A stretch of 64,000 bases of DNA from Onchidella celtica. Lineage: Eukaryota > Mollusca > Gastropoda > Systellommatophora > Onchidiidae. A model generated the notes under the pieces. It ran no database searches. It was not told the DNA's origin and saw only the letters and a program-made list of their open reading frames with translations. Made by a program: the position numbers and the translations under genes. Shown piece by piece: positions 1 to 64,000 of this stretch; position 1 is the first letter of the stretch, and every line of letters starts with the position of its first letter. The stretch is from NCBI GenBank assembly GCA_963931925.1, contig OZ007569.1, positions 23,334,662 to 23,398,661 on the forward strand. Reading direction: 5' to 3'.

Positions 1-3000
1 CACTGTCACCAACGAGTAAAAGCTACATCGTGAAGTCATTGAAAAACAATTTTATTAGGACCCACATTCGGAAGAATTCCTCTTTCGAAACTCATTTCAT
101 TTCATGATTATATCAGGAAATAACTTTCCTTATCAGTATTTGCCACTAAATTGGCACATGTTGGGCATTTCTTGTTTATTTAGTCTAAAGAAAGAAAACA
201 TTACTGGAACGGCAAAGCCGTCTTTATGAAATTACCACAGTTTTTCTGCCTGAGCGAATCTGGTGCTATCTCACTTGGAGTGGCTACGTGTTATACATAA
301 TTCAGATGGGCCGATGGGGAAATAGTTTGTTAAACCCCTCTTCTGTATCAGTCCATAGCCACTTAACTGGTACTCACCTAAGGGTATAAGGACATCGATC
401 TGTGAGGGTGAGTTACAGCCAAGAGCCGGCCCAAAACTCCCTTGGACGTGGCCAGGCTGTGAATGTTGCAATCACTTGGCTCATGACTAAAGTATGGTAA
501 AAATGTTAAGACCTTGGCAACCCCGTGACCGCTTAGTTATATACTCCCTGAGTGCATCGGTTAGTCCGAACAAGAGCCCAGAGAAATGCAGTTACGCCTT
601 TTCAGTGCAGACCTGAGAGACCTATCAGTACGTATTTGTTCGTGCCCCCACCCCCTCTTTCCCATTTCCATAACCACCACTTTTTTCTCCCGTTATTTGG
701 CAACAAAAACATGACTTTGGGTCCGAACGAAGAATCACTCTTGGCTAGCCCAAAATGTGCGTGGATCTGGTGAAATGGGGCTTAAGTTGAAGACTAAATG
801 CCGAGAAAACACATTCAAAGTGAGGAAGATTTTCTGCGGAAATTAAGATTTGCTTATTAATTTAATGAAAGATTAGCCATTTTTCTGCATTCAGTTAAAA
901 TATTTTGCTTGAAAACGTCTCCGAAATATTTTGTTTTGATTTTTTGAAGAAGTGTAAACATTTCGCCAGATCCACTCACACACGTTAATTTCGGCGAGTT
1001 ATCTTGTTACAGCATTAGAAAACCAGATACTTCTGCAACTTCTCTTAGTCCAACAGGGACAATAATTGTCAGGAGGGGACCGAAAAGAATTTTATCAGTC
1101 AGCGAAGGTTCGGAAATACATCTCATTCTGTCTAGCAAGAAACGAAATGCTGTATGAACATGATCAGTTTCGATAGGAAATTACCAATTACCATAAGCAA
1201 GCTCTCACGACTTGGGCTTTATTTCTCAAAGGAACGCCTCACGCCACCGCCCGGTTACTTACTTAAGTTATTCTCCTTAAGGACATGGCAAGCTGAAAAT
1301 AAGATTTTTTGGAGAATTTCCGTGCCCAGCACCAATTCTGTATAAATAAATCTTCGTGGATGTCTGAAAAGAAGATGTGGATAGTAGAGGGCACAGGAAG
1401 CCAGAATTTAATAATACGGGAACTGAAGTGGAGACATGTCGTGTTATTTAATCATAATCGTCACCAGAAAGCCCACATATTCAAGTAGTTGGGTATCCAA
1501 GAATTCTGCGCAGCTAAATCGTTACTGTGCACCGAAGGTGCAGCTGGCACTTGTCGGTGACGAAGAAGTAAATTCAGATATATTCCAAAAGGGAAGAGGA
1601 TGGTTCAGAAAAACGTCCAGACCAAGAGGGATTTCTGTCTCTAAAGGACGTTGGAAAGTGAATTTGGCCTTAATTGCAGTTTGCGGTCGGTAACACGGCA
1701 GAGTAGCGTATGAAGACACGTTATGCAGATCGGTGAAAACGTAATTATCGTTGCTGATTTAGTGTTTAACGCAACTGTCTGGCTATATTGATAGTATACT
1801 ATGGACTCAACTTGGCATCCCTATCCTCTAGTTCCTGGCCCACCCCTGTTCATTGTGTAGAGTATTTGATAATAGACGTGGCATTTGGCTGCTTTTGCGA
1901 TATCCTTACGTGCACCCAAGGGCTCATTGTTGGTACACAACTGAAAAGAACAGACGGAGAGACGTTTGCATTTTTACAGAATTCCCCTGGCTTGTAATTT
2001 GAAGAGTGGAGCTCCCATCTCTCAGCTGGTGTTCAGTGTGACCTTTTCTATTCTGGCCATCTGCTCTCCAGTAGACAAGACCAGTTAGTTCTGTTCTCAC
2101 AGTGCTGTTTCTTGTCAGTTGGGTGTTTTTTTTCCTGTATCCCCCCCCCCCCCCCGGGGCCTGTCTTAATTTATCTAAGTGAAAATGGTAGAGCAAATGA
2201 GGGAAAGGGAGGGATGCAGAGAAAAGAAATGAAGAATAGAGTATTAGGATAAGAGACGGAAATGGTTCCAGGAAACATGAGTGAGAAGGGAGCTTTTCAG
2301 CCTTACTTTTTGCCGTCTTAGTGTTGTATTAAGATCCCTGGCTTATGGCAGAGAAGTGGAAAAAGTTTGGAGCGAATCAACTGAAGCGGCATTTTAACCA
2401 AGGAAAACAAAGGATTGGATTGGGGGGGGGGGCTTGAGGGTAAATGGTGGACAAGGGGCCCATGAGCGCCAGTTCGCCCTGTTATCGAGATGAAGGGGAT
2501 AAGAGCCCCCAGTGATGGATATAGGAGATAACTTCCGCGTCTATATATATATCTAGGGAAGTGAAATCATATACAATTTAAAAGTTGCAGAAAAAGAGCA
2601 GGCCAGTGATGAAATATGTACGTGACGATAGATCAGTCAGAAGTTGAGCAGGCGTCGGGGAAAGAGAGAAAATGCAACATGAAAATATGGCCCAGACTGA
2701 ATTGGAAACACAGGAGCTGTTTTGGGAAACGCGCGGAATGAAAGAAGTTAGACAATGTGTCTAGCGCGGGGGGGAAGAGAAACAGAACAAAGTAAAAGAA
2801 CTAGAGACAGACACTGCTGATTTGTAGTGTTGGAAACGGTCGGGGAAATTCACAGTACATTGTGCAGTGTGAATGGAATCCAGGGAAAGGGAGAGAGAGG
2901 GGGGATCATAGAGTCAGACTTGTTCTGGATGTCGTCGGCCACAGATGTAAGGAGTAGGTGAGGCGTTGGAAAATTGCAAATTTGATGATCTCACCGTCTA

Positions 3001-3029
3001 TGGCCCAAAAACAATATCTTATTTCGCTT

Positions 3030-3290
3030 CCTCTGACCACTGCTCCAAAATCATCCTTTCCCTCCAGCAAACTTTATGCCAAACTTTCTTGACATCGATC
3101 TTTTTCAGAAAATGGCTCTGCTTAATTCATTCATGAACTTTTCTGTAGACAAAGGAAAAGTGCAAACTTGATGATTTCCAGAAAAGTTCATGAATGAATG
3201 TAGCAGAACTACTTTCTGGCAAAGATTGATGTCCAGAAAATTAGGCTTAAGACTTGCTGACAGGAAAGGGTGATGTAGAGAAGAGGGCAG
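3030..3290. repeat. Long imperfect hairpin (foldback)
   Basis: Two arms of about 80-100 nt, roughly 3048-3144 and 3177-3275, are inverted copies at about 80 percent by eye, with a loop of about 32 nt. Matching blocks include CAGCAA at 3065-3070 against TTGCTG at 3254-3259, and TTCATTCATGAACTTTTCTG at 3125-3144 against its inverse near 3179-3197. It could be a foldback MITE or a transcribed double-stranded hairpin. No coding content. Confidence 0.75.
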
Positions 3291-5070
3291 AGGAAGTGAA
3301 AAAAGATATTTAAGTGAGGGGAAACGATTGTTTAGGCTATAAACTGGAGACGACTGTCTAGCCCTTAGACCATTTGAAACGCCCGCAAGGCCGGCAAAGT
3401 CTGACCTTTGGTCCAGACATTTCCCATTGGTTTATTTTTTTTTCTTCTGGCATTTGTGGCAGGATCACATCAGCGATTGAAATCCATAGTTTTGATCTTT
3501 GAATTGTCCGTTCAGCCAATAGCCCACAGTCTTTGATCATTTTCATCAAGTATTGACTGGTCATGCTTAGTGTGTAAAGTAGGCTGGAGGGGAGATGCAC
3601 ATGCACACAGGACGAAACGAGCATCGTTGCTGAAAAGGGCGGAGGCGCAGTTGGGTGTATTCTAGTTCATCGTTACTCCCGTTTCTCTTCTCTCCCCATC
3701 TTACCCGAAGGGACCACTTTCTGAAGAAACTAAACGAGAATGAAGGGAACGGACGCTTGCCCCCCAAAATTTGAAAGAACAATCAGAAGTTTGTTGTTTG
3801 TCTTGTCCCCGCACAGGTGTTGAGTCAGTGTTCTTGGGTGCGAGATACACTGCAATCGGAATCCAGTGCGTTATTCTTTAAAGGCTGCTTTCTTTTCTTT
3901 CAGATACCAAATTGATTTGTGACTTAAAATCATTTATCTTTTTTTTTTCTATACTGATTATGAATAGCTCTCGCTGTATATCGCACATCTGTTAATTTAT
4001 CCACACCTATGATTGCGTTTAGGAGAAAAACCTTTGCAATGTAAAAAAAAAAAAAACCGTATGTAGGAATCGTCCTCCTCAGACCCCAGACCTATCGAGA
4101 TTTTGGGCTGCCTTCAGCATATTCATGTATCATTATCTTCTCATCATAAAAATACGAAAATCGCCACTGCTGTATGCTAATGGCATGTCATTTTTTTTTT
4201 TACACTTATGAGATGTGAAGAGAAAACTGTTTCTGTTCCTGTCATTTAGTGACTTATGTCTTTATGATTCTATTGGATTATTACATTTTCGTTTTGGCGC
4301 ATTTCTTTTTCTGTGTTATTATTTGATAGCCCTCATGCTCAGGAATGCAATGAACCGTCAGTTGCCTTTTGGCATAAACCTTGACATTTATACCATCATC
4401 GTACAGCAGTGACGATATGCAAGTGTGCCGCAAGGTGAAGGCCTGTTCGTTAGTTTCGGTTCGTTTTCCAGCCCTCTGAAGATGTTTTCAATTCCCCTCG
4501 TCGAAAATAAAAGTTGATGCAGTCTAAGGCAGGCAGGCAGCAACATGTTCATACTTCAGTGCCTGTCAGAAAGTTCCCGATTTAGAAACGAGAACTAGAC
4601 CCGAGGTCGATAACACGATAACATTCCTGCGGACAATCCCGTTGATATGGACATGACAGAATAACTTCTACCCCAGGCCGTCTTAATCGTCGCCAGCTCG
4701 GCGTCTTCGGATTGTCCACGGAGACTTTCATCAACAGCTTTTTTTGTTTGTTCGTTTCTTTGTTTCCTCGGTAGATCGATCTCCAGACGTCATGTACTCT
4801 CTGAGTGCTCGTATTTTTCCTCTTTGTATGAGGAGAAAAGCTTTTCCTGTTTTGTTTACCTCTGTGTGTGTGTGTGTGTTGGGGGGGGGGGGGTTAGTTT
4901 TGAATATCTTTTCATTTGTGAGGTTCACAGAGCCATGTCTTTATTGTATCTTAAAACGTACTAACACCTTTGAAGTGGGACTGTAAGGTCATGCAAGCGG
5001 AGCGCGTGAAAATGGAGCCATCCCTGTTATTCAAGAAGCTTCTTGAGCTTAAGTAAACTTCCCTAACGAA

Positions 5071-5180
5071 ATGATAATAATAATCAGTTCAAGAATCTCT
5101 GTCAATCCCTTTCACCCAGAAAGCTGCTCTGAGCATAAGACGAATCTGACATGTAAAATGATGATAACAATAAAAATAAT
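5071..5180. repeat. Dispersed repeat, direct pair copy 1
   Basis: Shares with 5701-5808 an (AAT)n start, a block with the word AAGACGAATCTG, and an AAAATGATGATAA end. The two copies are about 630 bp apart in the same orientation and differ by scattered substitutions, so they are old copies of one dispersed repeat rather than a recent duplication. Confidence 0.7.
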
Positions 5181-5700
5181 CTAGTATAATATATTTTAAA
5201 AAAACAACAAAAACTCATGCTAGCCTATACAAACTTTAGTCAAGCCTGCAGATAAATTTTATTTGGCAACGTATGTTACTGAAATTTTGCACAAAAAATG
5301 AAAAACAATTTGGTCTAATCGCTTTTGCCGTCAAATGCGTGTTCTCTTTTTCTTTTTTGACAACTGAAGCCTTTGAAATTATTGGAAGTATCTGATCTAA
5401 TCCAGTATATTATAATATTTGTTTTCCATTAACACATGACGTTATCATTTCCGGCGATGATTGTGTTGACTGTCAAACACACTAAACCGTGCGCAAATCA
5501 TAGCCATTTTACGGGTGTTGGCGGGATGCCAGGGTGTCAACGCGCAAAGGGAGAGCAATAAGACTTACCTAAAAACAAACAAACAAAAAATAAAACAAAC
5601 CCAAAGGAACGGGCATGATGAAGCAGGTCCATAATAATCACTCAGGACTGAAACTAACGAACCGATTTATCCTGAGCAGGACCGGGGACCTCATCTAGAA

Positions 5701-5808
5701 ATAATAATAATAATAATAATCAGGTTTAGAATCCCTGTAAATCCCTTGCATTCAAAATGCTGCTCAAAGCACAAGACGAATCTGCCATACAAAATGATGA
5801 TAATAATT
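5701..5808. repeat. Dispersed repeat, direct pair copy 2
   Basis: Second copy of the repeat at 5071-5180. It starts in an (AAT)7-like run, carries the shared word AAGACGAATCTG and ends in AAAATGATGATAATAA. Confidence 0.7.
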
Positions 5809-6690
5809 AGTCTAAGTCAAAGAAAACTCGGGAAACGGTGTGCACATTTGCATTGTTCTACATGGAAAATTGTACAGGGAAACTGCAAGAGGTGTAAAGT
5901 CACCAACCACAGGCCATGACAGAGAATTAATAGGCGCACCACGTCAGTTCAACGACGCTAATAAGCATGACAGAGACCCTTCTACGGCCAGTGTGTGAAG
6001 AGAAGAGATCGGGAGACCTGGACAAAGAAAAACACCGGGCATTACTGCATCATGACACTTTGGACTGGTTTATCCAGCCTCTTGACCTGAGCCCCCATTC
6101 ATCCCTTATTCCTTGCCCGTGGTTAGGTGGGTGGAATGATATCAGAGAGGCTTCCTGGGCCATTGATGTCATCATATCACCGCGCGCTTTACGGGAAGTC
6201 GGTGCCAGAAATAGCAGTCTAGCCGCGCGACCAGGTTGTCCCTAAAAATAAAAATCTATACAATTTGCTTGCTGGTTCCATCAGTGTGACCGGAAAGCCA
6301 GCTTGTGGGGGAGGAAGTAGAAAAAAGAGGGGCCTGATTTGTTCCTTTTCCCTGATATTTGGTCCCCTTAGAATGACACCGTTACAACTCGCTTCCATCA
6401 GCTTTTGAGAAATTGATGATTGAAGTTTCATGTATTCATAGCTTTTGGTGTTTTTCTTTTTAGTTATTATACTTAGAAATTACACGCCGAGTCCGCTTGC
6501 TACTTTGACACTCACACTGGAGAAGGCATGTAGAAGTAGAGTGGAACTCAGTTCAGCCAAAAAGCGGAGATAGAACCTTGTCATTCCAAAGGTTTTGGTT
6601 ATCTTTGATCCTTTTCTTTGTTGTTTAGTAAACATTGAATTGCTTAGACTGGCGGTGCACCAAGTCAAGTCTATTTTGTCTTTGTTTTAG

Positions 6691-6999
6691 CAGAGAGTAT
6701 TTATAGGAAGATCTCACTTCCCAAATCGCGAAACTAGATCGCTGCGGTAAAGAATTGAAAGAGACCGTCTTCACCAAAGATAGTGTGCATAACTTACTGT
6801 TTACTGTGGTGTGTTATATTTTTGGGCTTATTCAACCAATTTGGAGCCGTTTGTAAGGCCTTACGCCCCGTGGAAATGCACAAACGGGTTTTGTTTACCT
6901 ACTTTTCGCTCCCTGCTAACAGTGGTTTCGTGGAGTCTCCCGTGTCTCGCATTGCAAATCGACCAATAGTGCAGGCTCTCTATACATGCATACTCTCTG
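6691..6999 (+). mobile_element. MITE-like element, family 3, copy 1
   Basis: The ends are perfect 10-bp inverted repeats, CAGAGAGTAT at 6691-6700 and ATACTCTCTG at 6990-6999. Nearly the whole length is homologous, in inverse orientation, to 62120-62405, with blocks such as CCCGTTTGTGCATTT and CAAATAGAC/TTTCGCGA-type words shared. No transposase reading frame. The target-site duplication is not clear; TTTAG occurs near both ends but is not exactly adjacent. This is a non-autonomous DNA element of unassigned superfamily. Confidence 0.7.
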
Positions 7000-7063
7000 G
7001 CTTTAGCACGAGATGTTAACTATCGAGTTAAATAGGACCTAGCCTGTGGGTGAGACTGAAACT

Positions 7064-7113
7064 GAAACAAGTCTGTCTTAGTAGAGCGGAAACAAGTCTG
7101 TCTTAGTAGAGCG
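7064..7113. repeat. 25-bp tandem duplication
   Basis: The unit beginning GAAACAAGTCTGTCTTAG occurs twice, head to tail and without mismatch, indicating a recent local slippage duplication. Confidence 0.85.
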
Positions 7114-7177
7114 GGCGCGTCGAATCTGTCCTGAGTCGGCTGGCGGAAAGAGATACCTCGGGCACTCTGGCGAAACA

Positions 7178-7428
7178 GATGAAGGGTCCACTGAAAAACC
7201 AGCTAAGTCACAGATTTCATGTTCAGGGAAAACTGCATTTTTAACTTTAACTGAGCTTTCTTTCATTCATAGTTATTTTTTAGATGACAATTTTAACGGA
7301 CTGAGTCAATTTCCGACAAAGATGCTGAAGTAGGTTATACAAAGGAATACTGACTTCGGCTTGGGGTCAATAGGCCATAATGTCCACATTGTGACTTAGC
7401 TGGTTTTTCCACTGGACTCTTCAGATGC
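7178..7428. repeat. Inverted repeat pair (foldback element)
   Basis: AAAAACCAGCTAAGTCACA (7194-7212) has its inverse near 7390-7408. The arms extend to about 36 nt each with a few mismatches and enclose about 180 bp of non-coding sequence. This is consistent with a small foldback element; no clear target duplication was found. Confidence 0.65.
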
Positions 7429-8584
7429 AAAACGGACGTGACCCGGTGCGTCATCAGCCTTTAGAGTCCCAAAATAAACCAGGTCTCTGCATTACTGACA
7501 TTCAGTCTTGTTGGATTAAGAGAATTTGATCCCGATTGTCGTCAGCTTTGCTGGGGCTTAAAATAATAATATTATTATCTCTTGACTTTTTAAAGGAATC
7601 TTACGGAATATTCCAGTTCTGAAATTTCTTCATTAATGTGACACCCCCCCCCCCTTTCCTCTCCCCGGAAGCCGTGTGTCTCAGTGCAAGTAGGCAAATG
7701 GAAATGAAACTGAGGTCGCCCACGCTTAACTAGAGTCGCATTTCACTTTCTAAACGTCCAGTGCTGGGAAGACGTTTTTTCCCAGTAATGATAGGCTGTA
7801 TTTAATATTGATGGAAGCGACGCTCATTTTTCCCCGCATTGAATAAATAAATAAATAGAAAGGACGTTTCTTCAGCAATCTAAGTCGGCATAACACTTAA
7901 CAACTTGAGTAGTTGTTTCTGTATTATTTTAGACTTCATTGTGTACTTTTGTTGCTGTTTCTTTTGAGCGCGGGGCTTTGAGACGAAATACAAGGTTTTT
8001 ATTGTTTTGTTTTTTTCCTTGTTCGTGCCATGCCTTACATCCCGCCGGATGCTGTATCGTTGTTCCAGACAGGTGTGCTTCCAGGGGCTGAGAGATAGGG
8101 CACTGTAACCTGGAACAAAAAAGTAATGGATAATTATAGCAGTAACAATAAAGGCACTAATTGGAGTAGCTCCATAGGTGTATTTAGCGAAAATGTTTCG
8201 AATTACTCGTCGGAAAAAAGAAAAAAAAAAGACGAAATTGCGAAGATAATAAGTTAGTTTACGTGGGCATATAAATTAATGAGACGACACATGGCCGTTT
8301 ACATTTTGATACTTTCACAGCTTCGTCAGTTTGGATCGGGGAAGACCGTGACTTGGATTCCTGTTGTTGTTGTTCCACTTCTTTTCTTTCCGGTCGTATA
8401 ATGGGTGTTTTGCTTATAATAATGATAAAAATGAACTGATGAATAAAACACCTGACAATCAGTGTGTTTAGGTCTTTATTTTAGGATATTCGCTACTGTA
8501 GGCATTTAGAACTTCCCCTTTCTTGTTTTTTTATTTTTCTTGTTCGTATTTCTGTGTGTTTTTGTGGTAGGGATTGGTGTTTTA

Positions 8585-8897
8585 GAATTTTGCCCAGGCA
8601 GCGGCCTTGTTTGGTCTGCTCATCTCGGCTTTCAACAGCCAAGGTATCTTTAACGCGCGCAACATGCACGGGGGCCCTCCGAATTTCCCCCCCTTATTCG
8701 GAGAAGACCAGGTGCTCGATCCTGCCCACCATAGGATCAGGGACAGGAATTCTCTTCCCTCCCTCCCTCCCCTTCCGCCCTCCGAAAAAAATTTCAACAT
8801 GCCTGCACCGACTGGGGATCGAACCCGGTACCTTCGGCACGAGTGGCAAGCACCTCCTCGCCTTTAGACCAACATGTCCCCTCGCAACCCCTGCAGC
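8585..8897 (-). mobile_element. tRNA-derived SINE, copy 1
   Basis: Read on the minus strand, this starts with a tRNA-like head (GGTCTAAAGGCGAGG) and a Pol III B-box-like GGGTTCGATCCC (8814-8825 on +). The body shares long blocks with 43460-43775: GCAGGCATGTTG after the B box, GATCCTAT, GGATCGAG, TGGTCTTCTC and GTTAAAGATACCTTGGC. It ends near GGCAAAATT. Open frames on both strands here are artefacts of this repeat. Confidence 0.85.
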
Positions 8898-9129
8898 CAA
8901 TTAAAATGGAGGGAAAAGGGTGGAGACATCCAGCAGTATTCTGTGGGACGGGGCCGGTTGTTATTCCTGCGGAGTGTCAACAAATTGTCATTCTGCAACG
9001 CCTGACCATTGGTTTGTTTGTTTGTTTGTGGGACGGTGAAGTGAATGGCGTATTTGCTGGTGGCGTCAAACTACGAATTGCATAGTTGAATGAATGGCGC
9101 GCAAAAAGGAGAGAGAATGTGAAAGAAAG

Positions 9130-9195
9130 AGGGGGGGGGGGAGAGAGAGAGAAAAGATATATATAGAGAGAGAGTGACACAGAGAGAAAGAGAGC
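9130..9195. repeat. GA-rich microsatellite
   Basis: A G-run followed by interrupted (GA)n with a short TATATATA segment. Further purine tracts occur at 10046-10080 and 10770-10790. Confidence 0.85.
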
Positions 9196-11253
9196 TGTGA
9201 GTATGTATGTGTGTGCTTGCCATGCAGTCGCCCCTGCCCGCCCGGAATTGATTGCAGGTCCGAAGACTTTTAGACAACGGCGTATGTGTTGAAGATAATA
9301 AAAAAAATTCTACCCCTTTGAAAATAATAATAATATAACAATAATAATAATAACACTCATGATGTGGACACAGAGAGGGGCGCGTGAGAAGAGAACATGA
9401 TAAAGATTTTCATCTGAAACATTCAACAACAACAACAGCTGATGTCCATCCCACCCTTAGGCTTTATATTACCAAGTCAGCGCGTCAGCTTGTCCGATAC
9501 TCCGAGCTTGATTGATACAGAACATGGTCAGACCTGGCACAGGTCCAGAGACATTTCATTGCATTGATCTTGGCTTCTGCCCCCTGACGTACGTACTTGT
9601 TCAAGGAGGGGGGGAGGGGATGGTGGTGGTGGGAGGAGAGAAAGAGGATTTGGGAAAGGGGAGGGGGGTGTTTGCTGGCGATATTGGGTATTTGGTGGCA
9701 CAGTTTGCTTTTGGAGAGGAAAAGGCGGTAGTTGGCGTTGTTCTTGTTGTTTGGACGGAGGGTGTTGAAGGCAAAACACACACACACACACTTAGGGGAA
9801 AAAAGTAAGCCTTGAGGATAAAAGGGAGGGGGGGGGGTTCTGGCGATACTGGTTATTTCATTGCATTGTTTAGCAATAAGAGAGAAACGGGGCGTGCCAA
9901 CTCAAAACACACATTTAGCAAAAGAAAACGGTTTATAGGGCTCAACATAACGAGTGTCTTTTGATTTATTCAAATTAATGCTACTATTTCATGTTTGGAT
10001 ATTGAAAGAGCATGCACGAGAGGGGAAGGTACAGGATATGCGCTTGAGAGAGAGAGAGGGGAGGAGAGAGAAAGGGGTAGAATGGACGATTGTAAGATGT
10101 GTCCACCGGCCGTATCCAAATTCACTGATCGATTTTGAGTGTTTATGTCCACGGATCATCTGAACGGTGTCCATACAACTTTTCACGGCCGAGGCGTTAT
10201 TTAACAGCATCCCTGTGTGCTATTCTGAAATATCGGCACTGATAGTCCTTGAGAACATGTAGCAGATGAATAACACCCATTGAAAACTGTGTAACACAGA
10301 AGTTGGCTACACTGCAGTTGTGCCAGTAAATATTTAAAGAAAACAACAAAAAAAACTATGTTGTTCAATTGAAGCTATTTCAGAATCTCTGTTTGCCTCA
10401 ATTTGTTTTATTCGAATAACGAATTTGAGCGTTACTTGATAATGGCCGTGTTCAAAAACAAACGGTGCAGTTCTCGCTTCTGATGTTACTGATAGTTAAA
10501 AGAAACGCATAAACTGTGCTCCTGTATATTTAATGCGTAAGAACAGAGAAAAAGTTGCCCCGCCAGAGGAGATCTGGAAGACATAAAAGTGGGTGGTGGC
10601 TTTAAAAATAAAACAAAATATTTCAGCCTTTTAAATTTCTCACTTCCAATTTCCAGTTGCCTGGATGTTTATTTATTTTGCCACAGCGTCCTTGGCAACA
10701 GCCATTTGTTAAATATCATTGACATGTCGTCCTGTTCGACTTTGTTTCCGAATTCAATTCGAATCCACAGAGGGAGAGAGAGAGAGAGAGTGTATGTGTG
10801 TTTGTTTTTAGTGTTTGTTATGTCTTTGGCAACGACAAATGACTGTATATCAAGTATCGCCCCCCCCCCTCCCCCTCACACATACACACTTACGTTTTCT
10901 TTAAAAATGTTATTCATTGGTGATGTTGTCTTGTTTAACTTTGTTTTCTAGGTGAGCATTCATTCGAATTCACAGTTTTGTGTGTGTGGGAACGTGTCTT
11001 TTTACTGCCCATAACATCTTTTGCAACGACTGTTTATTATGTATCGTCCTCCACCCCCCCCCCCCCACATGGTTATACATATATAGATATACTTTATGTG
11101 TTGTTTTTTTAAAAATGTTATTCACTGATGTGTTTTCTTGCTCAGCTTTGTTTTCTAGGTGGTCTGCTGAACTGGGTCTTATCTGATCTAGCAAATGCAC
11201 TTTTTTTTGTTGTTGTTTAATTCATTATTATTTCATCATTGTCTGTACTATTT

Positions 11254-11394
11254 TGTACCTTTTTGTGACTTTTGTTGGGGGACCGTGGTGTTTTGCATGA
11301 CAAAGCCATAGCTGGACACAACTCAGTATTTTCTCTATTAGGCTTTAGAATTATACCACGGTCCCCTAACAAAATCCACTCTTTGTACCATGGA
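11254..11394 (+). mobile_element. Foldback MITE, family 1, copy A
   Basis: Inner arms TTTTGTTGGGGGACCGTGGT (11270-11289) and ACCACGGTCCCCTAACAAAA (11355-11374) are inverted with one mismatch; weaker pairing extends outward. The central core, with ACAACTCAGTATTTTCTCTA and GGCTTT, recurs near 53398, 57826 and (inverted) 62941. No coding capacity. Confidence 0.8.
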
Positions 11395-12376
11395 TTGAAA
11401 AAGGCCATCAAACTACTGCGTGGACTGAAATCAGATTTTGCTGGCTGTTACTTACGGCTCGGATATGAGCAACATGTAAACTATGCCAGTGGTTGCTAAG
11501 CATTTAAAGCTTGCCCCCCCCCCCTCCCTACTTTCAAGTTCTCATGTCTTCCCCCGCCACCCCCTTTCCGGCCCCACACGTACACCCTCTCCCAACAATT
11601 CAGGCTCGAATGCATAGCAATATTGATGAGGCACCACCGGTCAGTGGTGGAACAGTAAAGTAATGGACATTGAGTTAAAACGTTGGTTAAAAAAAATGTA
11701 GATATGCAGTATATACACAATCTGGAATAACAAGGTTAAAACAGGACTGTGTTGTTTTGTCACAATGCAGGAAGTGTATGGTATTTAACCACCGGGGTAC
11801 TTCCCCACCTGAAATAATAGTTTCAAAAAATGTTCTCCCAGAGATGAAATACCCCACCCTCCACTCCGCACCCCCACGCCCCACCTTTCCTGATTAAGAG
11901 TTTAGGAACTACTGTTGTGAAAGTGTGAAAACTGAGTAGTTCAGAATGGCCAATTCGATCCATTGAGACTTCTTCCTTATCATTAGCCTTTATTCGTAGA
12001 TAGGCAAGATGGAATTTTTTTCTTCTTCTATTTTATGACAACCATCACCGGTAACATTTTTCTCTCTGTCTGTCTTTATTAATTTGCACATTATATGATG
12101 GATATTCGGCTGTTTTGTCCTTTGCACACAATATTGGTTATTTTCCCCTGATTATGATCACCATCACATTTCACCTTTTCTTTTTTTTTTCTCTCTTCTT
12201 TTTTCTTCTTCTTCAATTCTCACATTAGATGATACATATTTTGGCAAATTTTGTCCTTTGCACATAGATGTTTCTTGTTTCCCACCTTAATTGTTGTATA
12301 ATATTATTTGTATTATCTTTATTTGCCATAGGTTATATAATGTTTGTGCCCTTTGGTTTTTGTTTTTTTTTTCCAG

Positions 12377-12425
12377 TCGCAAGATGTAGGCGTGAAAACC
12401 ATTGTTATGCTGGATGAACAGGGTG
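12377..12425 (+). CDS. SNAP25: SNAP-25, exon coding the end of the N-terminal helix segment (49 nt)
   Basis: A 49-nt exon follows a polypyrimidine tract with CCAG and is followed by the donor GTAGGT at 12426. It reads S-Q-D-V-G-V-K-T-I-V-M-L-D-E-Q-G in frame from its first base. The residue pattern and the exon length are those of SNAP-25 family genes, where this segment lies in the first SNARE (Qb) helix. The last base is the first base of a Glu codon completed by AG at 41606. SNAP-25 is a membrane-attached t-SNARE that pairs with syntaxin and synaptobrevin to drive synaptic vesicle fusion. The family and frame are certain from the join with the next exon. The exon number is inferred because upstream exons are missing. 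Confidence 0.93.
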
Positions 12426-13766
12426 GTAGGTAGCCTCGTTCTAACTAACAAATCATTTCCTGCCTTCCCCCCAGTCCCCTCGTTTGCTAGAAATAACATA
12501 TTTAACAAGCAACACTCTAACCCATAGATGTACTACTCAAACCCTGTGCTGGCTGGAGCGAGGAGTTGCAAACAGTAGGGGTTTACTGTAGAAATCTGAG
12601 AGCCCAAGTAATTTCAGGCGGAATTTGATTTAATAGTGTTTGATTTTTGTTTGTTCGTTTTTATTTTAAAACACGGCATGATTTGCTTGTTTCCCGATCG
12701 TTTATTTGTTTATTTATTTATTTACTAGTTGAGTACCCGTTCGGTGAACAGGTTTGTGTAGGTTTTTTTTTCTTTTTTGGTAAAACTTAAGACGCCTGTG
12801 AACTAAGAAAGGCATTAATGCTGCATAGATAGCTTATAAAAGAGATGCAACAACCAACTTCAGACCGAAAGGAATGAGAACAAAAGCCGAGATGCGTAGG
12901 GTCATCCCCAAAACTCAGCGATAGGACAGTACAGTGTGCAGTGGTGCGCACCGAAAATTTTCAGGAAGTGATGATGTCATAAAAACCTACAGCATGTCAA
13001 TGGGCCTAGTGAAAATTGGGGAAACAATACATTTCCAATAAAAAAATTAAAAAAAACTACATCGATTTGAGACTTCTATTAAAAACTGTGCACTCTTACA
13101 TCCATTCTAATGTACCATATAAAATTTGAAGTCTGAGTGTTGAGTGGTTCAGAAATCTTTTGCAACGAAAAATCTCAAGTCCACAAATATAATAATATAG
13201 TTATAGATTACTAACCATAATCCTAACCCCTCGCATTATAATAGTCAAAAGAGACATTCCATTTATTTATTTATTTATTCTTGAAAAAAGTATTATTTAC
13301 TTTTTTTTATATTTACTTTTTTCATGTATTTATTTGTCTTTCTAAATACTTTAATTTATTCATGTAGTTTATGATTTTTATTATTTATCTGATTGGTTAT
13401 TTAGTCACTTAGCCATCCGTACTTTGTCCATAAATCTTAAGTTTGCCATAATTTGCTTTAGTTCTTTGACGCTGGCTTAAAGAGAGAACAAATTATAGCC
13501 TCCCACTACCTCAGTTCTTCAACCCTGTCCCCATAGCTTGTGCACTGCTATACAAATATCCTACTCTATTATCCGATCCGCTTTGCCATTAATCCATACA
13601 TTAATCACCTGCCAGTAGCTGCTTCTGAGCACAGTAAGCTTTGTACAGAGAATACCCATTGTCCCATCTCTGTAGAGTGTTGTCCTGTGCTGAACCTTTT
13701 TTTTTTTCCCGAGACAACATGGACAATTCATTTTTCTTTACAGCGTAGAAATGCAGAGTTCTGTCC

Positions 13767-13812
<46 letters not shown>

Positions 13813-13971
13813 TCTCCCTCTCTCTCCCTCTATCTCTCTTCCCTTTTTCTCCCCCTCTGTGTTTTATGACTGCCCGACTGTCTGTCTGTCTGTCTGTCTC
13901 TTTCCTTTGTCTCATTTTCTCTCTCCCCGCTTTCACTCTGTCTGACTGCTTCTCCCCCTCTCTTTCTCTCA

Positions 13972-14015
<44 letters not shown>

Positions 14016-14038
14016 ATATATATAATATATATATATAT
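13767..14038 (+). repeat. CT microsatellites with a TA tract
   Basis: (CT)n at about 13767-13811, CTGT repeats at 13877-13900, (CT)n again at about 13971-14012, then (TA)n to about 14038. The Leu-Ser-rich open frames here are repeat translations, not genes. Confidence 0.95.
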
Positions 14039-14535
14039 CAGCTACAAAAGAGGCATTATGTTGCCTTTATTGATCACTGTAGATATACACACACAATTCA
14101 CCCTTCATCTAATAGGCAGCAATCTATCGTTTTTATCGATCAACTGTTTTATCTACAATTCATTCAGCCACGCTCAGCGGTTTAGCAACCACCACCTCCC
14201 CCTCCTCTCTTCTCTAGCCTCCTCTTTCTCCAAGCCCACAGGAGAACGGGGATAGGAAAACGCCTCCATTTTTAATGCGGATCTGAATTCCAGTGGGAAA
14301 CAGAAGCTCGGCGTTACATTGAATTGATGGCTGTAGCGTTTTCATAAATGAAGTGTGGAATCTTTTTTTAGAAAATTTAAAAAAAAAAAAGGAAAGAAGA
14401 AGAAGACATTATGGCTTGAACGAAGAAAACTGCTGTTGCAGAGAATTATGTAAAAGAGAATACTACAGTGTCTAACGCTGTTGTGAATGCGTTTTCAGTC
14501 AGACAATAATTGTCTGTCCCGTGCCACACCCAAAT

Positions 14536-14804
14536 GGCGACCCTGGTTCTTGTTTCTTCGACCTCCAGTTTTTTTTTTTGTTTGTTTGTTTGTTTTTCAA
14601 ACTGGAAATCTTTTAGTATGTGAAAGAGATATTACAAAATGCACACTGAAACGTGATTAAAATGAGTCCTGGGACTTATCAAGCCGTTTCACAGTTCCGA
14701 TTTACTCTAACTCCTTCTCAAAAACTAAAGGCGCAAACGATTAACATCGAATTTCTCAGTTGTTGCAAAACGTGGGGCTGGAACAAACAAGAACTGAGAT
14801 CGCG
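14536..14804 (+). mobile_element. Inverted-repeat element, family 2, copy 1
   Basis: The 5' end GGCGACCCTGGTTCTTGTTT is the imperfect inverse of the 3' end, AACAAACAAGAACTGAGATCGCG. The flanking AAAT at 14532-14535 and 14805-14808 could be a 4-bp target duplication. The right two thirds (about 14665-14804) are inverted relative to 16087-16220, with CTTATCAAGCCGTTTCACAG shared. Non-coding. Confidence 0.7.
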
Positions 14805-15001
14805 AAATGTCAAGTGGACTTTGGCCTCTGGAATTACCACGGAAATGGACTGAAATTATTGTCTCTAACGACGCTAATCGCCCAATTCCACAGCTGATCT
14901 GTCAATATCTCAGCCTGAGCAAAATAAATACTGTCCAGGTGTGGCTTTTAGTGCCTTGCGTGACACAGTTGAGAACTCGTTGTCTGTGTATCTATCTATC
15001 T

Positions 15002-15002
<1 letters not shown>

Positions 15003-15080
<78 letters not shown>

Positions 15081-15265
15081 TCTCTCTTAGTCTCCCTATT
15101 TTCTCATTTTGTTTATGTTTCCCCAGCTTTCTCTCTCTCTCTTTGTCTCTGTTTTCTTTATGTCTCCCCCGCTCTCTCTCTCTGTCTCTGTCTCTCTCTG
15201 TTCTCTTTTTCTTTATGTCTCCCCAGCTTTCTCTCTCTCTCTCTATCTCTCTCTCCTCCGAAGCC
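15003..15265 (+). repeat. CT-rich microsatellite
   Basis: Almost pure (CT)n from 15004 to about 15088, then interrupted CT-rich sequence to about 15265 with a repeated TTTATGTCTCCCC word. The 209-codon Leu-Ser-rich open frame that spans it is an artefact. Confidence 0.95.
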
Positions 15266-16086
15266 CCCAGCCCAAATCCCTTTGTTCATTCAATTGATGA
15301 AGTAAAACGCGTTTCCTCTTACACCTGTCAACTAAAATGCGAGCTGGAGACGAGTAGGGACATTTTAATGGATTATTTTGTAATCTATCTATTTTATTAC
15401 ATTTTAGGCAACTTCTGTTGTTTGTCGAATGCATAATTATCATTATTTCGATAATCATTTCTGCCCTATTTCATAATAAACGCTTTTGTTTGTTTTGTTT
15501 CGTTTCTTTGTTTTGTTCATGGTCAGAATTAATTTGTTGTTTTCACCATTCCACCTTCTAAGTGAGTACTTTTTCGGTTCCCTTTTTAAAAAAAATTTTT
15601 TTTGTTTTTCAATCAAGCCTTGCACCTGGAATTTCTGTGTATCCCACTTTATTGACAGATATGTTATTATAATCTTCGGTGTGTGTGACCCAGTTTTATA
15701 ATTGTTCTTGAGACACGATCTAAAAATCAGGTTGGCTTACATTCGTCACTCGTAGCCTTGAGGGCTGTTCCTTTCCGTCATTATGAATTGATTTGCTCGT
15801 CGCCAGCGCCTTCACCGCCAACTTGTACTTTTAACTTCTCGTGTTGTTTTTTTTTCTCTCTCCTTTTTTAAATTCACATTGAAATTTGCTGTGCCTTGTT
15901 TGATATTCAGTCACCTGATGTCTGAGCGTAACAAAATAAAAAATAAATATATATAAAAAAACGCTTTCTCCACTGCTTTAAATGGTTACGTTTCTGTTGG
16001 GTTTTTTTTTTTTTTTGCCATGTTGTCTCTTTGCTAACGTAAGGAACTCTTTGCCATAATATGCAATTTTCCTATGTCTGACCTAA

Positions 16087-16542
16087 CGCGACCTTAGTTC
16101 CTGTTTGTTCCAATCCCACTCCTTTTACAGCTGAGAAATTTGATGTTAAACGTTTGCGGCTTTAGCATTGTGATAAGGAGTTAGAAGAAATAGGAACTGT
16201 GAAACGGCTTGATAAGTGACAAAGCCCCGGGGGTGGGGGGGGGGGTGGTGGTAGGCGGGAGGCAGTAGGAGTCCCTTCCTTACTCCTGCTTCTTCTTCTT
16301 CTTCTTCTAACCTCTGGCACCCACTAAACAAGGAACAGGACACAAACAAGAAAGAGGGAAACAAGAAAGTAATCAAGAATAGGGGGCCAACAGCCTTCGG
16401 AAAGACCTTCTTCCTACTTGATAAGTGCCACAAGGCATTTCAAAAAGTGTCAAGGTATGCATTTGCTATACCTCTTTTACATACTAAAAGATCTCCAGTT
16501 TCTCAGAAGATGGAGATAGAACAAATAAGAACTAGAGACGCG
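16087..16542 (-). mobile_element. Inverted-repeat element, family 2, copy 2 (interrupted)
   Basis: The ends CGCGACCTTAGTTCC (16087) and AACTAGAGACGCG (to 16542) are inverted repeats related to those of the copy at 14536-14804. The body matches that copy in opposite orientation. It is split by a 198-bp insertion at 16219-16416. Confidence 0.68.
16219..16416. mobile_element. 198-bp insertion with 11-bp target duplication
   Basis: CTTGATAAGTG occurs at 16208-16218 and again at 16417-16427, exactly flanking a segment absent from the sister copy at 14536-14804. The insert has a long G-run near its left end and a CTT repeat. An 11-bp duplication points to retrotransposition, for example of a SINE, but the family is not recognised. 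Confidence 0.65.
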
Positions 16543-17204
16543 ATAAACCCTTGCTTTTGTTACTGCACAGTGAGGATTTTATGCTCCCCAAGACTGCCAT
16601 ACAGAAAATGAAAACTTAACAATAGTCTCTGCGTTTGAAATGAATTTTACATGAGAATTATTGATTGGGACCAGGTAATGTGTGATCAGAATGTCTCAGT
16701 AGTCATGACTTGACGATTACATTTTCATGTCAACAGCTTCAGCATTGTTTTGGGGGTGTTTTGTTGCGAAATCCAACACGGCATTTAGAAACTTGGAAAA
16801 TCAGGACGTACTAACTTACGCTGGTGGCACACTGAGTCTAGACTGATTTGTTTTTCGGGACTGTTTCGTTTCCGTTTTTAGTGTGAGATGAGGACTGTGG
16901 GGTTAAACAGGACCCCGGGCAGTGGCGAGACCGAAAGCACTAGTTGTCACTAGTTCGGGTGCGCCAAAACCGACTTGAGTAAGCTGGTGGGTGGTGCAGT
17001 GCAGGGTACACACAGGTCCTTAAAAGTCCTTAAAGTCCTTAATTTTCATAAAAGAAAAAATAAGTACTTTAAAAGTCCTTAACTTCAAGATATTGAAAAT
17101 CGAAGGTGTTTTAGTGCTAATAAAAAATACAGATGAAAATCACAATAGCTCGCACTACTTTTAAGTTACATCAGCGAAAAGAAAAAAAAAAATCAGTTTT
17201 CTGA

Positions 17205-17590
17205 GATTTCTCAAAAGAATGGACTTTGCATATGGACATATTTCTCAGGAGTATGCATTTTTCACTAAGTACATTTTTTCTCAAGAGTTTGGACTTTTAG
17301 TTTGGTACATATTTCTCAAGAGTATGGACTTTTCATTTGGTACATATTTTCTCACGAGTATAACATTGCATTGAGTACATTTTTCTCAAGAGTATGGACT
17401 TTTCATTTAGTAATATTTCTCAAGAGTATGGACTTTCCATTTAGAACATGTTAACTCAAGAATATGGACTTTTCATTTGGTACATTTTTCTCAAGAGTAT
17501 GACTTTTCATTTAGTACGTATTTCTCAAGAGTATGGACTTAGCATTTTGCACATTTTTCTCAAGAGTGTGGGCTTTGCATTTCGTAGTTT
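17205..17590 (+). repeat. Tandem array, unit about 35 bp
   Basis: About ten diverged units of the type TTTCTCAAGAGTATGGACTT followed by TTCATTTGGTACAT. A smaller tandem of AGTCCTTAAA lies just upstream at 17019-17085. Confidence 0.9.
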
Positions 17591-17849
17591 TGATTATCGA
17601 CTAGTGAAAGGCTCCTGCAAAGAGGTCATCACATATAATTGGATTCAGAAGCTGGACCTTACCAAGCTGTTCATCGATTTAAAAGCATTGTTTGGTTATT
17701 AATAATGTAGTTCAGTTATTGATAAGAGTTCAGATACCTGTGCTAAGTCAGATCGGGTCTGAGTCATTACTTGCGGAAATCCGGATTTGCCAAGCGAGTT
17801 GTTGCAGTGGAAACTTTGACTGGGCTGTTTCATCACACATAATTACATT

Positions 17850-17935
17850 ACCTAACTCACTCACTTACTCATTCACTCACTCACTCACTCACTCATTCAT
17901 TCACTCACTCACTCACTCACTCACTCACTCACTCG
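17850..17935 (+). repeat. (CACT)n microsatellite
   Basis: TCAC/ACTC tetranucleotide run with interspersed ATTC units. Confidence 0.95.
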
Positions 17936-18707
17936 TTCATTTGTGAACACACTTCCCAGTGTCCATCCACACAAATAGCCAAAGCACGGGTTTAAAGACA
18001 AGGCCATACGAACTAATTCTAGAACAGGTCAACTGGGGGTAAATGACATCTAACAGTCCTCCCCCGCAATTATCAACACCCAAAGCTCCCCATGACTTCA
18101 TCCCCACACACAACCGTACACCCTCTCACACACAAAGGCCAGACTCACACACTCACACCAATCACTCGCACGAGCTCCTATAGCTCAACTCCGTCCTCGC
18201 TAATGGACTGTCTTGACATTCGTGTCGACCTGGTTTTCAAGATGGCTGTCGTCACTGAGGCTTTGTTGTAGCGTCACACGATCTTTATTTAGCGCACACA
18301 CGGAGCCATATTTCTGCCCAGTGATTTGATCCCAATGCCGAAGAGCGTGCTCCTATTCTTCCTTATTCTCGCTTGTGTCACTCGACATTTTTTCATTCAT
18401 ATTCTCCCTCCCCACCCCCCTTTTTTTTTTTAAATTTTGTTTTCAATTTTCTCCTTCACCTCCCTACCACGGACCGAGTGTAACAAGAGAACGCAACATA
18501 ATTACTTCAAGGAATGGTGTTCGCATTTTTTGCAAGAAAGGTGAATCTGTAATCTCAAAGACAGACGACACGTCGAAAACGATAGAGCAGCGATTCTTAG
18601 CCCGTAGAAATGCGAAGAAAGTTTGATGTCTCAGGAGGCAGGTAGTCAAAACCTAGGTCAATGAAATAATGCACTGACAGTACCGGTGCATGTATGCAGT
18701 GCGAAAG

Positions 18708-18800
18708 TAATAATAATAATAATAATAATAATAAATGGCATTTATATAGCGCCTAACCCTGTTTGACAGGCTCTAAGCGCTTTACAGAAACAACATGTCA
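18708..18800 (+). repeat. Dispersed repeat with ATTTATATAGCGCC word, copy 1
   Basis: (AAT)n followed by GGCATTTATATAGCGCC and, about 30 bp on, CTAAGCGCTTTACA. An inverted copy is at 50685-50757 and a diverged copy at 56835-56905. This type of short repeat is widespread in marine invertebrate introns. Confidence 0.75.
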
Positions 18801-19539
18801 ACCACAGAGCAGAATGGAGCTGCCTGCGAAGCGCTCAGTACAGACTGGCCTTTATTTTTCTTATTCCATATTTGTGAAAGGATCTGACCAAGCCGGGCTC
18901 AAGGTAGAATTTCTATACCTCTTTAAAAAATCAAAATGAAATAGTTCTAAGACGATTTCAAGCAAAACAGTTTTAATGAATGCAGAAAACTAGCTAATCT
19001 TTCATAACTATAAGTCTTAAGAGCCCCTGCCTTGGAACATAATTCACCGAAGCTTTTCTAGATATATTCAATTATGTGTGTCCTTGGAGTTCTTGTTCAG
19101 TACGTCATGTTCATTAATAATTATATGAACACAAAATATTGCGCTCTTTTTGTTATATTCGCTCACAGTTGGCATCTATTTGAATTACCCTGTCTGCCGT
19201 TTATTTAATGATATACATGTAAGCGAGACTAAGTGCAATTGGCATTCCCATACGTGTAATATCCACACTTGCACAAGGTCTGTCTCGAACATCGTGTTAT
19301 CCGTTTCCACGCTTTTCTCATTATTCCTTAGACGATTATTAAGCCGTTTCCACATCAATACAAGTCAAGTAAGACAAGATAAGATATAACTTTATTATCT
19401 TGTTGCCCGGAAATTTGTAGTCACAGCATCTGCAGTAACAGTACAACAGTAAATACAGTATCTAAGACCCATAGTTTTTTAACGCATACCGCACACATGC
19501 ACATTGCTCACACAACATTATTAGCAAATAAGAACATGT

Positions 19540-19725
<186 letters not shown>

Positions 19726-19914
19726 TACACACACAATGTCAGAACAATCAAATAGGAAAACTAACAACAGCATACTATACCAGGAAACACGGCTGCTAGT
19801 TTCGAATTGCGGATGGCAAAAAAGATTGTCTAGAGGGCTCTCTGTTTGTATTTAGATACAGTATTCGTGCACTTCTTTAGGATCGGACTGTCTGATGGGA
19901 CAAGGGGTGGGCGC

Positions 19915-20528
19915 TGTAACAGTTGATGCAAATTTCAGCACGTTATGATGGGGAGAGTCAGATGAACTGATCGTCTACCCCTTAAAAAACGAAACTGTCT
20001 CGAACTGTTGTAGAAATAAATAACAGGATCCGATGAGCAATTAATACTAACTTTAATAACTGTAAACACGAGCTGATATCCACAAGTTACTTACACCTAG
20101 CAGGGAAGGCACTATAATATATCTGACCACGACTAGATTTACACCTACGACCTGCATCCATGGTTTGCACACACTATCCTACTCGCCTGGCCCTCCTTAT
20201 ATATATTCTGTCCAGGAACGTTCAGGAAGCGGCTTTACCGCCCCATAAGCACGAGACAGACCTAGATCGTTCGGGACACATACAGGCCACCCAATCGTAC
20301 ACAGACACGTCACAGCATTACATCACTCAAGGTCGACCTAGCGTAATCTCGGACACTGCAGTATCTTTCAGACGCTTCTAGATTTTCTACAGTGAGACAA
20401 ACAAGCCATACATCGACATCAAAGGGAAATACCGGCCTTGCTGGCGAGAGGGGGGGGGGGGTCGCCGAGTGAGACGCGTCATGCAGGGGGAAGAAAAATA
20501 TCGATCGTTCAACTAGTGGGACGCTACA
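19915..20528 (-). repeat. 3' LTR of the Gmr1-like element
   Basis: 614 bp, bounded on + by TGTAAC and CTACA (read on minus, TGTAG to GTTACA, so the usual TG...CA ends). It is the same as the right LTR except for a 12-G rather than 13-G run. A TATA-like TATATATAAGG lies on the minus strand at about 20197-20207. Confidence 0.95.
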
Positions 20529-20542
20529 CAACTCCCCAATTT
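20529..20542 (-). other. Polypurine tract of the Gmr1-like element
   Basis: On the minus strand AAATTGGGGAGTTG directly abuts the 3' LTR, the expected place for the plus-strand primer. The tract is short and not purely purine. The rest of 20543-21310 is AT-rich with a repeated CGATGG word and no coding content I can support. Confidence 0.7.
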
Positions 20543-21310
20543 AAGTTGAACATTCTTCAACTATCTACATCATAAAGCGTCTACACTATCGTAAAATACT
20601 TATCATCTCCAATCTTACAATAGACATTGCTAATAATGTACTAGGTGTCTTCCCAATATCCTAAGTACAATACAATAACCATATTATCTTTATAACACTA
20701 ATACAATCTCATTACAATATCATTACAGTACCATTACAAAACCATGGTCAACAGTAGATCTACTATTATAACCAGTACACTACCACCACTGTGGTGAAAC
20801 GATGGTCAAGGATACTATTAAAATCATACCATGGTGAAACGATGGCCATCGAGTACAAAATGCTTCGTGCACGAAACATAGCACATAACGTTGTACACAA
20901 CGATGGTTGTCTTAAATACCAAATGCATAAATGCATAAACTCATAGATACAATGGCAAAAATACCAACACATATCGACCACTGATCAGGGTCTAACTTCA
21001 TCATATCAGATCAAACGAAGTAATACCGATACCACCTAAGCTTAGGCCACTCGTAAATTACATAAATGCAACATACAAAATCACTGCTTTCTCGCAGTTC
21101 CCATTTGGGTTACATTCTTCAAGATTACATTAAGTCCCATTGGTAACAAATAATGTAAATATCAACATACGACTAATACATAGTGGCTCTCTGCCGGCCA
21201 ATAATTCAATACTCAGTCAGATATACATTACAGTACAATACAGTCATCCCAGAAACATATCCAACAGGCAAAACTCTGGGTTACAATACATCTCACTGAA
21301 CTTGTACTAT

Positions 21311-24300
21311 TCAAAACACTCTACTTAGGAAGTCGGCGCCGACATTTTCCTTGCCTTTGACATACCTAATCCTGAATCGATATGACTGTAAAAATAGACT
21401 CCATCGTAATAGCTTTGGGCTGTCAAATCTGGCAGAATTCAAATACTCTAATGACCTATGGTCAGTCTGGAGCACAAACTCCTTACCATACAAATACAAA
21501 GTAAACTTCTTTACGGCCCAAACGATGGCTAGGCATTCTCGCTCTGAGACTGAATATTTCGTCTCACGAGGCAATAGCTTACGACTGGCATATGCCACAG
21601 GATACAACTTTCCCTCATATTCCTGCATAAGAGCAGCACCCAACCCGCGATCTGATGCATCAGTTGCTAGAACAAATTCTTTTGAAAAATCTGGCAAACA
21701 TAACACGGGTTTGGAAACAATGGCATTCTTCAAAGAAGTGTACGCTTTCTCCTGCACTTCTTCCCATTGAACTACATTGGGCTGACCCTTTCTAAGCAAA
21801 TCAGACAGTGGTGCTGCAATCGCTGAAAAGTTAGGTACAAATTCTTGGTAATATCCCACCAGTCCTAAAAATGCTTTCACTTCCTTCTTAGTGGTGGGTC
21901 TGGGTGCATCTCGCACCTTACACACATTTTCTTCTAACAGACCAATCATACCCTTTCCCACTGAGTGTCCAACAAAGTCCACTTCAGACGTGCCAATCAG
22001 GCACTTGGATGGTCTTGCAGTTAATCCAGCTTGGTCCATCCTCTGCAGCAATTCTTTGAGAGCCTTCACATGCTCGTCGAATGTCTCTGTATGGATCAGC
22101 AGGTCGTCCACATACGCTGTCACATTGTTCAGTCCCTGGATCAATGGCTTCACGATCCTGTTCAGTGTAGCTCCTGAGTTCATCATCCCGAAGGGCATCC
22201 GGGTGAATTCATAGTGTTCGCCCATGGTGACGAACGCTGTCTTGGGAATGTCTTGTTCCCGGACTCGCACTTGCCAGTATCCCTTGCTCAAGTCGATCCG
22301 AGAGAATATTCTTCCTCTCGACAGACTCTGGAACACTTCCGATGGGGCTGCTGTCGGATGAGGGTCGAACACTGTGATCTTGTTCAGCCTCCTGTAGTCG
22401 ATGCAGACTCGGTTGGATCCATCCTTCTTCTTGACGACAACAACCGGTGAAGCATACGCTGATGAGCTCCTGCGTATGATGCCCAACCTTTCCATGGTGC
22501 TGAGCTCCTCCTTCAAGGAGTCGCGCATAGCATAGGGCACCGGGTATGGTCGTTGCCGAACAGGTACCTCTGAGGTCAGGTCGATACAATGTTCGCCTAA
22601 CTGGCAGCATCCGGGGAGATTGGTGAAGATGCGTTGATACTCCTTCACCACGTCGCCGAGTTGTTGACGTTGTTCCGGCGTCAGCTGCGTTCCATATTGG
22701 ACATCTTCGTAGCCTTCCTTCTGGTCCCAGCTCCCTAGGTCGGCAAGGTCCTCCGTCATTCCACCGTTGTCGCCTTCCAGGTCGCAGTCCTCGATGACTG
22801 TCATGCCAGCTGACTCCACAGGTTGACTCTCGTCCATCACGTCGTCCTCTGCCAGCACAGTCCCAGCACCATCACCGTCGTCGTCCATCATAGCGTCGAC
22901 ATCTCCAGGTGTGGTGTCGCTCCTGCCGTCGTTAATCTCACACATCTCGTTCACGACAGATGCCGGTCCCATTGCCGCTGCTGCTGCTTGCGTCGTCGCT
23001 GGTGTAGTCCTGGGGATATACCTCTTGAGAAGGTTAGCGTGCAATGTCTTCTCTTTCACACCCATCTTGACTTTGTAGTCGTTGACACCGACAACCGAGA
23101 CTACCTTGTATGGTCCCTTCCACTGGACTAAGAGCTTGTTGGCGTTTGTCGGCAGCAGTACTAAAACTTCGTCGCCAGGGCGGAACTTCCTCTCTCGCGC
23201 CTTCCGGTCGTAGTAAGTTTTCTGTCTACCTTGTGCCTTTGAGAGCTCTTCCGTAGCCAACTTCCACGTGTCCTCCAGCCGCTCGCGTAGTTCCATGACG
23301 TACTGGTAACTGGTCTTTGTCTCCGCCTCCTCTACATCCTTAGTCCATAATTTTCGCAAGATGTGCATCGGTCCTCTCACCGTTCTTCCATACAGTAACT
23401 CGAATGGGGCGAACTTTGTCGATTCTTGGGGAACTTCACGATACGCGAAGAGCAGCGGGTTAATGTATCGGTGCCACTGCTTAGGTTGCTCCGCGCACAG
23501 TCGCCTCAAGGTCTTCTTCAGTGTGCCATTAAATCGCTCCACCAGCCCGTTGCACATAGGGCGGTAGACTGTGGTGGTCGACTGTCGAATTCCCAGTAAT
23601 CTGTTCGTTTCTTTCATGACGTCCGACATGAATTGAGTCCCTTGATCAGATAAGATCTCCTCGGGCACACCCAAACGGCTGTAGATATTTACTAAGGCTT
23701 CTGCTACTGTCTCTGCGTCAATCTTCTTCAAGGGGGTAGCTTCAGGGTAACGAGTAGCGTAGTCTACGTATACCAGGATATACCGATGTCCGCCTTCACT
23801 TGGGGGGTCAATAGGTCCTACTAGGTCCACGGCCACTCTCCTAAATGGGACGTCTACCACTGGCATACTCTGCAAATGCACCTTAGGAGTCGTTCCCTTG
23901 TTCACTGTCCTCTGGCAGATGTCGCATGAGCGGCAGTATCTCGCGACGTCACCTTCGATACCAGGCCAGTAAAAATTGCTCATCACCCTGTCCTTCGTCT
24001 TCTTCACGCCGAGGTGTCCTCCGACGATAGAATCATGGGCAACGCTCAGTACATACTCCCTCAGTTTCTCGGGTAGTACCACTTGTCTTGTGATCGTGGC
24101 CTGTTTTATGTCCTTATAAATCCGGTACAGTACACCTCCGTGTCTCTCGAAGTGTACGGACTTGTTGCCTCTGTTGGTCGGAATTTTCTTCTGCCCCAAC
24201 TTCTTGAGGTCTTCGTCTTCTTCCTGGAGTCGGATGAGTTCCTTCCTATCCACTCCCGCGTGCCGTTCTGCCCTCGGCACCCTCAGCGACGTAGACTGGT

Positions 24301-25873
24301 CCTCCCTCTTCTCCTGGGCCCTCGTGGTCACCGCTCCTACCATCACCTCAGTATCAGGGTCGTACGGGTCCTTCGCTCCGTCCACGTTCCCGACTACTAG
24401 GTCGCAGATGGTCTCCGGGAGACACAGTGCCGTCACTCTGCCCGTCAGGTAAGGCGTTCTCACGTCGATAATGGCTTCCTCCGCCGCTAGCAAGGAGTTA
24501 TCGATCCTCGCGATGAGTTTCTTCCCACCGGTGAGCTGTCCGTCGTCCACCAGTGATCGCCGCACCACTACACCGTCACAGCCGGTATCTCTTAGGACAT
24601 CTACTGCTTGATTTCCAATCAAGCCCTTCATCACTGGTAACTTCAGCTTCTCCACGGTCCTTCCGTCACTGCATCCTCCGCACGTAACAGGCACCGCTAA
24701 CTGGAGCTTCCCGTCCTTCATTACCGCTTGAACGTTGATGCTGGTGTCAGCCGTCGTCGCATCCTGTCTCGACGACTCGTCCGCCGCTATAATTACGGCC
24801 GCCGCCGCCTTGTTCGGCTTGCCTCGCCCCGTATCCTTCTGGGCTGGACACATTCTCCGAACGTGGCCTGGCTTTCCACAAAGGTAACATTTCAACTCAC
24901 CTTTGTCGTTTATCTTGGCACGACACTCTGTCGCCTTATGTCCCGGCCTCTGGCACCTATGGCAGACCTGTGGGCTTCTGTCTCCGTTGGGACTCCGTCG
25001 CACTGGCCGGCTTTGCAGTCTGGCGCTCCCTCTGAGTGTCCGGTTCCTCGCTACCAGGAACGCCTCCGCTGAGTCTGCGACGTCCTGTAGCGTCTTTGGC
25101 TTCCTCTCCCTCACATGGGTCGCAAGGTCTGGTGGGCAAACATCCATGAACTGCTCTCTAACAAACAGGTCCCTCACTCCTTCGTAGGTCTTCTCCGTCT
25201 TTGATAGCTTTATCCACCTCTCTAGGTAAGTCTTGATCCTAGTAAGAAACATCCCGACATCTTCTCCATCTTCAGGCTTACCTTGTCTGAACATGAGTCT
25301 GTAACCGTCCTCTGACAGGTTATACCTCTTCTGTAAAGCTTCCTTGACTTTGTCGTAGTCCTTGGCCTCATCAATCGGCAATCGACAGAAGCACTCCAGA
25401 GCTCTCCCAGTCAGCAGGGCAGACAGTGATGTCGTCCATGTGGATCTAGGCCAGTCCGCTGTCTCGGCAAACCTCTCAAAACGAAGTAGCCAGCTATCAA
25501 GGTCGTCCTTCCCATCCTGAAATGCAGGTAGCTTGGGTCTCTTGGAACTGGCGTGGTCGCTGGTCCCCTGCGTCGACTCGCCTCCACGCTGATGGCGGAT
25601 CCTCTCCATCTCCAGCTCGTGGTTCATCTTTTCTATTTCCAGCTGTCGTTGAGCCTGTCGTTCCGCCTCCTTCTCCCGAGCCTGTCGTTCCGCCTCCTTC
25701 TCCCGAGCCTGTCGTTGAGCCTCCTTCTCTTGAGCCTCTATCTTCAGTTGCTCCATGCGCTCTTGCCTCTCTCTTTCCTCCCTTAGGCCTTCACGGATGT
25801 AGTCCTGTCTCTCCTTCCCAGTGAGCTCCAAGGCGTCTGCTTCCTGGCCAAGCCTTCCAATAGCCTCTGACAT
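21311..25873 (-). CDS. Gag-Pol polyprotein with integrase ahead of reverse transcriptase
   Basis: 1520 residues, no frameshift or stop. Residues 20-100 are a charged Glu/Arg/Gln coiled coil. Residues 110-280 are a capsid region (FQDGKDDLDSWLLRFERF) that looks like the Gmr1 capsid family from which SCAN is thought to derive. Two CCHC knuckles follow at 304-317 and 329-342, then the protease D-T-G at 429-431. The integrase zinc finger has H613, H620, C650 and C653; the core is D683, D743, E779 (35 residues between the last two), with GPY near 920. An acidic spacer (980-1060) leads to RT with D1194 and YVDD at 1254-1257, then RNase H with D1405, E1444 or E1446, D1471 and D1514. It makes capsid, copies element RNA and integrates the cDNA. 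The ATG at 25873 is the first in the frame and leaves about a 90-nt leader after the primer site. No chromodomain was seen. Confidence 0.95.
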   Translation of the reverse strand: MSEAIGRLGQEADALELTGKERQDYIREGLREERERQERMEQLKIEAQEKEAQRQAREKEAERQAREKEAERQAQRQLEIEKMNHELEMERIRHQRGGESTQGTSDHASSKRPKLPAFQDGKDDLDSWLLRFERFAETADWPRSTWTTSLSALLTGRALECFCRLPIDEAKDYDKVKEALQKRYNLSEDGYRLMFRQGKPEDGEDVGMFLTRIKTYLERWIKLSKTEKTYEGVRDLFVREQFMDVCPPDLATHVRERKPKTLQDVADSAEAFLVARNRTLRGSARLQSRPVRRSPNGDRSPQVCHRCQRPGHKATECRAKINDKGELKCYLCGKPGHVRRMCPAQKDTGRGKPNKAAAAVIIAADESSRQDATTADTSINVQAVMKDGKLQLAVPVTCGGCSDGRTVEKLKLPVMKGLIGNQAVDVLRDTGCDGVVVRRSLVDDGQLTGGKKLIARIDNSLLAAEEAIIDVRTPYLTGRVTALCLPETICDLVVGNVDGAKDPYDPDTEVMVGAVTTRAQEKREDQSTSLRVPRAERHAGVDRKELIRLQEEDEDLKKLGQKKIPTNRGNKSVHFERHGGVLYRIYKDIKQATITRQVVLPEKLREYVLSVAHDSIVGGHLGVKKTKDRVMSNFYWPGIEGDVARYCRSCDICQRTVNKGTTPKVHLQSMPVVDVPFRRVAVDLVGPIDPPSEGGHRYILVYVDYATRYPEATPLKKIDAETVAEALVNIYSRLGVPEEILSDQGTQFMSDVMKETNRLLGIRQSTTTVYRPMCNGLVERFNGTLKKTLRRLCAEQPKQWHRYINPLLFAYREVPQESTKFAPFELLYGRTVRGPMHILRKLWTKDVEEAETKTSYQYVMELRERLEDTWKLATEELSKAQGRQKTYYDRKARERKFRPGDEVLVLLPTNANKLLVQWKGPYKVVSVVGVNDYKVKMGVKEKTLHANLLKRYIPRTTPATTQAAAAAMGPASVVNEMCEINDGRSDTTPGDVDAMMDDDGDGAGTVLAEDDVMDESQPVESAGMTVIEDCDLEGDNGGMTEDLADLGSWDQKEGYEDVQYGTQLTPEQRQQLGDVVKEYQRIFTNLPGCCQLGEHCIDLTSEVPVRQRPYPVPYAMRDSLKEELSTMERLGIIRRSSSAYASPVVVVKKKDGSNRVCIDYRRLNKITVFDPHPTAAPSEVFQSLSRGRIFSRIDLSKGYWQVRVREQDIPKTAFVTMGEHYEFTRMPFGMMNSGATLNRIVKPLIQGLNNVTAYVDDLLIHTETFDEHVKALKELLQRMDQAGLTARPSKCLIGTSEVDFVGHSVGKGMIGLLEENVCKVRDAPRPTTKKEVKAFLGLVGYYQEFVPNFSAIAAPLSDLLRKGQPNVVQWEEVQEKAYTSLKNAIVSKPVLCLPDFSKEFVLATDASDRGLGAALMQEYEGKLYPVAYASRKLLPRETKYSVSERECLAIVWAVKKFTLYLYGKEFVLQTDHRSLEYLNSARFDSPKLLRWSLFLQSYRFRIRYVKGKENVGADFLSRVF

Positions 25874-25963
25874 GTTGTGGATATCCTCGATGATCTTTAC
25901 ACAATTTACTGTACTTTAGAAACACTTCGATGGTCTGAGTTGAATCTGTTCTGATCTGATCGG

Positions 25964-25981
25964 ATCCCGGACGAGCCCCCA
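25964..25981 (-). promoter_or_regulatory. tRNA-Pro primer binding site
   Basis: On the minus strand TGGGGGCTCGTCCGGGAT, three bases after the 5' LTR. It is complementary to the 3' end of tRNA-Pro including CCA, the same primer site used by murine leukaemia-type retroviruses. Confidence 0.9.
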
Positions 25982-25984
25982 ATA

Positions 25985-26599
25985 TGTAACAGTTGATGCA
26001 AATTTCAGCACGTTATGATGGGGAGAGTCAGATGAACTGATCGTCTACCCCTTAAAAAACGAAACTGTCTCGAACTGTTGTAGAAATAAATAACAGGATC
26101 CGATGAGCAATTAATACTAACTTTAATAACTGTAAACACGAGCTGATATCCACAAGTTACTTACACCTAGCAGGGAAGGCACTATAATATATCTGACCAC
26201 GACTAGATTTACACCTACGACCTGCATCCATGGTTTGCACACACTATCCTACTCGCCTGGCCCTCCTTATATATATTCTGTCCAGGAACGTTCAGGAAGC
26301 GGCTTTACCGCCCCATAAGCACGAGACAGACCTAGATCGTTCGGGACACATACAGGCCACCCAATCGTACACAGACACGTCACAGCATTACATCACTCAA
26401 GGTCGACCTAGCGTAATCTCGGACACTGCAGTATCTTTCAGACGCTTCTAGATTTTCTACAGTGAGACAAACAAGCCATACATCGACATCAAAGGGAAAT
26501 ACCGGCCTTGCTGGCGAGAGGGGGGGGGGGGGTCGCCGAGTGAGACGCGTCATGCAGGGGGAAGAAAAATATCGATCGTTCAACTAGTGGGACGCTACA
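25985..26599 (-). repeat. 5' LTR of the Gmr1-like element
   Basis: 615 bp. On the minus strand it starts TGTAGCGTCC and ends GTTACA. A TATA-like AATATATATAA (minus, 26267-26277) is the probable promoter of the genomic RNA. A 13-G run occurs on + near 26520-26532. Confidence 0.95.
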
Positions 26600-27029
26600 G
26601 GCGCAATAATTAGAATTGATTTCAGTTTCTATTTGCACGAATACAAAAATAACTCATCAAAGTAGTGGTTATGTGGGCTATTTAGGTAAAATACTCATTC
26701 ATGTTTTGTTTCAATTTGTGCCCAGTTTCCTAAAACGTTATTGGGGCAATTTCTCCAGCGAAATGGTCATTTAGCTAACCAGCCATTGTCTACTTAATTC
26801 TGAAACGTTTAGAATTGGCCAGTTTCTTGTAGCCAACTCGTTCTAAAGCTTTCTGAAAATTTAACTGCGCAGACAAAAGAAAAACCTAATGTGGCCAGTT
26901 GGCCCAAATGGCCACTTTGTTATTTTTAATCTGTTCTCTTCAACCACCCCCCACCCCCCCCCCCCCACCCCAACCTATACACACACTCTGCCGTTTCTCA
27001 TTTAGAAAGCGACCCTTCAAAATTATACA

Positions 27030-27178
27030 CGGGTGTTTGGTGGACGCAACTGGTAGGGTCTCCGTCTGTCCTATCCAGCCAGTTATATTCTTGTATATCG
27101 GTTTGCTTTTTCTTAGCACAGTGTGGCCGTTATCGTGCAGCGTTCCCTTTCCAAACGCAAACTCAAAACTCTTCAAAA
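27030..27178 (+). mobile_element. SINE relic with CAAACTCAAA tail, copy 1
   Basis: TTTGGTGGACGC, GGTAGGGTCT and a 3' part GTGGCCGTTATCGTGC...CTTTCCAAACGCAAACTCAAA are shared with 33935-34062. Related 3' tails occur at 30060, 39030, 39670, 41885, 42016 and 55365. Confidence 0.65.
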
Positions 27179-27928
27179 TTATACAGCTCCTGGTAACTTG
27201 ATTGCGCATGGATCAGGATTTGTCTACCTAAACCTGTCCTCAGACTCAACAGTTGCTGCGTTGCAGAGTTCAGGGACATTTTCCATTTGAGACAAGATTT
27301 TTTGAATTATTATTATTATTAACTGAACCGCAGTATTGAGGACTTTGAAAGCTAAACGTAGCCAGGGGAATACACGCTATAAATTGTAACGTTTTCCCGA
27401 ATGAACCAGTGTGTGTACTGACTAGTGTGACCAGGCTGTACGTCACAGTCTGTCCCGAAAATAATGTTCTTTTCCCCCCTGATCAATTATTTACATAATT
27501 ATCTATCTTGATGGACCAGACTCGGTCCAGCGGTTATTTTTCTCCTGTGTAAAGAATTTCCATCTCTTTCCCTGATTTCTGTGCTTGTCTACCCCCCACC
27601 CGAGACCATCTGTGCATGCCGCATGCTCTACGATGAACTACAGAACTGATGTTTATCACCTTAAAGGGATTGTTCATGCTTCATTGTCTGTCCTTGGCTT
27701 CCTGAGTGCACTGCTACCATCCATATCACCCCCCGCATGCTAACGTTGTGTAGGGCTATCATCAAGGCTTCACCATTACTTGTCCATTCTCAGTGCAAGA
27801 TGTAGGCATGAGCTAAACGGGGCCTTACAAGCTGCGGGGACCTCAGAAAATGTTCAGAAATTTGCTCTGGGACTTTAAAATTCCATTAATTTTATTTATA
27901 CAATTTTGTGTATAATATAATTATAATT

Positions 27929-28786
27929 ATATGTGATTAATTCAAGAATCAGCAAAGCCAGCTCTGCATTTGGCAGGCTTCGAAAGAGAGTGTGGGATGT
28001 TGCCGGCATTCGCACAGACACTAAGCTGAAAGTGTACAATGCTGTGGTCCTTCCCACCCTACTCTATGGGGCTGAAACCTGGACAGTGTACCAATCGCAT
28101 GCCAGAAAGCTAAATCACTTTCATCTGGCCTGCCTTAGAAAGATCCTAAGGATCAAATGGCAGGATAAAATTCCAGACACTGAGGTCCTCAATCGTGCCA
28201 AGGAATTGAGCATCTTCTGCCACCTGAAAAAAATTCAGCTACGTTGGGCAGGACATGTTGTCAGAATGCCCGACTCCAGACTCCCTAAGCAAATCTTCTT
28301 CTCTGAGCTCTCCAATGGAACGAGGAATGTTGGGGCCCCAAAGAGACGTTACAAAGACCCTCTCAAGCAATCACTGAAGGCCTTTGCCATTGATGTGAGT
28401 GAGTGGGAAAAGCTCTCGCTTGATCGTGCAAATTGGAGGGCGGCCCTTACCAGAGGCAGCAAAGCATGGGAAGCTGACAGAGTCCAGCAGGCTATCAAAA
28501 AAAGAGAACGGCGCAAGAAAAGGCCCAGTGGTACTGAACCAACGGAGCACTCTTGTCACTTATGCGGAAGGGTCTGCAGGGCAAAAATAGGACTTATCAG
28601 TCACATGAGAAGCCATAAGTCATGAAAGAACAGTCTTTCCATTCTGTCCTCTGTGTCCTTTAGTTCTCTTTATTGTCCATGTGTTGAAATTCTCAACAAT
28701 TTCTATTCTTTATTCCTCTGGTGTTGTTAAGGTCATCATCATACCTGATGGACGAACTATTATTATTAATTAATATGTGATTAATT
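27929..28786 (+). mobile_element. 5'-truncated non-LTR retrotransposon (LINE)
   Basis: A LINE 3' fragment that starts inside the RT C-terminal region and ends after a short 3' UTR in ACTATTATTATTAATT. ATATGTGATTAATT is found at both edges (27929-27942 and 28773-28786), a 14-bp direct repeat that fits a target-site duplication. Part of the left copy (ATTAATT) also reads through as LINE codons, so the 5' junction probably formed at microhomology, as is common for truncated LINEs. Confidence 0.8.
27936..28625 (+). pseudogene. LINE ORF2 C-terminal fragment with C2H2 finger
   Basis: About 229 residues, open to the natural stop. It shows the post-RT block typical of mollusc and flatworm LINE proteins: VLPTLLYGAETW near residue 40, a run of Leu/Lys-rich helices with LRWAGHVVRM near 105, a basic RR/KK stretch, then a C-terminal zinc finger C-x2-C-x12-H-x3-H (CHLCGRVC...HMRSH). 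The RT catalytic YADD and the endonuclease lie upstream and were lost by 5' truncation. There is no start codon of its own; GTG at 27933 is only the edge of the frame. The frame is intact, so the insertion is fairly young. The clade is uncertain. Confidence 0.85.
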
Positions 28787-30059
28787 TAGTAATATTTTAG
28801 CCTTTGAGTATTGTTTATTATTATTGTTTGTATAAAGCTAAATGGCAAATAAGTAACCAGCAAATGCATTTATTTGAGACTAATTAGTATTCTTTACTTT
28901 AAATGCATGGCTATTCAATAACTAAACTAACAGGCACATAAATTATTGTGGATCTCTATATAGAGACCCAAGATCCTGTTTTGTCCAGCACGTTTGTGAG
29001 ACATTCTGGTGTGACTTGAAATAGATTAGGGCCTCACCAAGTCTAAATCCGCCACTGTTCATTAGGTTTCATGGACATGACCATCTGCAGTGCCATCCTT
29101 TCCTTTCCCCGCGTAATCCATCATGTGATACAGAAACTGCATTACAAGAATTTCAGTCGTTTAGAAAGTATAATAATGCCATTCATTTGTTTAACGCAGA
29201 TACTTTTGTGGCGTTAAGCAGCTCTGGCTCAGTTATTCTTGGGCGTACAAGAAACAACCGTATTTTATTATCTATACCGTTTTAAAGTGCTGAAGATGTT
29301 CTGCCCATCTAATACTAAGCTTGAACAAGATAAATTTAAACGGGGGTTGGATGTCTGCCCAGATTTGTCTGAAATTTGGATTAACTTTCAGTTTCATATT
29401 TCAATGTGGGGAATTTTTTGAAGTCTGTTAGCTCTAGAACAGAGATGTTTGGGGGATGGCCGTCTGGAGCAGAGCGATATATGGACAAAAATAAGTTGTG
29501 TTTACCGCGCAGTCGATGGCGTGAATTAAAACCAAAAACTGCAGTCATGAGTCTTGCGCATGATCTGGCGTGTCCCTGCGGCTGTTTTGCGCGGTTTCTC
29601 TGTTTAAGTGTACAGTTTAACGCTTTGAACGCCGACAAGGTATCGTCATGAACAATGTTTTATGTTCGGCTGGGAGTTTGTCAAAAGCTAGTACGAAAAT
29701 GTACGAATTTTTAGACATTTTATGTCAATTTTTTCTTTTGGAATGACCGAAATAGTCGAATGCAAAGTGACAAGAACTATAAAAATCATTCCCAGCTAAC
29801 TGTCAGCCACATTTTAAGAGATTGTGTGGATTTGGCGCATATCCCAAGAAGGCATTATGCCTGCGGATTCGTGAAATGATTATTTGCTGACAGGGACATG
29901 GAGCGCATTTCATCGTTTCTGAAGGAGGCCGAAATCTGCAAGTTGATTTAACTGATTTGAAATAATATTTACAAAACTCATATTATAGCTATAGACATAC
30001 GTGACGGTACACGTCTTGTCCTGTGAAAATTTTTAATTTCACTTTTATATGATTTTATT

Positions 30060-30165
30060 TATAAGAATCTAAAAACTAAACCAGAGTAAGATAACGAAGA
30101 ACAAAAAAAAAGAGCAAAGTGGCCGTTTTCGTGCTGACGCGCCGTTGACCGTTTATTTAGGGAGA
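30060..30165 (+). mobile_element. SINE tail relic
   Basis: TAAGATAACGAAGAA, then GCAAAGTGGCCGTTTTCGTGC and ACGCGCCGTT, matching the 3' part of the relics at 39670-39790 and 55365-55440. Confidence 0.6.
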
Positions 30166-30794
30166 CATGACGGTACACAAGGCAGTTTGGGAACGAAGTT
30201 TTCAAGAATGTTAATGTTAATGGATCATTTTGATTTACATATTGAGATTGACACATATTTACAGAACAGTTCTTCTGTAGACATGAGTTGAAAGGTAATT
30301 TTCAGTAGAAATGATTTCTGGCGGCAGGACGTAAAAGTCCAACAGGTAAGCAAAGGGTTAAACCTGAACTCAAACTCAGCATTGAAGGATTTAAAGCAAT
30401 ACTACTTCCGCATTTAAAGAGTTAACACAGCACGACCTAGGGGTACTGTCTGAGCCCGTAATGATTTTTGGACGAGAGAATCCAACAGAAAGAAATCATA
30501 GAAGAAGGAGCAATAAGGCAGAGCCAAAGCTATGGCATGCTATGATCCATTCATAGGCGTAGTATTCAATCATGCAGCCCCAATGCCCATGTTTGTGTTT
30601 TGACGTTGAAAATATAAAAAAAAAGTGGTATTGATTGTAAGCTGTAAATCCAGAAACGGGATTTGGCCGGGCAGACGCTGCCAATTTCCGCCCCTCCAAA
30701 TATATTCATCTCACCGTGTGGCTGAGGTTTTGTTCTCGGGCAGTTATTCTTATCTATATTATGTCCATGATATCGTTCATCCAATGGTTGTTCT

Positions 30795-31065
30795 ATCTGT
30801 CTGGCAATCTATCTATCTATCTATCTGTCTGTCTGGCTGGCTATCTATCTGTCTGTCTATCTGTCTATCTGTCTATCTATCTATCTATCTATCTATCTGT
30901 CTGTCTGTCTGTCTGTCCGTCCGTCCGCCCGCCCGTCCGTCCGTCCGTCCGTCTGTCTGTCTGTCTGTCTGTCCGTCCGCCCGTCTATCTATCTATCTGT
31001 CTATCTATCTATCTATCTATCTATCTGTCTGTCTGTCTACCCGTCCGTCCCTCCATCCGTCCACC
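30795..31065 (+). repeat. Tetranucleotide array (TCTA/TCTG/TCCG)n
   Basis: Tetranucleotide blocks that change from CTAT to CTGT to CCGT and back. The Tyr-Leu-Ser-Val-Cys open frames are translations of this array. Confidence 0.97.
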
Positions 31066-31429
31066 CATCCAACATAATTGTCCGCCCTTTGTGTGTCTCT
31101 CTGTCTGTCTGTCCATCTATTGATGTCTCTGTGTGCATGTCCTTTCCTCCTCTTATCCACTCGCTCTGTCAGTATCTGTTCTCTGTTTGAGATCAACTAG
31201 TGTTCAGTCTTTCTCTCCTTCTCCTCCCCCCCCCCCGCCCTTACATCGGTCTGTTCTCTTTTTTTTTTCCCCGACACAAAATGACCGGCATCACGTCGAT
31301 CTGCTTCCTAAAATTAACTCAAATCGGCCCGTCAGCAAACTTCTCTATGCCCTCTCATCCATCGACCGACTGAGGGAACTGCTCGAGCCTTCGTGTTTAC
31401 TTAAATCCACTTACAACGGTTTCTCATCC

Positions 31430-32160
31430 TCTACTCATCCATCCATTTTATCTGACACTTAATCGTCTGTCCATCCATCTATTCGCCCAGCCATCCTTCG
31501 GTCCATCCACCATTCGCCCATTGATCTGTCTCTTTACCAAATACCATGCATCTATCCAATCAACCCTTCTTTCCATCTAGTACCGTCCGCCATTCACCTA
31601 TCCATTCACCCACATTCATCTATTCAAAAAAAAAGTCAGCCCACCTGTTTGCCTGTCTATCCACCATTTACCAAACCATCAGTTTGTCTATCCAGGCACC
31701 CACCATTTACACATCATTTACTATTCCATCTATCCACGATTCCACGCCTCTTCCACCCATCCGTTCACCCAACACCCATCTGTCCACACAGACTTCCCCC
31801 ATTCACCCATCCATCCACTCGTTTGATCCAATCACCCAACCACCCGTCCGTCCATCCATCCATCCATCCATCTACCTGAGCTTCCATTCTTCCATTCACC
31901 CAACCACGTGTCTGTCCATCCAGCCATCCACCATTTACCTACCATTCACCCATCCTCCTGTCTACCCGTTTACCATTCATCCACTCATCCAACCATCCAC
32001 CTGTCTGACCAGCCTTCCATCCATTCACCCTTCCATCTATCCACCCCTCTTCCATTCATCCATTCACCCAACCACCCACCTGTCCTTCCGTTGATTCATT
32101 CACCCAACCACCCGTCTGTCTACCATCCATCCACCCATTTCTCCATCCATCCAGAACCAC
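31430..32160 (+). repeat. CCAT-rich diverged tetranucleotide region
   Basis: About 730 bp of CATC/CACC-type repeats with a high Pro-Ser-His-Thr translation in all + frames. It is low-complexity DNA and not a gene, despite an open frame of 182 codons. Confidence 0.93.
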
Positions 32161-32599
32161 TGATTAAGTGATTTTGTTGTTGTTCTACCCATGCCCCAAT
32201 CCTACATCTATCTTGTAGAACTGACAAGAGGCCCAACGCACTCACAACAACATACTATCTATTTTGGTCAACGAATATTTACTGTCCGGCCCAGAACAGT
32301 TCTTTAATCTGCTCTGCGCAAGGAAAATAAAACTAAATCAATCCTGCCCTCCTAATAAAGCCACTGACACATTGGGAACCAAAATAGCATTTAAATGCAT
32401 CCATCTCGACAGTGAAAGCTGTAAAACAAGATTAACTCTGGTTTTGTTTTTGTTTTTGTCTCTGTGCATTGTACACTAGTGATTAAGGAACCGGCAACAT
32501 TAATGTGATCAGCCTTTTTAAACAGGCCCGTGCATGGCTGGTAATAGGCCCAGGCCTAGATAGGGGAAATGTAGGCCCATTTTTCAAACTGCTCATCAA

Positions 32600-33210
32600 A
32601 GTAGTTGTGTAATTAGTGATAAAAACGTGTTTGGTACAGATGTATATTTAGGGTACTTGATAAACTGACAAGTAGCACTTTTATAATGAATGATGAAAAC
32701 ACATGATTGGTACAGATGTACATTTAGAGTACTTGATAAACTGGCAAGTAGCCGTTTTATAATTAGTGATAAAAACACATGATTGGTAAAGATGTGCATT
32801 TAGTGTACGTGATAAACTAGCAAGTAGCCGTTTTATAATTAGTGATAAAAACACATGATTGGTAAAGATGTACATTTAGAGTACTTGATAAACTGGCAAG
32901 TAGCCGTTTTATAATTAGTGATAAAAACACATGATTGGTAAAGATGTACATTTAGTGTACTTGATAAAGTGTCAAGTAACAGTTTTTTGTAATTAGTGAT
33001 GTAAACATATGGTTGGTAATGATGTACATTTAGTGTATTTGATAACTCACAAGCAACAAGGTTTGTAATTATTGATGTAAACATAATTATGATTGGTAAA
33101 GATGTACATTTTGTGCACTTGATAAACTGACAAGTGACAGTTTTGTAATTAATGGTAAAAACATAATGATTGGGTGAAGATGTACATTTAGTGTACTTGA
33201 TAAACTAACA
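32600..33210. repeat. Minisatellite, unit about 76-79 bp, about 8 copies
   Basis: Each unit has GATGTACATTTAG, GTACTTGATAAACT, CAAGTAGCCGTTTTATAAT and TAGTGATAAAAACAC. The left units are most alike and the right ones are more diverged. Confidence 0.93.
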
Positions 33211-33934
33211 CGAAACAGAACAGAATAAGAGGGCCAGAAGAAGCGTTAAAAAAGAAAGAAAGAAAAGTAATAGCAAATACTTTGTATTTTGATGACCGGT
33301 CCCCATCGAATTTCTTTTCAATATCAGAAGATCTTCATATAATGAAAAGGTCCCCTCTTCTTGGTCTCTACCAGGAGTAAGCTTTCCTCGGAATTGTTGG
33401 CCCGTACCAACTGGTCCCTCTGCACTGGTCTGTATTTAACAACGGGATGAAAACAAAAGGAAGTGAAACACAGCGGTTGAGGAAAAATTTATCAGACAAG
33501 TAGATCTAATTTTAAACTAGAAAACAGGAGATAAAATTGTTTTTATTGGGAGCCAGGAGCCATCGAAGTAATGATTTCTGGGGGTTTATTTGTCTACCGG
33601 GTGAAAAACAGAGAATTGCAGGATGTTCCGAGGAAGACAGAAGAAGGCGGGCTGTTCTTTCTATCTACTGTCTGTCTGTCTGTCTGTCACACACTCTCTC
33701 TCTCTCTCCTCCCCCATCCCCACATGTATTTCCGCCAGTTCTCTTTAGCTGCCGGCACATCCTGTTGTCTTTCCTGTTCTCTGCACAATTTCTCATTCTT
33801 TCCTTCCAGCCATCCAGTTTTCTGTTTCCGGCGGCTGTCATTACTCATTCATGTTTTTGTCATTCACCTCGTATTTTGCACTTGAACTGTTTCTCTTGCT
33901 TACATCCTTTCCTTTCTTTTGTTGGCTTGTAGTT

Positions 33935-34062
33935 TGGTGGACGCTTCGGTAGGGTCTGCTTCTATCCCATTGTTCTGCTAGATTCCAGATCTGTCTTGCT
34001 TCTTTCTAGAGAACAAAATGGCCGTCTGTTGCAGTATCGATGTACTTTCTCCAAACTCAAAC
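33935..34062 (+). mobile_element. SINE relic with CAAACTCAAA tail, copy 2
   Basis: Starts TTTGGTGGACGC...GGTAGGGTCT and ends ATGGCCGT...ATCGATGTACTTTCTCCAAACTCAAA, in step with 27030-27178. Confidence 0.6.
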
Positions 34063-34644
34063 TTGCTTTTCTCATCCACTAACATTCTCTCTCTCTCCCA
34101 CCCCCCCCCCTCCTTCAAACAAGTGTTTCAATTTCTCACCAGTTTGCACTATGTTGCCGTGGAATTATCTTTTTGTTTTCCCCCACCGTTTCATTTTCTT
34201 CTGTGATTTATTGTAACTTTTATTTACTGTTTGGTTCTAACGAGGAGTTTTTGCAACATGCAAGTTTTTCTCTCTCTTTGGCCACATTTTGTTGTTAACC
34301 ATAATTATTGTCAAGACCACGACTTGTTACATCTAATGTAGTCTGTCGTGTCCCCTCTACCTCTCCTTTTATTCACCCGTGCTATCCCTCCCTCATTAAT
34401 TGGTGGTCTTATATTTAGCAAGAAGACATTGATCCGCTTCCTGGTTGAGACGACAGCCAGCAGGGACAAGCCGGAGCTCAGGTGCATGTGACGTTATTCC
34501 ACCACGGGCGAAATACCGACATCCACACATACCCGCACAATCATAGAACTGTGGTTTTTTGGTTGTATTATTTCCAGTAGAGACACACTCGCTCATTGCA
34601 TGAGGAGCGTGCAGCATTCATTTTCTGTAAACTTAATACCGTAC

Positions 34645-34702
34645 AGGCAGTTGCGAATTTGATACATGCAGTTGTGAATTCGACACATACAGTTGCGAGT
34701 TC
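34645..34702. repeat. Short tandem of about 21 bp, three units
   Basis: CAGTTGCGAATT-type units separated by GATACATG or GACACATA. Confidence 0.8.
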
Positions 34703-35300
34703 TGATTTTTTCATGCTCTGCTCCCCTCTCCTACTTCCTCTCCAAAAACAAGCTTTGCTCCAACCCCTCCCTCCCCACCTCCCTTTCCTCCCGCCCGCCC
34801 TCCCAACATACGCCTCGCCCACGATAACATTGTTTGTTTATGTCAGGAAGAGTCCAGAAGAAAACTAATTTCATACCCAAGAATTGGATGTTCAGTCCTC
34901 TACCGAGCAATGCTTTACCTGCTCATAATAGTGGTCGAGGAAGATATTGACATTCATTTAACATATAGACGAATATATGTGTGTATACCTAGTAGAGAAT
35001 AGGCTTAGGTCAGCCTTGTCGAGATTAACCTCGTTTTTCTGACGATCATTTGCTTTGTTTTGTTTCTGTTTGTTTTTCAATTTCTGTGCACATTTGCCCG
35101 GTCATTGCGATTCAGTACACCTCTGCAACTGGTAAGAATCGTGGGCAATCACAATGGTTATTCAGTACACCCGTTTCATATGGAGGGCTAGTGTTTCAGA
35201 AGGCGGAAGACAGTAACGAATGTTTTTTCCGGGGGGGGGGCGGGGTGGGGGGAGCGCCAAGTTTGATGGGTGTCATATTCGCACCCTGCTGTTTGTTTAA

Positions 35301-35388
35301 TGTGGTTAACACGACCCGGGGGCAAGCAAATTACTGCGCCACCAGGTCGCCTGGTGACAACATATCCTATTTCGGTGTTAACCACCCC
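35301..35388. repeat. Nested palindrome
   Basis: Outer arms TGGTTAACAC and GTGTTAACCA; inner hairpin CACCAGG TCG CCTGGTG at about 35340-35356. Possibly a small foldback element. Confidence 0.55.
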
Positions 35389-37071
35389 ACGAGAAATGGG
35401 CTTGTTCAGTCCGTTCAATCTGGTTCCAGTTCAGAATTATTTTTTTTTGGACCAGATTGTGGCAGCGCGTGAAAAAATCATTAGTAGCCATAGAACAGTC
35501 CCAGCGAAATTTAATCTTGGAAGTTTTGAAGAGAAGAGGTGCTGTGTTTCATTGAAAATATTTGCACGTGGAGGGTCAAATTACTGGCTTTCCTAAAGCT
35601 CGAATGCCTTTGCACTGCATTTCTGCCCGGAGAGGGCAGCGGGAGAAGAAGTATAGGCCGGTCAAGTACAAACTCCATGCTGACTGCATTGTCTTGGTGA
35701 CAACTATCAGAAAAACATGGCGTTATTCATCAGCTCCTATTTGTCGAGCGTTACTGGACGGAGAAAATTAATGTCATGCTCATTCCACTTCCAGCTTGCC
35801 GAATGGCTGGATCTGTTATTTTGGGATCCCAGCTTTCAGAATGATATCTCCAGTAATCAGGAACGAATTACAACGGTTTTTACCCACAGTGTTTATCAAT
35901 CCTCTGTGTGTGTGTGACACAATCGATGTTTATCTGTCCCTCCGAATGAGTCATTTTGTCCAAACTTGGGTTTTCTTGCGTGGAAGGCATGGTTCCCTAG
36001 TTTGTTGTTACTATTTAAAATTATATTCATAAAAACGTGTTGGCCACGAAGACATTTCAGGCGGCACTTTAACGAGAAGATGTGATTTCACTCTGAACTG
36101 GGCGTCATTATAAACGCGGTGCCGATGGTGCCTGATAGCAGCGGGAGTGAGCAGAAAGATGGTATCGATCTGTCAACCGTAAATGGAATCACACTGAGCG
36201 GTTTTAATGCATGTTTAAGAACTGTTACATGTGACATTGTCCAATCAAATTGAGAACAAAAGACCCGGTGACATTTCAACCAAAAAATTTGCCGCATTGC
36301 AAACCGCAGGAGTTCCAGCAGGTATAAAAGCTGTGTGATCGCTGGTGGTATTGCCACGGCTTGCTGCCACTGTAAACCCGGACAAGGATCACTCAATGAA
36401 ATTCAAGTGGAACTGGATCCAGGCTTTTCCGGGAAACTGTCAGCGCCGTAGAGCGCCCACAGCTCAGTTCAGGGCGGGCTTGGAAGCAGTTGGACCAATT
36501 GCTCCCAATTGGACCCGTCGCCAAAGGGGACCCCATGATAGGGAGATCTATTCTTTTCAAATGTTGGGCAATTTATATATTGCAGCATATACCTGCACCT
36601 CATTGCAGGTTTTACAGAGCTAGAGAACAACAATGATTGTATGTATTGGGTCCCGGAGTTCCTAAGGCCGGCCCTGCTTCAGTTTACGCCAGCACATGAA
36701 AATGATGATGGAGCTTGTATAGTGTTTTTAACTGACATTCAAGAACTTGGTCGATGAAAATGTCTGGGTGCCCTCGTTGGGGGTTTTCCATGATCCAATA
36801 TTTCTGTACTAACGCAGGTAATGAAACATCATAATGATCCAGGATGAAATAGCCTTAAATAGCATGAGACGGGCAATAAAAAACTGAAGCCGACTTTGAA
36901 AACCTATTTCAGTGCCAGAAATAAAGAGAGGAAATGGGTCTGTGCTATTTTAAATGTCACTGATTACTGAGTATGGTGACAGGAGCAGCAGGTGGGGATC
37001 CCTTACTAAATAACCTTGCTGGACAATGGAGCGCAAAATGCCATTGGTTTTATTATATCTTGGCAATGATA

Positions 37072-37283
37072 CAGGGTACCCCAAAAAAGTTTCGATCCGT
37101 AGGCAAAATTATATTTGAAAAGTTTTATTATATACAGTAAATTTGCTCAGAATGACGGCCACAGACCTTGCGACTTTGGTGCATAAGCATAATACAAGAA
37201 ACGATGTGGTCTTGGATCTGAAACAAAATGAAAATTTTCAAGTTCCATACAAGGGAAAAAATGCCTAGACTTTTTGGACACCC
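37072..37283. mobile_element. mariner-type MITE (212 bp)
   Basis: The ends CAGGGTACCCCAAAAAAGT and ACTTTTTGGACACCC are inverted repeats of the Tc1/mariner GGGTGTCC-AAAAAGT type. They are flanked by TA dinucleotides (37070-37071 and 37284-37285), the target used by that superfamily. No transposase remains. Confidence 0.8.
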
Positions 37284-39029
37284 TATCACATAGAGTCGCT
37301 GGCGCCAGTTTTCTTGCATACTGAGATAGTGTAACGGGAGCAGCTAAGAGAGAGAGAAAAAGATGGGGAAGGAAATGGAGACGGAGAGTAGGCAGACAGG
37401 AGAGGGGGAGCGGAGACAGGACTACCCTTGGCAAGCCCGGTTGTCTCATCTAGACCTGCCCCACTTTTTGTTTTAATAATTATGTTCATACTGCCGTTCG
37501 TAGAACGGGCGCTTTGGCCAGCATACCTAATGACCCCCCCCCCCTCCTCGCGGTTGCACTGTCCATTGAAACATCATTAGTTCTTGACAGGGCCTGAAGG
37601 TAATTTTCTTACTCGTCCCATGAGTGCTTACCACACATCCTCTTCCTCATTTCTTAGAGACGACCCAAGCGCACTCACAGTTTAGTGGGAGGGCGTTCCA
37701 GATTGTGCAAGAAGTTGCACAAGTTCACTAAAGAGATTGGGCCCGTTGGCCGTCGATGAGGATAAGGATCATATGCCTCATTAAGCCCCATAGCAGTTCC
37801 CTAGGCAGTTTCTTGTCCTTCTTTGGACACAAGACACCGTCATTAAAGCAGTGTGCCCTAGTGAACTCAGAGCGGGGTAATCCATTTTCCCCATGAGAAG
37901 ATAGCAATGGGTATTGCAGCATACATTTCAGCACTATTAGTAATTACGATGAATGGATGAATTGAACTATTTATCGACGGTACCTTTGATAGACCATGCG
38001 CCATACATGCACAAAGCCAGGTCATGAACACTGGAAGGTCTGACTTACATCAATAATTACATTTGGTTCTCAGAAAGCAAACATGTTACATGATTCCATG
38101 ACCAGTAACTTAGTGTGCCAGAGAACTGTGTTAACTCCCACACGATCAGCAACTCCCACCCTTAAAACACAATATCAAAAATGCATGTACAAGGGTCATA
38201 TTTCTCAGCCGTTTACCCTGCACTATCTCGAAACAATGTCTCCACCCATTTATGTTTGGGAGAGTTCAGTGACGTACTGTCATCAGAGCCATCTTAATGC
38301 ATTGGCACACTAGGTAGTTACCACAGACTAATAAATATTTTATTAGTCTGTGGTAGTTGCCCAGGAGCCCTAAAGGTTTAGGGGGTCTCATGCATGCAGA
38401 TTTGCAGTGGCTTTTGAAACGGGGCGGGGCCACAGCCTGTTGCTTTGCTCAGGAGCCCGTAATGATGTTAAGACGGCCCTGACTGTTATTAATTATAGCA
38501 CGTCACCGGGAGAGTCATGTCTCTTGGTGGAGAGTCACAAAATTTTAAGCATGGGAGATGAAGAAGAAAGAATTGAAATATTATCTTTTGTCTTTGAGTC
38601 TTTGTAATCTATACTCTGTATCTGTTAGAAGCCACGATAGGTCATTCTTAGAGCAGACAGAGACCTCACGGTCTTCTGATTTCCCGTGACTCCACTGGCC
38701 CTTAAAAATCTTTTGTTTCATTAAATTTAACTTCATTACACATTTCACTGTTTCTCCTTCTTCTTTATTCACATCCATAATGGCCCAGCAAAATATTTGA
38801 CATTTATCCTGAGTAAATATTGCTCACACCAATGCTATTATCAGCTCTTTGCCAAGAGCCGCGGGGGTTTCTAGTGGTAGGCCTCTCATGCACGGGATGG
38901 TGTGTCAATAGAAACTTGCCATTATGTTTCACGCAGATTTGATATGATTGCATGCCGGCGCCAACAAGGTTCATTCATGACGACTTAATTACCCCCCCCC
39001 CCCCCCCGTGCGCTTACCTATAGACATCT

Positions 39030-39130
39030 GAGGGCTGAAAGCTAGCCCAAAGAGAGTTAACGAAAAAACCGTGAGGCGCAAAGTGGCCATTACCGTGCCA
39101 ACGCCCCGTTAAACCCAAACTCAAACTCAA
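39030..39130 (+). mobile_element. SINE tail relic
   Basis: AACGAAAAAACCG, GCGCAAAGTGGCCATTACCG, TGCCAACGCCCCGTTAAACC and CAAACTCAAACTCAA. The best preserved example of this 3' tail in the window. A C-run follows. Confidence 0.7.
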
Positions 39131-39669
39131 CCCCCCCCCCCCCGACACACACACACCAACGCACTCATGCTCAGTGGGTCTCCATCTCTATTCAGGCAGC
39201 CCACAAGACCAGCCACACTGATACATGTATTTTTGTGTCATTTATGTGAACATCGTGAGCTATGCCATTGATTGCTCAGGAGAGGACGGGTCGAGGCTCC
39301 CCTGTGTTCCCTTGAACTAGATCTATATCATTATCAATCCCTCCTTCCACCATTTCTTTTCTTCTTTTCCCTTTTGCTCATCATTTATGACAGAGAGTGA
39401 CAAATGGATAAGAACCAGCTTGTTGAATCTTGTTGAATGGCGTAAAATTTGTCACCGGCTTTTCTAAAAATGTGAATTGTTGTGTGTTTCTTCTGTTTGT
39501 AAAATCAACCCAATTAAATTTTTTTAATTTCACATAGTGCATACTCAGTTCATGGTCCCTCTACATAAATTGAGACTTTGAAACTAAGTTTGAAACACTA
39601 AGTTTCCTTGCCCGTCATTTGGAATTTAACATTGGTTTAATACATTTTCCACTGTTTCCATCATATTTA

Positions 39670-39790
39670 TAAGAATCCGAATCTGAGGGTGAGAGCTAAC
39701 CCGAATAAGATAACGAAAAAACTGGAAAGGTGCAAAGTGGCCACTATCTTGCCGATATGCCATTAAATTCAAACTCAAACTCAAACCCAT
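39670..39790 (+). mobile_element. SINE tail relic
   Basis: GAGAGCTAACCCGAATAAGA, TAACGAAAAAACTGGAAAGG, GCAAAGTGGCCACTATC and TTCAAACTCAAACTCAAAC, the same order as at 39030-39130. Confidence 0.7.
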
Positions 39791-41605
39791 AAGAATCAGA
39801 CTTTACTGGTTATTACATTTTTCCATTACCAAGAAGCTCTAATGAATGTCAACCCTTGCAGACAGGTGCATGTGCATATGCACTCTGGGTTCCCACGATA
39901 AAGTTACTAATGCAAAAACTCACAAAAACATGTAGGAATATAATACTCTGAATTTTTTCATTGTATGCATTGGCTTTGTATGTCTCCCCCTTGCTATTTG
40001 GACTTATCAAGAAGATTACGTTCCACATTATTTGCTCACATATTTCCGATGTTTGCGTGTCCCTTGTCAACTGTAATTTAGACCTTTATCAGCCAATTAT
40101 CATGTTAAACGTCATACTCATTCATCCATCCATGCCTCCATGCAATTTCATGTTCAGATTTTGAATAGTCAGCAGTGCTTGCTTTTGTCTGTTCTTGCAT
40201 GTAGGTTCACAGTGCTTCATTTTATATTATGCTAATAATAACCTGCAGATAATAGGACCTGCACATGTTGTTTCTGTCTGATCATTTGTGTTGGAGTGGA
40301 AATGAATACATTTGTTTGTCATGTTACTAGAGAGAGGGAAATCGATTTACAATGTTGCCATGACTGTTTATGGGGATGAAAACTGCCGACTTGCTCCTTA
40401 TCATCATTCCAGTATTAAAAAGTGGTAAAAAAAAATATTGCTTTTTTCTCAGTATGTGATAGACATGAAAACTCAGAACTAACAACTATATGTATGGCAG
40501 AGAGGTCAGAACAATGCCAGTGACCAAATGTAGGACAAAATTTTAAGAAGGAAATTGTTTCTTAAAATTGAAGGAAATCTGTCAGATTATGAGAATGTCT
40601 TGAAAGTATTCACATTGTCACATGATATGCTACATAATTGATTAGAGGCAGACAGTTTTGATAGACATTGTGACAATATAATTAACTACATGTGATGTTG
40701 ACAAACTGTCTGTGTGCATCCTTCTAGATGCTATCTTTTTCACCCAAACTGATCGAACTTGCATCTAATAAATACCTGCTTTTTAGTCTTTAAAGATGTG
40801 AAAGAACTCACCTTATAATTATTGGTTTAAACTTTTACACTGTCCCTCTAAGTCAATTTTTAAAATTTTTTATTATTTTTTTTTTTTTTTGTTGCAGTTT
40901 TGCAATTTCTTCTACATATTAGAAGTCAGAATACTAATTTATGATGCTTACTTTATGGAATGATATATGTAGAAAATTGCAGTTTGCTTCTTCATTCTTT
41001 CCTTTCATTGCATGAAGAATGGATCAAGTGACATATAATGCACCTACATGTAGGTGTTTTATTAAGCTGGAAGTTTTAGGGAGTGTTCATTAGTAAAGTG
41101 CTCTTTCATTTAAATAAAGAAATGACATTTCATTAACATTCCATTTGAAAACAAGATCGAGAAATGTTGAGTGAAAGTCATGCAATGTAAATGGATTTTT
41201 GTTTTATTCAGAACAATGACTAAGTCTAAATTATGAAATGGCTTGAGTAAAGCCAGACCATGAAATATAAACGTTTCTTATTTCTGCCCCTATCATGAAA
41301 CTACACAAGTACATTCACACAATTGCAGCTGGAAACTCCTCTTTTGCCAAATAAGATCATTTAGTTTTGCTGTTGATATTTCAAATGTTTATAATGAAAA
41401 TTCACTTAAGATAAGATATGTTTTTTTGCCCCCTTTTCACCAAATTAGGTCTTTTGCACTCTGCAGTTTCCGGGTAGGATCAGTGATATAGTTACTAGCA
41501 GGGAATAATTTACTGGAATTATGTAGTGGTTGGCCTGAGGGTCCATGAAAATTGGCTAAGACAATCAGGTCCTGTGATGGCGCACTTCTCATGTCTTCTC
41601 CCCAG

Positions 41606-41723
41606 AGCAACTGGACCGTATTGAGGAGGGCATGGACCAAATCAACCAGGACATGAGAGATGCAGAGAAAAACTTAGAGGGTCTGGAGAAGTGCTGTGGT
41701 CTGTGTGTCCTGCCATGGAAAAG
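41606..41723 (+). CDS. SNAP25: SNAP-25, exon with first SNARE helix and cysteine cluster (118 nt)
   Basis: Acceptor CCCCAG at 41605, donor GTGAGT at 41724. The first two bases complete a Glu codon begun at 12425. It then reads [15 protein letters not shown] and on to [18 protein letters not shown] holds the Gln expected at the central (0) layer of the Qb SNARE helix. The C-C-x-x-C cluster corresponds to the palmitoylated cysteines that anchor SNAP-25 to the plasma membrane; only three cysteines are seen, with Trp at a place where vertebrates have another Cys. In vertebrates this 118-nt exon is duplicated (5a/5b). No second copy was found in 41724-45634. Confidence 0.97.
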
Positions 41724-41884
41724 GTGAGTCCAGAACGTAATAAGTAGTTCGATTTTTTGTTTTTTTTGGCCCGAGGCACCAGGAAAGAAGAAGTGAGACT
41801 AGATCTAAGATCTATATGTGATGTTTTGGTGAAGCTTCACTTTATACTTTATAGGCAGGTAGTTGGTGAGCACTTCTGTAAAGT

Positions 41885-41988
41885 CTCTTCCTGTCCTGTA
41901 ATTGTGTTATATTCTGTGTTTCGTCTTGCGTTTTTTGAGCACAATGTGACTTTTACCGTATCGACGTGCTTTCTCCAAACTCAAACTC
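41885..41988 (+). mobile_element. SINE tail relic
   Basis: TTTTACCGTATCGACGTGC, then TTTCTCCAAACTCAAACTC. Confidence 0.55.
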
Positions 41989-42015
41989 ACACCTTATACT
42001 TTTGATTGATCAAGT

Positions 42016-42115
42016 TCTAAAAATCAATCAACAGGGAAGTAGCCAAAAACTGTTGAAAGGGTCAAGTGGTCATTACTGTAACCGATACACAGTTAAACCC
42101 CAACTGAAACTGGCA
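42016..42115 (+). mobile_element. SINE tail relic
   Basis: GTCAAGTGGTCATTACTG, then GTTAAACCCCAACTGAAAC, a diverged form of the tail at 39030-39130. Confidence 0.5.
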
Positions 42116-42707
42116 CAAGCTCAAGTGGCTTTGTACCAGTGTACATTGATCTGGTTGACAGCAGCTGCTACACAACAGTTTGTTGCAGTTTTAGTTTTGG
42201 GATTTTCCTAGTTTGTACTGACAGGCCACTTACATTTCTGGCGAGGGAACAAAAGCAAGCCAGACATAGGAGCAAAAGCTCTTATCATTCATGAGTGATA
42301 ACACGTCAAAACATAGTGCATTTATCTAATTGCATTATACATGATCCACCGGCATGGTGATAGCACTACAAATAATTTATTTGCATAGGGGTCAGTTTTC
42401 ATTGCAGCAGAAAACTGGAATCCTATATTGCCAGCAAAGAAATGCCATTTGTTTTGTTTCAATCTCCATTCTCATTGACACGAATTTTCGTTTGCACGTG
42501 ATGATTGGTTCAGTGATGATTCTGGTTAAATAGAGCAATTGTTGTTGGGGCTTTGGCTGAAGTTTGTCGTCCTCATATTTGTTCTTTATCTGCTGCCTAT
42601 CATGTTCTCCTAACTTTTGGTACACTGTGAGCACAACACAACCATTCACTGATCGACTTGGATCTGAAGCACATAAGAATTGATCCACCAGACTTTCTTC
42701 ACGAGCA

Positions 42708-42890
42708 AAGAATTTTTGCTGTGTATGAAGCAAATTGAGAAAGGACTGAATATGTATGATAGTTTAACCCGACAGCACTGTTGATGATAAAAAAAATTCT
42801 GCAGTGTTTGAAGCAAATTGAGAAGGGACTGAATGTGTGTCTGTTTATCTGGCCTTACAGCACTGTTGATGATAAAAAATTTCTGCAGCA
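42708..42890. repeat. Tandem repeat of about 83 bp, about 2.2 copies
   Basis: GAAGCAAATTGAGAAAGGACTGAAT and CAGCACTGTTGATGATAAAAA blocks alternate twice, with a third partial start. Confidence 0.85.
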
Positions 42891-42944
42891 TTTAAAGTTA
42901 TTCAGAAAGTTGATCGTGAATTGAATTTGGCGATTGGCTGTTGG

Positions 42945-43015
42945 AACCTCGTTAAAATTAGCCTTTGAGACTGGCGTTAGAGGATCATAGTATTTTTTAT
43001 AGAAAGCCATAAAGT
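42945..43015 (+). mobile_element. Foldback MITE, family 1, partial copy B
   Basis: GGCTGTTGGAACCTCGTT matches the left edge at 53311-53331, followed by GCGTTAGAGGATCATAGTA. Only the left arm is present. Confidence 0.6.
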
Positions 43016-43029
43016 TATTTTTAAAATCA

Positions 43030-43395
43030 CGACAAACAGAAACATTAAAATGAATACAAAACTCAGAATATTGAAGGTGTACATTTGGTCAGTTCTTCTG
43101 TATGGGCGCAAGTGCTAGACAATCAACAACAATATTAAAGGAAAACTAGAAGCAACAGAAATATGGTTCATAAGGAGGATGCTGAAAACATCATGGACAG
43201 AAAAGAAGTCCAACCAAGAAGTGCTGGAAATGGCAAAGATGAAAAGATCACTCACCAGGACAATAGGAAGGCGACAGGTGAAATTCATGGGGCATGTTTA
43301 CAGAAAAGGAGGGGTGGAACAACTAAGTATGACAGGAAAAATCGAAGGGAAGAGAAGTCGAGGACGCCAACATGCAACATTCATGAACACATGGG
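43030..43395 (+). pseudogene. Degenerate LINE RT C-terminal relic
   Basis: In two or more frames one reads WSVLLYGR with an in-frame stop, then IRRMLKTSWTEKKS, TIGRRQVKFMGHV and IEGKRSRGRQHA. These are the conserved post-RT blocks of RTE- or CR1-like LINEs. The sequence differs strongly from the LINE at 27929-28786 and is broken, so it is an old copy of another family. Its 3' end runs directly into a CAAACTCAAACTC tail and the SINE at 43460. Confidence 0.8.
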
Positions 43396-43459
43396 CAACC
43401 AACAACATGATGAACAACAGCTGCCCTTTCTCCAAACTCAAACTCAAACTCCCAGAGGT

Positions 43460-43775
43460 GGTCTAGAGGGGGGACAAGGCGGTCTAGAGGCAGGGTGCTC
43501 GCCTCTCATGCCAAGGGTCCCGGGTTTAAAACCCGGCCGGTCCAGGCATGTTGGAAGTTGGGGGTTTTTCTCATATTTTTGTGTCTCTGATCCTATTGGC
43601 GGTGGGGGGGGGGGGGGGGGGTAGGATCGAGTACGTAGTCTTCTCGGATAAGGATGAAAAAATTCGGACGGCTCGTGTGCAGGTTGCGTATGTTAAAGAT
43701 ACCTTGGCAGTTGGAAATTGTAAAGAACAGGCCGAACAGGCCACTGCTCAGGCAAAATTAAATAAAATTCTTCCT
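43460..43775 (+). mobile_element. tRNA-derived SINE, copy 2
   Basis: tRNA-like head GGTCTAGAGGCAGGGTGCTC and a B-box-like GGGTTTAAAACCC (about 43511-43523). Then CCAGGCATGTTGGAAG, a long G-run (43603-43621), GATCGAGTACGTAGTCTTCT, GTTAAAGATACCTTGGCAGT and a GGCAAAATTAAATAAAATTC end. Same family as 8585-8897, opposite orientation. Short open frames here are artefacts. Confidence 0.85.
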
Positions 43776-44435
43776 ACCATTCCCTCTCCCCCCCAAAAAA
43801 ACTGCGGACCGGCGCTGCACTGTGGCGACGACATGCCTGCTCCAGTTGTAACTAGACTACAATGGCACAAAGGCAAATTTCCCAAATGGGATTAAAAAGT
43901 TATACAAATACAAATGCCTTCATGATTTTCGCTGAAAAGATAGAATGGACTTTAGTTTGCCATCGTATGGCCTGATCTGTCTCTGTTCTTGGAAAAAGTG
44001 GATCTAAAATAAAGTGCTACTGGGAAGAGCCGACAAGCCTTGCTCGGAGTTTATGAAGTCACCCTAGAAACTTCAAATAAACCAGTGTCACAGCAGTTTG
44101 ATTGGATAGAAAATGTCCTCAGCTGTATCAGTACAGTATCATTCATCTTAATTAATGGCTTCCATAAATCAGAATCATGTCATTTTGCCAGACAGTATTG
44201 ACGTAGAGGATTGGCATTTCATTCTTTATTATTCCACACATGAATCAATTATTTCTTGCATGAACGATGCTCACTCAGCATGTGTGGTTGTGGCCTGAGG
44301 TTGCTTAGAAATTGCAGCCAGTTTTAGTGCACGTGAGGTTTTTTTAGTCTTCAATACTGGCACTAAGCCTTTATAAATTCTGATTGATGTTGATTCATCC
44401 CTGATGATTGTACACATTACGTTTTGTTTATCAAA

Positions 44436-44627
44436 GATTAGTGTCCTCACATGTGAACAAAAGCAACTGGACATCAAAACCTCAATGTTTTCAGGCAACC
44501 AACAACATGATGAACAACACCTGTCCTTTCTCCAAACTCAAACTCAAACTCCCAGAGGTGGTCTAGATTGGTGTCCTCACATGTGAACAAAAGCAACTGG
44601 ACATCAAAACCTCAATGTTTTCAGGCA
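44436..44627. repeat. 74-bp templated insertion within a 62-bp direct duplication
   Basis: The 62-bp block at 44436-44497 is repeated at 44566-44627 with one difference. Between and slightly overlapping them is a 74-bp segment (44494-44567) that copies 43394-43467 with two differences. The source straddles the junction of the LINE relic and the SINE, so this is not a normal transposon insertion. Short overlaps (GGCA and GATT) mark both joints. Confidence 0.9.
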
Positions 44628-45634
44628 TTCGGTCATAACTGCAATCAATTTTGATGTCCACATTGTTATAGATTAGCCAGGGCAATCTGTCCAGTAATAA
44701 TTTGAACCCAATCACTGTTGTGGAAGACGTCCAACATAGAGGGCCATAATGGACAGGGCAGTACACTGTACTTTCAGTGAAAATGATGTTAAAGTATGGC
44801 ATGATACATGCATCTCTATAAAGAAAAATGAACTTGTGTTTGTCTGTGTGTTTGCATCAAGTACTGGCTCATACAGCTCAGCTTTGCATGAAATTTTGAA
44901 GATGCCTTCCTTTCGCCCTGCAGAAGGTTCTTTTTTCATTTGGAGGCCCCAAATGGTATGGAAGTATTTTTTTCAAAGTTTGTATTGTGTTTGCTGACTG
45001 ATCGCCTCCAATCCTTTCTTTTCTTGAGCACATGACCCATGACATCAACACTTTTGGCCAGCTGATTAAAGTTATTCGACCTGCTCGCAACTAAATTAGA
45101 ACACAGGAATACCCTGCTGCCTTGCCAAGGTCTCAAATTCACTGTGACAGTTAAATTTTAATGGCTTTTGTTGTTTACTCCAATAAATTTGTTTAGTCAT
45201 TAAAATTCGAAATTTATTTTTATAAACCCTTAGTTTTGTGGGCTGAAGGCCCAGGTAGCCCTCTACAGGAGCAACCTTTGAAGCACACGTGGCAGCTTGT
45301 GAGCTTGTGCTACATAATCATGAAATCTTTGAAAAAATCCATCTTAAACATAAATTTTGGTTTATGGTTGTGCTTGCTCAAGATGTCATGATTATTATTA
45401 TTATTATTATTATTTTCACATGGTTTGACTTTTTTCATATATGTAACAGAAATCAGAAAATGTCAAGGTTGCAGTATTCATTTGATTGTCAAATGTTTGG
45501 GTACATTTACGTATGTGATTATAGGCCTCCTAAAATTCATGTCGTTCAATGTATAACTGAGCAGCATGGTCCTTAAATAAGTCACTGTTGGCCAGTATGA
45601 TAATGTGAAACATTTTCCTGCATTGTTTTGCCAG

Positions 45635-45772
45635 ATCAAAGAACTTTGAGAAAGGTTCTGATTACAACAAAACATGGAAAGCCTCGGAGGATGGCAAGAT
45701 CAACACCAATGGACCCAGGGTAGTGGTGGATTCGGGCAATGGGGGAGGACCCACTGGAGGTTACATTACAAG
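45635..45772 (+). CDS. SNAP25: SNAP-25, linker exon (138 nt)
   Basis: Acceptor TTTTGCCAG, donor GTAAGC. AG at 41722-41723 plus the first A gives Arg. It then reads SKNFEKGSDYNKTWK, a lysine-rich loop, GPRVVVDSG, a Gly-rich N-G-G-G-P-T-G-G stretch and YIT. This is the flexible linker between the two SNARE helices, including the conserved G-P-R/V-V segment. The exon ends in AG, completing Arg with G at 55848. Confidence 0.97.
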
Positions 45773-46083
45773 GTAAGCTGCAGTGCATAGAACAAACCAA
45801 CCAAGGTAGGTCACAAAGAAGAGCCAACGGGGAAAGAAACTGGGTGCAATTTTTTATATTCAAGGTGTTGTAGTTTTTTTGTTGCCAATAGCAGCTCAGC
45901 CCACAGCACTACATCATGAGAGATGTTAAAATATTGCAAAATAGAGAGCATTGTACATTAGAAACAAATGATAAGAAAACTGTACAATAAATTCTAAATG
46001 AATGTAAATACAGGAAAAAGTACACAAGCTTTGTGTCAGGAGGGACCTTCATCAAGCTAAGGAGCTGGAAAAATTGAAATGGT

Positions 46084-46237
46084 TATAGCACTTGACAGAC
46101 ACAACAGGCAGATACACAACCAACTCAAAACCGTCCAGCTCAGTGTAAATCTCGAGAGTCGTTTATTTCTGTTTATTACCCGAAGTCCTTCTTGGGTTGA
46201 CTCCGTTCAACACCTCTGCGCACCTCTGCGCACCACA
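46084..46237 (-). repeat. 3' LTR of the CsRn1-like element
   Basis: 154 bp, on minus TGTGGTGCGC...GTGCTATA, the same base for base as the right LTR. A tandem CACCTCTGCG (two units on +) lies at the end next to the internal region. The terminus ends in TA rather than CA. Confidence 0.93.
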
Positions 46238-46249
46238 CATCTCCCCCTA
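46238..46249 (-). other. Polypurine tract of the CsRn1-like element
   Basis: On the minus strand AGGGGGAGATG directly precedes the 3' LTR. Confidence 0.8.
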
Positions 46250-46268
46250 GCACAGACATCTCACAGAG

Positions 46269-49200
46269 TTATTGGTAGCGCCTAGGTGATCGCACTGGTC
46301 GTCCTGAACGGGAAGTGAGCTGTCTGTGGTCAAATTCAGTTGTGGGTGGATCATTATTGTTTCTAGTTCTTTTGTTAAGTTGTGGCTCTTGTGAGACAGG
46401 AGGACGGCCTCTGCGCACCGGCTGCTGAAGTTGTACCGGTTTTGATGAGTCCACTCGTGCAGGCTTAAGGCGGTCTACTGAGATGCGTTCGGCACGACCA
46501 CCTCTGTCTATGAGAAATGTTTTATCTCCAGGAGTTAGCACCTTATAAGGACCGGTGTAAGGCCTTTGTAATGGACTTTTCACTGTATCTGTGCGTATGT
46601 AGACATATTTGGATGATAACAAGAGCGGTGGTAAGTGCGTAGATGGGTTACTATGGTGGATGGCTGGCCTAGGTACACGTAGACCGTTTTTGTCTCGGAG
46701 AGCTGTTAAAAAATCTGATGCAGACCAAGACTGAGTCTGCGACGGAATTAACTCACCGGGGATAGTCAACAGTTCCCCATAGACAAGTTCTGCCGAAGAA
46801 GTTCCCAGGTCCTCCTTTGGAGTTGTTCTGAGTCCGAGGAGTACCCAAGGTATCTCTTCTGCCCAATTGTTCCCTGTTAGTCGTGCCTTCAAAGGTGATT
46901 TGAGTGTGCGATGAAACCTTTCCACCATCCCATTGGCTTGGGGGTGAAATGATGTTGTCCGATGGAGTCTGACTCCTAGGCGTCTCGCAATTTCAGCCCA
47001 CAAGGAAGATGTGAATTGTGAACCACGATCCGACGATATGTCCGCGGGAACCCCGAAGCGAGAGATCCAGCCTCCAAGGAGAGCCCGAACACATTCTGGT
47101 GCTGTAATGTTTGTCATAGGAATTGACTCTGGCCATCGTGTATTACGGTCAATGATGGTTAGGAGGTAACGGTAACCACATGACTGGGGTAATGGACCAA
47201 CAATATCGATGTTGATATGGGAAAATCTTTTGTCAGGTACAGTATATGTCTGAAGGGGCGCCTTGGTATGTTTCTGACTTTTTGATGCCTGGCAATTGTG
47301 TCACTCCTTTACCCAATCGCTAATTTGGCGGCTGAGGCCATGCCACACGTATTTCTCTGCAATGAGTTTAACAGTAGCCTTAACTCCTGGGTGAGCAAGG
47401 TTATGGACAGCCTCGAACACCGGGCGTCGATAATCTGGAGGAACGATAGGGCGGGCTCTACCAGTTGAAATGTCGCAGAGAAGCTCTGGTCCTTCATCAG
47501 TCAGCTTTGTCGTAGCAATTTTCATGTTTGTGATGGCAGTTTTGTACGCTTGTATGTCTGGACTCAAAATTTGCGCCTTGGCCATAGCTGTAAAGTCAAT
47601 GCCTAACGAGACCGCGTTTGTGGAAATGGAAGCGCGAGAAAGGCCATCGGCAACCACATTCTTCTTTCCCGAGATGTGCTTAATATCGGTGGTAAATTCT
47701 GAGATAGCAGTCAGTTGCCTTTGCTGACGGGCTGACCATAGTTAAGATGTTTTCGACATTGCGTGGACTAGAGGTTTGTGGTCTGTGTAGATGGTAAACT
47801 GCCTCCCTTCAAGCATATAATGAAAATGGCGTATTGCCAAATGGGCTTCCAGAAGCTCTCTGTCAAAAGTACTGTACTTGATCTCCGGACTACGTAGCTG
47901 GCGACTAAAAAAGGCAAGTGGCTCCCAGCGACCATGGTTGTACTGCTCAAGGACTGCGCCGACGGCCACATCAGATGCGTCACATGTCAAAGCTAATGGA
48001 CAATCTGTACATGGATGTACCAGCATGGTTGTATCTGCCAATGCTTGTTTACCGGCAAGGAAGGATTGTTTCATTTCCTGGGACCAAATGAGATCTTGGC
48101 GTGGTTTGGATATTTTCAGAGCTTGATAAAGGGGACGCAACATCAAAGCTATGTTTGGAATGAAACGGTGATAAAAGTTTATTATCCCAAGGTACTCTTG
48201 GAGTGCCTTTACAGTTCTTGGTTGTGGTAACTTCTTTACTGCCTCAATACGAGACGACATTGGTGCTGAGCCTGACGCAGACACTCGATGTCCCAAAAAA
48301 TCAAGCGATGCCACTCCAAAGAGACATTTTTCAAGCTTGATTACCAGTCCGTGGTGTTTTAGTCGCCGGAAAACTGCATTGAGGTCCTCTACGTGAGACT
48401 TGGCTGAGGAGCTAGCCACTAAAATATCATCAAGGTAGACAAATGCGCTGTCTAAATCTTGGAGCACAGAGTCCATGAGCCGTTGAAACGTCTGCGCTGC
48501 ATTTTTAAGGCCAAATGGCATACGTAAAAATTCCCATAAACCAAAAGGCGTGATAACAGCTGTTTTAGGTATATCTTCGGGAGTTACAGGAATCTGATGA
48601 TATCCCCTCACAAGGTCAATCTTGGAGAAATATTTTTTTCCAGCCAGGCGAGCCGAAAAGTCTTGAATATGGGGTATCGGATAGCGATCAGGAACTGTGG
48701 CATCATTCAGTCTGCGGTAGTCGCCGCAAGGACGTGAGTCTCCATTACTTTTAGGTACCATGTGTAGTGAGGATGCCCAGGGGCTGTTGGATTTCTGTAC
48801 AATACCCATCTTTTTCATTTCCAAAAATTCCTTCTTTGCAGAGGCCAGCTTGTCTGGTGCTAGACGACGTGCACGAGCGAAGACTGGCCTGTCTTTAGTT
48901 GGGATAAAATGTTTCACCCCGTGCTTGACTTCAGCAGTGGAGAAGGTTGGCTGTAACAGTTCCGGATAGTCACTGAGAATTTTACGGAACTTATTGCTCG
49001 TGATTTCTATGAGAGCAAGATCCGAGTTATCTAAAACTGAACTGACAGTGCAGTGAATATGAGCAAAAGATTCTGCTTCTATCAAGCGACGTCCTCGAAT
49101 GTCGACCAACAGGTTGTGCTGACGGAGAAAATCAGCCCCTAAGAGAGGTCGTTTGACATTAGCTGATATAAGACGTGCTTTGAAAATCTGGTTGCCAAAA

Positions 49201-49487
49201 TGCAAAGATAAGATTCGTGAACCATAGGTGGCTATGGAGGTTCCGTTGGCGGCTTGCAAAGGTGTTCTTGTAGCACCTGATGCTCTTTCTGCCCATGTTG
49301 CTGGTATTACAGAGACTTGTGCGCCTGTATCCACCAAGAAGCGTCTTTTAGACTGTGCGTCGGTCACAAATAGTTGAGTTACCTTTGTCTCTAGGTTTTG
49401 TTTAGTACATGGTGTAGTGGGCGAACATGGCGGACCAGCAAGTAAAGTTTCTACTGCTGGCCCGCTCTCCCGTTTCCCTGGTTCTTT
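46269..49487 (-). pseudogene. CsRn1-like pol with two nonsense codons
   Basis: One frame of 1,073 codons from 49487 to the natural stop at 46269, without frameshifts. Order: protease with D-T-G-A near 49323-49334; RT with YLDD at 48426-48437; RNase H with TCDASD and YTDHKPL; integrase zinc finger; integrase core with D-I-V-G-P, S-S-D-R-G and an E 35 residues on; a GPY module near the C-terminus. TAA at 47742-47744 stops the frame inside RNase H. TGA at 47301-47303 falls where the first zinc-binding Cys of the integrase C-x2-C pair is expected. Reading continues in frame after each. The frame opens about 37 nt before the gag stop, one base back, which fits a -1 frameshift near the A-rich 49482-49490. 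Confidence 0.92.
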
Positions 49488-50143
49488 TTAGTCTTGAGGT
49501 TGCTGAAATATTTACATGGGCTGGAACATCGCCTGGCATTTGAACCAAACTTTCGATGAAACCAACAAATCGTGTCAATCTCAGACAAACCTGCATCATG
49601 TGCTACGGTTGGTGTTGGTTTAGGTGGTTGAACCGCAGTGCAGATTGTCGCGTTTGTTGTCAGCGAGTTAAATAGGTTATCAGCCTCTTTCGCCAGTGCT
49701 CGGTAGTCAGTGATATTGGGGGAATTAGCAAGTGGAGCACGAATAGATTCAGGTAACAGTCTGAGAAACAGGTGGCGGAAAAGGAAGCATGGCTTGTGGT
49801 CTCCCAAAAGAGCTAGCATTCTGTCCATTATTTCTGACGGTTTGCTGTCACCTAGTACTTTAATGTTTAGCAAAGTGTCTGCTTTCTCTGCTTCTGATAA
49901 CCCGTAAGCATCCGTAAGGAACGATTTAAGTGTGTCGTACTTACAGGTTGGAGGAGGTGAGGATATGATTGATAAAGATCTTGAAGCTGTGTTAGCATCG
50001 AGTGCTGCTACTACATAGTAGTACTTCGTTTCGTCTGTTGTGATTCCACGCAGCACGAACTGAGCCTCAGTTTGAGCGAACCACGCTGAAGGACAAGTGG
50101 TCCAAAACGTTGGTAATTTAAGTACTAATGTTTCTATTGACAT
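49451..50143 (-). CDS. Gag of the CsRn1-like element
   Basis: 230 residues, intact. N-terminal WFAQTEAQF and [13 protein letters not shown] are typical of a gag family common in flatworm, insect and mollusc Ty3/gypsy elements. Residues 193-210 form a C-x2-H-x9-C-x3-C finger (C193, H196, C206, C210) instead of the usual CCHC knuckle. The protein forms the particle that packages element RNA. The ATG at 50143 follows a 57-nt leader after the primer site. A Lys/Asn-rich C-terminus overlaps the start of the pol frame. Confidence 0.92.
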
Positions 50144-50200
50144 CGTGGACGAATCGTCGTTGAAAGATTAAGAATAGGAATATTCTGTCTAGATCTAAAG

Positions 50201-50218
50201 ATCACGTCGGGGTCACCA
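50201..50218 (-). promoter_or_regulatory. tRNA-Trp primer binding site
   Basis: On the minus strand TGGTGACCCCGACGTGAT, one base after the 5' LTR. It is complementary to the 3' end of eukaryotic tRNA-Trp with CCA. Confidence 0.88.
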
Positions 50219-50219
50219 C

Positions 50220-50373
50220 TATAGCACTTGACAGACACAACAGGCAGATACACAACCAACTCAAAACCGTCCAGCTCAGTGTAAATCTCGAGAGTCGTTT
50301 ATTTCTGTTTATTACCCGAAGTCCTTCTTGGGTTGACTCCGTTCAACACCTCTGCGCACCTCTGCGCACCACA
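50220..50373 (-). repeat. 5' LTR of the CsRn1-like element
   Basis: Identical to 46084-46237. Very short for an LTR. I see no clear TATA box within it on the minus strand. Confidence 0.93.
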
Positions 50374-50684
50374 TGGTTTTTCTTTCAAATATGCTAAAAT
50401 GAATGGGCAAAGACGAATGGGGTACCGCTACTGAAATATTGTTGAACTGGCAGCACAACACCAAATCCAGAGAAATGTGAGCGGAAGTTGTGTGTGTAAG
50501 TGGTCCAAAGAAAGACTTTCTTTAGAAGAATTAAATTTCATTGCAAGGAAAGATGCACTGTAACTAAAGTACATCCAGACTGATTTGTATGGGGTTGAAA
50601 TATGTCCAAAAAGAATAAAAACTGGGTACCGTTAGTTGTCTGTGTGTGTGTAAGTTTATTTGAATGTGCTTTTATGATTTTTTA

Positions 50685-50757
50685 CTGTGTACAGCGCCTA
50701 GAGCTTTTAATGTTTTAGTCCTGGCGCTATATAAATGTATATATTATTATTATTATT
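50685..50757 (-). repeat. Dispersed repeat with TATATAGCGCC word, copy 2
   Basis: Inverse of 18708-18800: GCGCCTAGAGCTTTTAATG...GGCGCTATATAAATGTATAT followed by (ATT)n. Confidence 0.7.
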
Positions 50758-53303
50758 ACTTCACAGAGACCCCACATTAGAAATGCAGGAATTCTGTGTA
50801 ATAATTTTTTTTTAATGTCATAGTTGTTTTTTTGTTAGTTTTTTTTTTTTATGTCATAGTTTTGGTTTTTTTAGTTGTTTCTGTCATGAAGTTTTGAGAA
50901 ATGCTGGGGGAGGGGGGGGGGGGGGGGTGTTCTTCTTGTCTTGTTCTTGTACTTGTTTTTTGCCACATTTCTTGCAGCAACCCTATACTCTATAGTTTTC
51001 GATTTTTTTGTTTTCTTTTTTAATGAGGGCTGTTAATGAAGAATGACATGAGCTGCCATATCACAATTTTAAATAATTACATTAATTTCCCGGGGGAAAA
51101 CTATTGCCAGTTATCTTGGAATGAAGCACACTAGAAGTGTGCCCAGCATCACTACTATTGTCCTTGAGATAAACATTGCTGTCATCATATTATTATGTAA
51201 GCATTCCAGGCATATGTGGAGCAGGTTGATGTCTGTGCAGTAGATATGGCTTCTGTGGTCTTTATTCGCCAGAGAGGTGGGCAACTGTGAAACAGAGAGG
51301 TTAGCTTGCTTTGGCTGACCAAAATAAATCTTACTATAAAAAAAAAATTAGTGGCATGAATATTTCGTTGTGGTGCAATTTGGCCACTTTTTTTGCTCAA
51401 AGCTCCAAGCTGCAGCCCGAATAAGTTTCAAAGATTATAAAAATAATTTTCATGGCTGTCAAATAATCTTGTCCCATCGCTTTTGTATCAAACTATGGTA
51501 TTCATTGAAGTTTCAAGGAATCTTTTAAAAATGTTATGACAGTTAAATACAATGAACTTTTTTTGGGGGCTCTTTTCAATAAATCCAGCGCATAGGAGAC
51601 TATTTGGCAAGCTTTTTGTTTTGTTTGAAAATTAATTAGATAATGGAGATAGGATGGATAGAAAAAGAGATTGGGAAGCGAGAGAAAACAACCCCGATCA
51701 AAACAAGACAAAGAGATGAAGGGTGGGTAGAGGTCCAATTTTTGGTCCATGAAGATGCGGGTTCTCTGTTAGTTATCAAAAAGAATATAATAGATTGGAA
51801 TTGTGTCGGTGCTATAGAGATTTGAATTTGCCCTCAGCCTGTGTATCATCATGTCTTCATGAAAATGCTAAATGTGCAAGTTTACAGCTAGGTTCAGGCA
51901 GTTATTAAGTGGTTTTTGGTCCATGTCCAGACTTGTGAAGATTTTCCAATTCCCAATTCTGATGTAATATGAACATAAAGGGCCCATATTATTATATCAT
52001 TCAGGAGCTGAGTTTCACTTTTATGTTTGTTAGTAAGAAGGAGGGGTTTTCCAACACTGAAATCACAGACCTATAGAATACCCAGACTGACTTTACATGT
52101 AACTAGCTTTTGTCTTCTCCAATAAAAGCTGAATACACAATTTGTGTGTATTTTAAATGTTGTTATGAGAAGTGGGAAGGGAGATTGCATTGAATGAGAA
52201 TGTTTTTTCTTTCTCTCTCCCATTTTCTTTTATTAAAAAAGAAACAACAAAAAAACACTTTTCATGTCTTCAAAAAGATTTCAGTTTAATTATGTAGGAG
52301 TTGAACAATCGCAATAACTCTGGTGGCATTCTGAAGTGCCACAGGACATTACGACATCAAAGATATCTGATGCATATGGAAGTATCAAGTACCACATTTT
52401 ATATTTTATTGTCCTGGGATTTAATGGGAGTGCAATTTGCTCTTGTGGCAACAGCAAGAGCGATTACACATGCAATCTCATGGATTCGCCGACAAACTAA
52501 GTTGATTACTTTGTTACATGCCAACCGATATTGTTTTTTATTTTTTTTTTTTTTTTTATTAGTCCAGCTTTCCTTTGTTAATCTTCACATTGCTTCAGCT
52601 GAATAAAAGAGCTCTCAAAGAGAAATTAATGAAATGAGATTTGAAACTTACAGCTATGATGAGGACATTTTTTTTTTTTTAATGGAAAAGGTAACAGAAA
52701 ATCTGCGTGGCCACAGCAGGTCATGGTACAAGATGATAATACAACAACAACAACAAAAAAGTTTCATGTGTCTCAAAGTCCCACTTTAGGAACAAACTTT
52801 CTTCCTTTTCCGATCCACTGGACATTTGAGCTTTCAGAGCCCTTCAGCCTATTGTTTAAAACAAACATGAAAACTGTACAGTTTTAAAGGAACTATGATG
52901 AATATGGTGGAAATAATTTAAGTCTATTATCGTATTGTTAATATATGTATATAATTTCACAAGGCAAAGGCAGCATGTTACAGTTTATGAAAAACACCCA
53001 TGTTCAAAAGAATAAAGTGGGTGATGGACGTGAGACATGAAATTAGTCTTTTTGCTTCTGATTGTTATCTGTGAATAGGAAATGAAACATAAAATACATT
53101 GGAGCTTGGCTCATCATGGCATGAAAGAAAGGGGGTTATTGAGTCTGTTAGATACCAGCTGATTAGTTTATGGTTTTGCTGCGCATAAGAGATGTTCTTC
53201 ATCATGCCTGGAATAAGTTCAGCCTGTTTAAAAAGGTGATTAGTGCGGACAGTATTGCTCTAATGAGCAGTGATATACACTTCATTCCTTTATATCGTGG
53301 GTC

Positions 53304-53480
53304 GGCTGTTGGAACCTCGTTCAAAGTAAACTTAAAGACTATTGTCAGGGAGCCCATTGTAGTTTACGTAGAAGGCTAAAGCTGAACAGTGAGCACAACT
53401 TAGCATTTTCTCTGTTTGGCTTTGTGATTAGTCTGCGGTCCTCGACAAACAGTCCTTGACTTTAGTTTTAACAAGGAATA
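53304..53480 (+). mobile_element. Foldback MITE, family 1, copy C
   Basis: Left arm CTGTTGGAACCTCGTTCAAA (from 53316) and right arm GACTTTAGTTTTAACAAGG pair imperfectly over about 45 nt. The core is GAGCACAACTTAGCATTTTC...TTTGGCTTTGTGATTAG. The most complete copy in the window. Confidence 0.75.
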
Positions 53481-53711
53481 GAGTTATATCCCCTGGGGCT
53501 TTGCCTACTTTTGTCTCACACTTACTGCTCAGGGTTGATCCCGTATCCAAGTTGGGAAAGTACTGATAATGTAAAACCTGTTCTGGAAGCCAGTGTAGAC
53601 AGCTTTACAACAATCAGAAACATCTGTGTTGTAATGTTTATGCAAACATGGTCGTAGGCTGGAAACTGTACCCACTGATGAATGGTCAAGTGACTTTTTC
53701 TTCACTACTCT

Positions 53712-54250
53712 TCCTTGCCATTCAGATGGATGTCTCCTCCTTCCCCCTCCCCCAAATGATATCCTTATTCAGGTTAATGGAACTCCTTATGGGCTCTTAG
53801 TCCTACTCATATGTATTCACACAAGTAGACGGTTGAACAAATTGTCTTCATTCAGATGGATGTCCTTCCCCCCATGATGTCCTTGTAGAATTCAGGTTAA
53901 TGTAAACTCTGTATGGTCTCTCGTTCCTATTCATATACACACAAACAGTGGGTTGAATGAATTGCACTCCTTCATTCTTCCTTGCCTGTCACCGTCTGTC
54001 ATTCAGACTGTGTCCTTCCACCCATACACACTGCTTCAAGCATGACGTCCTTGCAGAGGTCATGTTAAAGGAAACTCATATATATCTTCATTCCTAATTA
54101 TAAATACTTTAATGTTATGCAAGGTCAGGTGAATTTTTCTCCTCCATTCTTCTTTTCTGTCACTTTGCATCATTCAGCTGGGTGACCTTCCCCCCAGATA
54201 TTCATAGCATGATGTCCTTGCAGAGTTCAGGTCCTTGATGTATGAATGAG
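53712..54250 (+). repeat. Diverged tandem array, unit about 130-160 bp
   Basis: Four units, each with CATTCAG(A/C)TGG/TGTCCTTCC, ATGATGTCCTTG(C/T)AGA and GTTCAGGTTAATG blocks. The units are diverged, so the array is old. Confidence 0.8.
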
Positions 54251-55364
54251 TGACCTCCCCAGAAAAGCTGAATGAAAACAACAGGGGCAACGACTCATTC
54301 CTAATCCTCCCTGTCTGACTAACCAGGGCCGGAGGTTATGATGGCTACCACTACTCATATTGATTTTCTCACTGGCACCGGACACCTTCATGATATTTTC
54401 TTCCATGTATATAGATCAATGAATTCACTGTTTACCAGGGATGCCATTCGTCAGTGACCTGTTATATCATAATTGCTTTTCTAACACAGAGTGGTCGGCT
54501 GTACTCTATTTACTATATTTTATGCTTCATTTCCTAGGCTTAGGGTACATTTAACAGAACTCCGTTTCTTGTTTTTAATTGTTTTTGCCCTGGGCAGTTC
54601 ACCTCAGCAAGACACTTTAGCTAGATGTATGTCATATTTCACCAAGGTTCCTGACCTTGTCACTTCATGTAAGCTTGTTATTGAGCTATGGCATATGTTT
54701 ATGTAATGATGCGTAAGATGTGTGCATCCTGTATGTACTCTTAAACACTCTGTGAAAGAGAATATCCCCCATGGGATAGTAGAGTGATTCTTATCTTTAT
54801 CTCATCTTATTCTTTTGAATTTAGGTATTTTCATAAAATGTCACTTGCTGCCTTTGACCACATAAAATTTGATCAAATTCAGTTGAAGGTCTTTGTTGCT
54901 CGAGGGTCTCAGCCTAAGTCTGTTGGCCCATAATTTGATTAATGCCCCCAAGCTCTGGGTATAAATTTACAAAGAATCTCGTGTTACAGAATTTTACTGA
55001 TAAAATTTGGTTATGTCTCTCCAGTGAGTAAGATCTGTCTGGCAGGAAGAAAATGGGATGGTTTATGTCAGAGAGAAATATTTTTTATTTTACGCTAGAT
55101 GATTGATGTACATAGATATCCAACCTTGATTACAGAGAGCAGGCAGTGAGAAGGTATAGAGAATTTCTATTCACAGTTCCCTCGGGTGTAGGGGAGGGGA
55201 ATAAATTGGCCCACTGCCCACTTCTGCAGGTGGTGAAACCCCACCCAAGGTGGGCTGTCGCTCAGAGACTGCCACTTCTCACCAGCCGCTGGATGTGTGA
55301 CACCCCTTGCCCTTCCTTGCTTTTGTCTACCATCCCACTTCTCATTCGTCCTTCCCTGTATCAC

Positions 55365-55440
55365 TAAGTAAGCAAGATAACAAAAATACCTGAAAGGCGT
55401 AAAGTGGCCATTATTGTGCCAACGTGCCATTAAACTCTAT
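55365..55440 (+). mobile_element. SINE tail relic
   Basis: AAGCAAGATAACAAAAATAC, GCGTAAAGTGGCCATTATTG and TGCCAACGTGCCATTAAACT, the same order as at 39030-39130. Confidence 0.65.
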
Positions 55441-55847
55441 TCACAGTCAAAATCTAAACTCTTTCCCTACGGGCCAGCATTCCACGCCTGGACGGAGCAC
55501 CTTGTGGATTTACAGGCCATACTGTACCATGCATCTGTAAACATTAAAATTATACACTTGTCGCACACATGGTATTGCTGGACACGCTAGGACAAAGGAA
55601 GCTGTACCAAGAATTCTATCTTTAAGGTTCAGTGTCACGGGATGTTAATTTCCAATACAGTGGTCAAGGAATACCTTTATAACTTCATGTACATGTATTC
55701 AATTATGTTGGCGTTTATGTTAATCACATTGTAAGGCTCATGAATTTTTGTCATACCTAGTTCCCACCTCTGCTTTGTTCTTTCTTTCTTTCATTTTGTT
55801 TCTGATAAACTGAGTCTCATTAGTTCACCTATTTTGTTTTCATCCAG

Positions 55848-55992
55848 GATAACAAATGATGCCAGGGAAGATGAGATGGAACAAAACATTGGAGAGGTGT
55901 CCGGGATGGTCAGCAATCTACGTAACATGGCTGTCGATATGGGCAATGAGATTGAGTCCCAGAATCGGCAACTGGATCGTATTAACCAGAAG
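55848..55992 (+). CDS. SNAP25: SNAP-25, second SNARE helix exon (145 nt)
   Basis: Acceptor CATCCAG, donor GTGAGA. It reads [48 protein letters not shown] and ends on a codon boundary. This is the N-terminal and central part of the Qc SNARE helix; S-Q-N-R-Q holds the central-layer Gln. Because the exon ends in phase 0, either of the two downstream terminal exons can be joined without a shift. Confidence 0.98.
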
Positions 55993-56834
55993 GTGAGAGG
56001 GGATATCTTGCATTTTACAGGGCTCTTTTTGCTCTTCAGAAACTTTGAGCTTCTGAGAACTGATGTATTTATGCTGTTGTCTTGTCTGAGAATTCTGAAT
56101 TGCTTTACTTTCAGTTGTGATCTATTACTGACATCCACTAATCTGCAGATGGCATTGGAATTTGTTACAAATGGCTGTTGACATCTATTCATGACATCCT
56201 CTACTCTATTTAAAGGCAATGGAATGTTTATGAACATTTTGGTTCATCTTTTCAGCAGTTGATGCAGTTTGTATGTCTTTTGTGTATGTAGTATGTTACA
56301 GACATTTTGTAAGAAAACTTAAACTCTTTTCAGAAATAATTATGCAAAAATTTCAGGAAATTCACTCTGATAAAAGTAACGATTTTATATTTGTAAAGTA
56401 TGGGATACTTCAGATATAACTGTATTATATTTGCAAGGAGATCTACATTGTCTGCTTGTGCTATTAAGAGTTATGTGTTAAAGTAAAATGTCTGTGGTTT
56501 TTGTGAAGAGGGAAAAGTGATATCTTGTGTCATGAAATTTGTACACTGTATGATATGGCTGTCTGTTCATTGGTGACTTTGAGTGGCAGCTGATGGGGTC
56601 ATCAAGTGCAGTGGACTTGTAGTCTTTTATTACTATTTTCTGGGTAAATTTACGTATATTTTCTCAAAACCTCAGAACACAAAAATTTTCATTTTGCTGA
56701 TATTTTTTATTCATTTTTTCCACATTTTTTACTATCATCTATCATACAGAAAACAATCTTGTAAATACTTTATTGAGGTTGATCAAGAGACAGAGCCAGA
56801 AAAGGAAATTTTATTATGTACAAACTGGAAATTA

Positions 56835-56905
56835 ATAACAATAATGATAATACACAGCTTTTAAATAGTGCTTCATCCCGTTTCCAACCAGGGTGTAAGC
56901 GCTTT
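56835..56905 (+). repeat. Dispersed repeat, diverged copy 3
   Basis: AATAATGATAATACACAGC, TAGTGCTTCATCCC and GTAAGCGCTTTCCAACA are in the order of 18708-18800. Confidence 0.55.
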
Positions 56906-57284
56906 CCAACAATTATATCGTATAATCACACGCATAATACTCGGGCATACTCAGGAGGAAACAAAAAATGGAAATTCAGAGTGTAAAAAGATGACTCTTC
57001 AGCTGATGTTTAAAAGTCATAAAATTTTCACTCAAAGACAGAGGCAGAGAATTCCAAATCTGAGGCCCTTGAAAAGAAAAGTTTCATGTCAGCAAATTAA
57101 TTTTCATATTTTGCCAGTGATTTAAGTTTGATGATGCATTTGTAGACCTGGTCAGCTGACTTTCAGAAACCATCTTTCTGTGATCTAAAGTGATCTATCT
57201 ATCTATCTTCATTATTATATGCCATGTCCTTGTTGCCACCTCTCGCTGTCTTTCATGTACTTTCTGTGCCAGTGAATGTTTGCA

Positions 57285-57442
57285 TGGGAGGAAACCAATT
57301 TAGCATCGGAAAATTATAGAGGAAGTATAATCAAAAAAGGCAGTCAGTGATGAGCTTTTAGGTGTTTGGATGGCGGAAAGCAATTTAACATAGGGAAATT
57401 TATAAAAGATGTATAATCCAAAAAAGGCAGTCAATGATGAGC
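57285..57442. repeat. Tandem duplication, unit about 79 bp
   Basis: CAATTTAGCATCGGAAAATT and AAAAAGGCAGTCAGTGATGA are repeated as CAATTTAACATAGGGAAATT and AAAAAGGCAGTCAATGATGA. Confidence 0.9.
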
Positions 57443-57766
57443 TTTGAGTGGGATTTCAAAGGTCTTGGTCTGTCTTTAGCAGTGCCCGGCAACCACATTA
57501 CTAATTTCTCGTCAGCTCAACAATTTCTCCTTAAAGACATTGCCTATTGGTTTGCCCCACTTTTGTCACCCAGAATTGTGATAGAACGGCATCCCCGTGG
57601 TGGATGAGAATGCACATTTACCAAGATTTGTTTTTTAGCATGGTGGCTGAGTATGGGTACTGCTAGCAAGATTAGCTGCAAGCCAAAAAGAAGAATTGAA
57701 ACTCTGGGAGAACAAAACATCATCACCGATCCCAAAGAAGGTAGTAACTAAAAAATTTGATAAAGG

Positions 57767-57882
57767 CTGTTACTAGCGGAGCGGAGCATTATACAGAGAG
57801 AGGTATAGCTGAGCAGTAAACATAACTCAGTATTTTCTCCATTTGGCTTTGTGTAACTAGACTATGCTCCTCTAACATCAGC
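57767..57882 (+). mobile_element. Foldback MITE, family 1, copy D
   Basis: Arms GCGGAGCATTATAC and ACTATGCTCCTCTAACATCA enclose the core GAGCAGTAAACATAACTCAG, TATTTTCTCCATTTGGCTTT. Confidence 0.7.
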
Positions 57883-59150
57883 TTTTTTCGAATTTTGAGC
57901 TGCTATCGTCATAGGGAGCGGTGACGATATAAAGCCTTTTAACTTCAGTCAAGAGACAAAACAAAATTTAAACTTTCGTAGGAGCACAAGTTCTATGACG
58001 TCAAGTAAAAAAAGCCAATTGCAGTGCATGGTTGCAACGTCTTGGAAGCTGAACACTGATGCCCCTTTAGTTCTACTGTTCTTTTCACAGCATTTCTCAT
58101 ACTTTTAGATGTGATTTTATCCTTTAAAAGATTTGAAGAAGGTAGTGGTGGACCTACAGTTTTGAGACCCAGAAGCTTAAACTTTTGTAGGGCCCTTTCG
58201 TAACCAGCAACAATAGGGCAATATCCTAAATTCACTCATTAAAAAAAGTCACTTCATAATTCAGGGAACCTCCAGAATTGGGGGCCCCTGAAGCTTAAGC
58301 TTTATTTGTTTCATAATAGGTCGGTCACTGGAAGCAGGGAGAAAGTCTTTAACCTGACAGTCAAATGCAAACTCATGCAGACATTCCTGGCCGCTAAATG
58401 TCTCTTTGACAACCATTGTGTGCTTTCTCATGACATGAATGTATTGTTTGTTATCTGTAGCTCCCATAGCTTCAGTGGACGCAGTCATCTAATGTGTTAC
58501 TATCTCTGACCATCACTACTCTCCACAGTTTTAACATCATCAGGGGCATCTCTCATGCCTCGAAAGTTGCATAAATTTGGCAGCACTGAAAGACTTATTT
58601 GTATACATCAGGTGCATCAGGTTGTTTTTTTTAAGTCAAAATAGGAAAACCAGATGTGCCAAGTTAGATGCCAGCTACCCCAGTTCTGCCCAGAGCTGGG
58701 GTTAAGAACAGATAATATGGGATTTTTGTTCATCCTTTTTGACATTGATGAAAACATTTTGTTCTTTTTGAGAATGATATATTACATGAACTTTATTTTT
58801 CAGAAGGGACAGCATATTTTAAATTTTTCCATAATGAAAGTATATTAGCAAATATAAGCAAGTAAAGAAACATTGTAGAACTTCTGGCTTGCTAGACAGT
58901 ATTCATGTGACAAAGTTTAGGATACTCATAAGGGTGAATGGTTACTGTCTCTCAGTTTATGTTTGTGTCATGTTTATAAGATTTCCAACGAACTTGACCA
59001 TGGATTGTGTGCTTTATCAAAGTACAGAAGAAATGGCTGTTTCAAGTACCTGATGTTTACATGCAAAACTTGCTCACATCTCAGACATCTGTTACTAATA
59101 GGCCTTTAACCCTTGATAATTCCCCACCCACCTCCGTGTGTGTGTTTCAG

Positions 59151-59219
59151 GGCATGTCCAATGAAGTCCGCATCACTGCTGCTAACCAGAGGGCGACCAA
59201 ACTGCTTAAGGAGACTTAA
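59151..59219 (+). CDS. SNAP25: SNAP-25, alternative terminal exon a
   Basis: Acceptor TGTGTGTGTTTCAG, then 22 codons (GMSNEVRITAANQRATKLLK followed by E-T) and TAA. It supplies the C-terminal end of the Qc SNARE helix. A-N-Q-R-A-T-K is the form conserved in animal SNAP-25, so this is the canonical version. The 3' UTR begins at 59220. I see no AATAAA close by; an ATTAAA at 60028-60033 is a candidate poly(A) signal. Confidence 0.96.
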   Translation, partial: GMSNEVRITAANQRATKLLKET

Positions 59220-62119
59220 GATATTCTGCTGGCGCCAAAATACTAACCCAACAACAACAACGCGAATGTAGATCTAGTGGCAATGCTCTGCCTTCTTATT
59301 GGGCTCTATGTTTTCTTTCTGGTCACACGATATGTTTTGTTTTGTGATTTCTCTGGTCTCTCAATGTTAGAATTCATTTACTCGCTCAACCCTAGTGTGA
59401 TGAGTCATCACACTGATATTGTCAATGATAAACATGTTGCTTGACTTGGCTTTGCATTTGAAGGACTTCTCACTTTTATCATTTATCTCCTAAGCCAAGT
59501 TCTTGACTGTTGCTCATTTGCAGAGAAAACACAAGCTTTATTTACATTCTGATTGACGGGAAATATTGTATAAAAAATATTACTTCTTTTATTCAGATCC
59601 GTAGCTTTTCAGCCAATTTGATAAATAGTAAAAATTCTATTGAGGACCCTTCGGGGATAGGTTAATGAGTTCCCCCGGCATCGTCTGTTTACCTTTTCAT
59701 TTTCCACTTCTGTAGATCCACCTGCTTTTCGGTATTCTTGTCATGGTGTATCGTAGTTTGAACACCCCTTTGTGTGGAGCTCAGCTTGCTGTAGTCTTGA
59801 AGACCTGCCCGGCTATGGAACCAGCCAAATGCCATTTAGTTCTTAGTTATTCACACCTGCCCTCCACAGTGGTTTTTTCACCTCAGTTATCATACACCTC
59901 AGTGGATTCAGTTTGAGACATGTTGGTGTAAATCCTGAATTTGTTTTGGTTTTTATATCATTGTCTTCATCTTTCTGTTCACCAGGCATGACTTGTGGAT
60001 GTCTCAATATCATCATGCACTAACCCAATTAAATTTGGTTTTTTGTTTCTTTTCAGTGTCACATATAGCCCCAGATTTTGTGTTGTTGTTGTTGTTGTTT
60101 TTTTGTTAATGTTGCCATGTAGAGATATACACACCTGTTTGCTACCCATGCAGGATGCCAGCTTGCCACAAAATTGGCTTTTTGTGTCATCGATCTCTCT
60201 ACTGCTCTGGTATCTTGCATGAGACACCCAGTCATTGCAGTTTCACACTTATTATGGCCAAAATAATTTTGATTTCATTAAGGATTCGTTTTCAGTGAAA
60301 TTCTGCGTAAAGTTGTAAAAAAAGAAAAGTGTCTATGCCATTTCTTTTCAAACTAATTTCTAAGCTACAAAAATGATGCAGATGGAACTTCAGATTCATT
60401 GCTTTGCAAGATTGACAGCACTTCATGAAATCTTAACCTTTTGTATGCCAATCACCGATACATTGATTCTTCTACTGGTCACATTTGTGTCAGTCATCGA
60501 TGTATTGGTACACAAGAATGCTAGGCTGTTTTGTTTCAGGAAGAAAGAAAGTCGAGTTTCTATTAGTAGATGTTGCTGAAGTTAATCTTCATTCATCTCC
60601 CCCACTATTTTGTTCCTGTATTGGCAAACATGGAAAAATTCATGGCGCACAAAGAGTTAAATGGCCTAGGCATTTGGCAGATAGGACAATCTTACTGTAG
60701 TGTACTATAATTTCACTTCAGAAACAGCTTGCCTTTTCTGATTAGACTCAGTGGACACCAGCTACCGTAAAAGAAACCGTGAAAATGAGGAATTAAGTTG
60801 TGGATTTTATATTAACATTTCTCTTGGCACCCTCTACTGAGGTGTTTTTAAATTGTAGCAGTGAAGTCTATTGAAAGGCATTGTAATTGTTTCTCTGGCC
60901 TCTAGTTGTGTGTGACTGATGTGTGTGTAGTTTTATTCCATATTATTTATATCACCCTCATTGTTTGTACTGCAGAATGTATGTCAAGCACATATTTCAT
61001 TAGTTGATACTGCCAAGTATAGAGACATATCACATTATATTTTTCTCTCTTCAGTTTGCGTGGACTACAGAATATTTATTTATCTAGAATATTCAGTCTC
61101 TATTATATATCGAGTAGAAATTACAATAGGAAGCCCACATGATGCTTCTCAACTATACAGATTCCTAAGTTTATATACAGCAACATCATTCTGATGAAGG
61201 CCTATCAGTGTTATCATGTTATTAAGATGTCAAATGTCTTCAGCTCGTCTTTCATAAGCTTCAAAGAAACTTTGACTGATCTAAAGTTTTGTTACATTTT
61301 ACATCTCCAGTCATCTTGCAAATCAAAGCCTAAAAACAGTCTACTTAAAATCTGAGAACATTTCTAGAGCCAATTTGCTCAACTCTATCTCAAATTTTGT
61401 ATGTTGTTTTTTTTTTCAGTCGAGATCACCAAAATTTTATTTGCTGTCTAGTTGCTTCATTAAAGATGTTTTACTTGTTGTCTTCAGAACTGTTGAAACT
61501 GGAGTATCAGCCTCTCACTCTTGCTGCAGTCATTATTGAGCATTATCTTCTAAAGGAAATCAAACGAGAGAAAGTTTCCCAAGCATTATCATTTTCCCTC
61601 TTTGCTTTCCACTCCTTGTTGAAGCAGTGTCATTCCTACTCCTCAAGAGTTCATTTGAGACTCTTTGGGGGAGGGGGGGTTATATGATATATGAATTTTA
61701 GTTGGACTTTCAGTAGACAGTGGGGAAACTGGAACCAGGATAGTTCATCCACAGGCATTTTTGTTTAGACATTCTGTGGATTCGTACCAATAGGTTTCAC
61801 AAAGTCAAGTTTGAGGAAGCTTAAGAGCAGATAGAGATGTATAAAACAAATCAGAGAGATAGAAAGTGAAAACAACTGCAAATAGATTTTAAAAAAAAAA
61901 AAAAGGAGACAGGGGTAGTAAATTTTGTGTTTAAAAGACAAAGGAGACTGAGAAATGTCTATACTTTTCTACAGAGAAACAGGGCAATGGTACTTAATCT
62001 GTTTTTGTCTTTTAACTAATTCATTGCACTTGGCATGAACAGAAAAGGCTAGTCCACATGGATGGCTACTGACTGTCTGATTCCCTCCGTACTTCAGCAT
62101 TTGATTGCTGTTAAAGTTG

Positions 62120-62405
62120 CCCTAAAACGGGAGGCTCTGCGAAACCATTGTTAGCATGGAGCGGAAAGTAGGTCGCTGCGGTAAACAGTTCCCGTTTGTG
62201 CATTTTCGGGGGCTGCAAGAGCTTATAAACGGCTGTAAATAGTTTCAATCAGCCCAAAAAATATGAACAAACCACACTAAACAAATATCTGTAATGAAGA
62301 CAGTGTCTTTCAATTCTTCAATTTCTTGTTTGCCACAGTGACCTAGTTTCGCAATGTGGCGGAAGTGAGTTCTCTCTATACATCTATACTCTTTGGACAT
62401 ATTCA
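62120..62405 (-). mobile_element. MITE-like element, family 3, copy 2
   Basis: Inverse of 6691-6999, with GCGAAACCATTGTTAGCA, AAAGTAGGT, CCCGTTTGTGCATTT, AGCCCAAAAAATAT and the end TCTATACTCTTTGG (compare ATACTCTCTG). The left end is less clear than in copy 1. Confidence 0.68.
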
Positions 62406-62530
62406 GGATTGTTGCAGGTTGCATCACATATCATTGATCAGCTGTTGGAAACCTTGTTGAAACTAAGGTCAAAGGTTGTTGTTTGGAGAGTGTGGTCTAA
62501 TTACAAAGCCAATAGGTAGAATGCACATAT

Positions 62531-62545
62531 CCGCCATCTTGGCTG
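62531..62545 (+). promoter_or_regulatory. YY1-like site
   Basis: CCGCCATCTTGGCTG fits the YY1 consensus well. A second GGCCATCTTGG lies at about 62875-62885. Function is inferred only from the motif. Confidence 0.4.
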
Positions 62546-62915
62546 TCCGGAGCCACGCATCACCATGGTGATTGTGGCATTGATTTTGATTCGTTAGCTG
62601 ATTTGCACTGCGAGCACATAAAGCGTCACGAACCAATCGGAGGCGAGCTAAAAGTTGTTCACCGCAGTAAACAATGGCACGTGTGTACATGCACATGGGA
62701 GATGTTTGGTCAATTCTTTCACTTCCTTTCCATTGTTTACAGGGATGGTAGGGAATCTGACCCAGCTTGGATCCATCCTTTCCACCCCTGTTATAACAAT
62801 CAGCTACAATGCAACCAGCAGGCAATTTAACCGCTTAGACATATCTCGAAGTTACACTCATCACCTGATCCACCGGCCATCTTGGATGTCGGAAGAACAA
62901 AACAAAAACACTCTG

Positions 62916-62923
62916 TGACGTCA
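62916..62923. promoter_or_regulatory. CRE palindrome
   Basis: TGACGTCA, a full cAMP response element, overlaps the start of the right inverted repeat of the nested element, about 530 bp upstream of exon b. Confidence 0.4.
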
Positions 62924-63456
62924 TGCGCATTCTACCTATTAGAGAAAACGCTGAGTTGTGTTCACTGCTCAGCTGGAGCTTTCTATGTAACATACTATGG
63001 TCCCCTAACGAAAGTGTTTGAGTTTAGTTTAAACAAGTTACCAACAGCTGACCACTGATGTGAAGCTGCGTTCAACATTAATAGGTGGGGGGGGGGGGGG
63101 GGGTTGGGGGTTACAACTGTTTCATATTTCAGGACCTCAACAGATCTGTAATAGGACTGAACCGTTTTGAGGAATCATTCTTTGCATTTTATTTGATTCA
63201 CCTGTAGTGTGTGTGTTGTTTTTTATCATTCTTATCTGGGTTTTTTTTTGTAATTTTGTGTAATATTTCTTGTACCTTTTTGTTTCAGAATGTGAGATGT
63301 GATTTTATTTTCTTTGATTACATTCCCTATTGATGTTGTCATTCAAGTAGGTTTTTTTTTTTTTGTAGAAATTGTTTCATACCATTTCTATTTCGTTTAT
63401 AATTTTTTTTATTATTATTTCCTTTCTTTTGTTTCATTTCTCTCGTGGCCAACCAG

Positions 63457-63525
63457 GGCGATTCATTAAATGTACGGGTGGATGGAGCAAACAAACGAGC
63501 CAATCGGATACTGCGGAATCAGTGA
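63457..63525 (+). CDS. SNAP25: SNAP-25, alternative terminal exon b
   Basis: Acceptor GGCCAACCAG after a long T-rich tract, then 22 codons (GDSLNVRVDGANKRANRILR followed by N-Q) and TGA. It has the same length, phase and first residue as exon a and matches it at 9 of 22 residues (G1, S3, V6, R7, A11, N12, R14, A15, L19). The helix pattern is kept, but Q13 is K, T16 is N and K17 is R. Both exons hold their own stop, so they are mutually exclusive C-termini. Conservation of length, phase and helix residues argues against a dead duplicate, although expression cannot be shown here. Confidence 0.88.
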   Translation, partial: GDSLNVRVDGANKRANRILRNQ

Positions 63526-64000
63526 GTGCACACAGGTTGAGCTTTCAGTCGGTCGGTCAGTGGAGGAAATGGACCACTTCAGTTTCTCCATACAGTTTGA
63601 CCATTTGGAAATGCAAAATTCGCGAACATGCCAGGAGTGAATGATGGAAAGAGTGAATGATATTGAGGGTTATCAACCAGTATGTGTTTTGTCCAATTTT
63701 ATTCATTGCTCTTAAATGCCTGTCGAGATCAAAGACACAAGGTGTTTGACTTTATTTCATAACCCAATAAAACTGTTCATGTGGCGGTGTTGAAATTAAT
63801 AGAGTTATTTGAATTTTCGTTAAGGTTACCATTTTCAAACTGGTTTTTCTCAATTTGATGATTTTGGATGTAAAACATTCTGGTTGCCAACCCTCCATAT
63901 ATATTTCCCTACTTAATTTGATTTATGTACAGTGCAAGTGAATTCCAAGAGATTTTGTAAATAACCTAACTATATTATCTTTTGTTTTTTTTTTGCCTGT
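63526..64000 (+). other. SNAP25: 3' UTR of exon b and downstream flank
   Basis: Follows the TGA of exon b. It contains the AATAAA at 63766-63771. After it the DNA is AT-rich with no further feature. Confidence 0.7.
63766..63771 (+). terminator. SNAP25: Poly(A) signal for the exon b transcript
   Basis: Canonical AATAAA 241 bp after the exon b stop, followed within 20-30 bp by a GT-rich GTGGCGGTGTTG. This is a good cleavage and polyadenylation context. Confidence 0.75.

Follow-up and report, generated by a model that had tools for sequence, protein, structure and literature searches.

The locus analysed here raises the question of whether a single SNAP-25 gene of the gastropod Onchidella celtica can end in two ways, exchanging the end of its second SNARE helix through the choice of its last exon. 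The evidence makes it likely that this is a SNAP-25 gene with ancient alternative 3′-terminal coding exons that swap the C-terminal zippering segment, with a presumed effect on fusion. The window, i.e., the whole stretch of 64,000 nucleotides analysed, contains the 3′ two thirds of the gene on the + strand, with four exons between 12377 and 55992 in one frame and with standard splice sites. These comprise (i) a QDV-type exon "4" (SQDVGVKTIVMLDEQG), located in the first SNARE helix (12377..12425, 49 nt) and identified by tblastn, phase joining, and a frame scan; (ii) an exon that completes the first SNARE helix and adds the cysteine-rich CCGLC segment (41606..41723, 118 nt; tblastn 85% identity, E 2e-20); (iii) a linker exon (45635..45772, 138 nt; tblastn E 3e-5); and (iv) exon 7, which carries the second (Qc) SNARE helix from its start to layer +2 (55848..55992, 145 nt; tblastn E 2e-20) and ends at the donor AAG gtgaga, the last three being also supported by their splice phases. 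The second half of helix 1, the CCGLC linker, and all of helix 2 are present in the window; the N-terminal exons have no tblastn match in it and must therefore lie upstream.

The identity of the gene is clear from the joined products, which match Pfam PF00835 (SNAP-25) with E 4.1e-21 for the a product and 4.4e-21 for the b product, and solved SNAP-25 chains in the PDB with E 1e-54. In the second helix, Gln occupies the zero layer, the window segment aligning with DTQNRQIDRIMEK of solved SNAP-25, and over the 150-residue common part the closest protein is that of the slug Arion vulgaris, with 146/150 residues identical. Exon-5 queries give one real tblastn match in the window, with no second copy of the 41606-41723 exon. 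The other exon-4 type (SKEAGIKTLVMLDEQG, KEA type) is absent from the window according to tblastn and to a scan of 194 open 49-nt AG..GT frames, in which solely 12377-12425 stands out (11 matches; runner-up 4). RBFOX-type TGCATG motifs in the window are not above chance (48 vs 41.4 expected).

Downstream of exon 7, the + strand carries alternative terminal exon a (59151..59219), coding for GMSNEVRITAANQRATKLLKET-stop, and alternative terminal exon b (63457..63525), coding for GDSLNVRVDGANKRANRILRNQ-stop, each covering layers +3 to +8 and each supported by phase joining and by tails of its own type in other molluscs. The positions, length, phase, and stops assigned to them in an earlier, sequence-only reading are correct to the base: both exons comprise 69 nt and 22 codons in phase 0, with CAG/GGC starts, and close with TAA in exon a and TGA in exon b. 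The acceptors read ...tgtgtttcag then GGC for exon a and ...ggccaaccag then GGC for exon b, and both exons are in phase 0 after the shared donor at 55992 (AACCAGAAG then gtgaga). A (GT)n stretch precedes the exon a acceptor.

The two tails are identical at 9/22 residues, as that reading had counted. When every AG-preceded, stop-terminated frame of 22 codons in the window is compared (65 on the + strand and 58 on the - strand, 123 in all), a and b are each other's best match with 9 identities and the next best for either reaches only 5, a count by which the interpretation of exon b as a chance frame is rejected. In a tblastn search of the window with exon a, exon b ranks second (E 0.009), the following match having an E of 2.0. 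Over 45 residues that take in the end of exon 7 as well as exon b, agreement with proteins of other molluscs reaches up to 96%, and exon b is therefore not a product of chance. Equal length, the shared residues, and uniqueness among comparable frames are the marks of tandem duplicated exons, and one donor serving two same-phase acceptors with separate stops is the arrangement of alternative 3′-terminal exons.

The exchanged part is exactly the last 22 residues, corresponding to layers +3 to +8 of the Qc helix. In human numbering, residue 184 is the last before the exon boundary and residue 185 the first after it; with Gln174, which we take to be layer 0 of the second helix, residue 185 is layer +3. 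This assignment of Gln174 agrees with the truncation map in the accessible part of PMC7116205. According to the excerpt of PMC4744192, the middle zippering domain comprises layers 0 to +2, and in the partially zippered state VAMP2 is unfolded from +8 to +3 and the t-SNARE to +5. Because the middle domain ends at +2 and the exon begins at +3, the exon boundary is that of the C-terminal zippering domain. In the core, layers +4 and +5 are occupied in exon a by the common polar Asn and by Ile, and in exon b by Leu and Val, with Ile at layer +8 of exon b; the clearest core change is that from Asn to Leu at +4. The net charge is +3 for exon b vs +2 for exon a (mollusc means 2.8 vs 1.8).

The comparison with other molluscs discloses both tails in Physella acuta, Pomacea canaliculata, Littorina saxatilis, Babylonia areolata, Elysia crispata, Mya arenaria, and Mercenaria mercenaria, i.e., in five gastropods and two bivalves. 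In all 9/9 pairs compared, the a and b proteins are identical from SLESTRRM up to the tail (164-166 residues); the N-terminus is likewise identical in 8/9, and the ninth pair has an identical 166-residue core. The proposal that one SNAP-25 gene provides two Qc-helix C-termini via last-exon choice is thus sustained by both tails on identical upstream protein in the seven molluscs and by two conserved tail classes, and the same-upstream pairs are, as far as protein sequences can tell, the pattern given by alternative splicing of one gene. Exon b missing or broken in close relatives had been named as the contrary outcome; intact b tails are found in relatives. The pair proteins are mostly automated gene models; cloned or transcript-derived records comprise Lymnaea Q869G6 (entry P0021), which has the b tail, and 1L4A chain D, presumably from squid, which has an a-like tail.

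Protein searches were aimed at the last 45-46 residues and gave results as 90% clusters, the candidates returned being 87/89 for the b query, 117/119 for the a query, and 147/156 for a fly query, 120 of the latter among the matches listed. The matches listed comprise 248 proteins, from 220 of which a tail was extracted, making 129 distinct tails with the two of the window; the 28/248 dropped, without extractable tail, were mostly apparent exon-7 run-on frames or other non-tail sequence. Among the matches listed (90% clusters), only b appears in Lottia, oysters, and chiton, and only a in Biomphalaria, Bulinus, Nucella, and Pecten, which is a weak argument against the pair in every species.

The named sets used for profile scoring, for identities and the tree, and for residue counts were hand-picked. 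In the profile scoring, where leave-one-out is incomplete for seven tails with twins (the identical a tails P0045/P0047/P0053 and P0054/P0071, and the b tails P0007 and P0021, identical over the 20 columns used), the b profile is preferred for 15/15 mollusc b tails, with margins of 29.1 to 48.0 bits, and the a profile for 12/12 mollusc a tails, with margins of 23.7 to 48.7 bits. Mean identity amounts to 15.9/22 within a, 16.8/22 within b, and 9.1/22 between the classes. The residue count leaves out some named mollusc entries, among them Elysia marginata, Plakobranchus, Batillaria, Candidula, and the second Babylonia locus. In the hand-picked named molluscs that it covers, Asn is found at residue 188 in 13/13 a and Leu in 17/17 b tails, residue 192 is Ile in 13/13 a and Val in 17/17 b, and residue 202 is Leu (11) or Ile (2) in a and Ile (17) in b, with R204 and Q206 at the end of 17/17 b tails. 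Across the 129 distinct tails among the matches listed, 97 carry N188 and 28 carry L188, the latter with V192 in 27 and I202 in 28. The exceptions comprise b-like tails with N188 (P0044, P0046, P0048, P0050, and P0051) or V188 (P0058), and P0077, which has L188 yet an a-type score.

The AATAAA attributed to exon b is there, at 63766..63771 on the + strand by motif scan, 241 nt past the exon-b stop, and it is the only one on that strand from 59001 to 64000; between the exons, only variant signals occur, ATTAAA at 60028 and 61459 plus weaker ones. Since exon a has no AATAAA before 63766, the alternatives could be two 3′ splice sites that share a single distal poly(A) site: both isoforms would end at the AATAAA of a composite last exon, the exon-a message holding exon b unspliced in a 3′ UTR of about 4.5 kb. 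We consider this arrangement unlikely, if worth keeping in view, given that the two ATTAAA sites, a usable poly(A) signal, lie between exons a and b, and that the dispersed repeat copy at 62127-62383 is as typical of intron as of UTR. An inverted repeat pair brackets exon a (57774..57839 and its partner 62942..63007; 66 nt, 76%, E 4e-8); judged by its position and sequence, it could be a candidate element for looping out exon a, or it may be merely two mobile-element copies. A different reading places the weight of the choice on regulation, with 3′ UTRs that set localisation, stability, or translation and a tail difference of secondary importance. Alternative last exons by construction carry different 3′ UTRs, and the proteins stay similar, but the strong class-specific conservation of tail residues, core layers +4, +5, and +8 included, makes this rather improbable.

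Two further explanations would remove the alternative splicing altogether. Exon b as a decayed relic or unused duplicate is hard to reconcile with an open frame, an intact acceptor, and an exact length, or with annotated b tails in many molluscs, the constancy of R204 and Q206 in 17/17 of them, and a Lymnaea record that ends in b; its probability is very small. Just as little is to be said for two genes joined by chance in the window. Paralogues do occur, as illustrated by a second Babylonia SNAP-25-like protein (P0068) on another contig, and the two Elysia crispata tails belong to protein models with different numbers and different N-termini; nevertheless, a single upstream exon set precedes both tails, tblastn discloses no second set in the window, and the pairs are identical except for the tail in eight cases out of nine, the ninth retaining its common core. 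With one upstream exon set and identical non-tail protein in 8/9 pairs, the two-gene interpretation is rejected.

The alternative terminal exons, the reading preferred here, look old in molluscs from the sequences compared. Outside this phylum, b-like tails are present in one annelid and one bryozoan protein. The tails of Lamellibrachia (P0064) and entry P0066 favour b by 18 bits and that of the bryozoan Watersipora by 27. In Ridgeia, Owenia, and Capitella, the preference is for a, by 22-25, and, among the matches listed, a is favoured by insect first tails (12/12), chelicerates (5/5), vertebrates or tunicates (5/5), and one nematode. In the tree of 22-residue tails, the b tail of the window and those of 16 named molluscs, one annelid, and one bryozoan, 19 in all, come together at a node that has almost no support (0/52); support is 92.9/99 when Drosophila Snap24 is added and 99.1/97 for a wider group that also includes dipteran second tails, a crab, a hoverfly, and the a-tail of the annelid Capitella. 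The tail tree fixes no age for the pair, and a relation to the arthropod tails is possible.

SNAP-25 by itself is presumably disordered. The last fusion step is delivered by the C-terminal half of the SNARE bundle, where complexin acts. In the proposed mechanism, pre-mRNA splicing would join the donor at 55992 to exon a (59151) or, with exon a skipped, to exon b (63457). The Leu that exon b places in the core would render the C-terminal domain stiffer and more hydrophobic at its start, and the exon might alter the surface met by complexin, synaptotagmin, or Gβγ. The complexin accessory helix sits on the 12 C-terminal residues of SNAP25, according to the part of PMC7116205 at hand, and Gβγ prefers the partly zippered complex, with SNAP25 basic residues being of importance, according to that of PMC12302718. 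The balance of clamped, half-zippered, and fused states would then shift in a cell-type- or stage-specific way, comparable to the action of vertebrate exon 5a/5b elsewhere in the protein, and the a/b choice probably tunes vesicle fusion. We infer that the exons are used in Onchidella celtica, and in nervous tissue.

The suggestion that such an arrangement had not been described in molluscs stands only in part. Alternative terminal SNAP-25 exons were not found described in open-licence literature on SNAP-25 splicing or invertebrate SNAP-25, a weak negative given this scope, and PMC4342343, in the portion available, aligns mollusc SNAP-25 proteins with no mention of alternative tails; the databases, however, carry such tails as automated "isoform X" entries. 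Both tails are thus on record as automated isoforms and apparently not discussed. The exon switch offers natural, conserved variants for testing how the packing of layers +3 to +8 sets release probability, and Lymnaea, Aplysia, and other gastropods, with identified neurons that can be recorded singly, are suited to comparing the tails.

The closest known counterpart is vertebrate SNAP-25a/SNAP-25b, in which the same family uses a homologous exon pair, one per message, and a SNARE helix is altered. The accessible part of PMC2581893 describes the vertebrate exons 5a/5b as mutually exclusive and developmentally regulated, in agreement with the earlier claim that vertebrates vary exon 5 and not the C-terminus, and reports the exon 5 duplication as missing in Torpedo and Drosophila. 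Vertebrates duplicate an internal exon, covering the end of helix 1 and the cysteine region, whereas Onchidella duplicates the terminal exon at the end of helix 2, the homologue of vertebrate exon 5 (41606-41723) being single in the window by tblastn; SNAP-25 exon duplication has struck different places in vertebrates and molluscs. In insects (Culex, Polypedilum, Tribolium, and Anoplophora), the proteins of 4/5 same-species pairs compared have at least 132 residues in common and different tails directly after the same boundary, the fifth pair, from Frankliniella, having one tail in both proteins. Unlike mollusc b, none of the insect alternative tails among the matches listed carries a layer +4 Leu. 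By score, the second tails of beetles are a-type and those of dipterans are left undecided between the two types (-11.2 to +2.9 bits, n=7); a common origin with mollusc b is, on these sequences, possible. Drosophila and calyptrate Snap24-type tails, presumably from a separate gene in line with the annotation of P0137, show a D-G-x-N-K-R-A-N pattern like exon b, and the tree places one of them in the b clade (92.9/99), but these proteins, unlike exon b, have Asn at layer +4.

Mollusc SNAP-25 proteins also display two exon-4 versions (SKEAGIKTLVMLDEQG vs SQDVGVKTIVMLDEQG-like) and two N-termini; the Pomacea proteins show 6/8 combinations of N-terminus, exon 4, and tail, and exon 4 also varies in Tribolium. 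It may be, as a tentative and somewhat doubtful generalization, that lophotrochozoan SNAP-25 is a combinatorial fusion tuner with two N-termini, two exons 4, and two C-terminal domains chosen separately, that the tail pair predates the mollusc/annelid/bryozoan split and is perhaps shared with arthropods, and that b, hydrophobic at layer +4, is a conserved re-engineering of the last part of zippering, lacking in vertebrates. Compared to alternative last exons and tandem duplicated exons in general, the Onchidella pair is alike in comprising homologous exons of equal length used alternatively; unlike exon swaps in general, the unit exchanged in the SNAP-25 tail is a mechanical folding domain of the fusion machine.

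Exon b (63457-63525), one of the two alternative terminal exons of SNAP-25, might also be spliced onward, because a donor-like TCA|GTGAGTG at 63522-63528 overlaps its stop codon. All 17 named b-type tails examined end at Q206 (human numbering) or the aligned position. The second SNAP-25-like locus of Babylonia areolata (P0068) encodes an a-type tail.

Repeats with at least one copy near exons a and b are (i) an inverted repeat with arms at 57774-57839 and 62942-63007 (66 nt, 76%), between which exon a (59151-59219) lies, and (ii) a dispersed repeat with oppositely oriented copies at 62127-62383 and 6699-6943 (70% over 270 columns), one of which falls in the interval separating the two exons. 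Elsewhere, SNAP-25 introns carry long minus-strand frames resembling, by eye, Ty3/gypsy-type retrotransposon polyproteins (46272-49487 and about 21600-23700), and long CT/AG simple repeats with SLSLSL or RERERE frames (about 13800-14000, 15000-15300, and 19500-19750).

Toward the N-terminus, the window contains a sole version of exon 4, the SQDV version, at 12377-12425. This exon, which belongs to the first SNARE helix, occurs in two versions among mollusc SNAP-25 database proteins (P0004, P0008, P0009, P0045, P0012-P0016, P0056, and P0057), and these mix freely with two N-termini.

Beyond molluscs, two SNAP-25 tails follow the same boundary, between residues 184 and 185 (human numbering), in four insects, Culex, Polypedilum, Tribolium, and Anoplophora (protein pairs P0168/P0180, P0200/P0210, P0171/P0187, and P0192/P0188), and the Parnassius model P0165 contains two consecutive tail-like segments.
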